DNA from: Kastovskya adunca ATA6-11-RM4
GTDB lineage: Bacteria > Cyanobacteriota > Cyanobacteriia > Cyanobacteriales > Coleofasciculaceae
Direction of reading: 5' to 3'
Length of the DNA stretch: 64,000 bases
Assembly (NCBI GenBank): GCA_019359445.1
Contig: JAHHHJ010000011.1
Coordinates: 124,001 to 188,000, forward strand
The notes under the pieces were generated by a model, which saw only the letters and a program-made list of their open reading frames with translations, did not search any database and was not told where the DNA came from. Every line of letters starts with the position of its first letter. The first letter of the stretch is position 1. Below, one piece after another: positions 1-64,000 of this stretch. The position numbers and the translations under genes are program-made.

Positions 1-380
1 CTCTCCTCGGTACGCCGCTTGAAGAAGTTTGGTTTTGCCAGTGTAATTTCTTCTGACCACAGCAGTTGAGTTTCCGGATCGCGGTTAATTTCTTCTAACC
101 ACAGTAACTGTTGTTCGCGCACGATCCGGCTGTTAATTCGGACACGCCGAATATTACGCGGGGCAATTTCTTCTAAGTTCTGCCGAACTTTCGCTACCAA
201 TGTTGATTGCTCTAGTTGCTCTGGTTTTGCTGCCTCACATAGAAGCTGGAGAACACCCTCGGCGAAAACGGCTCGCGTTCTCACGTTGTCTTCTGCCAAG
301 CGCTCATTCAAGATTTGGATAATCGCCGCTACACTCCCTTGGCGAGCTTGAAGCGCGATGTCATCGATTGGATCTACCAT
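1..380 (-). CDS. Conserved cyanobacterial protein of unknown function, C-terminus cut by window edge
   Basis: Reading the minus strand from an ATG at 378-380 gives an uninterrupted frame of about 126 codons to the window edge, so the 3' end is missing. The product starts MVDPIDDIALQARQGS and is soluble and helical at first, then contains NSRIVREQQLLWLEEI followed by a similar stretch TQLLWSEEIT, a small internal repetition. I recall this N-terminus from conserved cyanobacterial proteins without an assigned function. There is no signal peptide or membrane segment. The 240 bases upstream of it hold no other gene before the mobile element. Confidence 0.75.
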   Translation of the reverse strand, partial: MVDPIDDIALQARQGSVAAIIQILNERLAEDNVRTRAVFAEGVLQLLCEAAKPEQLEQSTLVAKVRQNLEEIAPRNIRRVRINSRIVREQQLLWLEEINRDPETQLLWSEEITLAKPNFFKRRTEE

Positions 381-568
381 TTATTGTTTAGGTCGCGAAT
401 TGGTAGTTAGCCCTGGCTTTTTTAATTAAGAGTATACAAGTTTAGCGCGATCGCTCTTTAATGAGAGCAACGCTACTAGTTAACTCCTATTGAGCTATGG
501 CAGCAGCAGCCCCACGCTCTACCCGCTTCGGGTGAACGCCCTTGAAGAATGCCAGTGAGTTGACGACA

Positions 569-604
569 CTCACCTGACCAATGCCGTAGGCGTTGTAAGG
601 TGAG
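569..604. repeat. Imperfect palindrome near the left end of the IS605-like element
   Basis: CTCACCT (569-575) pairs with AGGTGAG (598-604), and inside it AATGCC pairs with GGCGTT across a GTA loop, one pair being G-U. A competing hairpin, GTGAGT (555-560) with ACTCAC (568-573), shares bases with it. Subterminal imperfect palindromes are the TnpA-recognition structures of IS200/IS605 elements. On the minus strand the same structure lies just after the ribbon-helix-helix gene and could also end its transcript. Confidence 0.5.
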
Positions 605-622
605 ATTGAGCAAACGAGCAAC

Positions 623-775
623 TTACTTGTCGGATTGACCAACGATTTTTCGCTTGAGTCCCCTCACTAACTCTCTGATCACATCGGTCTGGGTTCTGCC
701 CGATTGCTGACAGTAGCGTTTAAGTAATTCCATTTCTGACTCTTCAATTCTAATATTTAGTATCGTTTTAGGCAT
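623..775 (-). CDS. Small ribbon-helix-helix (CopG/Arc-type) DNA-binding protein
   Basis: A 50-residue frame starts MPKTILNIRIEESEMELL and ends at TAA (623-625). Residues 3-9 form the short beta strand, followed by two helices with a turn at SGRTQTDVIRELVRGL, which is the classical ribbon-helix-helix layout used by CopG-type repressors that bind DNA as dimers through the strand. It is transcribed divergently from tnpB, with 34 bases between the two start codons. A 7-bp-arm palindrome lies in that gap. A role as repressor of itself and of tnpB is inference. It could instead be a stray antitoxin, but no toxin gene is beside it. Confidence 0.7.
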   Translation of the reverse strand: MPKTILNIRIEESEMELLKRYCQQSGRTQTDVIRELVRGLKRKIVGQSDK

Positions 776-780
776 GATTA

Positions 781-801
781 TGTAGTGGATATTGCACTAC
801 A
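781..801. promoter_or_regulatory. Palindromic candidate operator between the RHH gene and tnpB
   Basis: TGTAGTG (781-787) and CACTACA (795-801) are perfect inverted repeats around a 7-base spacer. The palindrome is centred between the divergent start codons at 775 and 810, which is where a dimeric ribbon-helix-helix protein would be expected to bind. Confidence 0.45.
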
Positions 802-809
802 GTAATAGC

Positions 810-2033
810 ATGAGAACCTCTTACCAGTATCGACTGCGATTGACAAAACAACAGCAAGCCACAATTGAGCACTGGCTTGAACTCTGCCGCCGTCAATACA
901 ACTATCGGTTAGCCGAGCGATTCAACTGGTACGAGCAAAATCGTTGCGATGTCAATGCCTGTCCACTCGTCTGCCATCTGCCAGAGCTGAAAGCTCGTCC
1001 TGACTTCTATTGTCAGAAACGGGATCTGGTGAACTCGAAAAAGCTGTTTCCTGAATATAAAGAGCTTCCTTCCCATACCCTGCAAGATGTGATTGCACGA
1101 GTGGAGAAGGCGTTCGACCGATGGCTGAGCGGTGATAGCAATGGAAGGCGAAGCGGTAAACCTCGATTCAAGGGTCAAGGGCGATTCCGTTCCCTGGCAT
1201 TTCCTGATCCGGTCAAACCAGAACATATCAACGGGCGGTTCATCCAGCTTCCGAAAATTGGCAAACTCAAGATGATTCTGCACCGTCCGATGCCGGATGG
1301 ATTCCCGGTGAAAACGGCGGCAATTATCAAGAAGGTGGATGGCTATTACATCACGCTGTCCCTGCAAGATTCGTCTGTACCCGTACTCATGCCTGATGTT
1401 CCAACACGGGAAAATACCATCGGGATTGACATGGGACTTAAGGCGTTTCTGGTAGACGATTCGGGGAGAGACGAGCCAATCCCCCAACACTACCGGAAAG
1501 CAGAGAAACGGCTGAAACGATTGCAGCGTTCACTGTCTCGCCAAAAGAGAGGTTCTAGCCGTCGCCAAAAAGCGATTAAGCGAGTCTCTAAGGCGCATCT
1601 GAAAGTATCAAATCAGCGCCAAGACTTTCACTATAAAACCGCGAAAAAGCTTTTATCTCAAGGGAAACACGTCGCACATGAAAAGCTGAATATCAAAGGG
1701 CTTGCTAAATCGAAACTAGCAAAATCGGTAAACGATGCTGGATGGGGTCAATTCCTGGCAATTCTCTCAGTCAAGGCTGAAAGAGCTGGATTGATGACAA
1801 TTGCAGTAAATCCCAGCGGCACAACTCAGAACTGCTCTGGATGCGGTACGAAAGTCCCGAAAACACTTGCAGACAGACTTCACGCCTGTTCTCAATGCGG
1901 GTTAACGATTGACCGCGACCACAACGCAGCTATCAATATTAAGCACTTGGCGGTAGGGCATTCCGTCAATAAAGCTCAGGAAACGCCCGATGGGATACCA
2001 GGGGTCACTGAGAAGCCCGCGCTCTCTGCGTGA
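810..2033 (+). CDS. tnpB: TnpB, RNA-guided DNA endonuclease of an IS200/IS605 element
   Basis: TnpB proteins are RuvC-like nucleases guided by an omega RNA made from the element's right end; they cut DNA next to a short target-adjacent motif and help the element persist. All expected parts are present in 407 residues: an N-terminal helix-turn-helix-like region (YQYRLRLTKQQ), RuvC Asp207 in IGIDMG, Glu291 in AHEKLNIKGL, a four-Cys zinc finger (CSGCG then CSQCG), and the third RuvC Asp in DRDHNAAINI (Asp370). A TTG at 792 could extend the protein by six residues, but it falls inside the palindrome, so the ATG at 810 is preferred. The gene has no frameshift or stop and looks functional. Confidence 0.92.
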   Translation: MRTSYQYRLRLTKQQQATIEHWLELCRRQYNYRLAERFNWYEQNRCDVNACPLVCHLPELKARPDFYCQKRDLVNSKKLFPEYKELPSHTLQDVIARVEKAFDRWLSGDSNGRRSGKPRFKGQGRFRSLAFPDPVKPEHINGRFIQLPKIGKLKMILHRPMPDGFPVKTAAIIKKVDGYYITLSLQDSSVPVLMPDVPTRENTIGIDMGLKAFLVDDSGRDEPIPQHYRKAEKRLKRLQRSLSRQKRGSSRRQKAIKRVSKAHLKVSNQRQDFHYKTAKKLLSQGKHVAHEKLNIKGLAKSKLAKSVNDAGWGQFLAILSVKAERAGLMTIAVNPSGTTQNCSGCGTKVPKTLADRLHACSQCGLTIDRDHNAAINIKHLAVGHSVNKAQETPDGIPGVTEKPALSA

Positions 2034-2048
2034 CTCATGAGCGTCGGG
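2016..2048 (+). ncRNA. Right-end hairpin of the element, probable 3' scaffold of the TnpB guide (omega) RNA
   Basis: CCCGCGCTC (2016-2024) pairs with GAGCGTCGGG (2039-2048) with a single bulged T, spanning the tnpB stop codon. In IS605-type elements the guide RNA overlaps the 3' end of tnpB, its scaffold ends at the element end, and the guide is copied from the flanking DNA. By analogy the guide here would start close to 2055-2060. The hairpin is seen directly; its use as guide RNA is inferred. Confidence 0.45.
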
Positions 2049-2184
2049 AGTATGTCACGGGATCTTAATGCAAGGATGTCCCAAAACTACCAACCCTCTG
2101 TTTGACCGCCTTTAAGTGAAGGCGATGTTCGCGACCCACAGGAGGGAGCATAATAAATAGTGACGTTGAATGTAAAGAATTTCT

Positions 2185-2529
2185 ATGTTGATAAAATGTA
2201 CAACTCGTCATATCCGGATTTACACCGCTGAGATAAAAGACAACGAATTGCTCGAAAGCGACAACGTGTTGACCTTGGATATTGACCCGGATAACGAATT
2301 TAATTGGAACGAAGACGCCCTGCAAAAGATGTATCGCCAGTTCGATGAACTGGTTGAGTCCTATAGCGGGGAGGATTTAACAGAATATAACCTCCGTCGT
2401 ATTGGCTCAGACCTCGAACATTACATGCGATCGCTTTTGCAGAGCGGTCAAATTAGTTACAACCTTGACAGCCGCGTTCTCAACTACAGTATGGGACTGC
2501 CACAAATTGATCCTCAAACCATCAAGTAA
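2185..2529 (+). CDS. ndhM: NAD(P)H-quinone oxidoreductase subunit M (NDH-1 complex)
   Basis: NdhM is one of the oxygenic-photosynthesis-specific subunits of the thylakoid NDH-1 complex, which feeds electrons from ferredoxin into the plastoquinone pool during respiration and cyclic electron flow. The 114-residue product carries the family core, including LDIDPDNEFNWNEDALQ, YRQFDELVES and YNLRRIGSDLEHYMRSLL, and ends with the conserved NYSMGLPQ segment. It is soluble and at full family length. It ends 5 bases before the stop of the convergent gene at 2534, so the two transcripts meet tail to tail. Confidence 0.95.
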   Translation: MLIKCTTRHIRIYTAEIKDNELLESDNVLTLDIDPDNEFNWNEDALQKMYRQFDELVESYSGEDLTEYNLRRIGSDLEHYMRSLLQSGQISYNLDSRVLNYSMGLPQIDPQTIK

Positions 2530-2533
2530 GTAA

Positions 2534-2854
2534 CTAGCGCCAAGTGCGATTGCCTTCTTCGTCTACTCGTGCTTGGCGAATCACATCAGAAATTTCTTCA
2601 GCGTCCCGAACGTGGTGTAATTCTTTCTTCTCACCATCGGGTTCATCAACTTCAAAGTAAGTCGGAACTTTGATATGATCGCCCGTAATGTCAGGAGCAT
2701 CAACAGCGACTTGCTTGGATTTCTCTTCGTCAGACTGACCTGGGGAAACGCGATCGCCAGGATTGACAGTACTATTCATTTCCGGTCTTTCAGGTTTCTG
2801 TTCAGACCCATGTGCCATTTGCTCTTCCTGATCGACTTTTTTTTGCTCAGCCAT
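2534..2854 (-). CDS. Acidic, probably disordered conserved hypothetical protein
   Basis: The 106-residue product is very hydrophilic. Residues 1-50 are rich in Glu, Gln, Ser and Pro and look disordered; the second half has more order (HIKVPTYFEVDEPDGEKK, then HHVRDAEEISDVIRQARVDEEG). It has no membrane segment, cysteine pair or motif I can tie to a function. It is convergent with ndhM. The ATG is followed by a normal gene-like composition, so I take it as real, but the role is unknown. Confidence 0.7.
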   Translation of the reverse strand: MAEQKKVDQEEQMAHGSEQKPERPEMNSTVNPGDRVSPGQSDEEKSKQVAVDAPDITGDHIKVPTYFEVDEPDGEKKELHHVRDAEEISDVIRQARVDEEGNRTWR

Positions 2855-3056
2855 AAAAACTCCTGGTATTCTTATTTTGATATTTCTATGGGCTTATCGT
2901 AAAAAAAATTAACCGCGATCGCCTCTTTCTACGGAGGGAATTGACACTTTCTCAAAAACCATTAATTGAGGTTACAAAATTGCCCCATTTATGTATTGAG
3001 GAGGAAGTAGATTTCAACTAGAGAAAATTTATCTTTTCAGCATTCTTGAACCCGAT

Positions 3057-3386
3057 TCAGGCAACAGGGAGATTTTCAGCCTCAGTTCGCTCTGTTTTTT
3101 TAGCAGAACGATGGCAAGGGGCACCAGTCCCTATATTAGAATGGCGCTTTTGCTCAATAAATTGCTTGAGTGCTGTGCGACGATTTTCTAAAAATCGACT
3201 CCAAAAACCCGGAAGAAATTGATCCATCGTTTCTGCCAATGCCCAAGTTTCCAGGTTCATCAGCTTGTAGCGCAATTGATGAGAATTCTGTAACGTTGCA
3301 ATCAACTCCTTGATTTCCGCGCGGGTCTTGCCGTCAAAATCAGCAAACGTTGGCTCTTGGGAGGGTTCAAAATCAAAGTTGGACAT
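3057..3386 (-). CDS. Conserved hypothetical protein, helical
   Basis: 109 residues, soluble, starting MSNFDFEPSQEPTFADFDGKTR. The middle (KELIATLQNSHQLRYKLMNLETWALAETMDQFLPGFW) is strongly helical and looks like a folded core; the last 30 residues are basic and probably flexible. I recognise the type as a cyanobacterial protein of unknown function. A short frame at 3419-3541 lies just upstream on the same strand and might be co-transcribed. Confidence 0.65.
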   Translation of the reverse strand: MSNFDFEPSQEPTFADFDGKTRAEIKELIATLQNSHQLRYKLMNLETWALAETMDQFLPGFWSRFLENRRTALKQFIEQKRHSNIGTGAPCHRSAKKTERTEAENLPVA

Positions 3387-3418
3387 AGCGATCGCCCAGG
3401 GGCAGAAATAGTCACTGA

Positions 3419-3541
3419 CTAAACTAGGTAAAGATGATCGACAATAGAATTATCTAGCAACGAATCATCTTCATCCTTCCAATCTAAAACCTCAGGGTCG
3501 ATTTCTAAAATGGGTAAGACCCTTACCCAACATAACTTCAT
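3419..3541 (-). CDS. Candidate 40-residue acidic small protein
   Basis: ATG at 3539-3541 opens a frame of 40 codons ending TAG at 3419-3421. The product contains LPILEIDPEVLDWKDEDD, a composition that looks protein-like rather than random, and it sits 32 bases upstream of the 3386 start on the same strand. A short perfect inverted repeat, GGGTAAG/CTTACCC (3512-3528), lies inside its 5' part. No homologue is known to me; the call rests only on composition and position. Confidence 0.3.
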   Translation of the reverse strand: MKLCWVRVLPILEIDPEVLDWKDEDDSLLDNSIVDHLYLV

Positions 3542-3563
3542 AAAATAACCGCCCGTTTATATC

Positions 3564-3839
3564 TTGTCTACACAAAAGTCTTTCAATGTTTGGGACTACA
3601 AGCCTTGGTGGTGTCAGCCCTGGTCAATTCTCTTAACCGGATTGGTCGTGATTATGGGGAGTTGGCTACTCACCCAAACTTTGTGGTTAACCATACTAGT
3701 AGCACTGCCAATTTTACTTTGGTGGTTCTACTTTTTGTGGCTTTGGCCGCGCATGATGCAACGCTACAGCGCCTTAGCTCATTCATCGCCATCCTCCCCA
3801 GATCAGACACCAGTGGAAGATCAACCGACGCCACCCTGA
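3564..3839 (+). CDS. Small two-segment membrane protein (DUF6737-like)
   Basis: 91 residues with a Trp-rich N-terminus (FNVWDYKPWWCQPWSILLTG), two closely spaced hydrophobic segments (about residues 20-40 and 42-62) and a polar tail rich in Ser and Pro. The pattern matches a cyanobacterial family of small membrane proteins of unknown function. The only in-frame start ahead of the conserved Trp-rich part is a TTG at 3564; no good ribosome binding site precedes it, so the exact start is uncertain. Confidence 0.7.
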   Translation: MSTQKSFNVWDYKPWWCQPWSILLTGLVVIMGSWLLTQTLWLTILVALPILLWWFYFLWLWPRMMQRYSALAHSSPSSPDQTPVEDQPTPP

Positions 3840-3976
3840 CCTCTGGAGAATCAGACGCTACAATCTGTGATTAAAGCGCCTGTTTTGGCACGTTATTTGC
3901 ATGGGCTAACTTCCCAGATTTGAGGAAGTACAACACATCGCCCAATACTCACCGACTGAAGTGGCGAAGACTATTC

Positions 3977-6382
3977 ATGGCAAACACTGCGGCATCACTT
4001 TACTGCCCTAACTCCCGCTGTCAGGCTCCCAACTCCCAGAGGGATAAGTTTTGCCAGAAATGCTGCACGCCGCTGCTCAGGCGTTATCTGTGGGTGATTG
4101 GGGCAGGGACAGAGGCTTATCAAGTCGGGGAACTGATTGGCGATCGCTATCTCCTTGACCGTCCGCGAATTTTGTTGGATACCCAACCCAGCCTAACCCC
4201 CGAAACACCGGAGGAAATTCCGGCTCAGATTGCACCGTATCTCAGACTTTCCCCCTACACACTGCATGTCCCACAAGTGTATGGACGGCTGACCTTACCA
4301 GGCAAACGCCAGCCCAAGGCAGTTTGGCTACTAGAAGAAGCCGCCATCTTCGCCAGTGGTGCGAATCATGCCTTGGAGGGACAGTTGATGCCCGAATTAT
4401 CCACAGCCTGGAAAGAAGCCACACCACGGCGTCAGCTCAACTGGTTATGGCAGCTTGCTCAGTTGTGGCAGCCATTGCTCCGTGAGGGCGTCGCTTCCAG
4501 TTTGCTGAACCCTAACCTGCTGCGAGTTAACAACTCCCTGATCCGCTTACAAGAGTTGCAGTTAGATAGCAAACAAACCCCTACCCTGCAACAACTTGGT
4601 CAGTTCTGGTCGCGCTGGTTTCCAGCGACAACGCCAGCGGTAGCGGAATTTTTACAACAACTCTATACCGATCTGCAACAGGGACAGCTAATAGCCTCAG
4701 ACCAGCTCGTGGCACTACTAGACCAAGGGTTGAACGACTATGGGCGCTCTGCTAACACAGCCTGTACCTACCAAATTTTCACGGCAACAGATACCGGGCC
4801 CAGTCGCCGCCGCAATGAAGATGCCTGTTACCCACCGAGTGGAAACTTGGTAAGCCCGCCGCTAGGGGCGGAGGCGGTGGCAATTGTCTGTGATGGGATT
4901 GGGGGACACGAAGGGGGCGATGTCGCTTCCCATTTAGCGATCGACACTATTCGTCGGGGAGTAGACAAGTTGTTGGTCAACTCCAATTGGGAGCCAGCCA
5001 ACTTGGCGCTGCATTTAGAGCAAGTCACTTGTGACGCTAATGATGCCATTAGCCGCCAAAATGACAGCGAACACCGTCAAGACCGCCAACGCATGGGCAC
5101 AACCTTAGTCATGGCGCTGACCCGTGCCCATGAAATGTACATTACTCATGTGGGAGACAGTCGAGTTTATTGGATTACTCGCACGGGCTGCTCGCAAGTA
5201 ACCCTGGATGATGATTTGGCATCTCGCGAGGTGCGCCTGGGCTATGCATTGTATCGGAATGCCGTGCAACAGTCAGCCTCTGGCTCATTGGTACAGGCGC
5301 TGGGTATGGGTTCGTCAACGACTTTGCACCCTTCTGTCCAACGCTTTGTCTTAGATGAAGACTGTATCTTCTTATTGTGTTCTGATGGATTGAGCGACAA
5401 TGACCGAGTGGAGCAGTACTGGCAAACGGAAGTTTTGCCAGCCATTGAGGGTCAAGTCAGTTTGGCAACAGCCACAACGAGATTAGTCGAGATTGCTAAT
5501 CAGCAAAATGGTCACGATAACGTCACAATAGCCCTCGTTCACTGTCAGGTGACATCGGGACAGGAAAAGGAAGGCGCTGTTGTTTCCTTCTCTCAACCTA
5601 CCGCGTTGCCTAACCCCACCCTTAATCTTGAGGCACCAACGGACAAGGGGGTAGCCGTCTCGCGGATGAAAACGCAGCAGTTACAAGTACCTGAGCCGAC
5701 TCGCACGCCTTGGGGGCTGTTACTAGGAATTGTTTTGTTGTTGGGGGTAGGCGGAGTCTTGGCTTATCTGTTGATTCCGGGTATCAATCGCTTCGTTGAC
5801 CCTGTAATTGGTCTGGCTCCCCGGTCTACATCATTGCCGACTAGTACCCCCTCACCCACCGATTTGTCTACCAGTCCGGCTGCCGCTCCCTCCTTGGAAG
5901 CACCAGCCGTGATTCAAGTTGCCACCCCCACTACCAATGTTTCGGAGCCATTAACAGGGGTGCTGCTGCGACGCCGCTGGGAAGCGCCCCAGAACCGATT
6001 AGTTGTGGGACAAGCGCCTGCTGGTAGCGTGTTACAAGTGATTGCTAAACGAGCGGATTTGCAAGGAGAGGATTGGCTGAGGTTGCGATTTTGCTCAACT
6101 TCTGACAATCCCTCCAACTTACAACCGCCGACACCAGGGGCAGAGCTTTCTCCCTCTTCCCCAGCTTCCCCAGCTCAGTCATCAAGAGCGATTACCTATA
6201 ATCAGCTAAAACCGGGAGATGATGGCTGGATTAGAGCATCCGATGCGATCGCCCAAATTAAGCCTAATTTCTTGCCCACTCCCGCTCAACTCGATAGCTG
6301 TGCTGTGCTGCCTCCCATCCCCGCTGACTCATCAACCCCAGTGCCGTCAAAGGCTGTACCCAGCCCTTCCCCGACAGGCTAG
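3977..6382 (+). CDS. Zinc-ribbon PP2C-type serine/threonine phosphatase, membrane anchored
   Basis: PP2C enzymes are metal-dependent phosphatases that remove phosphate from Ser/Thr and reverse Ser/Thr kinases. The N-terminus has a four-Cys ribbon (CPNSRCQAPNS then FCQKCCTP). The catalytic domain (about residues 255-540) has every key motif: RRRNEDACY, CDGIGGHEGGD, THVGDSRVY, LLCSDGLSDN and HDNVTIALV, so the metal-binding Asp residues are intact. A membrane segment follows (GLLLGIVLLLGVGGVLAYLL, around residue 590), then a Pro/Ser/Thr-rich linker and a small beta-rich C-terminal part that may lie outside the membrane. An in-frame start exists at 3920, but MANTAASLYCPN at 3977 fits the usual beginning next to the ribbon. 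The CHAT-FHA gene follows 95 bases later. Confidence 0.9.
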   Translation: MANTAASLYCPNSRCQAPNSQRDKFCQKCCTPLLRRYLWVIGAGTEAYQVGELIGDRYLLDRPRILLDTQPSLTPETPEEIPAQIAPYLRLSPYTLHVPQVYGRLTLPGKRQPKAVWLLEEAAIFASGANHALEGQLMPELSTAWKEATPRRQLNWLWQLAQLWQPLLREGVASSLLNPNLLRVNNSLIRLQELQLDSKQTPTLQQLGQFWSRWFPATTPAVAEFLQQLYTDLQQGQLIASDQLVALLDQGLNDYGRSANTACTYQIFTATDTGPSRRRNEDACYPPSGNLVSPPLGAEAVAIVCDGIGGHEGGDVASHLAIDTIRRGVDKLLVNSNWEPANLALHLEQVTCDANDAISRQNDSEHRQDRQRMGTTLVMALTRAHEMYITHVGDSRVYWITRTGCSQVTLDDDLASREVRLGYALYRNAVQQSASGSLVQALGMGSSTTLHPSVQRFVLDEDCIFLLCSDGLSDNDRVEQYWQTEVLPAIEGQVSLATATTRLVEIANQQNGHDNVTIALVHCQVTSGQEKEGAVVSFSQPTALPNPTLNLEAPTDKGVAVSRMKTQQLQVPEPTRTPWGLLLGIVLLLGVGGVLAYLLIPGINRFVDPVIGLAPRSTSLPTSTPSPTDLSTSPAAAPSLEAPAVIQVATPTTNVSEPLTGVLLRRRWEAPQNRLVVGQAPAGSVLQVIAKRADLQGEDWLRLRFCSTSDNPSNLQPPTPGAELSPSSPASPAQSSRAITYNQLKPGDDGWIRASDAIAQIKPNFLPTPAQLDSCAVLPPIPADSSTPVPSKAVPSPSPTG

Positions 6383-6477
6383 CGGTCTAGATAAACCTGA
6401 ACAAGCGTCACCAAGAAAGCCCAAGACTCTGTAAACTGATATAACAAACGGTATTTTCGCTCTTTAATGGGCTTTGA

Positions 6478-8115
6478 ATGTCTGGTATGGAAAATCCTTG
6501 CCTCAGTTTGGCGATCGCGCGTCTGACTACCGGGCAAGACAATTTTGCGATTTGGGTCACGAAAGCCCCCTACCCTGGAGGTTATGGTCATCATGACTCA
6601 ACTTGGCCGGAAAGCTTAACGGTGACCTGGTTAGCTTGGCAAGAAATGTTTTCCCTGCGGGGTTTGCCCCATGTCCCCCTAGTTCATCACGCGACTCAGT
6701 CTGCACGCCTGTTGCCCTATGAAGTGAGCAATAGTCCGACGCCCGAAACCGCCAGCTACAGCAGCCGGATTATGCAACATCTGGGCATCAGCTTATGGCA
6801 GTGGCTATTTGAGGGGCCAATTCAAAACACCTTGGCTCAAAGCCGAGGAATTGCCCAAGGACAAAATAAACCCCTACGCGTGCGCCTGGAAATTCGCGAC
6901 CCAGAGATCATTCCTTTGCCTTGGGAAATTATGCAGCCGATGGCAGGTAAGCAATCGATCTCCCTCAGTCAGCAATTATTGTTTAGCCGTACCACCAGTT
7001 ATGTCGAGCCGCTGATGCCTCGGCGAAACGAACAGGCGTTAAATATTTTGCTGGTTTTAGGACAGGATACAAGCTCTTCAACGCTACCAGTGGGGAGTTT
7101 GGAGCTGGAGCAAGAAGCCTCCGCCTTGGTAGATGTACTTAAGGTGCGGGCACAACCAGACGCCAATAGCAACAAATTTGCCAGGTCTGTTGCCTGTCAC
7201 GTCGATACCCTACTACAACCGACTCCTGCCGAATTGATTCAGGTATTAGAAAACAACACCTACAATGTTTTTTTCTACGCTGGTCATGGTATTCCAGCAC
7301 CAGACGGTGGCTTGCTGTTTTTACGTGCTGATGCCACGATCAATGGCACTGAATTGGCGCAAGTGCTTGTGCGGGCGCAGGTAGCGCTCTGTGTCTTCAA
7401 TGCTTGTTGGGGGGCGCAACCAGACCAGGCTGGCTCCAGCACTATCCCCCGAAGCAGCTTGGCAGAAGTTTTGATCCATCATGGTGTCCCGGCTGTCTTG
7501 GGAATGCGCGATTCAATTGCCGATCGCGAAGCGCTGAGTTTTATTCAAAGCTTTGCCCAAGCCCTCGCCCTCCGAATGCCTATCGACCAAGCGGTGGCGG
7601 TGGCAAGACAGCAGTTGTTGACGCTGTACAAATTTAATCAACCCGCTTGGACTTTGCCCGTACTCTACATGCATCCAGAGTTTGATGGCGAACTGATTCG
7701 CTCGGTAGAGGAGGGAATTACAGAACTTCCTAGTACACCGCCAAGCTGGGTAGGGGGGATGCCCCCAGTTGCTTCACTACGCTCTGTGGAAGAAAGCGAT
7801 CGCCAGTGGCAGATTCGAGGTGGGTTGATGAAAGTGGGGCGACGCCCAGAAAATGACTTGGTCATTCAGGAACAGTGGGTTAGTCAACAACATGCCGAAA
7901 TTATCTACCGCGATGCCTTTGCGGATGACGAACCAAGACCGATGTATTTTCTGCGTGATTTTTCTCGCAACGGGACACTAATTTTACGTCCAGAAGGTTG
8001 GCAAAAAGTACGCCATCAGGAAGTGCCTTTACCATCGGGAAGTCAGTTAAAGTTTGGCAGTACTCATGGTCAAACCCTGGAATTTGTCATCGAAACAACA
8101 GAGATGTCTCGCTGA
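6478..8115 (+). CDS. CHAT-domain (caspase-like) protein with C-terminal FHA domain
   Basis: CHAT domains are caspase-family peptidases with a His-Cys dyad; FHA domains bind phosphothreonine peptides. The CHAT part spans about residues 60-400 and keeps the dyad: His270 in FYAGHG and Cys310 in FNACWGA. The FHA part (about 435-540) has the diagnostic residues in LMKVGRRPENDLVI, VSQQHAEI and DFSRNGTLI. No signal peptide or membrane segment is seen, so it is likely cytoplasmic. The order peptidase then phosphopeptide reader, directly downstream of a PP2C phosphatase, suggests that phosphorylation controls the peptidase or its targets; that is inference. The start may be Met1 or Met4; neither has a strong ribosome binding site. 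Confidence 0.85.
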   Translation: MSGMENPCLSLAIARLTTGQDNFAIWVTKAPYPGGYGHHDSTWPESLTVTWLAWQEMFSLRGLPHVPLVHHATQSARLLPYEVSNSPTPETASYSSRIMQHLGISLWQWLFEGPIQNTLAQSRGIAQGQNKPLRVRLEIRDPEIIPLPWEIMQPMAGKQSISLSQQLLFSRTTSYVEPLMPRRNEQALNILLVLGQDTSSSTLPVGSLELEQEASALVDVLKVRAQPDANSNKFARSVACHVDTLLQPTPAELIQVLENNTYNVFFYAGHGIPAPDGGLLFLRADATINGTELAQVLVRAQVALCVFNACWGAQPDQAGSSTIPRSSLAEVLIHHGVPAVLGMRDSIADREALSFIQSFAQALALRMPIDQAVAVARQQLLTLYKFNQPAWTLPVLYMHPEFDGELIRSVEEGITELPSTPPSWVGGMPPVASLRSVEESDRQWQIRGGLMKVGRRPENDLVIQEQWVSQQHAEIIYRDAFADDEPRPMYFLRDFSRNGTLILRPEGWQKVRHQEVPLPSGSQLKFGSTHGQTLEFVIETTEMSR

Positions 8116-8220
8116 TTTCACCAGAAAAACAGAAATTTCGGGATTTGTTACGGAACGCTCTATTTTCTTTCTGTATCTACACACCAGGGTTCATTCATTC
8201 ATAAACAAAAAAGGGGCGCT

Positions 8221-8853
8221 ATGGTAATTCAACCTATTCACTTTCAAAATCGCGAACAGGCTCGGGACTGCCTGCAAGGAGAACTGATTGATGCAATTTT
8301 GCAGCCAGAAACTAATGATTGTTATCCATGGAATCCTGCCGATCCAGAGGCAGAAGCGTATTTTTCAGAGATAGAACAAGAGTTTTTATTTTCAAGTTTG
8401 TATGAAGACGAGGAGCTTGCCCAAGCTTCGCAATCATTTTTCACTCAATTGCATCACTGCTGGGGATCACAGGAGATAACCACCGAGGAAGCTGTAAGAG
8501 TTTCTCTAACTCAACAATTTGCCCACCGGGTACCTCAAGCTTGGCTAGAGGCGATCGCTACTTCCGCGCAACAAGTTTTTTCCCGTCAGTTATCTCTAGC
8601 CGAACAATTAGTCAGCTGTATTCAACCACTGCTCTCTAATTGGGCAGAAGAAGATTTACTCGTGTTTGCCCGTCCTTTGGCATATACGATGCGAGGAAGC
8701 CAAGACGTAACGGATTTGGAAGCGCAAGGTATTGTTCGACCTGTAGAGTGGGCGGAGTTATCTCCGGTAGAACAAGTGCGCTTGAGTATGGCGATCGCTA
8801 ATGCCGCTCTTAAGGAAATTCAAAATTCCACTAGTGATGACGACGCCCTGTAA
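8221..8853 (+). CDS. Conserved hypothetical cyanobacterial protein (210 residues)
   Basis: A soluble, acidic, mostly helical protein beginning MVIQPIHFQNREQARDC. It has no recognisable catalytic motif or membrane segment. A purine-rich stretch, AAAAAAGGGGCGCT, precedes the ATG and serves as ribosome binding site. It lies 105 bases after the CHAT-FHA gene on the same strand, so it may belong to the same transcript, and possibly to the same signalling unit, but nothing in its sequence shows a function. Confidence 0.75.
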   Translation: MVIQPIHFQNREQARDCLQGELIDAILQPETNDCYPWNPADPEAEAYFSEIEQEFLFSSLYEDEELAQASQSFFTQLHHCWGSQEITTEEAVRVSLTQQFAHRVPQAWLEAIATSAQQVFSRQLSLAEQLVSCIQPLLSNWAEEDLLVFARPLAYTMRGSQDVTDLEAQGIVRPVEWAELSPVEQVRLSMAIANAALKEIQNSTSDDDAL

Positions 8854-9383
8854 TGGTAGCCAAGTCAATAGGTGATCCTCGGCGTTAAGCAATTTGAATA
8901 ATTGGGAAAACTCTCATCTCCTACCAAGAAATAGACCTACTCAGTCCCGAACGGGTAAGTCTGATCGTCCTAGTGTAAAACAGAAAATTTTCTGTATTTG
9001 CTCTGTTCATTAGAAACTTTCCGTTGAAATGAGTATAGGAGAAACAATTGCCACTATTCTTTGACTGGCAAGTGAAGAGGAGTAATCTCTGGAAAGTGGC
9101 TCTCAATGGCCATTTATGAAGGCTTACTAAGAACAAAGCCTCAGACATTAAGAGTTGGGTGGTTTGGGAGCAAGGCAGCTTTGCCTTCACTACATATTGT
9201 AGGCAGCAAGAATTTTGTAGCGGAGTTAGTTACGGTTTTGGTAACTTACTTTCAATCGGGTTAATTATTACGTTTATATTTTTTGGCTGAGGCTAATGAC
9301 GCTCTCGTCAGTTCCCTGTGTAGAACTGATCGGGTGATGAGGGGATGAGGGAGAGAAATCTCTTTCTTCCTCGTTGATATTTT
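8854..9383. other. 530-base intergenic stretch between convergent genes
   Basis: I see no convincing gene, tRNA or strong terminator here. Frames on the minus strand are Cys- and Ser-rich and look non-coding. A possible small RNA cannot be excluded. Confidence 0.4.
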
Positions 9384-10778
9384 TTAGTGAGGGGGTTCGA
9401 GAAAACGGGTGGCGAAATTTTGCGATCGCGTTGGTGACAATGCCCTAGCTTTGAGAATTGCAGCGGCTAAAAAGGCATAGGATAAGACTCCTACCAACGC
9501 CAAAAGCACGCCGCTAAAAAATCCCGTTGAATTCCATAAGGCATGGAGCGCTGAAGCGCTGAGATAGCCAATGCCTAAAATCTGCCATCGCTGATTGGGT
9601 TTGAGGACGCTCAACCCAATGAAGTAGCCAAAATAGCCGCTGTACGCCATATGTCCAGCGACAGAGCCTAAAATGCGAGGAATTAGTAATTGCAGACCTA
9701 ATAGCTGCCCTGTGCCTTCCCCGGTTTGCAGAGTCACATTATCGATAATTCCCGGTACGTACTGCCCTAAGGTTTCTAGGAGGGTAAATCCCACGGCGGA
9801 AGCGGTGCCGAGTAAAATACCATCTAACGGTTCCCAGACTCCCAGACGTTCTCGCCAAGGCGATCGCCATCTCTGTCCGAGCCAATAAGCTAGCAGCACG
9901 GGCAACGCCTTGAGTAGTTCTTCCATCAGCCCTGCGCCAAAAAACATGCGGATCAGCAGGCTCAAAAAGTTGATTGGCTCACCGGGAGAGGGCAAGCTTC
10001 CGGGCAAAATCCCTCGAAAAACGGTGATAAACAGCAACAACAGGGGACTAACTAAAATCAGTCCTGTAGCGATCGCCGCACCCAATAGCCACCACCAGGG
10101 TTTGCGCTTGCCGCAAAGCTGATAGACAAAGTAATAAGCCGCACCCGCTAGATAAGCCGCTAGCAGCAGATTGAAAAAGATGGGTTGTCCTACAGCCGCA
10201 AACATCAACACCACAAAGACGACAGTGAAGATGCCGGGAATTAAGAAGGCTTTGCGAGTCAAATCCCGTCCTGTAGAAACAATGGGAAAGAGCTGGGTGA
10301 ACGTCACAGCATCCGGGGGACGACCACCCACAGGAATACTCAAGGGCGGTTGTGAGATTGCTGATGCGACTGTAGGCGGGTAAGCGGTCTGGGGTGAAGG
10401 TGCCTGACTGCTGCTATAGCTAAGTAGGGATTCAAAGAGAAATTCTGGCCCCTTCTCTCCTAGCACAAAGCGATCGCCCGATCGTAAAGGCTGGCATCCT
10501 TGCAGGCGTCGCCCATTGATATAGGTGCCATTAGCACTGTTTAAGTCACAAATTTCCCAACCGGGGGACTGATTGTCTGACAATGCCACGGGACGAATTA
10601 GTACATGACGCCGGGAGACGCCAGGATACTGATTAGGCTCTAAAACCATTTGGCAACTGGGGTCGCGTCCTAGCGCCAGTTCCTGAGCTTCCGGTAGCTC
10701 CTGGTTGGGTAACAATCGACCTGCCGCTTCACCCGTCGATAACTGTCGCAAAAATCCCTTATAAGCTTGACCCTTCAT
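9384..10778 (-). CDS. FHA domain fused to a PrsW-type intramembrane protease
   Basis: PrsW-family proteins are glutamic-type membrane proteases of the CPBP-like fold that cut membrane-anchored substrates such as anti-sigma factors. Residues 1-115 form an FHA domain: LALGRDPSCQMVL, GVSRRHVLI and DLNSANGTYINGRRL. A Pro/Ser linker leads to about eight membrane segments. The protease motifs are visible: EELLKALPVLL (the EExxK motif), FTLLETLGQY, AGHMAYSGYFGY and HALWNSTGF. A cytoplasmic phosphothreonine reader on a membrane protease suggests phosphorylation-dependent recruitment of substrates (inference). It faces the CHAT-FHA cluster tail to tail, which places two FHA-linked proteases within 4 kb. 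Confidence 0.85.
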   Translation of the reverse strand: MKGQAYKGFLRQLSTGEAAGRLLPNQELPEAQELALGRDPSCQMVLEPNQYPGVSRRHVLIRPVALSDNQSPGWEICDLNSANGTYINGRRLQGCQPLRSGDRFVLGEKGPEFLFESLLSYSSSQAPSPQTAYPPTVASAISQPPLSIPVGGRPPDAVTFTQLFPIVSTGRDLTRKAFLIPGIFTVVFVVLMFAAVGQPIFFNLLLAAYLAGAAYYFVYQLCGKRKPWWWLLGAAIATGLILVSPLLLLFITVFRGILPGSLPSPGEPINFLSLLIRMFFGAGLMEELLKALPVLLAYWLGQRWRSPWRERLGVWEPLDGILLGTASAVGFTLLETLGQYVPGIIDNVTLQTGEGTGQLLGLQLLIPRILGSVAGHMAYSGYFGYFIGLSVLKPNQRWQILGIGYLSASALHALWNSTGFFSGVLLALVGVLSYAFLAAAILKARALSPTRSQNFATRFLEPPH

Positions 10779-11349
10779 GGATAGTAGTAGCAGTGAGTTG
10801 TTTAGCGTGTTCTACCAAACGGACAAAGATATTGGCTTAGACTACTCTAGACGATCCCACACTGAGCTAAAGGAAGATCAAACCCGTGGCTTGTTCTACC
10901 GAACTTTCCCATCAAGCGATCGCGTTGGCTCAACTCCATTTAATTTAGCCTTCTGGGGGAGCCATCCTATCATGAGTAATACAACCTCCGTAGGGATAAC
11001 CGCCCTATGAGCTTCGCACCAATGCCAACGTCCCTATAGGTATCTCACTCAATTAAAAACCGCTGTGATTTCCGTCAATCTGTGATCGAGCAGACACACA
11101 ACAGCCTATTGAGCCTTTACACTAAACACAAAGTGTTAGTTTTTTTGCCTAACTATCTGTTAAATCTTGCTGGTTGCGAAGACATTGATTGTAAGACTGA
11201 TAGAGAGAGGCACAGCTGAGGAGCAGGAGAGGTCACAAGTGTAGGCTTTTTACAATATTGAAAACTTGATTTGAAGACAAATCTGGGATTTATTAGTAAC
11301 CAACTTTAAGATAGACGACTCACTTTTTTTAACAGATAGTAGCGCCACA
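10779..11349. other. 570-base intergenic stretch with an orphan terminator
   Basis: Between the divergent starts of the FHA-PrsW gene and the DUF4126 gene. A 77-codon plus-strand frame begins one base before the FHA-PrsW start codon, but its sequence looks random. The only clear element is the terminator at 11122-11146, which has no recognised gene in front of it. Confidence 0.45.
11122..11146 (+). terminator. Rho-independent terminator without an annotated upstream gene
   Basis: CTAAACAC (11122-11129) pairs with GTGTTAG (11133-11139) with one bulged A around a short AAA loop, followed directly by seven T. It points rightward, 204 bases ahead of the DUF4126 start. Confidence 0.55.
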
Positions 11350-11934
11350 ATGATTGCACTTTTAGCCGTACTTTCGGCTTCAGCGGCAGCAGGAATGAGA
11401 ATCGCCCTGCCCCTACTCGTCATCGGATTGATGCAAAGTGACAATCTTTGGTCGCGTGTACCGATTTTGTCTCGTATTTCGCCACCAATTCTCCTCGGCG
11501 TTTTGACAACCTGGTCGTTATTTGAGCTATTTGCCTCCAAAAGCTTATTGGGGCAGCGCATACTTCAGATTATCCAGCTTCTCCTTAGCCCAATTGTGGG
11601 TGCAATCATGAGCATTACCGTCGCTCAGTTTACTGACGCAGCGGTGGAATCTGTCTGGCTAGTCGGGTTCGTCGGTGGTTTGTTTGCTTTTGTTTTGCAA
11701 CTGGTACAAGTCGGCTGGTTTTATCGCCTCCGGGGTTTGCCTCTCTGGGTTGTCTTTATCCAGGATGCCTTGTGTGTTGCCTTAGTGATTTTTGCTTTTG
11801 ATGCCCCTCACCCAGGTGGCTTAATCGCCCTATTTCTGCTGTGGTTGTCGGTTCGCAGTTCTAGGTATTGGCATCGCTGGTACAAAGGGCGACACCCATC
11901 TTCTCCGCGTCCGTTCCCTCAGAAGCGTGATTAA
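11350..11934 (+). CDS. DUF4126-family integral membrane protein
   Basis: 194 residues with about five hydrophobic segments and a short basic cytoplasmic tail. The family signature is at the start, LSASAAAGMRIALPLLVIGL, followed by LWSRVPILSRISPPILLGVL. DUF4126 proteins occur widely in bacteria; their function is not established. The first conserved residues directly follow the ATG, which supports this start. It stands alone between a divergent and a convergent gene. Confidence 0.85.
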   Translation: MIALLAVLSASAAAGMRIALPLLVIGLMQSDNLWSRVPILSRISPPILLGVLTTWSLFELFASKSLLGQRILQIIQLLLSPIVGAIMSITVAQFTDAAVESVWLVGFVGGLFAFVLQLVQVGWFYRLRGLPLWVVFIQDALCVALVIFAFDAPHPGGLIALFLLWLSVRSSRYWHRWYKGRHPSSPRPFPQKRD

Positions 11935-12097
11935 TAAAGGGGGAAGTTGTTGCAGTAAAACCCCATGAAGTAGGGGAGTTGGCACCTACGGGAAGTGCAT
12001 AGGGCGATTGAGTCTGAGATGCTTTGCTTTAAGAATGATTGCGATCGCTAATCGTTAGTTTTTGTAGCCCAATGCCGGAGAATTTTGATCAAACCTT

Positions 12098-13261
12098 CTA
12101 CAAGATACCCACCAAGTGCAGCAATCCGTGACCGCTGACTAGCTCAAACACTAAGGCAATAAAGCCCAGCATCGCGATCCGTCCGTTCCAAACTTCGGCA
12201 GTCGTCGTCATACCCCACTCCCAGCGCTCTTGAGGGTACATTTTGACTGTCTTTGTTGGACGAATAACTTCAGAAAATTGGCGTGATGGGGTGTTAATGG
12301 CTTCTATGACTAGATTAGCCAGAGAGTCAATGAATGTGGGATGGGTATTGAGTGCTGGAACCCGATGGAAGTTGTGGATACCTGATTCTTCTGCCAGTTC
12401 CCGATATTCGATGTCAATTTCTTGCAAAGTTTCGATGTGTTCGGAGACAAAGCTAATCGGTACGACGAGCAAGTCATGAACGCCTTGTTCCCCCAATTCT
12501 TTCAGAGCGTCTTCAGTGTAGGGTTTGAGCCACTCCACTGGACCAACACGGCTTTGGTAAGCCAAGGTGTGGGGATTGGGTCGATTGAGGGTTTGCATGA
12601 TTAAGGCAGTGCAGTCCTCAATTTCTTGCTGGTAGGGGTCTCCGGCTTCGGTGACGTAACTTATGGGGACGCCGTGAGCGCTAAAGAAGATGTGAACGGA
12701 GTCAGGGTTGGGAAACTGCTCCAGTTCAGCAGCCATCAGTTCCGCCATCGCTTGCAAGTATTCAGTTTGCTGATACCAGGAAGGAATAACGGTGTATTCA
12801 ATTTTGCTGAGTTTCGGGTCTTCTTGCCAAAGTTGTTCTAACAGCCGGAAGCTAGAACCGCTGGTGCTGATGGAAAACTGTGGGTAGAGGGGAAGAATTA
12901 CCAACTGCTCAATGCCGTCGCGCTTGATGCGGGCGATCGCTTCTTCGGTGTAGGGATGCCAGTAGCGCATCCCAATATAAACATTAACCTCTTGCCCTTT
13001 TGTCTGTAGCTGCTCTTGGAGGGCTTGGGCTTGGGCTTCTGTAACCTGCCGTAAGGGGGAGCCACCACCAATCTGGCGATAGTTTTCTTGAGATTTTTTC
13101 GCACGTAGTGTTGAAATCAACCAGGCGAGGGGACTTTGTAGCCAGGAAAAGGGTAAGCGGATAATTTCGGGGTCAGAAAATAAGTTGTATAGAAAGGGAC
13201 GAACGTCCTCTAACTCATCTGGTCCACCTAAATTTAGTAATAAAACCCCAACACGACCCAT
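12098..13261 (-). CDS. hemH: Ferrochelatase with C-terminal chlorophyll a/b-binding-like domain
   Basis: Ferrochelatase inserts Fe(II) into protoporphyrin IX, the last step of haem synthesis. The catalytic domain (residues 1-330) starts [15 protein letters not shown] and contains [14 protein letters not shown], the conserved [19 protein letters not shown] with the active-site His, and [14 protein letters not shown]. Residues about 345-387 carry one membrane helix with the chlorophyll-binding motif [18 protein letters not shown], typical of cyanobacterial and plastid type II ferrochelatase, which anchors the enzyme in thylakoids and helps dimerisation. The 387-residue length is normal for this type. 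It is transcribed alone, divergent from the methyltransferase at 13373. Confidence 0.97.
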
Positions 13262-13372
13262 AGCGATAACAGCTTTCCAAAAATTTCATATTTGTTACTG
13301 ATTTTAACAATATATTCTTTTGGTAGTTTGTAGTTGCATGAAGAAATACAGATTATTTTCTAAACCTGAGCC

Positions 13373-14008
13373 GTGGCAACAATTTTAAGAACGTGGAGTT
13401 ATCAATATCAATGGCTATATGACGCGATCGCGCGACTAGCTGCCTTGAGTGTCGGTGGCGAGAAACGCTTTCGCCATCTGGCATTGCAGGGATTAAATAT
13501 TAACACCGATACTCAAGTGTTAGATCTATGTTGCGGTGCGGGTCAAACCACTGAGTTTTTAGTGCAATTTTCCCATCAGGTCACAGGCTTGGATGCCTCG
13601 CCTGTAGCCTTACAAAGAGCGCAGCAAAATGTTCCCCAAGCCACCTACGTTGAAGCCTTGGCAGAAGCGATGCCCTTTCTTGACAATCACTTTGATGTGG
13701 TTCACACCAGCGTAGCAATGCACGAGATGAATCCTTCCCAGTTGCTAGAAATTCTCAATGAGGTCTATCGAGTCCTGAAACCTGGGGGAGTTTTTGCCCT
13801 GATCGATTTTCATCAACCTACTAACGTCCTGTTTTTGCCAGGATTGACCTTATTTTTGTGGTTGTTCGAGACACAGACAGCTTGGCAGTTGTTGGAAACT
13901 GACTTGGCTGAGTTGCTCAAACAGGTAGGGTTTGAGAAATGTGATCGCACTTTACATGCAGGTGGGAGTTTGCAAGCTATTCAGGCGAGGAAGGGGAAAG
14001 AAGTATGA
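13373..14008 (+). CDS. Class I SAM-dependent methyltransferase
   Basis: 211 residues with the Rossmann-type methyltransferase motifs: motif I LDLCCGAGQTTEFL near residue 55, acidic motif TGLDASPVAL, and motif IV/VI VLKPGGVFALIDFH near residue 135. The substrate cannot be read from the sequence; the closest general group is the ubiquinone/menaquinone-methylase-like set. The start is a GTG at 13373. It is divergent from hemH with 111 bases between the starts, so a shared regulatory region is possible. Confidence 0.85.
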   Translation: MATILRTWSYQYQWLYDAIARLAALSVGGEKRFRHLALQGLNINTDTQVLDLCCGAGQTTEFLVQFSHQVTGLDASPVALQRAQQNVPQATYVEALAEAMPFLDNHFDVVHTSVAMHEMNPSQLLEILNEVYRVLKPGGVFALIDFHQPTNVLFLPGLTLFLWLFETQTAWQLLETDLAELLKQVGFEKCDRTLHAGGSLQAIQARKGKEV

Positions 14009-14125
14009 AGTATGAAGGGTGAAGTATGAAGTATGAAGGAGGTTATCAGTTTTCCTCATCGCCTCATCGCCTCATCGCCTCATCGCCTCATCTCCTCTGC
14101 TCCCCCGCTCCCCCGCTCCCCTGCA
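14007..14125. repeat. Short tandem repeats (GAAGTAT, CCTCATCG and GCTCCCCC units)
   Basis: Directly after the methyltransferase stop lie copies of a GAAGTATGAAG-type unit, then at least four consecutive CCTCATCG octamers ending with a variant, then GCTCCCCC-like units. Such short tandem arrays are common between genes of filamentous cyanobacteria. A related short array, CATACTT units on the opposite orientation, occurs at about 48237-48257. Confidence 0.8.
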
Positions 14126-14183
14126 CCCCGTTCGGCTGAGCTTACGTCGAAGCCTGCACCCCCGCTCCCTGTCTAGAATGCCA

Positions 14184-14837
14184 TTAGCAGGCGGTGGCTT
14201 GACTGGCTTCTGGTAGGGGTGGACGCAGACAAAGGTAGATGAGGGAACCGAGTAATGGTATCAGTGCTACTACCCAAAACAGAGCAGAATTGTCTAACCC
14301 CCGTCGTGCCATGTCGTCTTTGAGTAAGACGGGAAACAGGAGGCAAAGCAGGCAGAAGTCCAAACTCATGACGTGAACAAAGCGGTTGGTTTGCCACTGC
14401 TGGACAAAATCTGCCCAGCTTCCCTGCAAGCCATAGCTAATCAGTCCCACTGTCGCAATACTGAGCAAGACGCCCGTCCAGCGGGAGTCTAGCAGCTTGA
14501 GAAAGATATCTTTAGACCCGCTAAAGGTTTGATCGGGTTGACGCAAAGCCAGGTAAGGCAACAGGGAAAAGATGCCCACGCCGAAGGAAATCGTTGCAAA
14601 GGGCCAAGCGGGAACTTTTTGCTCTCTGCCATCGATGAACATCAAGCAGCTATATATAAGGGGCCAAATTCCCATGATGTAGAACAGGGCAACAATCAGG
14701 GGGTTAATACCCTCAAGTTTGCCCGTAGACATATTAATAATTAGCTCTGCTGTGTCCGGTTGGTTGGGAGGAGCCAAGAGAAATGCGTAGCTGATAAATC
14801 CCAACCATAGTAACCAAAGTCCAATTTTTTTAACCAT
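14184..14837 (-). CDS. Conserved integral membrane protein, function unknown
   Basis: 217 residues with about six hydrophobic segments and short loops. The N-terminal half has GIWPLIYSCLMFIDGREQ and a segment resembling a membrane-embedded core; the last third (FVHVMSLDFCLLCLLFPVLL then DDMARRG) resembles the small DUF2834-like membrane module seen in plant-type and cyanobacterial proteins. No catalytic motif is visible. It ends 36 bases ahead of hrcA's start-side region on the same strand order (hrcA is upstream), so hrcA and this gene may share a transcript. Confidence 0.75.
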   Translation of the reverse strand: MVKKIGLWLLWLGFISYAFLLAPPNQPDTAELIINMSTGKLEGINPLIVALFYIMGIWPLIYSCLMFIDGREQKVPAWPFATISFGVGIFSLLPYLALRQPDQTFSGSKDIFLKLLDSRWTGVLLSIATVGLISYGLQGSWADFVQQWQTNRFVHVMSLDFCLLCLLFPVLLKDDMARRGLDNSALFWVVALIPLLGSLIYLCLRPPLPEASQATAC

Positions 14838-14872
14838 AAAGAGAATCTCATCCTAATTATTTTTCACTACTA

Positions 14873-15967
14873 CTAATCTGGCTGACTTAGAGCATCAGAG
14901 AGGTAATCAGCAGAGGCTTCTACAAGGGCGATCGCATTTTCGTAAAGCATACGTGTTGGGCCCAAAAGACCGACACTGCCCACCGGGATTTTATTCTGGT
15001 GATACATGGCTGAAACTAAGGTACAGGCTCGCATTGGTTCTAAGGGGTTTTCTGAACCAATCCGCACCGTTACTCGCCGTTCTGATGTTGGGGTTTCTGG
15101 TAATTCAAAGATTAAAGGCCAAAGCTGGTCTTGTTTTTCTTCCAATAGGTGTACTAAACTCTGCACCTGCTGCAACTCTGAAAATTCCGGGTGACGCAAA
15201 ACCTCAGAGACACCGCGAATCATGATCGATGTGGAGGAGGGCGTTTGGGTGCGGCGAGTTATTTCTAGCAGTAACAGACGTAAAAAATCGGTATAGCATT
15301 CAAATTCCCGGTCTAACTCCCCCAAATCCAATGCAGCTAATTCCGCTTGCGATCGCCCCTGTAATTGGCTATTTAAAAAGTTAGATAAAATCTGCAACTC
15401 TCGCGGGTCAATCTCTGGCGGTGACTGACCATCAGCCAAGGGGGACAACTCCATAATTACCGACTGGGTTTCATAGGCATCTGTCACCACAATCAGCATG
15501 ATCCGCCCGGTTTCTACTTGCAGCAGGTGAACGTGTCGCAAACAGGTGCTGCGAGTCTGAGGCATAGTAATCAACGCAATATAGCCACTCACCGTCGCCA
15601 GAATTTGCGCTGCGCCCCGTAGCAGAGCCTCAAAGCTGCCGTGTTCGTTGTTCCATTGGTCTGTGAGCAAATGCTCAACTTTACGCCCCATGGTCTCTGA
15701 CGGGGTCATTAGTTGATCGACATAAACCCGGTAGCCAGAATCTGAAGGGATGCGTCCGGCAGAGGTGTGGGGTTGATACAACAATCCGACTTTTTCTAAA
15801 ACCTTCATCGCATTGCGAATGGTTGCCGGACTAACACTGAGGTCATACCCTACCGCCAGTGCTTTTGAACCAACGGGTTCTGCCGTCGCGATGTAATGAC
15901 GGATTGTTGCCCAAAGAATATGTTGTTGCCGATTACTCAGACTGACTTGCATAGAGGTGTCAACCAT
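14873..15967 (-). CDS. hrcA: Heat-inducible transcription repressor HrcA
   Basis: HrcA represses groESL and related chaperone genes by binding the CIRCE palindrome, and needs GroEL for activity. The N-terminal winged helix is clear: [39 protein letters not shown] and [14 protein letters not shown]. The middle holds the GAF-like dimerisation domain and the end the conserved [17 protein letters not shown]. At 364 residues it is complete. I saw no CIRCE element (TTAGCACTC-N9-GAGTGCTAA) in its upstream region, so it may not control itself by that site. Confidence 0.95.
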
Positions 15968-16169
15968 AGCTGAACTTAATCCGGTTTGAAAACGTGCCAG
16001 TGATTAATCCAGGTGATGATTGAGGGCAAAAATTTGCTCACTCGGATTTTTTGTAAGCATCAAGGCTTTGGTTACTGACGGCATACAGAGCCACAATGTT
16101 CGGAGCAATGAAGTGAAATGACATCGCCAGTTTTCAGGGCTGGTGTAGCCATGCTAGCAACCTGTAAGA

Positions 16170-16204
16170 CCTAGGGTTGAATTAACGATAACAAAAACCC
16201 TAGG
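16170..16204. repeat. Perfect 9-bp inverted repeat downstream of the rhodanese gene
   Basis: CCTAGGGTT (16170-16178) and AACCCTAGG (16196-16204) flank a 17-base spacer. The structure lies 18 bases after the stop of the minus-strand rhodanese gene. It lacks a clean T run, so it is a weak terminator at best. Confidence 0.5.
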
Positions 16205-16222
16205 AGTAGCGCGTGATGTTAA

Positions 16223-16582
16223 TTAATACTGAGGGACGGTTGGGTCAACTTGCCAGGAGTAGGCATCAATGCCGCCAGTAATATTTTTAACATTGCTAAA
16301 GCCCTGGCTGATCAGCCACTGACACATTTGTGCTGAACGCACTCCGTGATGACACAGAACCAGAGTTTCGGCATCGGGATCAAAGTTCACGGGGACTTGT
16401 TCTGACCACTCTGCAAACTGACTCAAGGGCAAATTATGAAAATTTTCTAAACAAGCGATCGCCACTTCCTGGGGTTCTCGCACATCAATCAGTTGTAATT
16501 TTTCCGGAGACTCCGTTAAACGCCTTGCGAGTTCGTTAACACTAATTTCAGCAATGGGTTGACTAGAAAATTGAGCAGACAT
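16223..16582 (-). CDS. Single-domain rhodanese-like protein
   Basis: Rhodanese domains carry sulfur on an active-site Cys. The 119-residue product has the fold markers LIDVREPQEVAIACL and the active loop LCHHGVRSAQMCQWL, with the catalytic Cys in the CxxGxRS loop, and ends near GGIDAYSWQVDP. It is a stand-alone sulfurtransferase of GlpE type, probably cytoplasmic. The physiological sulfur acceptor is unknown. Confidence 0.9.
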   Translation of the reverse strand: MSAQFSSQPIAEISVNELARRLTESPEKLQLIDVREPQEVAIACLENFHNLPLSQFAEWSEQVPVNFDPDAETLVLCHHGVRSAQMCQWLISQGFSNVKNITGGIDAYSWQVDPTVPQY

Positions 16583-16903
16583 TTGTTTTTATGAATGATT
16601 TTTATGGTACAAATCCTCAGACTTTTTCCCTCAAAAGCCTTTACGTAAATCCAATACAGACATTTCCATGTATCTTGATGCTGAAGAATGGCAATTTTTA
16701 ACTTGCGGGAAGTTTGAGGGATTAATTAAGTTCTGCATTCTAGGGGCTGTGATCGTCGGATACCTAAAGATAAACTTATCACCCTTCTCAAACTCTCTCC
16801 CGGTAGGTCTTGGATGAGATGACCTTGAGCTGAGATAATACGGTGGGGGAAGCGCCATCGCAAGGAGCGCGACTACCACCCGTAGGTAATGTCAGGATTT
16901 AGC
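16583..16903. other. 320-base intergenic region between divergent genes
   Basis: Lies between the starts of the rhodanese gene and the DUF3352 gene. I see no gene, RNA or terminator in it; it presumably holds two promoters, but no convincing -35/-10 pair stands out. Confidence 0.4.
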
Positions 16904-18619
16904 ATGAAGCTACGCTCATTTTTCCAGATTCTGGTAGCCGTCGCTATCGGGCTGCTTTTAACTGCTGCTGTTGGCTTTTACTGGCTCACGTCTCAAAGTC
17001 CCTTGGCTCTCCTCCGGGGTGGAGCGATCGCCAACCCAACGGCGGCGATGTTTGTACCAAAACAGTCACCCGTGATGGTGTCTTTGCTGGTCAATCCAGA
17101 CCGTTTGGAAGCGTTTCGGCAGCTAGTCGCTCGTCCGGGAAACCGTCGGCGATCGCGGACTGAACTCAACCAAATTGAACAAACTCTTTTGGGGAATACC
17201 GACTTAGACTATCGCCGCGACATCCAGCCCTGGTTGGGTGAGGAAATCACCCTCGCTGTGACTTCCTTGGACTTTGACCGCGATCGCCAAAATGGAGCGC
17301 AGCCTGGATATTTGCTAGCTGTAACGACGAAGGATGCGGAACGTTCGCGGGAGTTTTTGCAACTGTTCTACTCCCAGCAAGCCCTCGCTGGTACTTACGA
17401 GTTAGCCTTTGAGCAATACAAAGGCGTCAACTTAATTTATCGTCGTCCCTTGGCTGAGGCGGTGGCAAACAACGGCAATCTTCCCTCCACGCTGACAAGT
17501 GCAGTGATTGGCGATCGCTTTGTCTTATTTGCCAACAGCCCCAAGGTTTTGCGTAGTGCCATTAATAATGTCCAGGTAGAAAGCTTGAGTTTGATAAATT
17601 CCCCCGTTTATCAACAGAGCCTACAGAACCTCACGAAACCCCGCATCGGCTTAAGTTTCGTCAATCTCCCTGCCATCGCGGCGTTGATTGCCAACGAGCC
17701 GAATCCGGAGTTAGACCCGTCACAAGTACCACAGACGCTGACTATTGGTTTGGCATTAGACAAACAGGGATTAGTCGCCGAAACCGCTCTACAAGGCACC
17801 AGTACGGAAGACACGAAACTCACCCTTTCTGAACCTGTAAAAGCGTTGGAGTACATTCCTAAGAAAGCTGCATTAGCCGTCGCGGGTGTGGACTTAAATC
17901 AACTCTGGACTCGCCTTTCGGCGGGAGCCACCCAAGACGACCTATCCCAACTGCTAAAACAATCCATTGCCAGCTTAGAATCTCGTTGGAACGTGGATTT
18001 AGCCAAAGATATCTTTAGCTTTGTAGAAGGTGAGTATGCCTTGAGCCTGCTCCCGCGCTCAGATCGGGTCAATCCTGACTGGATTTTTGTTGCCGAGAAA
18101 ACCGCAGGTGCAGACGCGAAAATCGAGCATCTTGATAATCTGGCGAAGGCAGAAGGATTTAGTGTCGGCAATCTCTCCGTGGGAAATCAAACCATCACGG
18201 CTTGGACAAAGCTGATCACCACCACGAAGCTAGTTCCGAGTCAAGATGACGGTTTGATGAAGCTAGAAGCACAAGTACGGGGAGTTCATGCAGAGGTGGA
18301 GAACTACGAGGTTTTCGCCACCTCAATTGAAGCCATGGCGGAAGCCTTAGAAGGACGCTCAAATTCTTTAATCGCCCAAGAGAAATTCCAAACAGCGATC
18401 GCTCCCTTACCGCCGCCAAATAACGGCTATTTCTATCTAGACTGGAACAGCGCCCAACCCGCAATCGAGCGTCAACTGCCTGTAATTCGGTTTGCCGAAC
18501 TCGCGGGTAAACCGTTATTTGACCATTTGCGATCGCTTAGTATCAGTAGCTACGGCAGCACGGATGGTGTCCAACGCAGCAAATTATTTTTCCGATTAGG
18601 TAACGCCAACGCTACTTAA
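16904..18619 (+). CDS. DUF3352-family protein, membrane anchored
   Basis: A 571-residue protein starting MKLRSFFQILVAVAIGLLL, an uncleaved signal anchor, followed by a long extracytoplasmic part. Family features include AAMFVPKQSPVMVSLLVNPD, then repeated beta-alpha units with the phrases GDRFVLFANSPKVLR and KAALAVAGVDLNQLW, and a C-terminal NGYFYLDWN. DUF3352 is a cyanobacterial family without proven function. An ATG at 16889 would add five residues; the one at 16904 has AGGA at a good distance and fits a typical signal anchor. Confidence 0.85.
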   Translation: MKLRSFFQILVAVAIGLLLTAAVGFYWLTSQSPLALLRGGAIANPTAAMFVPKQSPVMVSLLVNPDRLEAFRQLVARPGNRRRSRTELNQIEQTLLGNTDLDYRRDIQPWLGEEITLAVTSLDFDRDRQNGAQPGYLLAVTTKDAERSREFLQLFYSQQALAGTYELAFEQYKGVNLIYRRPLAEAVANNGNLPSTLTSAVIGDRFVLFANSPKVLRSAINNVQVESLSLINSPVYQQSLQNLTKPRIGLSFVNLPAIAALIANEPNPELDPSQVPQTLTIGLALDKQGLVAETALQGTSTEDTKLTLSEPVKALEYIPKKAALAVAGVDLNQLWTRLSAGATQDDLSQLLKQSIASLESRWNVDLAKDIFSFVEGEYALSLLPRSDRVNPDWIFVAEKTAGADAKIEHLDNLAKAEGFSVGNLSVGNQTITAWTKLITTTKLVPSQDDGLMKLEAQVRGVHAEVENYEVFATSIEAMAEALEGRSNSLIAQEKFQTAIAPLPPPNNGYFYLDWNSAQPAIERQLPVIRFAELAGKPLFDHLRSLSISSYGSTDGVQRSKLFFRLGNANAT

Positions 18620-18662
18620 TGGGCATTCTAAATAAAAGCGACTCATGTAAGAGAAAAATTTT

Positions 18663-19349
18663 GTGCAACCAACCCAAAGACCCAGAGTCAAGATTTGCTG
18701 CATCGGCAGTGTCGAAGAAGCCAAACTCGCCATTGACTACGGTGCGTCTGCCTTGGGCTTAGTCTCAGAAATGCCCAGCGGTTCAGGAACCCTTTTTGAA
18801 GGCGCGATCGCTGAAATTGCCGCCAGTGTCCCGCCCATGGTTGCTTCTTTTTTACTGAGTAGCAAAACAGACACCGCCTCGATCATCGCCCAGCAAAGGC
18901 GCTTGGGTGCCAACACCATTCAACTTTGCCACCGCCTGCAATCAGGAACCCATCAAGAGTTGCGTCAGGCATTACCAGGCATTTCCCTAGTTCAGGTGAT
19001 TCATGTCGTTGGCGAAGAGTCCATTGAGGAGGCGATCGCGATCGCCCCCCATGTCCACGGACTCTTACTTGACTCTGGCAACTCATCAACGAGGAAAGAG
19101 TTGGGAGGAACAGGACACCTTCATGATTGGACAATCAGCCGCCGTATCCGGGAGTTAGTCGATATCCCCGTTTTTCTGTCGGGAGGACTCAGCCCAGACA
19201 ATGTGGGTGAAGCGGTACGCCAAGTTCATCCTTTTGGTGTCGATGTTTGTAGTGGCGTCCGCACCCACAAAAAATTAGATCAGCGCAAGCTCTCGCAGTT
19301 CTTTCGGGAGCTGACTTCGAGTTTTGAGAAGGATTTCTTACCCCAGTAA
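18663..19349 (+). CDS. Phosphoribosylanthranilate isomerase-like protein (TrpF paralogue)
   Basis: TrpF converts phosphoribosylanthranilate to CdRP in tryptophan synthesis using a Cys and an Asp on a TIM barrel. The 228-residue product keeps the barrel and the ends of the active site: VKICCIGSVEEAKLAI at strand 1 (the catalytic Cys context KICG reads KICC here), LLLDSGN with the Asp, GGTGHLHDW, and LSGGLSPDNVGEAV for phosphate binding. The end reads DVCSGVRTHKKLDQ instead of the usual VSSGVE-G-KD. This fits a divergent second TrpF family rather than the canonical enzyme. Start is a GTG at 18663, 44 bases after the DUF3352 gene on the same strand. Confidence 0.75.
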   Translation: MQPTQRPRVKICCIGSVEEAKLAIDYGASALGLVSEMPSGSGTLFEGAIAEIAASVPPMVASFLLSSKTDTASIIAQQRRLGANTIQLCHRLQSGTHQELRQALPGISLVQVIHVVGEESIEEAIAIAPHVHGLLLDSGNSSTRKELGGTGHLHDWTISRRIRELVDIPVFLSGGLSPDNVGEAVRQVHPFGVDVCSGVRTHKKLDQRKLSQFFRELTSSFEKDFLPQ

Positions 19350-19531
19350 ACTGATCAACGGGGTGAGGAAAACTACACCCCTTTGAGTACAGAACTAGGT
19401 AGCTTATTCCCCCGCTTAACCTCACCAATCTTCCTTGGGCGCACTAAGATCGAGATAGGGAAACAAAACTTAACAGTTTTCCTCGCTGAAAGATTTCAGT
19501 GACTGACATGACGCCTCAAAGGAGGCTCTGC

Positions 19532-20245
19532 ATGACTAAATTTCTCGTTAGCGTGCTCGTATTTACCATCGACATGCTCTATCGCGATCGCCCCTATCAG
19601 CGATTCTATGTTTTAGAAACGGTGGCTCGCGTTCCTTACTTTTCCTTCCTTTCCGTTTTGCACCTCTACGAAACTCTCGGTTGGTGGCGCAAAGCCGACT
19701 GGTTAAAAGTCCACTTCGCAGAATCTTGGAACGAACTGCATCACCTGCTGATTATGGAAGCGTTGGGAGGCAACAATAGCTGGAGCGATCGCTTCCTTGC
19801 CCAAAGTGCTGCCCTAGTTTACTACTGGGTCGTAGTTGTCCTCTACCTGATCACACCCCGCACCGCCTATAACTTCATGCAGATGGTCGAAGAACACGCC
19901 CATCACACCTATGCCACCTTCTTAGTGGAGCATGAAGCCGAGAAGGCACAACCTGCACCCCCAGTAGCCATCAGCTACTACCGCGACGGCGACCTCTATA
20001 TGTTCGATGAGTTCCAAACTGGCACCGTACCAGAATCGCGACGCCCCGCCGTAGACAACTTATATGATGTCTTCGTCAACATCCGTGACGACGAAGGAGA
20101 ACATGTCAAAACTATGGTGGCTTGCCAGCAACCTGATGCTCAAAACACCTTCAAGAGTCCTCACACTCCGGTCATTCAGGAGGCTAAAGTTGTTCTCCCC
20201 TCTATCAAGGATAAAGACGTTGAGTTAGTGACTGCTGGTCACTAA
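19532..20245 (+). CDS. Plastid-terminal-oxidase-like plastoquinol oxidase (alternative oxidase family)
   Basis: Enzymes of this di-iron family oxidise quinol and reduce oxygen to water without pumping protons, acting as a safety valve for the photosynthetic electron chain. The iron ligands are present in order: Glu in FYVLETVARVPYF, the ELHHLLIMEALGG segment, EEHAHHTYATFL and RDDEGEHVKTM. It is a monotopic membrane protein with hydrophobic stretches around SAALVYYWVVVVLYLI. The start is set by a near-perfect ribosome binding site AAAGGAGG at 19518-19525, six bases before the ATG at 19532; a GTG at 19499 is in frame but less likely. It is a single-gene unit. Confidence 0.9.
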   Translation: MTKFLVSVLVFTIDMLYRDRPYQRFYVLETVARVPYFSFLSVLHLYETLGWWRKADWLKVHFAESWNELHHLLIMEALGGNNSWSDRFLAQSAALVYYWVVVVLYLITPRTAYNFMQMVEEHAHHTYATFLVEHEAEKAQPAPPVAISYYRDGDLYMFDEFQTGTVPESRRPAVDNLYDVFVNIRDDEGEHVKTMVACQQPDAQNTFKSPHTPVIQEAKVVLPSIKDKDVELVTAGH

Positions 20246-20476
20246 ATGGCGATCGGGATTAGCCATCAGGAATGAACTATCACCAACTCAATAACTCCTA
20301 CTAATTCCTGCCTAACGACAGGATAAATACAAACCTTCGCTAAGAACTAAATTTAGTGGAGGTTTGTTGATTTGTCGGGTGATACCAAATTCAATTGATG
20401 ACCTACAATTCCCCAAAATCCCCTCTCCCGCTTGTGGAGTATTCGACGTATTTGAGGTAAGACGCCATTCCTAGTT

Positions 20477-20638
20477 CTATTCCCCAAAACACCAGATAAA
20501 GAATAACAAACCTACAAAAACGCTCAAAGAAGTCAAGGGTTTTAGGGAATGTAGAAGATCTAACGGTACTAAGACCAGCACTTCTGAAAAAAACCAGCTA
20601 ACCAACAACAGCAGTGTAATCAGGATAAATAGAGGCAT
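20477..20638 (-). CDS. Candidate 53-residue hydrophobic small protein
   Basis: ATG at 20636-20638 opens 53 codons ending TAG at 20477-20479. The product is almost entirely membrane-compatible: MPLFILITLLLLVSWFFSE, a short polar turn with LDLLHSLKP, then a second hydrophobic stretch ending in FFIWCFGE. AGAGAG lies just before the ATG. Two well-formed membrane helices with a polar turn are unlikely by chance, but I cannot name the family. The rest of 20246-20827 shows no other gene. Confidence 0.45.
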   Translation of the reverse strand: MPLFILITLLLLVSWFFSEVLVLVPLDLLHSLKPLTSLSVFVGLLFFIWCFGE

Positions 20639-20827
20639 ATTCTCTCTAGAGTGCAATAAAGAAGAAAAAAAACCAAAAAATCAATGTGGCAGAAAGCCCA
20701 CTGTCACTTCTGTATCTGCAAAAAAAAATTTGTATGTTGAAATAAAAGAATGAAGACTAGTTTGATTCGACAGGTAGTCGGAGTCAAGCATCAACAAGGC
20801 GCAAGTATGGGTAGGAAGGTAACAGCA

Positions 20828-21298
20828 ATGTTGAAACTGTATCATTGGGGTTGTCTGGCATTAGTTGCCGCTCTAAGCGCCGCACCAATTCTTGCCCAAG
20901 AGACAAATTTTGGGACGTTGAAATTAAAACGGGGTTTTGAACCTGCAGCCGGAACAGCCGCTGGCTATACAGGCGGTTCTTTCTCCTTGTCAGCTATTGC
21001 CAATCAGGACATTGAAGGCAACCCCTGTGTAGGGTTTGGAGATTCAACCCCCGATCACATTCTGATTTTGGATGAAAATTTTCCAAAACTGAATGTACGA
21101 GTCAACAGCAGCGGTTATGACACCACCTTAGTGATTAGAAAAACAGGCGGTAATATTATCCGTTGTAATGATGATAGCGACTCCAGCCAAAACCCCAGCA
21201 TTAATGCTGAAAACTGGAAAGCTGGCGAATATGAAGTTTGGGTGGGGGCAATAGACGCAGGTACAAAGCGTAACTACAGCATCTCTGTACGGGAATAG
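20828..21298 (+). CDS. Secreted protein, pre-peptidase-C-terminal-like beta domain
   Basis: From the ATG at 20828 the product begins with a classical signal peptide (MLKLYHWGCLALVAALSAA, cleavage after PILA before QETN). The mature part of about 130 residues is beta-rich: GTLKLKRGFEP, then DHILILDENFPKLNVRVNSS, DTTLVIRKTGGNIIRCNDDSD and EVWVGAIDAGTKRNYSISV. The pattern of one domain with a Cys pair and a DDSD loop resembles extracellular pre-peptidase C-terminal-type domains. In-frame starts exist upstream at 20750 and 20807, but AGGAAGG before 20828 and the signal peptide support the choice. Its role is unknown. Confidence 0.7.
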   Translation: MLKLYHWGCLALVAALSAAPILAQETNFGTLKLKRGFEPAAGTAAGYTGGSFSLSAIANQDIEGNPCVGFGDSTPDHILILDENFPKLNVRVNSSGYDTTLVIRKTGGNIIRCNDDSDSSQNPSINAENWKAGEYEVWVGAIDAGTKRNYSISVRE

Positions 21299-21459
21299 TT
21301 AATTTAGTCGATTTTTGCCTTTATAAAGCTAAATTAAGCAAAACTTCCCAAAAATTAGCATGGGATAGTTTTGCTGTTCCCTTAGAAAGGGGCGGTTAAG
21401 CAGCTTTAGACGATAAGATAGTCTATGGTTTGTTGTACCCAAGTGAGAGCAAGAGTCCA

Positions 21460-22221
21460 GTGCTATCCGAGCTATTGGCTGACTTCCGGATCATCTTTGA
21501 ACGTGACCCAGCGGCACGCAACTGGCTAGAGGTTTTATTTTGCTACCCCGGTTTGCAGGCGCTGCTGTTGCATCGCTTCGCCCACTGGTTGAATTTGCTG
21601 GGGCTTCCCTTCATCCCCCGCTTAATTTCCCAGTTCTCCCGCTTTCTAACAGGAATTGAAATTCACCCCGGTGCTTCTATTGGGCGAAGTGTTTTCATTG
21701 ACCACGGGATGGGGGTAGTGATTGGAGAAACCGCTATTGTGGGAGACTACGCCCTGATTTACCAAGGCGTGACCCTTGGGGGAACAGGGAAAGAAGGTGG
21801 TAAGCGTCACCCGACCTTAGGAGAAAATGTCGTGGTCGGTGCGGGGGCTAAGGTTCTTGGGAATATTCAAATCGGCAACAATGTCCGGATTGGTGCCGGG
21901 TCAGTCGTTTTACGTGATGTCCCTTCCGATTGCACCGTTGTCGGCGTCCCTGGGCGCATTGTCTATCGTTCCGGCGTTCGGGTTAATCCGTTGGAGCATG
22001 GTAGCTTGCCGGATTCAGAAGCGGCTGTAATTCGCACCTTGGTAGACCGGATTGAGTCTTTAGAGCAACAAATTCAAGAATTACAAGCGCAGCCAAAAAC
22101 TCCAGCATTGGCTCACACGTCCTCTGCAAAGTATGTTGTGGTTGAGGAGAAGGACGCGACTCAAAGTTGCCGCCTCAGAGATAAAGAGATTCAGCAGTTT
22201 CTAGATGGTAGTGGAATTTAG
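21460..22221 (+). CDS. cysE: Serine O-acetyltransferase
   Basis: CysE acetylates serine with acetyl-CoA to O-acetylserine, the first committed step to cysteine. The N-terminal helical domain shows LLADFRIIFERDPAARNWLE; the left-handed beta helix follows with the active-site region IEIHPGASIGRSVFIDHGMG (His for catalysis) and the coenzyme A loop TLGGTGKEGGKRHPTLG. About 60 residues after the helix form a Gln/Glu-rich, probably coiled-coil tail, longer than in the E. coli enzyme. Frames open at a TTG (21430), but the family normally begins a few residues before LLADFRII, which favours the GTG at 21460. Confidence 0.93.
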   Translation: MLSELLADFRIIFERDPAARNWLEVLFCYPGLQALLLHRFAHWLNLLGLPFIPRLISQFSRFLTGIEIHPGASIGRSVFIDHGMGVVIGETAIVGDYALIYQGVTLGGTGKEGGKRHPTLGENVVVGAGAKVLGNIQIGNNVRIGAGSVVLRDVPSDCTVVGVPGRIVYRSGVRVNPLEHGSLPDSEAAVIRTLVDRIESLEQQIQELQAQPKTPALAHTSSAKYVVVEEKDATQSCRLRDKEIQQFLDGSGI

Positions 22222-22308
22222 CGGCTTACAAAGGCAGAACTTACGCAGATGAGGCGTGAAAACGTTGATTCTTGTAGGCTGTGTTGAAGCATGAAACCCA
22301 ACACCCAC

Positions 22309-22332
22309 ATGGGTTACGCTTCGCTAACCCAT
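22309..22332. repeat. Hairpin from an intergenic repeat next to a protein-relic
   Basis: ATGGGTTA (22309-22316) pairs with TAACCCAT (22325-22332) around a CGCTTCGC core that itself pairs partly. The surrounding phrase GAAACCCAAC occurs again near 24810 with the words GTTAGGTTGAACG, a kind of scattered intergenic repeat seen in many cyanobacteria. Confidence 0.6.
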
Positions 22333-22344
22333 CCTACTAAGTAA

Positions 22345-22440
22345 TTAAGACTTAGTGGGATTGGTTCCAATAGCAACGGCGGTTGAATCAATCTTGCCAT
22401 CGTCGTCGCTGTCGTTGCTCAATTTTAAACAATTACAAAT
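22345..22440 (-). pseudogene. Relic of a calcium-binding (thrombospondin type 3-like) protein tail
   Basis: On the minus strand a short open stretch without a start codon reads SNDSDDDGKIDSTAVAIG then TNPTKS and stop at 22345. The DSDDDGKIDS and GTNP pattern matches the DxDxDGxxDxxE..GTNP unit of thrombospondin type 3-like repeats found at the ends of large secreted cyanobacterial proteins. No start codon or upstream domain remains, so I take it as the decayed end of a lost gene. Confidence 0.45.
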
Positions 22441-22571
22441 AGTTGAACTTTTAAGGTTCGATCACAGACTCTTCATAATCAGCACAGCCCATCCTAGTCT
22501 GTGTGGGAGATGATCGAATGGGAAAAGGTTGCAAGTAACCTCTGCCGTTAAAATTCTTAGGAGTAAAGAAG

Positions 22572-22964
22572 TTGATAGAAGCCATTGAAAGTGCTAAAGA
22601 AGCTGCAACTTTTGCGGCAGTTGGTGCGGTTGTTGGTGGAGTTGTATATCACCAAATCGGTGGAGCCGGTTTAGCAATTGCAGGAGGAGCTTATCCTATC
22701 GGATTGGCGGCATTTACGGGTGCTGGTGCAGTGGCTGGACTGGCAGTTCATGGTGCTACAAAGGAAGCCGTCAAAAACGTTAAAGAAGCTGCAACCTTTG
22801 CAACAGTTGGCGCAGTTGCTGGCGGAACTGTGTACCACCAAACCGGAGCAGCAGGTTTTGCTGTTGCAGGAGGAGCTTATCCTGTTGGTTTAGCAGCATT
22901 TGTGGGTACTGGTGCAGTAGCTGGTTTAGCAGCTTTTGGGGTGAAAAAGTCCGTTTTTGGATGA
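22572..22964 (+). CDS. Glycine/alanine-rich membrane-associated protein with an internal duplication
   Basis: 130 residues made of two near-identical halves: each begins KEAATFA.VGAV.GG and runs through YHQ.G.AG.A.AGGAYP.GLAAF.G.GAVAGLA. The Gly-xxx-Gly spacing resembles glycine-zipper segments that pack or insert into membranes. The start is a TTG at 22572 preceded by TAGGAG at a suitable distance. A clear terminator follows at 23002-23030, so it forms a one-gene unit. The function is unknown. Confidence 0.7.
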   Translation: MIEAIESAKEAATFAAVGAVVGGVVYHQIGGAGLAIAGGAYPIGLAAFTGAGAVAGLAVHGATKEAVKNVKEAATFATVGAVAGGTVYHQTGAAGFAVAGGAYPVGLAAFVGTGAVAGLAAFGVKKSVFG

Positions 22965-23001
22965 ATTGTAGTTTCGATTCGCTAGTTTAATTACAACTTT
23001 C

Positions 23002-23030
23002 ATCTCAGTGTCAACACTGGGATTTTTTTT
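23002..23030 (+). terminator. Rho-independent terminator of the duplicated Gly/Ala-rich gene
   Basis: ATCTCAGTGT (23002-23011) pairs with ACACTGGGAT (23014-23023) around CA, one pair being G-U, and a run of eight T follows. Confidence 0.8.
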
Positions 23031-23060
23031 GGGAAGAGTGCGATCGCCATCGCCCGTAGT

Positions 23061-23168
23061 AGCGATCGCCCCCTACTCAGCAACCGAAAGCCAAGCCATC
23101 AAAACCCTATACATAGCGCAAATACTGGGTATTTTCAATCTTTACCGCTACATCTATATCGCCTATAG
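23061..23168. repeat. Dispersed repeat, copy A (108 bp)
   Basis: This copy runs from AGCGATCGCCCCCTACTCAG to CATCTATATCGCCTATAG and matches copy C at 25019-25125 at most positions; a shorter copy B lies at 24005-24050. On the minus strand its right part encodes the last residues and stop of the adjacent protease relic. Confidence 0.8.
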
Positions 23169-23466
23169 GAGTAGCCATCAATGAAGCCTGAGAGGTGTCC
23201 CATTTCGTGCAGCAGGGTGGTGAGGAGGTCGTATTTGCCAACTGCATCACCTGTGGTGGCGCGGAAGGCAGTGTCGGTGAGGGTTGGTTGGCATCAGTGT
23301 CGATGAGGAGGGTGCCGCCGTTGGGGCGTCCAGAGGGGTCGAAGGAGGTAATTTGGGCTTCTGCTAGTTGTCCGGTGGGGAGATCCTGAATAGCTAAGTT
23401 GAGGTTAAAGGGAATCTGTGTCTGGAGAAAGTCTATCAAAGCGGATACGTTTGTATTTTGGAGTGA
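23107..23466 (-). pseudogene. Relic of a zinc metalloprotease (matrixin-like, HExxH)
   Basis: Two minus-strand frames join to give a recognisable C-terminal protease end. The upstream frame reads ALIDFLQTQIPFNLNLAIQ, DLPTGQLAEAQI and GGTLLIDTDANQ; then a one-base shift near 23280 moves to TAFRATTGDAVGKYD and LLTTLLHEMGHLSGFIDGY. The zinc motif HEMGH lies at 23195-23209. In M10-like proteases a Leu-rich helix, the DLP/IDTDA strand and HExxH follow in this order. The frameshift, the loss of everything upstream of 23466 and the lack of a start codon mark it as dead. It is cut off right before the start of the pentapeptide gene on the other strand. Confidence 0.65.
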
Positions 23467-23472
23467 TGTGCT

Positions 23473-23976
23473 ATGGCTCTCAGAAAAATGACTGCTGAGG
23501 AGTTCTTGCGGCGTTACGCCGCTGGGGAACGAGATTTTTTTGGAGTTGAACTCACTGATGCTGATTTGAGTAGGGCGACTGGTTGGGAAAAGAATAACCC
23601 GGTCGGACAAACTATCACTGGAGCGGTTCTGGGTGAGGGAGATTTTAGTGGCACTAACTTCTGTGCTAACGATATGCGTGGTTGTAACTTTGGCTACTCC
23701 AATTTGACTCGATGTCAGTTTACTCTCGCCAACCTGACTGGAACCTCCTTCATCGGTGCTGATTTGAAAGGAGCTACTTTTGAAGGAGCTAAGTTGATCC
23801 GTGCTGAGTTGACGGAAGCTGATCTCCGTGGGGCTAACCTGACTGGAGTTGATCTGACTGGAGTCAATATGACTGGAGCTAACGATGAGGGAGCTTGGTA
23901 CGAGAGTGCTCTCTTTTTCGACACCACTCTGCCCGATGGAACTTTCTTGCAGGGTTCCCATCCTGTTGAAGATTGA
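23473..23976 (+). CDS. Pentapeptide-repeat protein (167 residues)
   Basis: Pentapeptide repeats, A(D/N)LXX, fold into a right-handed square beta helix. Repeats run from about residue 50 to 140 (ANLTGTSFIGADLKGATFEG, AELTEADLRGANLTG, VDLTGVNMTGAND). The N-terminus has a header, MTAEEFLRRYAAGERDF, also seen in the next gene and, in varied form, in the kinase at 51558. The C-terminus has a non-repeat cap ending LPDGTFLQGSHPVED. No enzyme domain is attached and the role is unknown. Confidence 0.85.
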   Translation: MALRKMTAEEFLRRYAAGERDFFGVELTDADLSRATGWEKNNPVGQTITGAVLGEGDFSGTNFCANDMRGCNFGYSNLTRCQFTLANLTGTSFIGADLKGATFEGAKLIRAELTEADLRGANLTGVDLTGVNMTGANDEGAWYESALFFDTTLPDGTFLQGSHPVED

Positions 23977-24004
23977 ATCAGTGCGATCGCAATCGCTCGT
24001 AGTA

Positions 24005-24050
24005 GCGCGCCCCCTAGTCAGCAACCGAAAGCCAAGCAATCAAAACCCTA
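24005..24050. repeat. Dispersed repeat, copy B (short)
   Basis: Shares GCGCCCCCTAGTCAGCAACC-like sequence, through CCGAAAGCCAAGCAATCAAA, with copies A and C but stops before their protein-coding right part. It separates the two pentapeptide genes and ends close to the start of the second one at 24064. Confidence 0.75.
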
Positions 24051-24063
24051 AAGAGGCATTTAT

Positions 24064-24642
24064 ATGATTGAGATGACCAAAGAAGAGCTGTTGAGTAGAT
24101 ATGCTGCTGGGGAAAGAAACTTCTCCGCCATCAAATTTAGAGCCGACTCTGAACGCAGATTCTATAGAATCGATCTTCACGGTGCTGACTTGCGGGGTAT
24201 CAACCTCAGTGGTTCGGACTTGACCTTCACTGATTTGAGAGAGGCTAATCTGAGTGGAGCAATCTTGAGCGGTGCTACTTTGACTCAAAGCGATCTGAGG
24301 GAAGCTAATTTGGAAGGAGTCATTGCTGTCGGTACTATGTTGGGGAGAGCTGGTCTCTCGTTGTCTAGTCTGTGTGATGCCAATCTGACTGGAGCAAGTT
24401 TCTTGCAAGGTGGTTGTAGCTGTGCTGATTTTACTGGAGCCAATATGTACGGCGTCACAATGGCTGAATATATCGTTGATGGGGCTGATTTCAGCAACGT
24501 CGATCTCGAATTTGCGACTATTATTAAAGTTGACTTTTCCAAAGCTGATGTCAGAGGTTTCTTTACTTTTCAACAAGCTTTTTTCTGGCAAGTCACTTTG
24601 CCCAATGGAGTGTATATTGAAGGACCGATCTTCAACCCCTAA
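24064..24642 (+). CDS. Pentapeptide-repeat protein (192 residues)
   Basis: The product has the same header as its neighbour, MTKEELLSRYAAGERNF, followed by about 20 pentapeptide units (LHGADLRGINLSGSDLT, LREANLSGAILSGATL, LREANLEG) and a similar C-terminal cap, QVTLPNGVYIEGP. The two genes are paralogues that share architecture but differ in the repeat core, so they probably arose by an old duplication; the shared repeats A/B/C around them support local duplication. The function is unknown. Confidence 0.85.
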   Translation: MIEMTKEELLSRYAAGERNFSAIKFRADSERRFYRIDLHGADLRGINLSGSDLTFTDLREANLSGAILSGATLTQSDLREANLEGVIAVGTMLGRAGLSLSSLCDANLTGASFLQGGCSCADFTGANMYGVTMAEYIVDGADFSNVDLEFATIIKVDFSKADVRGFFTFQQAFFWQVTLPNGVYIEGPIFNP

Positions 24643-24824
24643 AGCTGACGAATCAGCCAAAAGGTTTGCTTTAGTGAAAACTGGGATACTCCCAAAGCCA
24701 TTTCTGCTTTCAAGGTGCTCTTCCAAATCATCCGGAATTTCCGAGAAGAAATCTAGTTTAGTTAGTGCGATCGCAATCGCCCGTAGGTTAGGTTGAACGA
24801 CAGAGAAACCCAACAGCCGCCACT

Positions 24825-24974
24825 CTATTCCCCCACTAGCATCCCCTCAAAAGCTATCTCCTGATTCATCCCCCAATTCATCGGATAAACTCCCGCCGCT
24901 ACATACCGATGAAAACTTGAATATTCCCAATCTTTCACAACCTTCACCCAACCCTGTTTGACCGGATTGAAGAT
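24825..24974 (-). pseudogene. C-terminal relic of a REP-associated tyrosine transposase (RAYT)
   Basis: On the minus strand the residues FNPVKQGWVKVVKDWEYSS, then FHRYVAAGVYPMNWG, match the well-conserved end of RAYT proteins (NPVKHGLV, DWxYSSFHRYV, YxxxWG). The catalytic HUH and Tyr part is missing and there is no start, so only a tail of about 48 residues is left. RAYT genes mobilise or maintain REP-type palindromes; its presence beside a three-copy repeat is suggestive but does not prove a link. Confidence 0.7.
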
Positions 24975-25018
24975 CTTGGGTTTCGTGACGCTAAATCCTA
25001 ACCTACTAGCGATTAGTG

Positions 25019-25125
25019 GCGATCGCCCCCTACTCAGCAACCGAAAGCCAAGTAATCAAAGCCCTATACATAGCGCAAACAACGGCTAATTTCAATCTTT
25101 ACCACTACATCTATATCGCCTATAG
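25019..25125. repeat. Dispersed repeat, copy C (107 bp)
   Basis: Runs from GCGATCGCCCCCTACTCAGC to ATCTATATCGCCTATAG and ends 36 bases before the nrdJ start. It is the closest match to copy A. On the minus strand it encodes IGDIDVVVKIE and a stop, a variant of the protease-relic tail in copy A. Confidence 0.8.
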
Positions 25126-25160
25126 TCAAGGTTTAGCTTAAACCTACAAGCACTTCAATT

Positions 25161-28100
25161 ATGGTCAGAGAGCTTGAGCGGCAACGCCAGGTAGACAAAT
25201 TTCCAAAGGCGGCTCCGGCTGCCAATCCGGTGTTCTTTAGAACTTACAGTCGCCGTACAGAAACCGGACGAGAGACATGGGACGACGTATGCGATCGCAC
25301 CATTCAAGCTTTGTCCAAACTCGGTAAACTGACAGAGTCAGAAACTGACCTGCTCAACCGGATGATGATTCAGCTCAAGAGCCTCCCCTCTGGGCGCTGG
25401 TTGTGGGTGGGAGGAACAGAGTGGATAGAAAAGCCAGAAAACTTTTCTGGAGCCTACAACTGCACCTCTACCAACGTTGTAGACTGGCGTGCCTTTGGTC
25501 TGATGATGGATTTGGCAATGATGGGCTGTGGCACAGGTGCAGTTCTCGAACCGAAATATATTAACCAACTCCCCGCGATTCGCAATCGCTTGGTTGTCAC
25601 CATGCAGGGTGAAATTGGCAGCACCCCAGCACGAGAGCGGCGCGAAGAGACAGAAGTCAAAATTGTTGGCAATCAAGTCTACATGCATGTAGGGGATAGT
25701 CGCCAAGGGTGGGTTAAGTCCTATCAAACCTTGCTGGAACTATCCAGCGATCAGCGCTTCTCAGGCGAATCAACAGTAGTAATTGATGTCAGTGATGTCC
25801 GGGCTGCGGGGGAACCGCTCAAAGGCTTTGGAGGTGTAGCTAATCCCGTTAAATTGACAGGACTGTACGAGCGTTGCGCGTCCATTCTCAACAAGGCAGT
25901 AGGACGAAAGCTCAACTCTGTAGAATGCTGTCTGTTGATTGACCAAGCCGCCGCCACAATAGTCGCCGGAAATATTAGGCGCTGTTTGCCTGAAGATGCT
26001 CTGGTTCATACCAGTAAAGGGCTAGTTCCCATTAAAGACATTCAGGTTGGCGATTTGGTACAAACTCCCTTAGGCTTCCGTAAAGTCATTAACAAGTTTG
26101 ATCAGGGCTTGCAGGATGTCTACGAAATCGATACTAATGCTACTTTTCCTCGCGCCACATTAAATCATCGCCAAGCCGTTTTAGCGAATGCTAGTGGTGA
26201 GATCACTTGGAAGTATTTGGCTGCATTAGCTGAGGGCGATCGCCTCATGCACAACTCACAAGTCTTACCCGGAACTGTGACCCAGCTTCCCCCAGACTTC
26301 ACGAGCGATCGTCCCATGCAAAGTCGCACTGCCAAACCTTTGACGATCCCAACCCTCACACCTGAAGTGGCTTGGCTACTTGGCTTTACTCATGGAGATG
26401 GTTATGTTGCGCTAGGTCGCAATAAGCACGGCAAACCCTACGGTCGTGTTGAGTGGGCTACCAACGGGCTTGACCCACACCTCGTGTCCCAACTTAAAAC
26501 CAAGCTAGCTAATGCATTGGCTGGTTTTGGGCTAACGGCTGAGCAAGTGACTGTTAATGGCGAAAATACAGTTAAATTTGTTTGTTCATCCATTCGGTTG
26601 GCAGAATACTTCTACCGCTACATCAAACAACCCAACCAACCTCTAGAAGTTCCTAGCTTCATTTTGCAAGGCTCGGTCGATATTCGCGCTGCTTATCTAG
26701 CAGGATTGGTCGATAGTGATGGCGCTATCAACAATCGACCTCCCTATCTTGTGACCACTGTCTATCGTACCTTTGCTCGCCAAGTGGGTGTGGTTCTATC
26801 CAGCTTAGGAATTGCGGGTCGTATCAATATCACCCGACCCCAACAAGAGAACTGGCAAGCAAAATATAACCTCACAATTCCGGCTCTGAAGAACTGCTAT
26901 AACGCCCTAATTGCACCGCACTCGGTCAAGGGTGAACTACGGCAGAGGCTCAAAATGTATGGCTTCACAGTTCCTGGAGCAATCATGCGTGCTGCCTACA
27001 CTTATAGCGAAATGCGTGAGATGGGCTTCAATGGTAGCCGCACCGTTGAAGCCAACTACGAACGCTATATTGCAGAATCTGATGTTTCGCTCGATATTCC
27101 CGTCACAGTTAAAGGGCTAGGAAGCTACGACCACGTACCCACCTACGACATTGAAGTTGAAGAAGCCCACTGTTTCTATTGTGATGGTTATCTGACCCAC
27201 AACAGCGCGGGGATGAGACAATTTGACAGTGACGACACCCTGGCTGCCACGGCAAAAGATAATCTGTGGATGCAGGATGCCGAGGGAAATTGGCGGATAG
27301 ATCCCGAACGAGATGCCCTACGGATGGCGAATCATACCCGCGTCTTTCATCGCCAGCCCTCTGAACAAGAGTGTCTTGAGGCAGTTCGTAAGCAGTTTTA
27401 TTCAGGCGAAGGGGCGATTCAATATGCTCCAGAAGCACTAGCTCGCGCCAGCTCAGATATCTTGCAGGAGCCGAGCGTCAGGCAAGAATTTCTCAACGCC
27501 TATACACAGGGGAGAGAGGAAGCTCGTCGCTGGTTGCAACAGCATCTACCTGGGGTGCCGCCGGAGCAGATTGAGCATCGTTTAGAGCGATACGCGCTCA
27601 ATCCCTGTGGTGAAATTATCGGCTCAAATTTTCACTGCAACTTGAGTGAAATTCACCTCAACCAAGTCGATCCCCATAACGAGCAAGAGCAAGAAGAAGC
27701 CTTTACAGCAGGAGCTTTGTCTGTAGCTGCCCTCCTCAACCATCGCTTTGTAGAGGAACGCTATCGCCAATCTAGAGAGGAAGACCCAATTGTTGGGGTT
27801 TCCTTTACGGGATTGTTTGACTTTTTTGTGACAGCGTTTGGCGTAGACTGGTTGCGCTGGTGGGAAGCGGGTAGACCAGATACAGAAGCAGGAAAAGCCT
27901 TTAAGCAGGGCGAGGCGGAGTATTTAAGTCGCTGGAAAGCGATCGTGCATCGGGTAATCTGGGAGTATTGCGATCGCCACAATCTCAAACGCCCAAACCG
28001 TTGCACTACCGTTCAGCCGAGTGGTACCAAATCCCTCCTGACTGGAGCCAGTCCCGGCTGGCACCCCCCCAAAGCCCAGCGTTTTATTCGTCGGATCACC

Positions 28101-28682
28101 TTTGGGAAAAATGACCCCGTGGCTAAGGCTTGTATTGATTACGGCTACGCGGTTATTCCCTCACAGTCAGATAAGGATGAAAATGGGAATCTCCTGAACG
28201 ATCCCTTCGATCCCCGTGTCTCAGAGTGGCTTGTGGAAATTCCCGTTGCTGTACCTTGGGCTGATTTACCCGGAGCCGATGCCATCGACATTAGCAAGTT
28301 CTCGGCTTTGGCTCAGATGGATTTCTATCTACAAGTTCAGTATCACTACGTCACGCATAATACCTCGGCAACCATAGAGCTGCGGGAAGCAGAAATTGAA
28401 GCCTTAAGCCGTCGAATTCACCAGGCGATTGGCGAAGATAAAGGCTACATCTCTGCGGCGCTACTGGCACGGTTTGACGATTTGCAAACCTTTCCCCGCT
28501 TGCCCTTCGAGCCAATTTCTGCATCGCAGTATGAGCAGTTAAGCCAGGATGTGCAAAAACGTGCTGTGACTCAGGACTTTCAGGCGGCTTTGAGTCAATA
28601 CGACTCTGGCTATTTAGAGGCATCTGGCCCGGCTGGGTGCGACTCAGATAAGTGCCTGTTCTCTGAGGCAAAACCAGAGTAG
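25161..28682 (+). CDS. nrdJ: Adenosylcobalamin-dependent ribonucleoside-triphosphate reductase with intein
   Basis: This is a class II, B12-dependent, monomeric reductase (766 extein residues) that makes deoxynucleotides from NTPs without oxygen. Conserved parts are visible: Cys101 in YNCTSTNV (redox partner), LNPCGEIIGSNFHCNLSEI with the radical-region Cys816, CTTVQPSGTKSLLTGASPG, and a C-terminal thiol pair in GCDSDKCLF for re-reduction. An in-frame intein occupies residues 275-681, between NIRR and SAGMRQ. Splicing is needed for activity. The gene is monocistronic with a strong terminator at 28699. Confidence 0.96.
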   Translation: MVRELERQRQVDKFPKAAPAANPVFFRTYSRRTETGRETWDDVCDRTIQALSKLGKLTESETDLLNRMMIQLKSLPSGRWLWVGGTEWIEKPENFSGAYNCTSTNVVDWRAFGLMMDLAMMGCGTGAVLEPKYINQLPAIRNRLVVTMQGEIGSTPARERREETEVKIVGNQVYMHVGDSRQGWVKSYQTLLELSSDQRFSGESTVVIDVSDVRAAGEPLKGFGGVANPVKLTGLYERCASILNKAVGRKLNSVECCLLIDQAAATIVAGNIRRCLPEDALVHTSKGLVPIKDIQVGDLVQTPLGFRKVINKFDQGLQDVYEIDTNATFPRATLNHRQAVLANASGEITWKYLAALAEGDRLMHNSQVLPGTVTQLPPDFTSDRPMQSRTAKPLTIPTLTPEVAWLLGFTHGDGYVALGRNKHGKPYGRVEWATNGLDPHLVSQLKTKLANALAGFGLTAEQVTVNGENTVKFVCSSIRLAEYFYRYIKQPNQPLEVPSFILQGSVDIRAAYLAGLVDSDGAINNRPPYLVTTVYRTFARQVGVVLSSLGIAGRINITRPQQENWQAKYNLTIPALKNCYNALIAPHSVKGELRQRLKMYGFTVPGAIMRAAYTYSEMREMGFNGSRTVEANYERYIAESDVSLDIPVTVKGLGSYDHVPTYDIEVEEAHCFYCDGYLTHNSAGMRQFDSDDTLAATAKDNLWMQDAEGNWRIDPERDALRMANHTRVFHRQPSEQECLEAVRKQFYSGEGAIQYAPEALARASSDILQEPSVRQEFLNAYTQGREEARRWLQQHLPGVPPEQIEHRLERYALNPCGEIIGSNFHCNLSEIHLNQVDPHNEQEQEEAFTAGALSVAALLNHRFVEERYRQSREEDPIVGVSFTGLFDFFVTAFGVDWLRWWEAGRPDTEAGKAFKQGEAEYLSRWKAIVHRVIWEYCDRHNLKRPNRCTTVQPSGTKSLLTGASPGWHPPKAQRFIRRITFGKNDPVAKACIDYGYAVIPSQSDKDENGNLLNDPFDPRVSEWLVEIPVAVPWADLPGADAIDISKFSALAQMDFYLQVQYHYVTHNTSATIELREAEIEALSRRIHQAIGEDKGYISAALLARFDDLQTFPRLPFEPISASQYEQLSQDVQKRAVTQDFQAALSQYDSGYLEASGPAGCDSDKCLFSEAKPE
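25983..27203 (+). mobile_element. Intein with LAGLIDADG homing endonuclease inside nrdJ
   Basis: 407 codons in frame. The N-terminal splice block starts at Cys275 (CLPEDALVHTSKGLVPIKD, then VGDLV), block B is ATLNHRQAVL, and the C-terminal block reads YDIEVEEAHCFYCDGYLTHN with the final His-Asn followed by Ser682 as +1 nucleophile. Two dodecapeptide motifs of a LAGLIDADG endonuclease are present, WLLGFTHGDGYVAL and YLAGLVDSDGAINN, each with its acidic residue, so the endonuclease may be active. All splice-critical residues are intact. Confidence 0.93.
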
Positions 28683-28698
28683 AGGCAAGTCATAACGA

Positions 28699-28735
28699 CT
28701 AGGGACGTTGCTGACAACGTCTCTAGAGGTTTTTT
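28699..28735 (+). terminator. Rho-independent terminator of nrdJ
   Basis: CTAG and GACGTTG (28699-28710) pair with CAACGTC and CTAG (28715-28726) around CTGA, followed by a six-T run. It lies 17 bases after the nrdJ stop. Confidence 0.85.
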
Positions 28736-28969
28736 GCATCCTGAGAATTAGTAGTGATCGCTCTTTACAACCTATTGCTTTACCTTCAACCCCAAGAAGG
28801 CTCCCGTCATAATATACAAAGTTGGCGGCGAGATGAAGGGCATCCCTCGCTATGCATTCGGTACTCCGAATTAGTGGCGGGAGGATGTCAAAAAGAAACA
28901 CGCTAGGATGATTGTAAAGATAAGTAATCATCTACGTATATAAACCCAGCACCGACAAGGAGACTTTCC

Positions 28970-29185
28970 ATGTTCCTCACTGAACTGACCCCTATTTTTC
29001 AAGACTTTACAAAACAACCCCTGGCTTTTTTGGGGGGATTGGTTTCAGGTGTACTGAGGCTGAACTTGGCTGACGAGCCTGTCAAAACCTGGCTAGATAA
29101 ACAGGCAGGATCTCCCTATACAAAGGCTTCTACCGATAGCAGCAACGGTCAAATAGATCGACCTCAGTCAATTTCGATTGACTAA
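28970..29185 (+). CDS. Conserved small cyanobacterial protein, unknown function
   Basis: 71 residues starting MFLTELTPIFQDFTKQPLAF, with one hydrophobic stretch (LAFLGGLVSGVLRLNL) and the phrase DEPVKTWLDKQAGSPY, then a polar tail. I recognise this pattern from other cyanobacterial genomes; no function is known. A strong ribosome binding site (AAGGAG) precedes the ATG. It stands alone. Confidence 0.8.
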   Translation: MFLTELTPIFQDFTKQPLAFLGGLVSGVLRLNLADEPVKTWLDKQAGSPYTKASTDSSNGQIDRPQSISID

Positions 29186-29512
29186 AGGGGATAAAGGGAA
29201 TTAAACCGGAAATCTTAAAAGACAGGCATAAGGGGGATTATTTGACCTAATATCCCTGATAATTACTCCTGTTCTAGAATATGTGCGGTAGATCACCCCT
29301 ACTTTCAGATCGGTAGGCTATTATAAGACGAATATAAAGCTCAGTAAAATCACGGTTTGAGTTTGTCCACTTTATTGCTGTCACTGACGTAGCAATAGAG
29401 TCGTAAAACTCCCACCCTAATTTCAGACCAGTTTTTGATCGACTTTATTGTCTCGCTGTTGTCTGTAACACTGAACTTTTAGTCCTCTTTCAGCATTATC
29501 GATTCGATCCAC
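29186..29512 (+). promoter_or_regulatory. Long untranslated leader candidate of the RNA-binding protein gene
   Basis: 326 bases without a gene. Two imperfect repeats are visible: GTCCACTTTATTGCTGTCAC near 29374 and GATCGACTTTATTGTCTCGC near 29436, each preceded by a TTTCAGA-containing phrase. Genes for cyanobacterial RRM proteins often have long 5' leaders linked to cold control; that use here is inference. Confidence 0.4.
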
Positions 29513-29794
29513 ATGACCATTTACGTTGGAAACCTGTCTTACCAAGCTACCGAAGAAGACTTGCGCTCAGTCTTTGCTGAGTACGGTGAGGTTAAGCGAG
29601 TTGTCTTGCCCACAGACCGTGAAACAGGTCGGATGCGCGGCTTTGCTTTTGTTGAAATGACAGAAGATGCCCAAGAAGACTCTGCCATTACTGAATTGGA
29701 TGGTGCTGAATGGATGGGGCGTCAGCTCAGAGTCAACAAAGCCAGACCCAGAGAAGAAAACAATCGCGGTGGAGGTAATCGCGAGCGTTTTTAG
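29513..29794 (+). CDS. RNA-binding protein with one RRM domain (cyanobacterial Rbp type)
   Basis: 93 residues, almost all one RNA recognition motif: RNP2 IYVGNL at residues 3-8 and RNP1 RGFAFVEM near residue 43, both with the aromatic residues that stack on RNA bases. A short Gly/Arg-rich tail (REENNRGGGNRERF) follows, as in cold-induced members of the family. These proteins bind mRNA and are involved in cold response and in placing photosynthesis mRNAs at the thylakoid. It ends in a strong terminator shared with pfkA. Confidence 0.93.
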   Translation: MTIYVGNLSYQATEEDLRSVFAEYGEVKRVVLPTDRETGRMRGFAFVEMTEDAQEDSAITELDGAEWMGRQLRVNKARPREENNRGGGNRERF

Positions 29795-29877
29795 GGGGCG
29801 ATCGCTTTTATAAATAGCACTGGCTTCCAGACAGGGAGTTTTAGCAAAACTGAGAAAAAATTTCTCAAGTTGGCACA

Positions 29878-29918
29878 AATAAGCGAGTGGTGGTTAATAA
29901 GACCATCACTCGCTTATT
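29878..29918. terminator. Bidirectional terminator hairpin between rbp and pfkA
   Basis: AATAAGCGAGTG (29878-29889) is perfectly complementary to CACTCGCTTATT (29907-29918), and the inner TGGT/ACCA pairs extend it. On the minus strand a T-rich tract follows a little further on. It lies 27 bases beyond the pfkA stop and 84 beyond the rbp stop. Confidence 0.8.
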
Positions 29919-29944
29919 GGGATTTATACAGCTAGCTTCCCTAG

Positions 29945-31027
29945 TTAATCTCCCAGACAGATCCCCAAGCCTCTAGCCGTTTTGACCAAAGTACCATCGG
30001 GATCGACCGCTTGGTATTGGCTGATGGCGTCAGCGATAGGGACATGTACAACCTGACGGTTTTGCCAAGTGACCATGCAGTCATACTTTTCTTCTGCAAT
30101 CAAATCGACAGCCGCGACCCCGAACGCCGCCGCAATCAGGCGATCGAGGGGCGATGGAATGCCGCCGCGCTGGGTATGTCCGAGGACGGTGACCCGCGTT
30201 TCTGCACCACTATAGGTAGAAATCTGATCGGCTAAGTAGTGACCGACACCACCAAAACGGTAAGCACCAGAGCGATCGCTTTGGGTGATAGATTCCCCCC
30301 CTGTCGTGCAAACCGCTTCAGAGACAATCGCCACACAAAAATGTTTGCCCTGTGCTTGGCGCTCTTTGATTTTGCGGCAGACCTTTTCTAGAGTGTAGGG
30401 AATTTCGGGGATCAAGATCACATCCGCTCCACCTGCGATCCCGGCGCAGATGGCAATGTGTCCAGCATCGCGTCCCATCACTTCTAAGATCATCACCCGG
30501 TCATGGCTGGCTGCGGTGAAGTGCAAGCGATCCAGCGCTTCGGTGGCAATGTTCACGGCGGTATCAAAACCGATAGACCGCTCCGTGATCCCGACATCAT
30601 TGTCAATGGTTTTGGGGATGCCAACGAAATTTATCCCCCCTTGTTGCGCGAGTTTACGCAAAATTGCCAAGCTGCCATCACCACCAATCCCAATCAAGGC
30701 GCTCAATCCCAGTTGATGGTAGCCGTCAATAATTTCCTGGGAGCGATCACATAAATTCCCATCCGGCATCGGAAAGGCAAAAGGGTTGCCCTTATTCGTG
30801 GTGCCTAAAACCGTTCCTCCCATTGAGAGCAACCTATCGACCTTCTCTTGTTCAAAGTGCATGACTTGTGGAGGACGGCTCATCAGTCCTTGAGTCGCTC
30901 GGCAAATACCCAGTACCTCCCAGCCATAAGTCCCCATTGCCCGATGGACAACCGCACGAATCACCGCATTCAATCCGGCACAATCCCCTCCACTGGTGAG
31001 AATGCCAATTCGTTTCTGTGCTCCCAT
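29945..31027 (-). CDS. pfkA: 6-phosphofructokinase
   Basis: PfkA phosphorylates fructose-6-phosphate to fructose-1,6-bisphosphate in glycolysis. The 360-residue product has ILTSGGDCAGLNAVIRAV, GIGGDGSLAI (Gly at the position that selects ATP over diphosphate), the catalytic PKTIDNDVG and EVMGRDAGHIA. The Lys in PKTIDND, where E. coli has Gly, places it in the mixed-substrate (group III-like) clade of PFKs whose members with GGDG use ATP. It is the first of the sugar-phosphate genes, transcribed away from fbp. Confidence 0.95.
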   Translation of the reverse strand: MGAQKRIGILTSGGDCAGLNAVIRAVVHRAMGTYGWEVLGICRATQGLMSRPPQVMHFEQEKVDRLLSMGGTVLGTTNKGNPFAFPMPDGNLCDRSQEIIDGYHQLGLSALIGIGGDGSLAILRKLAQQGGINFVGIPKTIDNDVGITERSIGFDTAVNIATEALDRLHFTAASHDRVMILEVMGRDAGHIAICAGIAGGADVILIPEIPYTLEKVCRKIKERQAQGKHFCVAIVSEAVCTTGGESITQSDRSGAYRFGGVGHYLADQISTYSGAETRVTVLGHTQRGGIPSPLDRLIAAAFGVAAVDLIAEEKYDCMVTWQNRQVVHVPIADAISQYQAVDPDGTLVKTARGLGICLGD

Positions 31028-31255
31028 ATCCTTTAAATACTTCCAGAGAGTAGGAGATTTAACTCCAGGCAGATTTTACAGCGTCAGTTGTAGTTTCATT
31101 TCTGTAGTTCATCTAAAGTTAGACGACTCTACAGACACGCCTTCTTAAGATAGAGATAGGGCAATTTGCACAATTTATACCAGCCGATTATGGCATCGGT
31201 CGCCAAACCCCCGCCCAGTCAATGAAGAGCGTTACTTGATAGGGAAAACAAAACT

Positions 31256-32323
31256 ATGACCGCAGACATCAATCAACCTCTAGATCAGGAGTATGCTCTG
31301 GATCGAGATTGCACAACACTGTCTCGTCACGTTCTACAACAACTGCAAAGCTTTAGCGCCGAAGCCCAAGACCTCAGTGCAATCATGAATCGCATTGCCT
31401 TGGCAGCCAAATTGATTTCTCGACGCCTTACCCGTGCGGGATTAGTAGAAGGAGCATTAGGATTTACAGGAAACGTGAACGTGCAAGGCGAATCCGTCAA
31501 GAAGATGGATGTCTATGCTAACGATGTATTTATCTCGGTGTTCAAGCAAAGTGGTCTAGTTTGCCGCTTAGCGTCCGAGGAAATGGACAAACCCTACTAC
31601 ATTCCGGAAAACTGCCCAATTGGACGTTATACCCTGCTGTATGACCCCATTGATGGTTCCTCCAATGTAGATATCAACTTGAACGTTGGAGCGATATTTT
31701 CCATTCGCAAGCAAGAAGGCGACGATATCGACGGCGACGCCCGCGACTTGCTGCAAAACGGACATCAGCAAATTGCGGCTGGCTACGTTCTGTATGGGCC
31801 CAGCACCGTGCTGGTATACTCCATTGGCAGAGGCGTTCATGCCTTCACCCTCGATCCTAGCCTGGGTGAATTTATCCTCTCTAGCGAAAATATCCAGGTT
31901 CCTCAGCACGGCCCAGTGTACAGCGTCAACGAAGGGAACTTCTGGCAATGGGAAGATTCAATCCGCAACTACATCCGCTACGTACATCGCCATGAAGGAT
32001 ACACCGCGCGATACGGTGGCGCATTAGTGGGAGATTTTCACCGCATCCTTTTCCAAGGGGGCGTATTCCTCTACCCAGGCACAATCAAGAAACCGGAAGG
32101 CAAACTAAGATTACTGTATGAATCGGCTCCTCTGGCCTATTTGATTGAGCAAGCGGGCGGAAAAGCGAGTACAGGAACGCAGAAGATAATGGATGCCGTA
32201 CCCAAGGAACTCCATGCTCGCACGCCCTTATTTATTGGCAGCAAAGAGGATGTGGAACTTGTGGAGTCCTTCATTGAGGAAGGAGTAAGAGATAAAAAGG
32301 AGACCACTATGGCACATTCTTAA
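31256..32323 (+). CDS. fbp: Fructose-1,6-bisphosphatase, class I
   Basis: Removes the 1-phosphate of fructose-1,6-bisphosphate in gluconeogenesis and the Calvin cycle. The metal and substrate motifs are present: [46 protein letters not shown] and [20 protein letters not shown]. At 355 residues it has the usual cyanobacterial class I length. It heads the sequence fbp-tal-zwf-opcA, and its start faces the pfkA start 228 bases away, so opposing reactions are divergently transcribed. Confidence 0.96.
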
Positions 32324-32415
32324 ATAACTGTTAGGAATGAAGAGTCGGTAACAAAAAAAACAGCGAAAAAAAAGCTAACAGCGAACAATCAAAAAGCAAT
32401 TACTGGAGCAAAAAT

Positions 32416-33576
32416 ATGACATCGACAGCTAACAATCCAATTTTTAGAATCGTCAAAGATTTTGGTCAGAGTATCTGGATGGATAATCTAACTCGTGACC
32501 TAGTTGAGTCGGGCGAACTCAAGCAGCTCATTGAAAACCGAGGCGTACGCGGCATTACATCAAATCCTGCCATCTTTGAGAAGGCAATTGCGGGTAATGC
32601 AGTTTATGACGCTGACATCGAAGCGGGTATCCGTGAAGGGAAGTCGGTTTTAGAGATTTATGAATCCTTAGTTTTTGAAGATATTCGCAATGCCTGCGAT
32701 ATCCTCAAACCTATCTACGACGAAACTCATGGATTGGATGGATACGTCAGTATTGAAGTTACTCCAACGATCGCCAACGATACCGAAAAAACGATCAGCG
32801 AAGCCCGACGCTACTACCAAGAAATTGGTCGTGAAAATGTGATGATCAAAATTCCTGGTACAAAGCAGGGATTACCAGCGGTAGAGCAAGTGATCAGTGA
32901 AGGCATCAACGTTAATATCACGTTGTTGTTCTCTGTAGACAGCTACAAAGAAACTTTCATGGCGTATATTCGTGGTTTAGAAAAGCGAGTAAATGAGGGC
33001 AACGACATCAATAAAATCGCCTCAGTTGCTAGCTTCTTCCTGAGCCGGATTGATATCAAAATCGACGGTGCTATTGACGACAAACTGGAAGCCGGAGTTG
33101 ACCGGATTGAGAAAGAAGTCGAACTCAAGACAATCAAAGGCAAAATAGCGATCGCCAACGCTAAAGTTGCTTATCAGGAATTCAAAAAGATTATCCAAAG
33201 CGACCGTTGGAAAGCCCTTTCTGCTAAAGGAGCCAACGTGCAACGGCTACTTTGGGCAAGCACCAGTACCAAAAACCCGGAATACAGCGATGTCATGTAC
33301 GTCGATGAGCTGGTAGGCCCCAATACCGTTAACACTCTGCCTCCTAGCACCATTGAAGCCTGTGCTGACCACTGCGATCCCGCCAACCGCATTGAAGCCA
33401 ACGTTGAGGAAGCTTACAACTTGATAGAAAGTCTTAAAGACCCCGACATCGACATCAACCTCGACGAAGTGATGGTTGAACTGCTGGATGAAGGAATTGA
33501 CAAATTCGTCAAACCCTTTGAATCATTAATGGCATCCCTGGAAGAGAAAGTAAAACGCCTAGCAACCGTTTCCTAA
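32416..33576 (+). CDS. tal: Transaldolase
   Basis: Transfers a three-carbon unit between sugar phosphates in the pentose phosphate pathway through a Schiff base on lysine. The product starts with the family phrase [18 protein letters not shown], then [14 protein letters not shown], and has the active lysine in [15 protein letters not shown]. It is 386 residues, the length of the cyanobacterial/actinobacterial long-type transaldolase. It lies 92 bases after fbp and 131 before zwf, with a short A-rich stretch between fbp and tal. Confidence 0.95.
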
Positions 33577-33707
33577 TCAGACTCAACTTTAGGAGCAGGG
33601 GGTTAGCGCTCAAGTCAATTTGGCAATCTACTAAGCTAACCTCTTTGCTCCTAAAGTTTTTAACCAAGGTGCTTATTAATTTTTCCAGTCAATCAGTTGC
33701 AATAAAT

Positions 33708-35237
33708 ATGGCTACATTGTTAGAAAATCCCCTACGCGTTGGATTGCGACAGGAGCGGATACCCGAACCGTTGATTCTAGTAATCTTTGGGGCATCTGGA
33801 GACCTCACCCAACGTAAGCTGGTGCCATCAATCTATCAACTAAAACGGGAACGACGCTTACCTCCAGAAATTACGGTTGTTGGCGTGGCTCGTCGCGACT
33901 GGAGTCATGACTACTTCAGAGAGCAGATGCGGACTGGAGTTGAAGAATTTGCTGATGGCATCGGCTCGGAAGAAATCTGGGAAGACTTTGCTCAGGGTTT
34001 GTTTTACTGTTCAGGTGATATTGACAAACTAGAAAGCTACCAGAAACTGAAAGCTCTCTTGGATGAACTGGACGGTAAACGGGGAACGATGGGCAATCGG
34101 GTATTTTACCTGGCAGTAGCTCCCAAATTTTTTCCAGAAGCGATTCGCCAACTGGGAGATGCCCAGATGCTCACAGATACGGTAAAAAACCGGATCGTGA
34201 TTGAAAAGCCCTTTGGTCGAGATTTAAGCTCAGCGCAGACCCTTAACCGCGTGGTGCAGCAAGTCTGCAAAGAAAGTCAGGTTTACCGCATTGACCACTA
34301 CCTCGGCAAGGAAACGGTTCAAAACCTCTTAGTTTTCCGGTTTGCCAACGCGATTTTTGAGCCGCTGTGGAACCGTCAGTTTGTCGATCATGTGCAAATC
34401 ACTGTGGCAGAAACGGTTGGTGTCGAAGACCGGGCGGGTTACTACGAAAGCTCTGGGGCGCTGCGGGATATGGTGCAAAATCACCTGATGCAGCTCTTTT
34501 GCCTGACGGCGATGGAACCACCAAATTCCTTGGATGCTGATAGCATTCGCACTGAAAAGGTGAAGGTGATTCAATCAACCTATCTGTCAGACCTGAACAG
34601 CCTGGAAAATTGTGCCGTGCGAGGTCAGTATTCGGCGGGATGGATGAAGGGAAAACCCGTTCCTGGGTATCGGGAAGAAGAGGGGGTAAATCCTAAGTCC
34701 ACCACACCGACTTATGTGGCGATGAAGTTTTTAGTTGATAACTGGCGCTGGCAAGGGGTACCGTTTTATCTGCGGACTGGAAAGCGATTGCCGAAAAAGA
34801 TCAGTGAGATTTCGATTCAGTTTCGGGAAGTGCCGCACATGATCTTTCAGTCGGCAGCCCAACAAGCGAGTCCTAATGTGCTGACGTTGCGGATACAGCC
34901 GAATGAGGGGATTTCGCTGCGATTTGAGGCGAAAATGCCGGGTTCAGAATTGCGATCGCGTTCCGTAGAGATGGACTTTAGCTATGGTTCGTCCTTCGGA
35001 ATGGCAACAGCGGATGCCTACAATCGCTTATTGCTAGACTGCATGTTAGGAGACCAAACTCTCTTTACCCGTGCTGATGAGGTAGAAGAAGCCTGGCGAG
35101 TTGTCACACCAGCATTGACCGCCTGGGAATCTCCCTTTGATCCCACCAAGATTCCTCAGTATGAAGCTGGAACCTGGGAACCAAAAGAAGCAGAACTAAT
35201 GATCAACCGCGATGGTCGTCGCTGGCGTAGACCGTAA
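33708..35237 (+). CDS. zwf: Glucose-6-phosphate 1-dehydrogenase
   Basis: Oxidises glucose-6-phosphate with NADP+, the entry to the oxidative pentose phosphate pathway, which provides NADPH in darkness. Motifs: [15 protein letters not shown] for the nucleotide, the active-site [13 protein letters not shown], and the C-terminal sugar-binding half with [13 protein letters not shown]. In frame, the 5' extension to 33645 encodes a hydrophobic stretch unlike the family; the ATG at 33708 ([13 protein letters not shown]) gives 509 residues, the family length. opcA follows 150 bases later. Confidence 0.97.
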
Positions 35238-35387
35238 TTGTAGGGAAAAGCCTGGTTACAAGCAAGCCCAGCAATATTACTTCCAGAAGAATGCGCTTGT
35301 TGATACAGCCCTGCAAGCTTTGAGCCTTTACACTTTGAAGCTCTCACCTGCAATCTTCTCACTCTAAGTTTTTAACTTCAATTGATT

Positions 35388-36755
35388 ATGAGCATACAGT
35401 CTCCTCCTCTTGTTTCTATACAACCGCCCAAAGATGTCTCATTAAGTGAGATTGAAGCAGAATTAGGTCAAATTTGGCAAAGTCGCGAAGGTGACAACGG
35501 CAACAAGGATATTCCCTCAGCCATGCGGGCAACGACGTTCAATTTTGTTGTCTATGAGCCTTCTGAAAGCCAACAAATACTAGCCGCTTTGGGATTTTAT
35601 CGTGGCCCGATTGATGGCATCGATGGGCCTCAGACGAAAGCCGCCATCAAAGCGGCACAAAAAGTCTATAAACTGCCCGTGACGGGGAAAGGCGATCGCG
35701 AACTCCTCAATCAGCTCAGAGGCTCCTTCGAGAACCTTAAGCAGGGGAAAGAAGACGTTGTCGGTGGCGCGAATGAAATCCAGTACAATCCCGCAAGCGA
35801 GGGAAATGGTATTGCCGATGCGATCGCTGCCACTAATCCCTGCCGGATCATTGCCTTGTGTCCCATGCTGGGTGAAGACGAAGGCGTCACAGCCCAAGTC
35901 TCAGCCTATTGTCCAGTCCAGAAGTACAACCAGAATACTCTCGTTTGCTGCGAGTACATTACCCTACGGGGAACTGCCACAGCACTGGAGCGAATTGGGG
36001 GCATGATCTCGGCGTTGATGGTCAGCGGTCTTCCCAATATTGTTTGGTGGAAAGCTACACCGGACTCAGAATATGGGCTTTTCGATCGCCTTGCCAAAAT
36101 CAGCAACAATATCGTTATTGACTCCAGTTCCTTCAATGACACAGAGACTGACCTGTGGAAAGTGGCGGAACTGGTTAAGCAGGATACACCGATTGTTGAT
36201 TTGAACTGGCGCAGACTCGCTCCTTGGCAAGAGCTGACGGCGGCGGCTTTTGATCCCCCAGACCGCCGGGAATCACTGAAGGCGGTTGATCGGGTGACGA
36301 TTGACTACGAAAAAGGCAATCCCGCACAAGCCCTGATGTTCCTCGGCTGGCTGGCAAGTCGGTTGCAGTGGCGTCCCGCTTCCTATAACGAAGAAGGTGG
36401 CACCTACGACCTGAAGCGGATTAAGTTTACAACCACCGATCAACGCACCGTAGAAGCGGAACTGGCAGCAATTCCTACCGCAGATTCGGGAGACATTCCC
36501 GGTGACTTGATTAGCCTGCGTCTGAGTTCTACCGACATGGAGGCAGACTGCTGCACCGTCTTGTGTTCGGAAACCACCGGATGTATGCGGATGGAAGCTG
36601 GGGGTGGCGCTCAGTCTTGCCGCATTCAGCAGGTGACACCATTGTTTGATCAAAAGGCGGAGGTCTTATTGAGTCAGCAATTGCGTCGCGTCGGTCGAGA
36701 GATGCTTTATACAGAGAGCTTGGCAGAGATGGCGAAGATCCTGGAACTTAAATAG
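35388..36755 (+). CDS. opcA: Glucose-6-phosphate dehydrogenase assembly/allosteric effector OpcA
   Basis: OpcA is required for assembly and redox activation of cyanobacterial G6PDH. The 455-residue protein has an N-terminal stretch ending near ATTFNFVVYEPSE, then a segment LGFYRGPIDGIDGPQTKAAI with the look of a peptidoglycan-binding-like helix unit inserted, then the OpcA core (IVWWKATPDSEYGLFDRLA, DTPIVDLNWRRLAPWQEL). Near the C-terminus a Cys-rich run, DCCTVLCSETTGCMRM, fits the redox-sensitive cysteines reported for OpcA. Adjacent zwf makes the partnership clear. Start chosen at 35388; the TTG six bases upstream is less likely. Confidence 0.95.
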   Translation: MSIQSPPLVSIQPPKDVSLSEIEAELGQIWQSREGDNGNKDIPSAMRATTFNFVVYEPSESQQILAALGFYRGPIDGIDGPQTKAAIKAAQKVYKLPVTGKGDRELLNQLRGSFENLKQGKEDVVGGANEIQYNPASEGNGIADAIAATNPCRIIALCPMLGEDEGVTAQVSAYCPVQKYNQNTLVCCEYITLRGTATALERIGGMISALMVSGLPNIVWWKATPDSEYGLFDRLAKISNNIVIDSSSFNDTETDLWKVAELVKQDTPIVDLNWRRLAPWQELTAAAFDPPDRRESLKAVDRVTIDYEKGNPAQALMFLGWLASRLQWRPASYNEEGGTYDLKRIKFTTTDQRTVEAELAAIPTADSGDIPGDLISLRLSSTDMEADCCTVLCSETTGCMRMEAGGGAQSCRIQQVTPLFDQKAEVLLSQQLRRVGREMLYTESLAEMAKILELK

Positions 36756-36761
36756 GTCGGA

Positions 36762-36802
36762 GCGGGTTTGATTGTTGATTAGAATGAGTGGGCTAAACCC
36801 GC
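36762..36802. repeat. Inverted repeat between opcA and the cobyrinate synthase gene
   Basis: GCGGGTTT (36762-36769) and AAACCCGC (36795-36802) are perfect 8-bp arms. No T run follows, so it could be a weak terminator or a transcript-stabilising hairpin. Confidence 0.5.
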
Positions 36803-36818
36803 CCTTATACAGTTCAAC

Positions 36819-38189
36819 ATGGCTTTGATTATTGCTGGCGATCGCAGTGGGGTGGGCAAGACAACAGTCACGCTCGCCCTGTTGTCGTCTTTGCGGCGAC
36901 ATTCTCAGGTGCAATCCTTTAAGGTGGGGCCAGATTACATCGATCCGATGTTTCACTCCTTAGTTACCGGGCGTCCTTGCCGCAATTTAGACCCGGTGCT
37001 GACTTCTGAGACTTACGTGCAAGAGTGTTTTGCCCATCATCAAGAGGGTGTAGATTGCGCCCTCGTTGAAGGGGTGATGGGGTTATTTGATGGTGCTTCT
37101 GGAGAGGATGACTGGGCAAGTACCGCACACATTGCTAGGCTGCTAGATTTGCCCGTGCTATTGGTGATTGATTGCAGTCGCATGTCTCGCTCCGTCGCTG
37201 CGATCGCCCACGGCTATCGTTCTCTCGATCCCCGCATTCATCTAGCAGGTGTCGTGCTAAATCGCGTCGGCAGCGATCGCCACCTACAACTCCTCCAAGA
37301 CGCTCTACAATCGATAAATTTACCCATTTTGGGGATTCTACGGCGTCAGGATAACATCACCATTCCCGACCGTCATCTCGGCTTAGTCCCCACTGATGAA
37401 CTTTCTGAGTTAAATGCGATCGTTGACCAGCTTGCTGAACTAGGAAAGGAATGCTTTGACTGGAAACAACTATTACCACTTCTAGCGCCCCAAGTTTCTC
37501 CCTCAAAACCCACCCCTCAAAACTCAACCCCCTCAGGACTTAGCACTCAGTACTCAGCACTGATCAGAGTCGCCTTAGCACGCGATCGCGCTTTTAGTTT
37601 CTACTACCCGGATAATCTCGACCTGCTGCAACAGTTGGGTGCAGAACTCGTCCCCTGGAGTCCCCTCACCGACAGTAATTTGCCACCAGATATTCAAGGG
37701 CTGTACTTGGGCGGGGGTTTTCCCGAAGTCTTTGCTCAACAGCTTAGTGATAACGTGCAGGCGCGTGAGGCTATTCGCGCGGCTATCTTGACAGGAATGC
37801 CAACTTATGCAGAGTGTGGCGGCTTGATGTACCTCTCGGAAGGCATTACCGATTTTGAGGGTCAAACTTGGCCAATGGTGGGAGTATTGCCCACAACGGC
37901 GGTGATGGGAAAGCGTCTCACTTTAGGATATCGAGAGGCAACTGCATTGCAAGATAGTTCCCTCTTATCGGCTGGCGAAGTCGTCTGGGGACACGAATTT
38001 CACCGCTCCCAGTTGACAGCTAACCCAGAAAAGCCACTTTTCCAGACACGGGGCTATCATCCCCAAAGTCCAGTTAATACCGAAGGATGGCAACAGTCTC
38101 AGCTACATGCTTCTTACATTCATTTGCATTGGGGAGGGTGTCCAGAGATTCCCCGGCAATTCTTGCAACGTTGTCAGCTAAAAAATTAA
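36819..38189 (+). CDS. cbiA: Cobyrinate a,c-diamide synthase
   Basis: Amidates the a and c carboxylates of cobyrinate using glutamine and ATP in cobalamin synthesis. The N-terminal domain has a P-loop-like start, MALIIAGDRSGVGKTTVTLA, and the dethiobiotin-synthetase-like core; the C-terminal type 1 glutamine amidotransferase domain shows the nucleophile in PTYAECGGLMYLSEG and the His pair GHEFHRSQL. A Pro/Ser/Thr-rich linker around residues 225-245 separates the domains. The 456 residues match the CbiA/CobB family. B12 would serve nrdJ at 25161. Confidence 0.93.
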   Translation: MALIIAGDRSGVGKTTVTLALLSSLRRHSQVQSFKVGPDYIDPMFHSLVTGRPCRNLDPVLTSETYVQECFAHHQEGVDCALVEGVMGLFDGASGEDDWASTAHIARLLDLPVLLVIDCSRMSRSVAAIAHGYRSLDPRIHLAGVVLNRVGSDRHLQLLQDALQSINLPILGILRRQDNITIPDRHLGLVPTDELSELNAIVDQLAELGKECFDWKQLLPLLAPQVSPSKPTPQNSTPSGLSTQYSALIRVALARDRAFSFYYPDNLDLLQQLGAELVPWSPLTDSNLPPDIQGLYLGGGFPEVFAQQLSDNVQAREAIRAAILTGMPTYAECGGLMYLSEGITDFEGQTWPMVGVLPTTAVMGKRLTLGYREATALQDSSLLSAGEVVWGHEFHRSQLTANPEKPLFQTRGYHPQSPVNTEGWQQSQLHASYIHLHWGGCPEIPRQFLQRCQLKN

Positions 38190-38657
38190 CAAATGTTAGA
38201 TTAATTCGCTGAAATTTTAGCAATCTAAGTTGTTGCAGTAATGTAGTTAACCAAGGTCAGGAGTCTGCAATTCCAGCGATCCAAAAGCGATCAAGTGTGA
38301 CATTGTGCAGAGAAAACGCGATCGCTCTCTTGTGTGTTGCTGCGAATTCAAGAGCGATCGCGTCGTTGAAATTCCTGTATACAAATATTCACTCCACATT
38401 CACACCTCAGAGGGAGTTAACTTAAATCTCTAACTTTAACTATGGAAGTAGAGGTAATAGTATATGGCGTTACAGAAGCAAGCAAAATTTTTGAAGGTAA
38501 CGCTAGCTTCACTACACACAAATATTAGAAAGAGAAAACCATGTTTCAAAACACAGAGATGTTGCTGGCTTTGTACAGCACTCAACATTGGCTTGCCAAA
38601 ATTCCCAGGGGTCGTGCAGTGACTCCGCCAGTCACAACCCCACCGGAGCCAATCGTG
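38190..38657. other. Intergenic stretch with a HIP1-armed inverted repeat
   Basis: No gene is evident; the 117 bases before 38658 are open in the frame of the next gene and may be its N-terminus. An inverted repeat built from GCGATCGC octamers is present: ACGCGATCGCTCTCTTG (38316-38332) against CAAGAGCGATCGCGT (38349-38363), with two unpaired bases. Confidence 0.5.
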
Positions 38658-41600
38658 ATGTTTTCGAGTCCCCAATTTTTTGTCGCCTTGGTTGCTGGGG
38701 TACTCATGGCATTTGCCTTCCAATTTTTGTTAACCAACTTTACGATTGCCGCAGGTATTTCCAGCGGAGAGAATGCCCTAGAAGCTGAAGCGGCTGATAG
38801 CTGGGGCGGCAAGGTTCGCGAAGTAGAATCTAAGGTAGGGTTATGGGCATTAGTAACTGTCAACATTGCCATATTTGCGGCTTGTTTTCTGGCAGTGAAG
38901 CTAACCCTGATTAATAGCATCACCCTGGGAGCAATTACAGGGGTTGTCATTTGGTCAGCATTCTTCTTGCTGCTACTCTGGGTTAGCTCTACAGCAATTG
39001 GTTCTGTAGTCGGTTCCTTCGCTAACACCGCAGGTGCAGGCTTACAAGGAGTCATGGGCGTAGCCGCCACAGCCCTTGGTGGAAGTGCGGCAAATGCTCA
39101 GATTGTCAATACTGTTGAAGACTCTGTAGCGGCGGTTCGCCGGGAATTGACTTCGGCTGTTGATCCAACTAGTGTTCGGGAGACAGTGCAAGACTACGTA
39201 GCAGATTTGCAGATACCGCAGCTAGACTTCAAACAGATTCGGAAGGAGTTTGAAAACTTGCTCAGTGGTTCCGAGTTGCGATCGCTAGCTGATAGTGACG
39301 TTCTGCAAAACGTGAACCGTCAGACTTTCGTGGATTTAGCCAGCAGTCGCACAGACTTATCAAAACAAGAGATTAATCAGCTTGCAGACCAGCTAGAAGG
39401 TGCTTGGAAACAGGTATTAGGTCAGCAGCAACAAGCCAATCCCCAGGCAAAACTGCTCAACTTCCTCCAGTCTGCCAGTCCAGAGGAGCTAACATCCGAT
39501 CAGCTCAGTGCTCGGCTAGGGCAACTTGTTGGCGTTGGATCGGACAAAGGTAATGGCAATGGCAATGGCAGTAATGGTAAGACTTTAGGGGAGCGAGCTT
39601 TACAGTTTGGTGTGAGCGCTCTACTGGGTAGAGTCGTGTCGCGGACAGACCTCTCCGATTTAGATGTGGAAAAAATTTCCAGCCAGTTGCAGCAGTTCAA
39701 AGATAAAGCCACCCAGCAGGCTGGAGCGGCGGCTGATCAGGTAACTGATAAGTTACCCGCGCCACCTTTTAATACGATTAAGGCAGATGTGGAAAACTAC
39801 CTGCTCAATTCCAAACCTTGGCACCTCAACCGAGAAACGATTAAGCAGGAATTTAGAGACGTTATCTATGACCCGGAAGCGGCTCCGGGAATTGTTCGCC
39901 AGCAGTTAGAGCAACTGAATGCAGATTACTTCGTGCAACTGCTCAATCAACGAGATGATATCGACTCTGAGAAAGTTTCAGGGATTGCAGATCAGCTCGA
40001 AGAACTCCGCACACAAGTGTCTAACTCCGTTCAAGAGTCGGAAGGGAATGAGCGATCGCAAGACCTCCGTCGTCGGGTCGAAAATTATCTCCGCTCGACT
40101 GACAAGGAAGAACTGAACCCAGAGGGAATCGAGAGCGATTTCAAAACGCTTCTAGAAGACCCAGAGGCTGGTACTGAAGCGCTGCTCGATCGCCTCTCGC
40201 AGTTCGACCGCGATAGCTTAGTCCAAATGCTCAAAGAGTCACGCCAAGACCTCAACGAGGAGGAAGCCAATCAAGTTGTCGAGCGGCTTGTGAGTACTCG
40301 CGATCGCGTCTTGTCAGAAGCTCAAGAACTGCAAGACCAAGCCCAAGCCAAAGCAGAAGAACTAGGGCAAAAGGTAGAATCCTATCTACGGAACACAGAC
40401 AAAAAAGAACTCAATCCCAAAGGCATCAAGCAAGAGTTGCAAACTCTTTTAGATGACCCGCAAGCAGGCGTCAAAGCGCTACGGAAGCGGCTCTCGCATT
40501 TTGACCGCGATACATTGGTGCAATTGCTCAATCAGCGCCAAGATTTGAGCGAGGAACAGATCAATCAAGTCATCGACCAGTTTGAAGACGTGCGACACAA
40601 TATCCTGCACGCACCGCAACAATTAACTGGTCAAGCAAAAGAGCAGTACGATCAGCTGACGAATCAGATTGCTCAGTATCTGCAAAACACCAATCTAGAC
40701 GAACTCGACCCCGAAGGCATTCAACGGGATTTAGCAAAACTTCTGGATGACCCGAAAGCCGGGACGTTGGCGCTACGCAAACGACTCTCTGAAGTGGATC
40801 GAGAAACCTTGGTTAAGTTACTCAGTCAACGGGAAGACTTGAGCCAAGAGCAAGTAAATCAAATTATCGACCGCTTGCAACATGCGATTCGCAGCCTTGT
40901 CAAAGCACCGCGACGCTTGGCAAGTCGTGCACAAAATACGGTCAGGGATTTCCAATCAGATCTTGCCGGATATCTGCGGAACACGAACAAAGAAGAACTT
41001 AACCCCGAAGGTATTAAGCGAGACTTGCAAGTGTTGTTCAACGATCCGCAGGAAGGATGGAAGAGTGTAAGCGATCGCCTCTCTCATTTCGATCGAGGTA
41101 CTCTGGTGTCACTGCTGTCGCAACGAGAGGATATCTCTGAGTCAGAAGCCAACGAGATTGCGGATAATATCGAATCAGTCCGCGATCGTTTTGTCGAACA
41201 AGCTCAGGCAGTTCAGCATCAGGTACAATCAGCCATCGATAGCGTTTTTGGCAGAGTTCAGCATTACCTCAACTCCCTGGAGCGTCCCGAACTCAACTAT
41301 GAGGGGATTAAGCAAGACTTCCGCCAACTGTTTGACGATCCAGAAGCAGGTTGGGATGCGCTACGCGATCGCGTTGGTCAATTTGACCGGGATACCTTAG
41401 TCGCGCTCTTAAGCTCTCGTGAGGACATCTCTGAGGCAGATGCCAACCGGACAATCGCTCAGATTGAAGGGGCGCGCGATCGCGTACTCAGTCGCGCCGA
41501 ACGCCTGCAAGGAGAAGCTCAAAAACGAGTTAAAGAACTCCAGCACAAGGCGAAGCAGCAAGTGGAAGAAACCCGAAAAGCTGCTGCAACAGCGTCTTGG

Positions 41601-41687
41601 TGGCTATTTGGTACAGCGATTACCTCTGTAGCGGTGGCGGCTTTCGCTGGTGTATTAGCTGTAGGCGGTTTCGCCTTGTTTGGTTAA
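38658..41687 (+). CDS. Large membrane protein with six ~98-residue tandem repeats
   Basis: The protein begins with a membrane domain of three segments (FFVALVAGVLMAFAFQFLL, WALVTVNIAIFAACFLAV, LGAITGVVIWSAFFLLLLW) and ends with one more (WLFGTAITSVAVAAFAGVLA). Between them lie six repeats starting near 39789, 40080, 40377, 40671, 40968 and 41262; each reads like VENYLRNTDKEELNPEGIK, then DDPEAG, RLSHFDRDTLVQLLSQREDL and a heptad-like helix. The repeats are separated by Gln/Ala-rich coiled-coil linkers, and one degenerate unit precedes them. Function unknown; the shape suggests an elongated membrane-tethered scaffold. A longer start at 38541 is possible, but GGAG before 38658 and a hydrophobic start favour this one. 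Confidence 0.8.
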   Translation: MFSSPQFFVALVAGVLMAFAFQFLLTNFTIAAGISSGENALEAEAADSWGGKVREVESKVGLWALVTVNIAIFAACFLAVKLTLINSITLGAITGVVIWSAFFLLLLWVSSTAIGSVVGSFANTAGAGLQGVMGVAATALGGSAANAQIVNTVEDSVAAVRRELTSAVDPTSVRETVQDYVADLQIPQLDFKQIRKEFENLLSGSELRSLADSDVLQNVNRQTFVDLASSRTDLSKQEINQLADQLEGAWKQVLGQQQQANPQAKLLNFLQSASPEELTSDQLSARLGQLVGVGSDKGNGNGNGSNGKTLGERALQFGVSALLGRVVSRTDLSDLDVEKISSQLQQFKDKATQQAGAAADQVTDKLPAPPFNTIKADVENYLLNSKPWHLNRETIKQEFRDVIYDPEAAPGIVRQQLEQLNADYFVQLLNQRDDIDSEKVSGIADQLEELRTQVSNSVQESEGNERSQDLRRRVENYLRSTDKEELNPEGIESDFKTLLEDPEAGTEALLDRLSQFDRDSLVQMLKESRQDLNEEEANQVVERLVSTRDRVLSEAQELQDQAQAKAEELGQKVESYLRNTDKKELNPKGIKQELQTLLDDPQAGVKALRKRLSHFDRDTLVQLLNQRQDLSEEQINQVIDQFEDVRHNILHAPQQLTGQAKEQYDQLTNQIAQYLQNTNLDELDPEGIQRDLAKLLDDPKAGTLALRKRLSEVDRETLVKLLSQREDLSQEQVNQIIDRLQHAIRSLVKAPRRLASRAQNTVRDFQSDLAGYLRNTNKEELNPEGIKRDLQVLFNDPQEGWKSVSDRLSHFDRGTLVSLLSQREDISESEANEIADNIESVRDRFVEQAQAVQHQVQSAIDSVFGRVQHYLNSLERPELNYEGIKQDFRQLFDDPEAGWDALRDRVGQFDRDTLVALLSSREDISEADANRTIAQIEGARDRVLSRAERLQGEAQKRVKELQHKAKQQVEETRKAAATASWWLFGTAITSVAVAAFAGVLAVGGFALFG

Positions 41688-41720
41688 TAGTTAACGACTT
41701 CAAATTTAATAACCCTATCA

Positions 41721-41748
41721 AGCCCCCTGAAGTGGGGGCTTTTTTTTT
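41721..41748 (+). terminator. Rho-independent terminator of the repeat-rich membrane protein gene
   Basis: AGCCCCC (41721-41727) pairs with GGGGGCT (41734-41740) around TGAAGT, followed by at least eight T. Confidence 0.9.
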
Positions 41749-41805
41749 GGCGATTTGATCATGGTGTAGGGAGTACGATGCACTAACGCTTTCTAGAAGA
41801 AAATT

Positions 41806-42177
41806 TCATCCCTCAACCTCGTACACCGTCTCATCTTCCTTGCGCCATGCTGGATCGACAATGCAAATAAACACCAGTGGTTCTTCTCCGCAGTTATGAA
41901 TAAACTGCTTGGCATTAGGAGGAATATACACCGCATCACCCGGCTCAACCCGTTGGGTTTCGGCGTCAATGTGCATCTCTCCGATACCGCTGATGATGTA
42001 GTAAACCTCAGAGGTTTTTAAGGAGTGGGGAATAGAGGTTTTCCCGACTGGCACGATCGCATGAGCCAAACTATAGCGCAACTCCAAGGGCTGCTTGTCT
42101 GGGTGCAATAACTCCCGTAGCAGCGTGCCATCTCCGGCAACAAATTCTGGACAGGTATTGAGAGGTTGAATTAGCAT
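41806..42177 (-). CDS. Single-domain cupin protein
   Basis: 123 residues forming one cupin barrel. Motif 1 is present as HSLKTSEVYYIISGIGEMHI (His, Glu region) and motif 2 as PGDAVYIPPNAKQFIHNCG (PxxxxH). Such proteins bind a metal and act as sugar isomerases, dioxygenases or sensors; this one cannot be assigned. It lies beyond the terminator of its convergent neighbour and 37 bases after the next upstream minus-strand gene, so the pair may form one transcript. Confidence 0.85.
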   Translation of the reverse strand: MLIQPLNTCPEFVAGDGTLLRELLHPDKQPLELRYSLAHAIVPVGKTSIPHSLKTSEVYYIISGIGEMHIDAETQRVEPGDAVYIPPNAKQFIHNCGEEPLVFICIVDPAWRKEDETVYEVEG

Positions 42178-42214
42178 TCCTCAATTCTCTGGCAATTCGG
42201 CGCAGTTAAACTGT

Positions 42215-42508
42215 TTACTCTGTTGCGGAATAAGCATTTTTTTGAGGACAGTAATCTCTACAGTTAATCGCCGCCTCAGAATTGGCAATCGAGGGGTGTA
42301 CTGTGCATTTGAGATGATAGTCATTTGTAAAGAACTGACAGTCCGTACAGGGGATTTGATGCATGGTTTTTAGCTGCGCTGCGCCAGATTGGATGCTCGT
42401 CCAGAGGGTGAGAACGAACAAGGCAGCTAATGACCACGCGAAGACAAAGCACAACGGTACTAAATAAGGCTCGATGGCATGAACTAGAGGATAAAGAAGT
42501 TGAAACAT
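42215..42508 (-). CDS. Small conserved membrane protein with a Cys-rich tail
   Basis: 97 residues: a membrane segment (LVPLCFVFAWSLAALFVLTLW) then a soluble part with five cysteines in the pattern HQIPCTDCQFF, LKCTVHPSIA and AINCRDYCPQK. The cysteine spacing suggests metal or iron-sulfur binding, which is inference. I recognise the HQIPCxxCQFF...CTVHPSxAxxEAAxNCRDY signature as conserved among cyanobacteria, but no function is known. Confidence 0.75.
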   Translation of the reverse strand: MFQLLYPLVHAIEPYLVPLCFVFAWSLAALFVLTLWTSIQSGAAQLKTMHQIPCTDCQFFTNDYHLKCTVHPSIANSEAAINCRDYCPQKNAYSATE

Positions 42509-42972
42509 AAGACTACAAATATAGCTAGATAACTTTACATAACTTAAATACTACTCAGCACTCAGAACTAAAACACTACTGTAGGCAGATATTTAAGTTC
42601 TTCTTTAAGTAGAAGGCTACTGATGATTGATTGGGTTAGGATACAGTCACTTTAGCGCTTTGAGCAATTCTTCAGATATGTAACTTCTACTTAATCTGTT
42701 TAATTGCCGTTGAAGAAAAGAAAACTTGTGCATCTACGAAAAATAGCGATCGCTTGCCGCAGCACGGTTACTAACGGGTGCAGCAGACTTTTAGGCGTTT
42801 CACGCCCGAAACATTAAAGGTGAACGCAGTCATTGACCTCAGTGATCTGACTATGCCTCCATATCTGCCATCCCGCATCCCGTGCTGTTTGTCCCCAAGG
42901 ATTTTGACAATTTTTTTATCCTCTTGTACCTAGACTGACAATCCTAGGTGTATTTCACGGGATGCACTCCCT
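42509..42972. other. 464-base intergenic region with a possible promoter
   Basis: No gene was found. TTGACA at 42904-42909 and TACCTA at 42927-42932 lie 17 bases apart and could be a weak promoter for the gene at 42973. ACCTAG/CTAGGT (42928-42949) makes a short inverted repeat over its -10 region. Confidence 0.35.
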
Positions 42973-43269
42973 ATGTTTATCTCTTCTTTCCTTGACGACA
43001 GCAGTGCCTTTCCTTCGGAGCTAGTTCAATTTAGCTCTACAGCAGCTTTAAATGGTTTTCCTCTAAAGAAAAAACGGCAAGCCTTATATCATGCTTCACC
43101 GTTGATGCCCTTGAGGGATAGAGATTTAGATGCACTGGAAGGCTTTTTTGAGCGAGATGATATAGAGGAAATTCAAGCGGACATCGCTTGTACTCTCCTC
43201 TGGCTTGTGCCTGCCCCCTGTTGGGAAGACAGCCCCTTTGATTTGGAGTTTCTTGGGGAATATCTATAA
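42973..43269 (+). CDS. Hypothetical protein, acidic, 98 residues
   Basis: Starts MFISSFLDDSSAFPSELVQ; the middle is basic (PLKKKRQALYHASPLMPLRD) and the end acidic and hydrophobic (ALEGFFERDDIEEIQADIA, then WLVPAPCWEDSPFDLEFLGEYL). No motif is recognised. The acidic helix with Trp and Pro at the end looks like a genuine folded product. It is convergent with ssb, whose stop is 12 bases away. Confidence 0.55.
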   Translation: MFISSFLDDSSAFPSELVQFSSTAALNGFPLKKKRQALYHASPLMPLRDRDLDALEGFFERDDIEEIQADIACTLLWLVPAPCWEDSPFDLEFLGEYL

Positions 43270-43280
43270 AAGAAAAGGCG

Positions 43281-43817
43281 TTAAAACGGGATGTCGTCTA
43301 AGTCTCTTGGCTCTTCAGGTGGGGCTTGGGTTTTAGTAGATTGGCGGGGTAAATCTGCTGTGGTTGTACTGAAATTCCTGTCTAAGTCGGCATCATTCGC
43401 GGCTGATGATTTGCTTGCCCTTAACGGGACAACAACATTATTCGACTTAGAGGTCGGGATCGCAGAGCTGGGGATGGTAGTCGGTGCGGCGGCGGAGGAC
43501 GCAAAATTACTGCTGCTACCGATTTTGTACAGGCGGGAAGCCGTTAATTCGGCGCGTTTTTCCTTGAAACCTTCCGGGCGATCGATGGTATTCATACTCA
43601 GGCGACCTTCAATCACAACTTGATCGCCAGTAGCATAATTTTCTTTAATTTCGTTCGCTAAATTGCCCCAACCCACTACCTTCAATGTTGTCGGTGGGTC
43701 TTCTGGTTTCTGCCCAGGAAACTCTACAACCATTTGAGTAAGGGGAGTTTGGTTATCTGCGGTGTAGCGCAGTTCTGGGTCTTGAATGATCTGTGCCATC
43801 AAGATGCAACTGTTCAT
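43281..43817 (-). CDS. ssb: Single-stranded DNA-binding protein
   Basis: SSB coats single-stranded DNA in replication and repair. The OB fold spans residues 1-110 (MNSCILMAQIIQDPELRYT, then VVGWGNLANEIKENYATGDQ and VIEGRLSM). A Ser/Thr/Pro-rich linker follows, and the conserved acidic tip DLDDIPF at the end recruits partner proteins, showing the gene is complete. At 178 residues it belongs to the long cyanobacterial type that often exists beside a second, shorter SSB. Confidence 0.93.
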   Translation of the reverse strand: MNSCILMAQIIQDPELRYTADNQTPLTQMVVEFPGQKPEDPPTTLKVVGWGNLANEIKENYATGDQVVIEGRLSMNTIDRPEGFKEKRAELTASRLYKIGSSSNFASSAAAPTTIPSSAIPTSKSNNVVVPLRASKSSAANDADLDRNFSTTTADLPRQSTKTQAPPEEPRDLDDIPF

Positions 43818-44127
43818 GTCTCATGTCTCCTGGGGCTTTCTATAATTATCAGCCTGCCATATCTGTCAACAATTGTGTTTATTGTTGTGCAAGAGATGCA
43901 TCTTCACCTATCTCTATGCAACTGTATCTTGCTGCAGGTAGCGTTGTGCTGGCGCATAAAAACGCGATCGCTTCTGGCAGGTCAAAAAAGATCGAGGAGT
44001 CCGGATTTTAAAGAGCGTCCTCCTGACTTTTCATAGAACAAGTGTACCAACAAAGCCTAAGGGTTGCTGCTCTTTTGTCACTCGCTTGAGAAATTAATCA
44101 CGAGTGACAAAAGGTGCCGCCATTGGT
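43818..44127. other. 310-base intergenic region with a terminator-like hairpin
   Basis: Contains a perfect 13-bp inverted repeat, CTTTTGTCACTCG (44072-44084) with CGAGTGACAAAAG (44101-44113), just after the stop of the minus-strand sugar-nucleotide gene. It has no T run but is long enough to end or protect that transcript. No gene was seen. Confidence 0.6.
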
Positions 44128-46668
44128 TTATAACAAGGCTTCGGCTTTGGTGCCTTCCATTCCTTGCTCTTGTTCAACGAAATCTTGAACGTAGCTGCGA
44201 TACTCGCGCAGAGTGTTATCGACCCATTCCCGGTCGTCACTGTTGGCGAAGATATGCACCATGGGTTCTCCCGCATCGGGTAAAATTAGCACCCAACTTT
44301 CATGTTGGTGATTGACGATTTTTACCCCGTCAATCAGTTCCAACTCTTCTGCCGGATGAGTTTCTACCAAATGGCGCATCAGCGCTCCCTTGACAGTCCA
44401 GGGGCAACGCACGGTATAGGTCTTGTGGGAAACGCGAGGCAGTTCGGAGCGAATTTCCGCTAGCGATCGCTCCTGCACCGTCAGCATTTCAATCAACTTC
44501 GCAATGCAGAACATCGCATCAAAGCCAGGGTGCAGTTGGGGGAAGATAAAGCCCATTTCACTGCTACCACCCAGCACCACATTGGGATTTGTCCGGCAAG
44601 CTTCCATGAGGGCAGCAGGATTGGCTTTGGTGCGAATCACTTTCCCGTCGTGACGCCGAGCCAACTGTTCCATGGCGCTGGAGCATTGCACAGGCACAAC
44701 CACAGAACTTCTAGGGTTCGCCGTCAGCATAATGCTAACCATCAATGCGGTGAGCATTTCGCCCCGGATAGACATTCCTGATTCGTCTACCAAAATTAGC
44801 TGTTCGCCGTTAGCGGATACCTGAACGCCAAAATTAGCTTTCAGGGCTTCTACTACATGACCAAGCTGATTGAGCAATGCTTCCCGTTCAATGGTAGAAA
44901 GCGAGTTTTGGTTCAAGCTGGCATTGAGCACCACCGCATCGCAACCAAACTTGGCTAGAAGTTGAGGCAGCACGGCACCGGAGACGGCATAAGCGTAGTC
45001 AATTACCACCTTCGAGCCACTATTACGAATTGCTTCAATATTCAGGTGATTGCCAAATCCAGTGCTGTAAGCATCAAGCACCTGACTGGGGTAGCTGACA
45101 TTACCAATTTCTTGAATTTGCGATCGCCGCAAGTCTTCTTTAAAGTACGCCCCTTCAATTTTTTTCTCTTGTCCTTTAGAAATATTGATGCCCTTGGAGT
45201 CAAAAATCTCGATCAAAATATAATCGGGACGATCGGGGTGAATCCGCACATGGATACCCCCCGCCACTGAAAGCGTCGGGAGAACCTTGCGGGCTACAGG
45301 AATCGCTGTGGCTTCTAGGTTTTGGACGTGAACCCCAACAGACATCAACCCCGCAATCAGCGATCGCGAAACCATGCGGGAAATACTCCGTTGGTCACGG
45401 GAGACTGCCACCTGAGAACCGGGCTTTAGTGTTGAACCATAAGCTGCTCCCAGCTTCACCGCAAACTCTGGGGTAATGTCGATGTTGGCTAAACCCTGCA
45501 CGCCTCGCTGACCAAAGAGGTTGCGTTGCGCCGTGTGTCCCCAAATTAAATTGATGTTAAGGGTTGCCCCCGACTCAATATTTTTGCTGGGCCAGACGCG
45601 CACGCCAGGACTGATCTGTGCTTCTTCACCAATAGTGGAGAGGGAACCCACGACAGCCCCTTCTAAAACATGGGCACGACGGTCTACCCGCGTTCCCCTG
45701 GCAATGACACAAGCACGTAGATGAACCTCATCGCCAATAATTGCCCCATTCCAAAGAATCGGGCGCTTCAAGTCGGCATCTGCCCCCACAGTGACATTGT
45801 CACCAATCACTGTTCCTGCTTCAATATGTACTCGCGCTCCAATGCGACAGTTACTGCCAATTAAAGCCGGAGTGTCAATTTTGGCGGAGGGTTCAATAAA
45901 TGTATTTTGACCCACCCACAGTCCAGGCTTTTGCTCCTCGTAGGCAAAATCTAGTTCCACCTTATGAGCCAAACCGTCATATTGGGCTTCTCGGTAAGCA
46001 TCCAAGTGACCAACATCACACCAGTAGCCCTCGGCAATGTAGCCGTACATTGGATCGCCCTTCTCCAGCATTAAGGGAAACAACTCTTTTGAGAAGTCAT
46101 ATTCCCGGTTTTCTGGCATGTAGTCGAGAACTTCTGGCTCCAGAATGTAGGTGCCAGTATTGACGGTATCTGAAAAAATTTCGCTAGTAGACGGTTTTTC
46201 TAAAAACCGATTAATGCGGTGGTCTTCATCAGTAATAACGACGCCAAAATCCACTGGGTTCGGAACGCGAGTCAGTACCAGTGTTGCTTTAGATTTCCGG
46301 CTTTTGTGGAACTCAATCGCCCCACGTAAGTCAAAGTCTGTAATGCTATCACCACTAATGACAAGAAAGGTTTCATCCAACAACTCGGCAATGTTTTTTA
46401 CACAACCCGCCGTTCCCAAAGGCTGGTCTTCTTCAACGGCATAGGTGAGCTGCACGCCAAAGTCACTGCCATCTTGGAAGTAATCTCGCATTACATCTGG
46501 CAGATAATGCAGCGTTGCGATGACTTCCGTAATTTGATTGCGCTTGAGCAAATTGATAATATGCTCGGCAATCGGTCGGTTCAAAATCGGTACCATTGGT
46601 TTGGGAAGGTCGCAGGTGAGGGGTCTCAACCGAGTTCCCGAACCGCCAGCCATCAGCACGGCTCTCAT
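44128..46668 (-). CDS. Nucleotidyltransferase fused to a degenerate phosphomannomutase domain
   Basis: Residues 1-235 form a sugar-1-phosphate nucleotidyltransferase (MRAVLMAGGSGTRLRPLT, KPMVPILNRPI, SGDSITDFDL), residues 250-370 are left-handed beta-helix hexapeptides (GSNCRIGARVHIEAGTVIG), and residues 380-846 are a phosphoglucomutase/phosphomannomutase fold. Annotated relatives are called mannose-1-phosphate guanylyltransferase/phosphomannomutase. In this copy the mutase hallmarks are changed: the TASHNP loop reads GGIHVRIHPDRPDY, the DGDxDR metal loop reads ILVDESGMSIRGE, and the GExSG loop reads GGSSEMGFIFP. The mutase domain may therefore be regulatory or structural. The sugar substrate is not certain. 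Confidence 0.85.
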   Translation of the reverse strand: MRAVLMAGGSGTRLRPLTCDLPKPMVPILNRPIAEHIINLLKRNQITEVIATLHYLPDVMRDYFQDGSDFGVQLTYAVEEDQPLGTAGCVKNIAELLDETFLVISGDSITDFDLRGAIEFHKSRKSKATLVLTRVPNPVDFGVVITDEDHRINRFLEKPSTSEIFSDTVNTGTYILEPEVLDYMPENREYDFSKELFPLMLEKGDPMYGYIAEGYWCDVGHLDAYREAQYDGLAHKVELDFAYEEQKPGLWVGQNTFIEPSAKIDTPALIGSNCRIGARVHIEAGTVIGDNVTVGADADLKRPILWNGAIIGDEVHLRACVIARGTRVDRRAHVLEGAVVGSLSTIGEEAQISPGVRVWPSKNIESGATLNINLIWGHTAQRNLFGQRGVQGLANIDITPEFAVKLGAAYGSTLKPGSQVAVSRDQRSISRMVSRSLIAGLMSVGVHVQNLEATAIPVARKVLPTLSVAGGIHVRIHPDRPDYILIEIFDSKGINISKGQEKKIEGAYFKEDLRRSQIQEIGNVSYPSQVLDAYSTGFGNHLNIEAIRNSGSKVVIDYAYAVSGAVLPQLLAKFGCDAVVLNASLNQNSLSTIEREALLNQLGHVVEALKANFGVQVSANGEQLILVDESGMSIRGEMLTALMVSIMLTANPRSSVVVPVQCSSAMEQLARRHDGKVIRTKANPAALMEACRTNPNVVLGGSSEMGFIFPQLHPGFDAMFCIAKLIEMLTVQERSLAEIRSELPRVSHKTYTVRCPWTVKGALMRHLVETHPAEELELIDGVKIVNHQHESWVLILPDAGEPMVHIFANSDDREWVDNTLREYRSYVQDFVEQEQGMEGTKAEALL

Positions 46669-47171
46669 AATTTCTCCTGTGTGTGTCTTGAGGTGCGTCG
46701 TCTCGTCTTTATGTACATCTCGTTATACAGTTTCCTACGACAATTAAATTTCAGGTATCCTCCACAAGGTGCGATTCAGTAAGAACCCAGTTGCTTCTGG
46801 TGATACTATGAGCTTTTCTCAATGGTGAATTTACGTCCTATAACATCCAAATCCTGGCAGGGATTGGGCTGACAACAGACTATCGGCGAGGGTGAAACTG
46901 AGCAAAAGTTTAATAAACTTTGCCTACCTCAATGTGAGGGTGACACTACAATGATGCAGTCGCTAGACTAGAACTAGTTCAATGCTACTTTGCCCTGTAG
47001 ATGGAATCAATTCCGTAGACTCCCTTACAATCTGGCGGCAATTGTATTTTCAAGGGTATAGCAAAGGAGTAATAGCCCAGTCAGAGAGCGAAGGCTACGG
47101 AAGCTTGGATATGGACGGTTACTTGCTTTGACCGGGGCTATCTGGTCAGTTTTCACTAAGGGGTTGATTAG
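46669..47171. other. 503-base intergenic region with mutually exclusive hairpins near its right end
   Basis: Lies between the divergent starts at 46668 and 47172. No gene was found, and no cobalamin-riboswitch core was seen despite the cobK gene downstream. The structured part is at 47072-47148. Confidence 0.5.
47072..47148 (+). promoter_or_regulatory. Candidate switching leader: two competing stem-loops
   Basis: ATAGCCCAGTCA (47072-47083) pairs with TGACCGGGGCTAT (47129-47141). The same TGACC (47129-47133) can instead pair with GGTCA (47144-47148), forming a small hairpin followed by GTTTT. The two folds cannot coexist, as in attenuators. It sits 23 bases before the small gene at 47172. Confidence 0.4.
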
Positions 47172-47360
47172 ATGAAATTGCTAATTATTTTTGCTTTGTT
47201 GGGGTATGGATACGGGGCTTGGAAGTTTTGGAAAGGCTTTGGGCGAACCAACTTCAACCGGAATTTGCCGAATCGCATTACTTTATCGTTGCTATGGCCG
47301 GCGCTGATTGTGGCGAATAAGTCTTATCGTCAAAACTTTAATAAGGCACTCAAAGGCTAG
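47172..47360 (+). CDS. Small conserved membrane protein (62 residues)
   Basis: One membrane segment at the start (MKLLIIFALLGYGYGAWKFW) followed by a basic stretch, FGRTNFNRNLPNRITLSLLW, and a polar end SYRQNFNKALKG. AAGGGG precedes the ATG. The pattern with the GRTNFN word is conserved in cyanobacteria; function unknown. cobK starts 11 bases later, so they are probably co-transcribed. Confidence 0.75.
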   Translation: MKLLIIFALLGYGYGAWKFWKGFGRTNFNRNLPNRITLSLLWPALIVANKSYRQNFNKALKG

Positions 47361-47371
47361 GAGCCGTAAGG

Positions 47372-48163
47372 ATGGTGGGTCGTCTCTGGTTAATTGGTGG
47401 GACAACAGAAAGTGCCCAGTTAGCCAAAGCGATCGCGGCTCTGCAACTGCCCTGTACAGTTACCGTGACAACGGCAGCAGCAACAGCACTTTACCCCCAA
47501 TGTCCTCATTTACAGATTGTTGTCGGACGACTGGATGATATTCAGTTAGCGCGATTTTGCAAAAAGTGGCAAATTACTGCGATTTTAGACGCTTCCCATC
47601 CTTATGCGATCGCCGTCTCTAAATCCGCGATCACGCTAGCTAGTCAATACCAAATTCCCTATCTGCGCTTTGAGCGTCCCACCCTAGAAACTTCCACACC
47701 GGGGTTGATTCATCTTGATAGTTTTGAAACATTAATTAATGGAAACTATCTGGAGGGACAACGGGTACTGCTAACAGTGGGTTACAAAGCTTTGCCCTTG
47801 TTTAAGGATTGGCGCGATCGCGCTACGTTATTTGCCCGGATTCTCCCCTCTGTAGCCTCCTTAGAAGCTGCCCTTGCTGCTGGCTTCACCGCCGACCGAA
47901 TTATCGCTTTCCGTCCTCCCATCCCCTCGGAGCTAGAAAAAGCCCTCTGGCGTCACTGGGACATCTCTCTGGTGGTTACCAAAGCCTCCGGCAAGGCTGG
48001 AGGAGAAGCCATCAAGCGCACCGTCGCCGCTGAATTAGCTATCCCCCTAGTAGTTATTGCCCGTCCAGAAATTACCTATCCCCAGCAAACCAGTGATGTA
48101 TCCGTCGCCTTAGAGTTTTGCCAAACGAGGGGAGTTGGTGAGTCGGTGAGTCCTGGATTTTAA
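47372..48163 (+). CDS. cobK: Precorrin-6A/cobalt-precorrin-6A reductase
   Basis: Reduces the precorrin-6A ring with NADPH in cobalamin synthesis. The product begins RLWLIGGTTESAQLAKAI, the nucleotide-binding start of the family, then DASHPYAIAVSKSAI, YLRFERPTLE, and the C-terminal VVTKASGKAGGEAIK with the substrate-binding Lys. At 263 residues it is full length. It is coupled to the small membrane gene before it. The other B12 step in this window is cbiA at 36819, so the pathway is not clustered. Confidence 0.92.
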   Translation: MVGRLWLIGGTTESAQLAKAIAALQLPCTVTVTTAAATALYPQCPHLQIVVGRLDDIQLARFCKKWQITAILDASHPYAIAVSKSAITLASQYQIPYLRFERPTLETSTPGLIHLDSFETLINGNYLEGQRVLLTVGYKALPLFKDWRDRATLFARILPSVASLEAALAAGFTADRIIAFRPPIPSELEKALWRHWDISLVVTKASGKAGGEAIKRTVAAELAIPLVVIARPEITYPQQTSDVSVALEFCQTRGVGESVSPGF

Positions 48164-48274
48164 TAAACCACACCAGGCACAGAGGGCACGGAGATAAGAG
48201 AAGGAGAGGGGGATGGGGAGAAGCAATAACCTCTTTCATACTTCATACTTCATACTTTCTCCCCGGCTCAGGGC

Positions 48275-48544
48275 TTAAAAAGCTTGAACCCACTCCCGTA
48301 CGTCATATTTTGTCCAAATACCGTTTTGCCAGTAGGGGTCATCTGCAATCAGTTGTCGGACTGTGGCTTCGTCTTCGGCTTCGTAGATACCAAAGACCTT
48401 AGTAGCATCTTTGGTGGGGCCGAGGGTAATCAGGACACCGTCGGCTTTTTGTTTGGCTAATCCATCGAGATGAGCTTGGCGATAAGGAGCGCGTTTTTCT
48501 AATACGTCCTCACAATAGCTTCCCCACATTACATATTTCGGCAT
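48275..48544 (-). CDS. YciI-like protein
   Basis: 89 residues of the YCII alpha-beta barrel: MPKYVMWGSYCEDVLEKRA, then HLDGLAKQKADGVLITLGP and DDPYWQNGIWTKYDVREW, with the His-Asp pair characteristic of the fold. Members act as small putative enzymes, often in dyad form, without a settled reaction. The gene starts 48544 with an AAA-rich leader and is a single unit. Confidence 0.88.
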   Translation of the reverse strand: MPKYVMWGSYCEDVLEKRAPYRQAHLDGLAKQKADGVLITLGPTKDATKVFGIYEAEDEATVRQLIADDPYWQNGIWTKYDVREWVQAF

Positions 48545-48612
48545 AATTACAGTCTTTTATGAAGATTAGTGTTGAGATTCCGAGTCTTTGCTGAGGTATT
48601 GCTTAAGGTTTC

Positions 48613-48679
48613 AGCTATTTGCTAACAGCCACCAAGATTCAAATTAAAAATTCTATCTTCAGGCTAAAAGCAAATAGCT
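48613..48679. repeat. 11-bp inverted repeat between pheT and the YciI gene
   Basis: AGCTATTTGCT (48613-48623) and AGCAAATAGCT (48669-48679) are perfect complements around a 45-base loop. Located 7 bases after the pheT stop (minus strand), it may mark the end of that transcript. Confidence 0.5.
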
Positions 48680-48685
48680 AATTCC

Positions 48686-51151
48686 CTAACTTCTCAGGGA
48701 CACACCGAATTTTTCAACTAGTGCTTCTCGGACATTTTGATGCGCGGATGCGACTTCTTCCTCAGTGAGAGTGCGATCGCTAGCCCGATAAATCAAGCGA
48801 AATGCTAAACTCCGCTGTCCTTCAGGAACCGATTCCCCTTTGTACTGATCAAACACTTCCACGGACTGCAACAATGGCCCGGCGGCTTTTTGAGTCGCCC
48901 GTTCAATTTCCGCCACCGATACTTTCAGGGGGGCGAAGAAGGCAATATCCCGGTCAGACGCTGGATAGGTGGAATAGGGATGGAATCGGGGTACCAGCTT
49001 TTCCTCCTGATCCAAGGCATCTAAGAGGGTGTCGAGGTCTAACTCAAAGCCATACACCGCATCTGGTAAACTCCGGGATTGCCGCAGTTGCGGGTGGAGT
49101 TGCCCGAAAGTGCCAAGGCGATTGCCCTGTACCCAGAGGGAGGCGGTGCGCCCTGGATGTAGTCGCTCATCTTGACGATTGGGTTGATACTCAACGTGCA
49201 GCTTCAAGCGCTGAAAGACGCTTTCTAAGATGCCTTTGGCTTCGTACCAAGTCATCGGAGCTTCGCGACCACCTCTGACCCAACTGCCTTGGCTAAACGT
49301 ACCGCCGCCAAAAATCCCCGCCACCGCATCGGCTTCCTCTAGTCCTTCTTCATCGCGCCAGAAGATGCGACCGATTTCAAAGGCATTGAAGGTACCGTTG
49401 CCTTGAGACATATTGTACTCAAAGGCGTCAATCAGCCCTGATAGCAACTCGGTTCGCAGGGCGGAATATTCGGTAAACAAGGGATTGGCGATCGCGACTT
49501 GCTTATCGTCCCCTGAATTAACCGTGGTGTAGGAATAGTGAACGACCTCAGTTAACCCTGAGGCTCTTAACGCTTCTCGTAGTTGCCGACTCAGCACTTG
49601 TTCTAGGGAAAGATACCCTAGTTCGGCTTGTTCGGGCAGTTCGTCACAAAAACGGTCGTAGCCGTAGAGACGCGCTACTTCTTCAATTAAGTCGATTTCC
49701 CGCTCTAAATCCCGGTAGCGGTAGGGCGGTACAGTGACCGTCCACACCGGGGACGCCTCTTCTAGGGTAGAGGGTTGCCGTTCCAGGTGGCATCCTAAAG
49801 CACTCAGGATACGCTCAATATCTTCCGCAAGAATCTCCCCCATCTCATCGCCCAAATCCACGGGGCCTAAAACCTGATTGACCCGATCTAGGCGTAACTC
49901 AATCGAGCGTGCCCAGCTAGCGGGATCGGGGCGCGTGTCAGCAATTGATTGAGAGGTGGGAGTCCCAGAAGCAATTTCGGTAATTAACGCGATCGCTCGA
50001 TTACAAGCAACGGTTAGTTCTGCTTGGTTGACACTACGCTCGTAGCGGGCAGAAGCTTCTGTCCGCAAGCCCTGACTGCGTGCCGAGCGGCGAATGGCAA
50101 CAGGCTCAAACAATGCCGCTTCCAAAACGATATTTTGGGTGCCATCGTGGACTTCTGTGGCTTCTCCCCCCATTACCCCAGCCAGGGCAACGGGTTGATC
50201 ATTGGCAGTAATCAGCAGCGTTTGGGCTTGTAGCTGGCGCGTTTGAGCGTCCAAAGTTTGCAAGGTTTCTCCGGGATTAGCAAAGCGTACCCCCAGAGTG
50301 ATATCGTTACCCCCCGCGATCGATTGTAAGCGATCGCCGTCAAAGGCATGGAGAGGCTGTCCCCATTCCAAAAGCACGTAATTGGTGATATCCACCACAT
50401 TGTTAATCGGGCGCACCCCAGACGCCAACAGCCGCTGCTGCAACCAATCGGGCGATGGAGCAATTTTGACGTTTTCAATTACCGTCCCCATGTAAGCCGG
50501 GCAAGCTTTGGACTCGGAAATTTTTACCCTGACTTTTCCTTCACCACCGGGAATCTGGATATCTGGAGTAGCAGGCAGTTTTAGCTTTGCTCCCGTTAGA
50601 GCCGCCACTTCTCGCGCTACCCCCACCAAACTGAGGGCATCAGCACGGTTAGCGGTTGCCGTCAAGTCTAAAATGACATCGTCTAAGCCCAACAAGGGAC
50701 GGATATCGCTACCCAGTTGCAGATTTTCCTCTTCAAAGATATGGATGCCTGCTGATTCTTTCGCCAAGCCAATTTCAGCCAACGAGCAAATCATCCCTTC
50801 TGAACGTACACCGCGCAATTTCGAGGCGCGGATTTTCAGATCGACGGTGGGTAGATAGGTACCAGTTGTTGCCACGGGTACGTAAGCGCCAGCGCGGACG
50901 TTTGCTGCTCCACAGACAATGGTTAAGGAATCCGTCGCGCCTCCAATATCAACCTGGCAGACTCGTAGCTTGTCCGCGTTCGGGTGGGGCTGACAGTCGA
51001 GTACCTTGCCGACCACTACGCCATTGGCAAATTGCCGACGGTCTTCAATGTCTTCTACTTCAAACCCAGCAATGGTCAAGGTCTCGGCTAACTCTTCGGG
51101 GGACAACCTTATGTCTACTAATTCCCGAAGCCAACTCAAAGAGATCCGCAT
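48686..51151 (-). CDS. pheT: Phenylalanyl-tRNA synthetase beta subunit
   Basis: The beta subunit pairs with PheS (not in this window) to charge tRNA-Phe. Domains in order: tRNA-binding OB domain ([19 protein letters not shown]), B3/B4 editing domain with [15 protein letters not shown]5 domain with the DNA-binding-like fold, catalytic-like core ([13 protein letters not shown]), and the C-terminal FDX-ACB anticodon domain ([19 protein letters not shown]). At 821 residues it is full length. It is the only gene on this strand between the kinase and YciI genes. Confidence 0.97.
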
Positions 51152-51557
51152 TGGTTCTGTGTGATTTTACCTACCTTAGCCTGACTATTTTACCCTCCGA
51201 AAGTGATAGTGCCTTGATTGTTTTTTGGGCAAGTAGTTTGTTAGGGTTTGAGGTGTTAGGCTTTGTTGATAACAGTGTGATGAATCTTCATAAGTACTTC
51301 ATACAAAATTCCTTTAAGCTTTAGCAACTCTTTAAGGAATTTGCCCTGTAAATCATGGAATATTTCTTTAACCTTAGCCAGCGAGACTGAAAAAGTAGGA
51401 TATCCTGGGTTTAACTAATAATTCTTTGAGCAACGGCTTTTCTGAGCCCAGGGAACATTCAGCGGTATGTTTCCATAAGGATGCCAATGTTCAAGCTTAA
51501 TGCTTGCCTAATCAGCCTTAGTCCCAGCCTGGACAAATGCCCCATCGGTGATGCTGC
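51152..51557. other. 406-base intergenic region between pheT and the kinase gene
   Basis: Between divergent starts. An inverted repeat, AAATTCCTT (51306-51314) with AAGGAATTT (51334-51342), can form a hairpin; it has no T tail. No gene was found. Confidence 0.4.
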
Positions 51558-53180
51558 ATGAGCTACTGCTTAAATCCTGCCTGTCCTCAGCCTAAAAACC
51601 CGCCGCATGTCGAACTTTGTCAGGCCTGTGGTTCCAAAATTTTGTTGCACAATCGCTATCGGGTCACCAAAGCCTTAGGTCAAGGCGGATTTGGAGCCAC
51701 TTTTCTGGCTATGGATGAATCCTTGCCTGGCGAACCTAGTTGTGTTATCAAGCAGTTGCGTCCAGCTACTACAGTGGGTTCTGTGCTTCAAATGGCACGG
51801 GAGCTATTTCAACGCGAAGCCCAAACCCTCGGTAAGATTGGTAATCATCCCCAAGTACCACGGCTCCTCGACTACTTTGAAGACCAGCAACAATTTTACC
51901 TGGTGCAAGAGTATATCAGTGGCTTCACCCTTCAGCAACAAGTCAGACAGTCAGGGCCACTAAGCGAAGCCGGAGCCAAGCAGTTTTTAAGTGAAATCCT
52001 GCCGCTACTGCAATACATCCATAGTCAACAAGTCATTCATCGCGATATCAAGCCAGCAAACTTAATTCGCCGCGAGCAAGATTGCAAGTTAGTTCTGATT
52101 GACTTTGGAGCGGTGAAAAACCAGGTCAATCAAGCTGCCTCTGTCAGTACCTCTGACCAAACCGCATTAACCAATTTTGCCATCGGCACCCCTGGGTTTG
52201 CACCACCAGAACAAATGGCAATGCGACCTGTTTATGCCAGTGATATCTATGCGGTGGGGGTAACTTGCATATTCCTCCTGACTGGCAAGTCACCGAAAGA
52301 CCTAGACTACAACCCCTCAACGGGGGAAATGGTCTGGCAGAAGTACGTCAGCATCAGCGACCACTTTGCTGATGTTTTGAGAAAAATGCTGGAAGCGTCT
52401 GTGCGGTATCGCTACCAGTCATCTGAGGAAATTCTCAGAGCGTTAGACTTAGAACCCTACCTCGATAGTCTGGCGCAGGGGTTGGCAAACAAACAAACTT
52501 TGCACAACAACCCCACAGGTCACCCCTTCTACTCGGGTGAGTTGGGTACGCCGAGTTCTGTTTCCTCTACCTCGTCTGCTACCTCGAAGTTGGCGATGGC
52601 GATTCGGGAGCGTCGAGCCAAAAAAGAGCAAACTGGCGGGAATTCTTATACCTCTGGTGGAATGCGTAGCCGAGGTACTCCTAATCAACCGAATTCACCA
52701 AATTCGCCCCGGAGCGGGGGGTTAACCAACGGGAAGCCGAAAGTTCCGGCAAAGATGGATGAAAATGCTCTGCTAACTTCCTATCTCAAGGGTCGTAGAG
52801 ACTTTGCCTCTCAAGATTTAAATCTGCTGAACCTGCAAAAATGTGACTTATCGGATGGGATTTTTCATCAAGCGAAGTTGGCAAGAGTCAATCTCCAGGG
52901 CGCTAAACTCATTAAGGCGGATTTTGGGCGGGCAAGTTTAAATCGGGCATTGTTACGTGATGCCAATCTTAGTTGGGCATACCTAAGCTACGCGGATTTA
53001 GAATGTGCGGATTTACGCGGTGCTGACTTGAGCTATGCCTATCTCAATCACGCCAATTTGCGAGGGGCAAATTTGTGTGGGGCTAATCTCATGGGTGCGA
53101 AGGTTAATGAGGAACAGCTAGCGCAAGCGAAGACAAATTGGGCAACGATCATGCCCAATGGGAAGAGAGGATTTTGGTAA
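51558..53180 (+). CDS. Serine/threonine protein kinase with zinc ribbon and pentapeptide tail (SpkB-like)
   Basis: Residues 1-30 hold a four-Cys ribbon (CLNPACPQPK, CQACGSK). The Hanks-type kinase domain (33-300) is complete: GQGGFGATFLAMD, VIKQLRP, VIHRDIKPANLI, LIDFGAVK and GTPGFAPPEQ. After a Ser/Pro linker comes the header LLTSYLKGRRDFASQDLN and about 20 pentapeptide units (ADLRGADLSYAYLNHANLRG). The header matches that of the pentapeptide genes at 23473 and 24064. The architecture equals the cyanobacterial SpkB type. It ends in a terminator at 53304. The PP2C at 3977 is a possible opponent, by inference only. Confidence 0.93.
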   Translation: MSYCLNPACPQPKNPPHVELCQACGSKILLHNRYRVTKALGQGGFGATFLAMDESLPGEPSCVIKQLRPATTVGSVLQMARELFQREAQTLGKIGNHPQVPRLLDYFEDQQQFYLVQEYISGFTLQQQVRQSGPLSEAGAKQFLSEILPLLQYIHSQQVIHRDIKPANLIRREQDCKLVLIDFGAVKNQVNQAASVSTSDQTALTNFAIGTPGFAPPEQMAMRPVYASDIYAVGVTCIFLLTGKSPKDLDYNPSTGEMVWQKYVSISDHFADVLRKMLEASVRYRYQSSEEILRALDLEPYLDSLAQGLANKQTLHNNPTGHPFYSGELGTPSSVSSTSSATSKLAMAIRERRAKKEQTGGNSYTSGGMRSRGTPNQPNSPNSPRSGGLTNGKPKVPAKMDENALLTSYLKGRRDFASQDLNLLNLQKCDLSDGIFHQAKLARVNLQGAKLIKADFGRASLNRALLRDANLSWAYLSYADLECADLRGADLSYAYLNHANLRGANLCGANLMGAKVNEEQLAQAKTNWATIMPNGKRGFW

Positions 53181-53303
53181 ATAAGGATGGGGAACTGGCG
53201 ATTGGTGACGTAAGGGATTAGCCATTAGCACGAGGGCGTTGTGCTGTTTTATGCATCCTTGTACAACCTAAACCCTGAGCACTTAATGGCAGGTGAATAA
53301 ATA

Positions 53304-53336
53304 AATGTTCCGGGATTAAAACTCTGAACATTTTTT
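53304..53336 (+). terminator. Rho-independent terminator of the kinase gene
   Basis: AATGTTC (53304-53310) pairs with GAACATT (53326-53332), followed by a T run to 53336. It separates the kinase from convergent moeA. Confidence 0.65.
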
Positions 53337-53379
53337 CGTTAATAATCAAATTAGTTCTAGTTGGCAAAGAGGTTCTTGC

Positions 53380-54645
53380 TCAATTAGTCAAACCGACTGG
53401 TAAAACTTGCACTGACTCACCAGCTGAGATCAAGGTCTGACCAACAGGCACAACGGCAAGACCTGTGGTTTGGGCAAGGTTAATTAGGTTGCCAGAACTG
53501 TGATTACCCCCTGCTAGGGAGAATTCGTAGGCACCATCAATGAGATGAAGTTGTCCCCAGAGGTAGGTTTCTCGCGTGCCACCGCAACGCAAATCGTGAC
53601 GCGATCGCGCTTTAATAAACCTAGGTTTCCAGCCATCCGCTAAACCTGCTAATTTCTTCAGGGCAGGTTGCACAAAGCGCCAGCAGCTCACTAAAGCAGA
53701 AACCGGATTTCCTGGCAAGCCGAAGTAGAGAACTGAAGATTGGGCAGTGGAGAAGGTCGCAACTGTTAGGGGTTTGCCGGGTTTGACGGCGACGGAACGG
53801 ATGTGAATTTCTGCACCCAAGTTGCTAAGAATTTGGTCAACGTAGTCGTAGTCACCGACAGAAACACCACCTGTGGAGAGAACAACATCTGCTGTGGTAA
53901 TCGCTTGGGCGATCGCCTCTTGCAATTGTTCTTGGTCATCGCGGACAATTCCCAACGCTTGGGGTATACCACCCAGTTGCGCGACAAAGGCTGCCAAGGC
54001 GTATTGATTTGAGTCAACAATTTGACCAGGTTGCAGGGGTTGGTCTACTGTGACTAACTCATCCCCAGTAGACAAAATCGCTACACGCGGACGCCGATAA
54101 ACGGAAAGCTGACTACACTGAGCGGCCGCCAGTACGGCAACATCTGGGGCACTTAGCCGAATTCCTGGGGGGAGGAGCGTCGTTCCTGCCTGATAAAAGG
54201 CAGCGCGACGACGGACAAAGGTTTTCGGTTCGCTTACCTGCAAAATCAAGACGCGGTTGCCTTCGCGCTTGGTATTTTCCTGCATCACCACCGTATCCGC
54301 ACCCGGCGGCATCACTGCTCCGGTGAAAATACGGGCAGCTTGTCCCGATAGAATTGTTCGTTGAGGCTGATAACCTGCCGGAATTTCTTCCACAATCTCT
54401 AGAACCGCTGGCTGCTGTTGATCGCAATTTTGGATATCCGCAAAGCGCACGGCATAGCCATCCATCGCGGAATTATCCCAGTGAGGAAAATCAAGCTGAC
54501 TGGTTACAGGTTCTGCCAAGATGCGCCCTGCCCCTGCTGATAAGTCCACAACCTCAGCATCCCGCTCTCGAAGGGGTTGCACCAAATTAAGAATAATTGA
54601 CTCTGCTTCGTTAACAGGCAGCATTGCTATAGCTTGTCCAGTCAC
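53380..54645 (-). CDS. moeA: Molybdopterin molybdenumtransferase
   Basis: MoeA inserts molybdenum into adenylated molybdopterin. Family motifs are all present: FPHWDNSAMDGYAVR near residue 55, RIFTGAVMPPGADTVV, the MoaB-like core STGDELV, STGGVSVGDYDYV, GLPGNPVSALV and the C-terminal domain IV. At 421 residues it is full length. It is the only molybdenum gene in the window, transcribed alone against the kinase gene. Confidence 0.95.
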   Translation of the reverse strand: MTGQAIAMLPVNEAESIILNLVQPLRERDAEVVDLSAGAGRILAEPVTSQLDFPHWDNSAMDGYAVRFADIQNCDQQQPAVLEIVEEIPAGYQPQRTILSGQAARIFTGAVMPPGADTVVMQENTKREGNRVLILQVSEPKTFVRRRAAFYQAGTTLLPPGIRLSAPDVAVLAAAQCSQLSVYRRPRVAILSTGDELVTVDQPLQPGQIVDSNQYALAAFVAQLGGIPQALGIVRDDQEQLQEAIAQAITTADVVLSTGGVSVGDYDYVDQILSNLGAEIHIRSVAVKPGKPLTVATFSTAQSSVLYFGLPGNPVSALVSCWRFVQPALKKLAGLADGWKPRFIKARSRHDLRCGGTRETYLWGQLHLIDGAYEFSLAGGNHSSGNLINLAQTTGLAVVPVGQTLISAGESVQVLPVGLTN

Positions 54646-54776
54646 TTCTCTTCTTTCGTTAGTTTAGGGGGATTGAGGATGAGTTGATAGAATCTTGGCA
54701 ATGAACGATGAACCATGAACCCTTAGCCATTCAAGCTAAGATGTGAAATAGCTAGTCTGCAAGTCGGCGATCGCTT

Positions 54777-55322
54777 ATGAGTATTGAGCCTGTTCATAGG
54801 AAGTTTCCGAAGGTACCGATTGAGCGACGGGCGGCGGCTTTTGCCATTGACTTTGTAGTGGTTTGGCTAGTTAGCTCGATCTTTAGGGGCAATGCTCCTG
54901 GAATTTCGTTACTTCAGATGCTGGTGTTTATCTTGCTCTGGCTAGCGTTGCGGGTGATATTAGTACTGAAAAATCAAGGTCAGAGTCTAGGCCATTTGGC
55001 GTTAGACATGAAAGTTTTGGATGCTAAATACAGCCGGATTCCTGGGGTGTTGATGTTGATGAAACGAGAAGGTATCCTTGGCTTTTGTTCGTTGTTAGCG
55101 ATGATTGGGCTAACCATTGGGCTGGCAAATGGGATATCCTTACTGATCTTGACTGCGCCGCTAGCGGCTGATTGTGGCATGGCGTTGGCGGATCAAGAGG
55201 CGCGACAAGCGTTTCACGACCGCGTAGCGAACACGATCATGATTCAGACCCGTCGGGGATTTTCCCTCGACCTACGTATCAAAAAAGTGTTTGCACAAAT
55301 CAAACGTCGTATGAGACAATAG
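54777..55322 (+). CDS. RDD-family membrane protein
   Basis: 181 residues, with the RDD core: ERRAAAFAIDFVVVWLVSS, a second segment MLVFILLWLALRVILVL, QSLGHLALDMKVLDA and a third hydrophobic stretch. The last 40 residues are soluble and basic (DRVANTIMIQTRRGFSLDL). RDD proteins are small multi-span proteins, some linked to ion antiport; no specific role is visible. The next gene, rpmG, starts 55 bases downstream. Confidence 0.85.
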   Translation: MSIEPVHRKFPKVPIERRAAAFAIDFVVVWLVSSIFRGNAPGISLLQMLVFILLWLALRVILVLKNQGQSLGHLALDMKVLDAKYSRIPGVLMLMKREGILGFCSLLAMIGLTIGLANGISLLILTAPLAADCGMALADQEARQAFHDRVANTIMIQTRRGFSLDLRIKKVFAQIKRRMRQ

Positions 55323-55377
55323 AAATTTGTGTTTAATTTCGACTAGACCACTTAGTTAACTTTGTAGATAAAGAATT

Positions 55378-55572
55378 ATGGCAGCCAAGAAGGGTGTCCG
55401 GATCGTTATTACCCTAGAATGTACCGAGTGTCGCACCAACCCGAACAAGCGATCGACTGGTGTTTCCCGCTATACAACGATGAAGAATCGCCGCAACACA
55501 ACAGCACGTTTGGAACTGAATAAGTTTTGCACTCATTGCAATAAGCACACAGTTCACAAGGAAATTAAATAG
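55378..55572 (+). CDS. rpmG: 50S ribosomal protein L33
   Basis: 64 residues, basic, with [19 protein letters not shown] and [14 protein letters not shown]. The CxxC pairs form the zinc-binding L33 variant, so it is the zinc-using form. It precedes rpsR by 62 bases and RNase II/R beyond that, the usual cyanobacterial order. Confidence 0.97.
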
Positions 55573-55634
55573 CTCGTTGTTAGCTATCTACTCATAACTG
55601 ACTTACCCATTCAAACACTGACGACTGAACAAAC

Positions 55635-55850
55635 ATGGCATACTTTCGCAAACGGCTTTCGCCAATCAAACCAGGAGACCCCATCGACTACAAGGATGTG
55701 GAACTGCTGCGTAAGTTCGTTACTGAACGCGGCAAAATTTTGCCCCGTCGCATTACGGGATTGACGGCTCAGCAACAGCGAGACCTGACGCAAGCCATCA
55801 AACGCGCTCGTCTGGTGGCGTTGCTACCGTTTATCAACAAAGAAGGGTGA
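55635..55850 (+). CDS. rpsR: 30S ribosomal protein S18
   Basis: 71 residues with [25 protein letters not shown] and the conserved [29 protein letters not shown]. It is complete and located between rpmG and the RNase gene, likely in one transcript. Confidence 0.97.
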
Positions 55851-56004
55851 AGCCTCTCGAAAATTCGAGCCAGAGTGGCGATGTCAGGGGAATAATTGGC
55901 AATTGAACCATCAAGTGTCAAATTGTTGCCTCAGGCATCGCCATGCCCTAAAAGGCTAAACTAGTTAAAAGTCCTCCGATGACACACCGAGAAGCGCAAA
56001 ACTG

Positions 56005-58020
56005 GTGGAAAAGGGAACATTGATCGAATTTCGCTCTTCAGGAGAGCGCCGTTTAGCTACCGCAGACCGTCCAGAGGGAAAAAAACACTGGATTGTGGTA
56101 GATGAACGGGGACAGTCCCATACACTGCATCCCCGTCAAGTGACCTATGCAGTGACGGGGAGTAACTATAAACCATCAGAAATCTCGGATTTTCTTCAGG
56201 AAGTTGAACCGTATTTAGACCCTTCTAGTTTGGAAGTGGCGTGGGAAATCTTGGTAGAAGAAGGGAGAGCGGTGAGTTGTGCTGATATGGCGCAGCTCTT
56301 GTTTTCCGATCAAAGCCCACCTTTGTGCTACGCCGCTCACTGCTTGCTGTCGGAGGATAAGGTCTACTTCAAGCAAAAGGGAGAGAGTTACGAAACTCGT
56401 CCGGCTTCCCAGGTCGCAGACATTAAGCATCAGCAATCGGTAGAAGAATTACGGCTGCGGGAGCAAGAGGAATTCTTCGCCCGTCTACACCAAAGACTTA
56501 ATGAGGGATCGGTGGAATGGCAAGACAGCGATCGCTTGCGACTAGAATCCTTAGAACGCTTTGTACTTCATCCAGAAAATCCCCCTCGTCAAGCTATAGA
56601 AATTTTGGCAACGTTGGAACGTACGCAAACCGCCCAAGCGAGCTTTGAGCTGCTGCTAGAGTTGGGTTTGTGGAGTCCTCACGAAAATCTATTTCTGCGG
56701 CGCAGTCAAATCCCTATACATTTTCGTCGTGAGGTGCTTGAAGTGGCTCAGCAACACCTGGAGTCTCCACCAAGCGACCCAGACCCTAACCGTCTAGATT
56801 TGACCCACCTGAAGGTCTACACCATCGACGATGAAAGCACTCAAGAAATTGACGATGGCGTAAGTATCGAAACCTTGGCAGACGGGCGACAGCGCTTGTG
56901 GATACACATTGCTGACCCAACTCGCTTGATCCTTCCAGGAGATGCCTTAGACTTAGAAGCCCGCCGTCGCAGCACCACCTTATACCTGCCGACGGGAATG
57001 ATTCCCATGTTCCCACCAGAACTGGCAACTGGGCCAATGAGCTTGGTACAAGGAAAGGTGTGCTATGCCCTCAGTTTCGGCATCATTTTAGATGAAAAGG
57101 GAGCGGTTCAGGAGTACAGCATCCACGCCAGCCTGATTAAGCCGACCTACCGTCTCACCTATGAAGATGTTGATGAGATGTTGCAGCTAGGGGTGCAGGC
57201 AGAACCAGAAATTACCGAAATCGCTCAGTGGGCACAACGACGGCAAGAGTGGCGACGAGAGCAAGGTGCCATTAGTATTCATATGCCGGAGTCGGTGATC
57301 AAAGTTAAACAAGATGACGAAATCATCATTGATCTTTTAGACGACTCCGTTTCCCGGCAGTTAGTCGCGGAAATGATGATTCTTACGGGGGAAGTAGCAG
57401 GACACTACGGGCAAACTCATCAAATTCCTTTGCCCTTTCGCGGTCAGCCTCAGCCAGAACTCCCCTCCGACGAAGAACTGTTACAACTACCAGCTGGGCC
57501 CGTCCGCTTCTGCGCCCTGCGGCGGTGTATGCCTCGCAGTGAAATGAGCATCACTCCCATCCGACATGCAGGTTTAGCCCTAGAAACCTATACTCAGGTG
57601 ACTTCTCCAATTCGTCGTTATACCGACTTGTTGAGTCACTTTCAAATCAAAGCCCATCTCCGGGGTGAGTCACTACCCTTTAGCGCCGAACAGCTACAAG
57701 AAGTGATGCTAGGGGTCACTACAACGGCTCAGGAAGCCGTCTTGGTGGAACGTCAGACCAATCGTTACTGGGGCTTAGAGTATCTCCGGCGTCACTCCGA
57801 TCAAGCTTGGCAGGTGCTGGTGTTGCGCTGGCTCAGAGAACATGAAAATTTGGGATTGATTCTGGTCGAAGATTTGGGGCTAGAGTTGGCAATGCGCTTT
57901 AAACGCTCGGTTTCGTTGGGCGATCTTTTAAAAGTTAAAGTTGCTCACGCTGACCCCCGTCAAGATGTGATTCAGTTCCAAGAGTTAGTGGAACAAGAAA
58001 TGCAGTCCGCCATCACCTGA
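56005..58020 (+). CDS. RNase II/RNase R-type 3'-5' exoribonuclease
   Basis: The RNB catalytic domain (about residues 255-560) has the key acidic cluster TIDDESTQEIDDGVSIET, then IHIADPTRLILPGDALD and the RRSTTLYLPTGMIPMFP strand. N-terminal OB-like and C-terminal segments flank it, but the typical S1 tail of RNase R appears short, so the product (671 residues) fits the RNase II-like cyanobacterial form. It degrades mRNA from the 3' end. It starts at a GTG (56005) 154 bases after rpsR. Confidence 0.9.
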   Translation: MEKGTLIEFRSSGERRLATADRPEGKKHWIVVDERGQSHTLHPRQVTYAVTGSNYKPSEISDFLQEVEPYLDPSSLEVAWEILVEEGRAVSCADMAQLLFSDQSPPLCYAAHCLLSEDKVYFKQKGESYETRPASQVADIKHQQSVEELRLREQEEFFARLHQRLNEGSVEWQDSDRLRLESLERFVLHPENPPRQAIEILATLERTQTAQASFELLLELGLWSPHENLFLRRSQIPIHFRREVLEVAQQHLESPPSDPDPNRLDLTHLKVYTIDDESTQEIDDGVSIETLADGRQRLWIHIADPTRLILPGDALDLEARRRSTTLYLPTGMIPMFPPELATGPMSLVQGKVCYALSFGIILDEKGAVQEYSIHASLIKPTYRLTYEDVDEMLQLGVQAEPEITEIAQWAQRRQEWRREQGAISIHMPESVIKVKQDDEIIIDLLDDSVSRQLVAEMMILTGEVAGHYGQTHQIPLPFRGQPQPELPSDEELLQLPAGPVRFCALRRCMPRSEMSITPIRHAGLALETYTQVTSPIRRYTDLLSHFQIKAHLRGESLPFSAEQLQEVMLGVTTTAQEAVLVERQTNRYWGLEYLRRHSDQAWQVLVLRWLREHENLGLILVEDLGLELAMRFKRSVSLGDLLKVKVAHADPRQDVIQFQELVEQEMQSAIT

Positions 58021-58150
58021 GAGTAGTTAGTAGTCTGAAGTTGCTTTGTCTGTCGGGGATTAAATCTCTGCTTATAGAAAAGTTCTCTTAAAGTGGCTAA
58101 CGCCATACATAAGTAGAGAAAATTACTAACCCACCAGAAGTAGTGTATAT

Positions 58151-58250
58151 TTGTACCTATAAGAAGGGGAGTAGTTAACGGTATTTTGCCGACTGTCTGA
58201 ATCGACATACTGGCGCGTAATCGCCCGGTTCAGTCAACAAAGGTACTCAA
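58151..58250 (+). ncRNA. yybP-ykoY (manganese) riboswitch aptamer
   Basis: The motif's conserved GGGGAGTAG is at 58166-58174, and the second internal-loop phrase CGACATAC is at 58203-58210. The closing stem pairs GTACCT (58153-58158) with AGGTAC (58241-58246), extended by TTG/CAA. An inner stem pairs GACTG (58191-58195) with CAGTC (58231-58235), and GGCG/CGCC closes a small hairpin at 58212-58225. These are the expected stems and loops of the Mn2+-binding family that often precedes manganese exporter genes. The UPF0016 gene follows 147 bases later. Confidence 0.8.
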
Positions 58251-58296
58251 AAACGTGAGAATAGCGCGTTTTAAATAAATTAAACCTTTGGTAACG

Positions 58297-58394
58297 AGAC
58301 CTTCACTAAGTTCACAATCTGCAAAAGTGAGCTTGGTGAGGTCTATTTGATTCTCCTCAAGTTCGCTCTTATGCACCAATAAGGGACGCTTGAG
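58297..58394 (+). promoter_or_regulatory. Expression platform of the manganese riboswitch
   Basis: A long hairpin, AGACCTTCACTAAGTTCAC (58297-58315) with GTGAGCTTGGTGAGGTCT (58327-58344), comes first. Then CTCAAG (58356-58361) pairs with CTTGAG (58389-58394) around TTAT/ATAA, placing the GAGAAG ribosome binding region of the downstream ATG (58398) at the stem. No T run follows either hairpin, so control of translation start is more likely than termination. Confidence 0.55.
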
Positions 58395-58397
58395 AAG

Positions 58398-59015
58398 ATG
58401 GTAACGAATTTCACAGCAAGCTTTTCACTAATTTTAATTTCCGAGCTAGGCGACAAAACATTCTTTACCGCCGCTGTTTTAGCAATGCGCCATTCCAGAG
58501 CTTTGGTATTTGCTGGAGCTTTTGGTGCGTTGGCGTTAATGACTGCACTATCAGCTTCAATTGCACAAATATTTACCTTACTGCCCCGTGCCGTCATTCA
58601 TTATGGAATGATTGCGTTGCTGGTTTATTTTGGATTGCAATTATTAAGGCAAGCTCGGAAGATACCTGCCAATGCGGCAAAGCACGAACAGGAAGAAGCC
58701 CAAGCGCTTGTCGAGCGTGCGGAGAAGGAGAAACGCGGTCGGATGACGAGTTTGGCGGTGTTGATGGAAGCGTTCAGTTTAACCTTTCTAGCAGAATGGG
58801 GCGATCGCACGCAATTAGCCACGATGACCTTAGCGGCGGATAACTCGGTTTGGAGTGTGATTGCTGGCGGAACCTTAGGTCATGGTGTTTGTACCGCGAT
58901 CGCGGTTTTGGGGGGGCGGTGGCTTGCTTCTTACATTTCCGAGCGAGCGATCGCCTATGTTGGTGGTACCTTATTCCTCATCTTTGCCGCGATTACTTTA
59001 ATTGAAGGAATGTAG
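58398..59015 (+). CDS. UPF0016/GDT1-family manganese exporter
   Basis: 205 residues with six membrane segments and the two diagnostic motifs ELGDKTFF (near residue 16) and EWGDRTQL (near residue 135), each E-x-G-D-(K/R)-T. A cytoplasmic loop of basic/acidic residues (KHEQEEAQALVERAEKEKR) joins the two halves. The cyanobacterial GDT1/TMEM165 relative is known to export manganese; this gene is preceded by a manganese riboswitch, which supports the same job. Excess manganese would switch it on. The ATG at 58398 lies right after the sequestering hairpin. Confidence 0.9.
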   Translation: MVTNFTASFSLILISELGDKTFFTAAVLAMRHSRALVFAGAFGALALMTALSASIAQIFTLLPRAVIHYGMIALLVYFGLQLLRQARKIPANAAKHEQEEAQALVERAEKEKRGRMTSLAVLMEAFSLTFLAEWGDRTQLATMTLAADNSVWSVIAGGTLGHGVCTAIAVLGGRWLASYISERAIAYVGGTLFLIFAAITLIEGM

Positions 59016-59294
59016 ATAAATAAGAGTTTTTTCCAAACATTCTTAAAACTACGCCTTTCTTTTATTGCTTCTCTTAAAAGGAGGTTACGGGACTCGAATC
59101 ATCACTGAACCATCTTGAATTAGTTCAATAACTCGCCTTTTCTCCGTCTATGTCGTGGAAGTCAGGGGGAATTTCGCTGATTTTGAAAGACGAATGCGAA
59201 AATTCAGCGTATCCTACTAACAACGGGCGTTTGAGTAGCGGCAACGCTCTCGAAAGATAGGGGTGCATTTTTCCAAGAACTGCTGGAGGGAAAA

Positions 59295-60647
59295 ATGAGC
59301 AGAGTAGATTTTGATAGAAAACGCCTTGGTACAGAAGAACTCAGACGAGCAACCCCACTAACCAAAAACTGGCAACAAGCTGATCTGAGGCGAGCCGATT
59401 ACAAAGGAGAAAATTTTCGAGCAGCGAACCTAAAACAGGCGAACCTTACAGAAGCTAATTTCAGTTACACCGACTTAATCGAAGCCGATCTAACCGGGGC
59501 AAATCTCAGTCGCTGTAACCTCAGCGGAGCGTGCCTGAATTTGGCACAAATGGGTGCAGCCAACTTGCAACACGCTGATTTAACTTGGTCTAATCTAGTA
59601 GGCGTTGACTTGAAAGCCGCAGATTTGAGAGGGGCAAATCTCAAAAAAGCCAACGTCTTAGGGAGCAATTTGGCAAGTGCTAACCTCACGGGAGCTAATC
59701 TTAGTGAAGCTGACTTGAGTGAAGCTGATTTGCATGAGGCGAATCTGCAAAAAGCTGTTTATACAAGTGGTACCCGCTTTTCTATTGGCTTTGACCCTAA
59801 ACAAAGTGGGGCTTATCTAATTGCACCTCATGTGATCCTGACGGGTGTCAATTTGAGCGAAGCAACGCTGTGTGGAGCCGACTTGCGGCTGGCAGATTTA
59901 AGACTGGCAAATCTCAGAAACTGTAATTTGATCGGTGCGAACTTAGACAGTGCGAACCTGGCATACGCCAATCTCGCCGGAGCTGACCTCAGTAAAGCGA
60001 AACTCCGAGGAGCCACCTTTGAAAACGCCGTCTACACCCAGCAAACCCGATTTCCTGAAGAATTCGACCCCAAACAGGTAGGGGCACATCTGATTGCTCC
60101 CGGCATCTCACTTCCTGGGGTAAATTTGAGTCGGATTGATTTAAGTGGCAGCGATCTGCGGGAGATTAATTTAAGATTTGCTAACTTACAGGGAGCCGAT
60201 CTAGGAGGGGTAGATTTGAATCGCGCCAGCTTAAGACAAGCAAATCTGGAAGATGCCAATCTCACTGGAGCGGATTTACGTGGGGTGGATTTGACGAAAG
60301 CCTGTTTAAATCGGGTGAATTTGAGTGAGGCAGACCTAAGAAGGGTAGACCTAACGCGGGCAGATTTAACGGGAGCTAATTTAAGTGGGGCAGATTTGCG
60401 CGGAGTGGATTTAACCAGAGCCTGCTTGAAACAAGTGAATTTGAGCGGGGCAGATTTGAGAGGGGTGGATTTGACGAGAGCCAATCTCAGGGTAGCAAAC
60501 TTGAGTGGAGCGGATTTGAGTGAGGTAAACCTAAAGCACACGAATTTGATGGGGGTGGATTTGACAGGGGCAGATCTGACGGGAACGATTTTGCCGCCAG
60601 AAACTCATGTGCAGGAGTTGAGGCCGGAGCAGTCGTATCGGCTGTAA
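59295..60647 (+). CDS. Long pentapeptide-repeat protein (450 residues)
   Basis: About 75 pentapeptide units, mostly A(D/N)L.., build a long beta helix. Two similar interruptions, AVYTSGTRFSIGFDPKQSG at about 153 and AVYTQQTRFPEEFDPKQVG at about 247, each followed by AYLIAPHVILTGVNL-like sequence, break the helix and divide it into three stretches. The last third shows a recent expansion at DNA level (repeated GGGGCAGATTTG-type words). The N-terminus (MSRVDFDRKRLGTEELRR) lacks the header of the other pentapeptide genes. No enzyme domain; function unknown. Confidence 0.9.
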   Translation: MSRVDFDRKRLGTEELRRATPLTKNWQQADLRRADYKGENFRAANLKQANLTEANFSYTDLIEADLTGANLSRCNLSGACLNLAQMGAANLQHADLTWSNLVGVDLKAADLRGANLKKANVLGSNLASANLTGANLSEADLSEADLHEANLQKAVYTSGTRFSIGFDPKQSGAYLIAPHVILTGVNLSEATLCGADLRLADLRLANLRNCNLIGANLDSANLAYANLAGADLSKAKLRGATFENAVYTQQTRFPEEFDPKQVGAHLIAPGISLPGVNLSRIDLSGSDLREINLRFANLQGADLGGVDLNRASLRQANLEDANLTGADLRGVDLTKACLNRVNLSEADLRRVDLTRADLTGANLSGADLRGVDLTRACLKQVNLSGADLRGVDLTRANLRVANLSGADLSEVNLKHTNLMGVDLTGADLTGTILPPETHVQELRPEQSYRL

Positions 60648-60857
60648 TCACAACTTGCATGGGAGCCGGGGAGAAAGTGTGAAGGTCTCTATTGTCAGCT
60701 CGACCGAACGGATGAATTAGGAAGTATGAAATTTGTGATGTGGCAAGGGTTCGGTATCAACGATTGTTATTCAAAAACCGAACTGGGTCATGCTGAAAAG
60801 ATTGTTTCAATGCCCATTTGAACGGGTACAAAATCTTCAATTTTTTTTAAAATAAAA

Positions 60858-60935
60858 AGGTCATTTTGAGGAAAAAGTAGCGAAGAAAAGAATATCGGTA
60901 ATTCTCGCTAATTTTGATATCGCTCAGAATGACCT
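60858..60935. repeat. Large stem-loop in the gap between the pentapeptide and CsbD genes
   Basis: AGGTCATTTTGAG (60858-60870) pairs with CTCAGAATGACCT (60923-60935) with one mismatch, and TAGCG/CGCTA pairs inside. A second small hairpin, AGGTT/AACCT (60942-60958), follows. The 354 bases between 60648 and 61001 show no gene. Confidence 0.55.
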
Positions 60936-61001
60936 GATTTTAGGTTGTTTTTGAACCTAATTACACGCGGCTAAAGTGAGATAAGTTGCTCTTGATTAGA
61001 C

Positions 61002-61190
61002 CTAAGCTTTGTCGATTACGTCTTTGGCTTTATCTTTAAGATCTTCTCTGGCGTGCATGGCAGCCGCTTGGTCTTGCTTGACTTGCCCTTCGGCTTTATC
61101 TTTGGGGTCGCCAGTGACTTCACTAGCCGCTTCTTGAATTTTACCTTCTATGTTTTTGGCAACGGCTTCAGCGCGATCTTCAATACTCAT
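61002..61190 (-). CDS. CsbD-family stress protein
   Basis: 62 residues, acidic and helical: MSIEDRAEAVAKNIEGKIQE, then EVTGDPKDKAEGQVKQDQA and DLKDKAKDVIDKA. CsbD-like proteins are general-stress-induced with unknown molecular role. A longer in-frame start upstream (to 61223) encodes LYYQFYSRKK, which is unlike the family; the ATG at 61190 is preferred. It stands alone with a hairpin beyond its stop. Confidence 0.9.
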   Translation of the reverse strand: MSIEDRAEAVAKNIEGKIQEAASEVTGDPKDKAEGQVKQDQAAAMHAREDLKDKAKDVIDKA

Positions 61191-61315
61191 TTTTTTCCTA
61201 CTATAAAATTGGTAATACAACATGTATTATTAACTAAAGTATGATTAAGGGGTGCTTTCAACGACATCATCCTTTAGTTAGAGGTTTAATTTATATCCAT
61301 TAACAAGCACAATTC

Positions 61316-61618
61316 TTAAACTTCAGTCCTAGCAGATTGTCTCAACCTGCAACTTATTACGAGTTTGTTGGTTGCTAGGTGTGCAATTAGCCAATCCTTT
61401 AATCTTTCGCAACTAAAGAGCGAATAGGGGGCTGGCTTGGTCGATATGTCTAAGGGTTTGCTCAGGTAGCCGTCTGCACCGTTCCAAACAGCGATCGCTT
61501 GACGAATTGTTATTGCTGCTGGCGAATCAACCTGAAAGTATCCCAATAAAACAACTGAAGATTTATTAAAAGTCAATTTTGGCAGCGAGGACGCCGTGAA
61601 TAATGAATTAAAAGCCAA
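61316..61618 (-). pseudogene. Possible relic of a receiver domain
   Basis: The frame reads IRQAIAVWNGADGYLSKPLDI, which resembles the end of a response-regulator receiver domain (GADGYLxKPL), but the phosphorylation-site Asp and the N-terminal half are missing and no start context is convincing. I list it as a doubtful remnant. The rest of 61191-61969 holds nothing else I can support. Confidence 0.2.
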
Positions 61619-61969
61619 GCGATCGCATTATCGACTTGATTAAAAATTAATTTTTGCTTCTGTTTAAACCCTTATAACTGCGGCTCAGTTTGCTCTAGCC
61701 GCATAATCTGCATCGGCTTTGGTGAGAGTTATATAGGAAGGCTTGTCAGTTTACAAAACGTAATTTCTGACAGGTAAGTCCTACGGATAAAGACTTGTGA
61801 TTTGCGGCACTCTATAAGAGAGATACAAATCTCAGTCGCTAGGGGGTTTACATCAGACGAGTGCGTGATAACCGAAGGTCAATTAGGCGTATGCGATCGC
61901 TTCGGAGGGGCAAACAAATATGGTGAAATCAACAATATTAAGAGCGACGAACACAGAGGAAGTGCTGAA

Positions 61970-63154
61970 ATGAAGGTTGTCATGCAAACTTTAAAGCAAG
62001 AGTTTGAGGAACCCAGTCTCATGGCAAACTTGGCGGATGAACTAGAACAAAAATGGCGTTTGCGGCTAGCCAATGACTATCCTAACCAAAGCCCCGCCAC
62101 GAGCAACAGTATCATTCGCTGGTTGATGGGAGAGGATTTGGAGCGTTTTGAAAACCTAGATTCTTACCAACTAGCGATCGCCAAGCAAGGGATGGATTAT
62201 CGCTACCGGATTTTGCGTTCTCGTTACCTGGGTGTGGGGCCAGAACGAGCCTATCGGAATTTAATGCAGCGTTTGGGCAGTCTCGCCATCTTACGCAACA
62301 AAATCCGCACTTGGGTTGCCCTGAGTCGCGATCGCCAACGCGCCGTGGCAGATGTTTTACAAGAAGTGATCCAAGAGTTATTAAATAGCGATCGCTACAT
62401 CCAAAGTCAGATTGCCTGGATTGCGAATTGCACGCAAAATGCTCGTCTCCGCGATGCTTTGCTGCTCACCACTGTTGAAGAATACTGCCTGCGCCCGATC
62501 CGTAATCAGCCACTGCTGGTCTACCGCTTTGTCAACTTCCTGCGGCGTTCTCAACGGGGTGGGATGACCCATGTCCCCCAAGGCGACATTGTACGTCTGG
62601 TTTCCGAGGAAGTCACCTTAGATGAAACCGACTCTCCGGTGAGTCGCTTAGACAATCAGGCAGTTCTTGAGTATGAAACTGCCCAGACGTTGGAAGAGCA
62701 ACAGGTACTCCGAAGCGCAGTTAAACAGGAATTTGCCGCGTACCTAACGGAAAATCTAGGGGAAGAGGCGGCGCAGTGGCTGCAACTTTACCTCCAAGGT
62801 CGTTCTCAAGAGGAGATTGCCCAAGCCTTAGAGTTGCCAGTTAAGCACATCTATCGGCTGCGGGAAAAAGTCAGCTACCACGCGATTCGGGTGTTTTCCC
62901 TCAAAGGTAAACCAGAATTGGTAGCTAATTGGTTGGAAGCTTCCCTCAAAGAACATAACCTGGGCTTAACTCCGGTACAGTGGCAGGAGTTCTTGAATAG
63001 CCTCACTCCTGACCAACACCAGCTCTTAGAACTATTGAAATCTGGTCAGTCAATTGCCACGATCGCCCAAGATTTAAACTTGAAAACAAATCAAGTCATG
63101 GGGGAATGGAGTAAACTTTACTTGGCAGCACAAGCGATACGAGGGACTTTCTAA
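61970..63154 (+). CDS. Conserved cyanobacterial regulator candidate with HTH C-terminus (HetZ-related)
   Basis: 394 residues, all helical and basic. The N-terminal half has SNSIIRWLMGEDLERFENLD and MDYRYRILRSRYLGVGPER. The C-terminal part shows a helix-turn-helix of sigma-region-4 type, LYLQGRSQEEIAQALELPV then HIYRLREKVSYHAIRVFSL, and a second one, LLKSGQSIATIAQDLNLKT. I associate this family with proteins annotated HetZ-related in cyanobacteria; a DNA-binding regulatory role is inference. The start at 61970 has GAGG before it; an upstream in-frame stretch to 61802 looks non-coding. Confidence 0.75.
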   Translation: MKVVMQTLKQEFEEPSLMANLADELEQKWRLRLANDYPNQSPATSNSIIRWLMGEDLERFENLDSYQLAIAKQGMDYRYRILRSRYLGVGPERAYRNLMQRLGSLAILRNKIRTWVALSRDRQRAVADVLQEVIQELLNSDRYIQSQIAWIANCTQNARLRDALLLTTVEEYCLRPIRNQPLLVYRFVNFLRRSQRGGMTHVPQGDIVRLVSEEVTLDETDSPVSRLDNQAVLEYETAQTLEEQQVLRSAVKQEFAAYLTENLGEEAAQWLQLYLQGRSQEEIAQALELPVKHIYRLREKVSYHAIRVFSLKGKPELVANWLEASLKEHNLGLTPVQWQEFLNSLTPDQHQLLELLKSGQSIATIAQDLNLKTNQVMGEWSKLYLAAQAIRGTF

Positions 63155-63329
63155 GGGGAAGGTATCAAGTGCGATCGCACTGCCATTGAAATCTTTATTC
63201 TTAATCCTGCTCTTTCTCTCTGAGCGCCCTGAGACAGACGGGACAGCTAGGATAGCTTATCTACTACTCATAAAACTTGCGCTTTCAGGGGTATCTGGAT
63301 TAATCGAGCTTGTGGTTCTTTAAACCGTT

Positions 63330-64000
63330 ATGGTGTTTTCACCAGGCGACCCCGCCCAGTCTGAAACTACTCATCAAAAAAGCCATCGATCTCAAGCATC
63401 TGAGTTCGATACAGAGCAGATGTTTCGGTTGATTGATAGCATTCTGCCCTTTGAGGCTTGTCTGTACCATCAGATTTTGCCTTTAGCTTTAGAAGGAAAA
63501 TCGTTGAAACTGGGGATGGTCAATCCCCAGGACTTCTCCGCCTTGGATTATGCCCGTCGGATCTTTGCCTATCTCAACTGTTCCCTCAAGCCGCAATTAA
63601 TTACCTCTGAAGTCCATCAGTCTTTCCTTTCGGCGTATCTAAACTACAGCTCTAATCCCCCGCCAGCGCGACAGGCGGTTGCTGACAAGCTTTCCCAAGT
63701 AGATCGCCAGAGCCGCTCCACGTTGATTTTGGATGATGCGGCACTGTCAACGAGTGAAACTGGCGAACCGCTACAGCCCTCCCTTGACCAGCCGCCGACC
63801 CAGTCCTTACCGAAGCCAGGTCGATCGATACCTAGACCCTTAGCTTCACAGCGATCGCGTAGCGAGAACGCAGACGCCAAACCACAACACCAAACCGTAA
63901 GACCTCAAGCTTCACCCAGCTGGGAAAACTTACCCCGGTTGGACGTGCAAGCACAGTACGCGTCGCATCCCTCGGAGTTTCTAGCCACCTTACCGCCTCG
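63330..64000 (+). CDS. PilB/GspE N-terminal-domain-like protein, truncated by window end
   Basis: An open frame of 223 codons from ATG 63330 to the window edge. It has EQMFRLIDSILPFEACLYH, then QILPLALEGKSLKLGMVNPQ and SALDYARRIFAYLNC, the shape of the MshEN/type II secretion ATPase N-terminal domain. After it comes a Pro/Ser/Gln-rich stretch (about residues 110-200), then WENLPRLDVQAQYASHPSE. The catalytic ATPase part, if any, is off the window, so the final role cannot be told. A stand-alone cyanobacterial variant is as likely as a PilB. Confidence 0.65.
   Translation, partial: MVFSPGDPAQSETTHQKSHRSQASEFDTEQMFRLIDSILPFEACLYHQILPLALEGKSLKLGMVNPQDFSALDYARRIFAYLNCSLKPQLITSEVHQSFLSAYLNYSSNPPPARQAVADKLSQVDRQSRSTLILDDAALSTSETGEPLQPSLDQPPTQSLPKPGRSIPRPLASQRSRSENADAKPQHQTVRPQASPSWENLPRLDVQAQYASHPSEFLATLPP

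Follow-up and report, generated by a model that had tools for sequence, protein, structure and literature searches.

What controls the gene at 58398–59015 of the window, the whole 64,000-nt stretch of Kastovskya adunca DNA that was analysed, is the question raised by the 377-nt intergenic gap that separates it from an RNase II-type gene (56005–58020). A sequence-only reading had placed a yybP-ykoY manganese riboswitch ahead of a GDT1/UPF0016 exporter here, and the motifs that it named lie inside the gap.

58398 to 59015, plus strand: gene of a GDT1/UPF0016 cation (Mn) transporter, 205 aa, with the motifs ELGDKT and EWGDRT in the translation.

The gene assignment holds. The full-length product matches PF01169 in two stretches (E 1.8e-45, 153.6 bits) and carries the E-x-G-D-[KR]-[ST] motif, of which one or two copies are required in the GDT1/UPF0016 family. 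It is predicted to be a Mn exporter by analogy with its Synechocystis homolog Mnx, which is described as exporting Mn (PMC7020235). The next gene (59295–60647) encodes a 450-aa pentapeptide-repeat protein; RfrA, a protein with five-residue repeats, has been linked to Mn uptake in Synechocystis, as reported in PMC7020235.

The proposed RNA class is also supported. The yybP-ykoY RNAs are recognized by the L1 motif GGGGAGUA and an L3 motif ACAUAC with an invariant adenosine, which are found at 58166–58174 and 58205–58210, by helices P1–P4 around a four-way junction, which are present at the level of pairing (sequence and fold, with P1 covarying), and by a Mn homeostasis gene downstream, here GDT1. 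According to a review, a yybP-ykoY element precedes 328 of 333 bacterial UPF0016 genes (PMC7380456). The elements of the leader are as follows.

58146 to 58151, plus strand: -10-like box TATATT, placing the likely transcription start near 58158.
58163 to 58167, plus strand: 5' strand of aptamer helix P1, GAAGG, covarying with 58300–58304 (CCTTC).
58166 to 58174, plus strand: L1 motif GGGGAGTAG, from the sequence and the RF00080 alignment.
58179 to 58191, plus strand: aptamer helix P2, CGG-tattttg-CCG, from the sequence and the fold.
58195 to 58235, plus strand: aptamer helix P3 with L3, conserved register CTGAA 58197–58201 with TTCAG 58229–58233.
58202 to 58210, plus strand: L3 motif TCGACATAC, from the sequence and the RF00080 alignment.
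58238 to 58290, plus strand: helix P4, CAAAGGT (58238–58244) with ACCTTTG (58284–58290), with an inner hairpin, from the sequence and the fold.
58295 to 58304, plus strand: 3' half of L1 and 3' strand of P1 (CGAGACCTTC), the true end of the aptamer.

The two conserved motifs of the sequence-only reading are thus in place, the second as CGACATAC at 58203–58210. By analogy, A58207 would be the Mn-contacting adenosine that corresponds to A48 of the Xanthomonas oryzae riboswitch in the numbering of PMC6754395.

For comparison, 430 loci with a gene for a relative were available, and 80 of them, from named genomes, were retained. A total of 116 leaders were taken, of which five were removed as identical over 150 nt; of the remaining 111, a pattern search kept 104, and 49 of these are non-redundant at 88% identity. 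The 104 leaders include the window and some genomes that are present in two collections. L1, L3 and the first platform strand, A, occur in the expected order in these 104 of the 111 distinct upstream regions. The L1 motif is AGGGGAGTA in 94 leaders and AAGGGAGTA in 10, under a search pattern that permitted one change.

The comparison relocates the closing helix. Joint variation is seen between the letters that precede GGGAGTA and those that follow GAGAC: GAAGG faces CCTTC in 91 of the 104 leaders, GAAAG faces CTTTC in 10 and GAAGG faces CTTTC in three, with no mismatch, so that the variable pair is G-C, A-U or G-U, respectively, and never A-C. Exchange of strands between genomes gives a weaker result for this helix than for the others described below, as the observed energy is equalled or bettered in eight of 2000 permutations. 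On this covariation the closing helix is GAAGG/CCTTC (58163–58167/58300–58304), with the true end of the aptamer at 58304, and the last strand of the aptamer therefore doubles as the first arm of the long hairpin downstream. The stem that had been proposed to close the aptamer, GTACCT/AGGTAC (58153–58158/58241–58246), does pair in letters; however, its 5' arm lies mostly upstream of the probable transcription start, its 3' arm overlaps P4, and a 6-bp stem of this type is found in only 12 of the 49 leaders (window included), even when slid by about 14 nt. The aptamer end that followed from it is therefore unsupported too. The inner stem GACTG/CAGTC is, by eye, off the register of P3 shared by the relatives. 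At the place of P4, 40 of the 49 leaders have a stem of 6 bp or more under liberal search settings, which also admit some wrong registers. The 29 nt before P1 contain a match of at least five letters out of six to TATAAT in 44 of the 49 leaders, as opposed to 365 of 980 shuffles, and the distance from this -10-like box to P1 is usually 11–12 nt. No promoter was returned by a sigma-70 scan that used both hexamers.

The Rfam scores require some care. The sequence-only reading had made the class assignment depend on an RF00080 match above threshold. No Rfam family matches the window at gathering level, while a permissive scan of 58021–58450 gives RF00080 as its best match (25.3 bits, E 3.7e-5), below the curator's cut-off of 45 bits. 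In the same permissive scan, 12 of 14 relatives match RF00080 at 21.8–35 bits and none reaches the cut-off, so that all 15 cyanobacterial leaders scored fall below it. The leader of E. coli mntP, which is published as a yybP-ykoY Mn riboswitch (PMC11647493), also falls below, with 41.6 bits (Rfam release 15; positions 1962–2058 of locus L187). As a published member fails at the same threshold, the cut-off does not exclude membership and does not settle the matter; annotation by gathering score would miss E. coli mntP and the leader of the window alike. In the printed alignments the RF00080 model stops at P4 and does not include the closing P1.

The ligand of the aptamer is most likely Mn2+. 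In 15 of the 104 leaders L3 reads ACATGC (nine), ACACAC (five) or ACACGC (one) instead of ACATAC (e.g. L043, L064 and L103), and possible shifts in metal preference or kinetics could accompany these variants. Such variability speaks for another main ligand or an altered ion preference of the aptamer. This alternative seems very improbable, as the adenosine that would contact Mn is kept in all 104 leaders (the search pattern required it), the window itself has ACATAC, the published aptamers likewise vary at the letters after the adenosine (PMC6754395), and the Synechocystis homolog Mnx exports Mn according to PMC7020235.

Between the aptamer and the gene lies an expression platform of four conserved strands.

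58297 to 58315, plus strand: strand A, which pairs with B or closes P1 with its first part.
58327 to 58344, plus strand: strand B, which pairs with A (closed) or with C (open).
58352 to 58367, plus strand: strand C, which pairs with B (open; 15 bp, -19.1 kcal/mol in the window) or with D (closed).
58381 to 58394, plus strand: strand D, the start region, with a weak SD-like AAGGG (58381–58385) and GCTTGAG (58388–58394).

The A:B and C:D pairings are the two hairpins of the sequence-only reading. The long one (58297–58344) is confirmed by sequence and fold, and the 3' arm of the other, GCTTGAG, ends just before the ATG at 58398. Both are real, and what had been missed by treating them as separate is that the first shares a strand with the aptamer and that B:C links the two. 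The region 58140–58420 folds at -88.7 kcal/mol compared with -64.6 (sd 4.8) for shuffled sequences (z -5.0, none of 200 as good). The long hairpin had also been considered as a dispersed repeat, which was rejected: a search of the same genome with 58285–58400 returned the query itself and seven matches of 15–30 bp.

Two alignments were used to examine the pairings: A1, with 49 leaders aligned by MAFFT and unfitted to structure, and A3, with 62 loci, for which the closed structure alone guided the fit; neither was fitted to B:C. RNAalifold predicts A:B and C:D on A1 without help. In A1 the closed structure has 95.7% of its cells paired, nine pairs changed on both sides and 18 double-changed cells against 4.7 in shuffles (0/500), and B:C has 92.5% paired, five double-changed pairs (14 of 500 shuffles have as many) and 10 double-changed cells against 2.6 (0/500). 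In A3 the closed structure has 12 such pairs and 39 cells against 7.8, and B:C eight pairs and 26 cells against 13.1 (1/500 for pairs, 0/500 for cells); the kinship of the sequences makes all these shuffle counts generous. Sliding B:C by -1 column in A1 gives 13 double-changed cells, more than the 10 of the true register, with only 43.5% of cells paired instead of 92.5%; in A3, sliding the partners by 1–3 columns leaves 28–53% paired, a control in which the closed structure is favoured, since it was drawn from the consensus of the same sequences.

The B:C pairing amounts to 12–18 bp in all 49 non-redundant leaders. It could still be a by-product of two fixed hairpins, produced by the GAGCTTG-like letters in both B and D together with the need of C to pair with D, in which case the platform would work otherwise, for example with a closed start that is opened by ribosomes or a protein. 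The letters common to B and D are indeed present, and in the 12 loci from other orders the energy of B:C with its own C (-20.16 kcal/mol) shows no gain over that with C partners from the same order (-20.21), whereas the own partner is better for A:B (-24.59 vs -20.11) and C:D (-12.07 vs -7.89). On the other hand, B:C extends past the shared letters. In three of 61 loci a position outside C:D has changed jointly in A, B and C (from A-T-A to G-C-G), and L084 and L103 keep 18 bp of B:C despite changed letters. When strands are exchanged between genomes, A:B, B:C and C:D become weaker in every one of 2000 permutations of the 49 leaders and of 5000 of the 61 loci, while the control combinations A:C, A:D and B:D are not weakened. 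Fixed hairpins with an incidental B:C are therefore considered quite unlikely, even though the large stability advantage of the closed state in the full-length fold speaks for them.

The leader is rather likely to act on the translation of GDT1 as a yybP-ykoY-type Mn2+ riboswitch with a relay of the four strands. Without Mn2+, strand B would displace the 5-bp P1 and pair with the whole of A, and the free C would pair with D once D is made, closing the start region. With Mn2+, the docked aptamer would hold P1 on the first part of A and leave the 3' end of B free as a toehold. C would enter there and occupy the full length of B ahead of the synthesis of D, and both D and the start codon would remain open. 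The ON state with Mn2+ follows from this order of the relay and would suit an exporter. Among the points against the relay are the RF00080 score below the gathering level, the lack of the platform in six of the 111 leaders and in 28 of 87 GDT1 carriers of the phylum sample, and the weak SD of the window; SD-like AGGAG, GGAG, GAGG or AGGA is present in the last 30 nt of the platform match in 59 of 61 loci, the window and L184 being without it.

Folding of the full-length leader, which prefers A:B plus C:D, gives no support to an equilibrium switch. Forcing P1 alone makes the start region (-16 to -7) more open in no more than eight of the 49 leaders, the window not among them, because B remains paired with those letters of A that lie outside P1. 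When P1 and B:C are forced together, the start region opens in 39 leaders, is unchanged in 10 and is less open in none. The open state lies above the closed one by a median of 13.5 kcal/mol (range 4.1–22.4; 14.6 in the window). With the closed state so much better at full length, the decision would be a kinetic one. Transcripts that end after C and before D behave differently: unforced, B is on A in 48 of 49 (the exception is L093), and with P1 forced, B is on C in 47 of 49 (the exceptions are L050 and L054) at a median cost of 6.1 kcal/mol. The transcript of the window shows the same change of partner at a cost of 11.5 kcal/mol. This anatomy fits a switch that is set during transcription. A more specific form of the proposal, advanced only tentatively and somewhat doubtful as a whole, is that the riboswitch is decided once, co-transcriptionally, by toehold strand exchange, and that its state is then locked although equilibrium favours the closed form; C could use the toehold on B only up to the synthesis of D.

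Control at the start of translation, as the sequence-only reading had suggested, appears the likelier mode. In L. lactis, where the top pairs of the P1.1 switch helix are G5 and G6 with C95 and C96, P1.1 and a terminator are mutually exclusive (PMC11087558). P1 of the window probably occupies the place of P1.1, and it excludes A:B in exactly the same way, which would fit a transcriptional riboswitch with A:B as the intrinsic terminator, P1 as the antiterminator and C:D as secondary. The 8 nt after A:B contain two to six T across 61 loci (five in the window, with the tail TCTATTTGAT), including five or six T in 27 loci, and a run of four T occurs in 18. A run of five T is nevertheless present in only three of the 61, the hairpin of the window is not followed by a U tract of the intrinsic-terminator type, and a scan of 58021–59300 detected no terminator-like site on the plus strand. 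The lack of a T tail, which had been the argument for translational control, is only soft as evidence, given the T-rich tails. A terminator would also leave C, D and the B:C coupling unexplained. Transcriptional control as the main mode is therefore unlikely, although some genomes may in addition use A:B to stop transcription.

The GDT1 protein has a match in each of 20 family genomes, seven of them with E < 1e-50, and in 81 of 195 order genomes at E 1e-30. A covariance model of the closed platform, R1, matches the window with 72.8 bits (E 7.0e-14) and, at E 0.001, finds 60 places in 59 genomes of a phylum-wide sample of 386 cyanobacterial genomes, under strict filters that may miss diverged copies. 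Fourteen further weak matches of R1 were discarded under a stricter cut-off. A full-length GDT1 (E 1e-30) is present in 87 of the same 386 genomes, which include all 59 with R1. All 60 places are directly upstream of a GDT1 match (-3 to +96 nt; 9 nt or less in 58). In the other 28 carriers, neither an L1–L3 pair in the roughly 450 nt upstream nor an R1 match was found, and R1 gave no match on 18 loci of short GDT1 relatives. Judged by these patterns, aptamer and platform appear to travel together. Among the 111 leaders, L016, which is masked at the start codon and was missed by the pattern, matches R1, and six orthologue leaders are without the platform (L042, L047, L055, L087, L136 and L140; L087 and L140 are from Planktothrix), with L140 scoring 11.3 bits against R1, the level of chance. 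Full-length GDT1 genes with neither the platform nor a recognizable aptamer pair upstream (the 28 loci L188–L215 and L042, L055, L087 and L140) suggest that the gene is regulated in another way in some lineages.

One of the short relatives without a platform is from the genome of the window itself (contig C24, L030). Another genome (G327) has two full-length GDT1 genes with a platform at each, L178 and L179. In L178 the start codon itself lies, by eye, within strand D (GCATGAC facing GTCATGC of C), which would be a more direct closure of the start. In L179, L1 contains GGGTAGTAG; the platform match of this copy lies 96 nt away from that to GDT1 and is truncated, for which reason L179 was left out of the 61-locus tests.

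The leader can be compared with known Mn2+ riboswitches. With those of L. lactis and X. oryzae it shares the L1 and L3 motifs, the invariant L3 adenosine, the four-helix layout and a weak P1 as the switch helix, in competition with a hairpin further downstream, as described in PMC11087558 and PMC6754395. The L. lactis riboswitch acts on transcription through its terminator, whereas in the window the competing hairpin would feed the choice between B:C and C:D over the start codon, and U tracts are few. With E. coli mntP it shares a long leader (229 nt in E. coli) and, as a proposal for the window, a ribosome site that is closed without Mn and open with Mn (PMC11647493). The P1 letters GG/CC are at the same place in both, and the unforced fold of the E. 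coli leader also buries the 3' strand of P1 in a long hairpin. The E. coli leader, the one stretch from outside the phylum to which R1 was applied, differs in that it does not match R1 and that its single P1-forced fold, of this one sequence only, shows no such relay. To our knowledge, cyanobacteria are without Rho. In the E. coli control Rho takes part (PMC11647493), which is a further difference.

In cyanobacteria ManS/ManR is named as the only established Mn-dependent regulator (PMC7020235, from 2019, and PMC11649195, from 2024). Mn-dependent gene control would be common to this system and the proposed riboswitch, whereas sensing by ManS/ManR is protein-based and its established target is the mntCAB importer, according to the same two papers. 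A review also places an Anabaena UPF0016 gene under ManS/ManR (PMC7380456).

Neither the aptamer class nor its association with UPF0016 genes is new; the new part is the relay. The suggestion that the platform is less described than the aptamer stands: a literature search that reached few of the subscription papers found no described cyanobacterial platform. With the relay, the question of kinetic or equilibrium control of a translational riboswitch becomes open to direct test. A conserved riboswitch of the exporter would add RNA control for a metal that is central to oxygenic photosynthesis. If the proposal is true, many cyanobacteria would have an RNA-based Mn control of the exporter, in a group for which ManS/ManR is so far the only system named.
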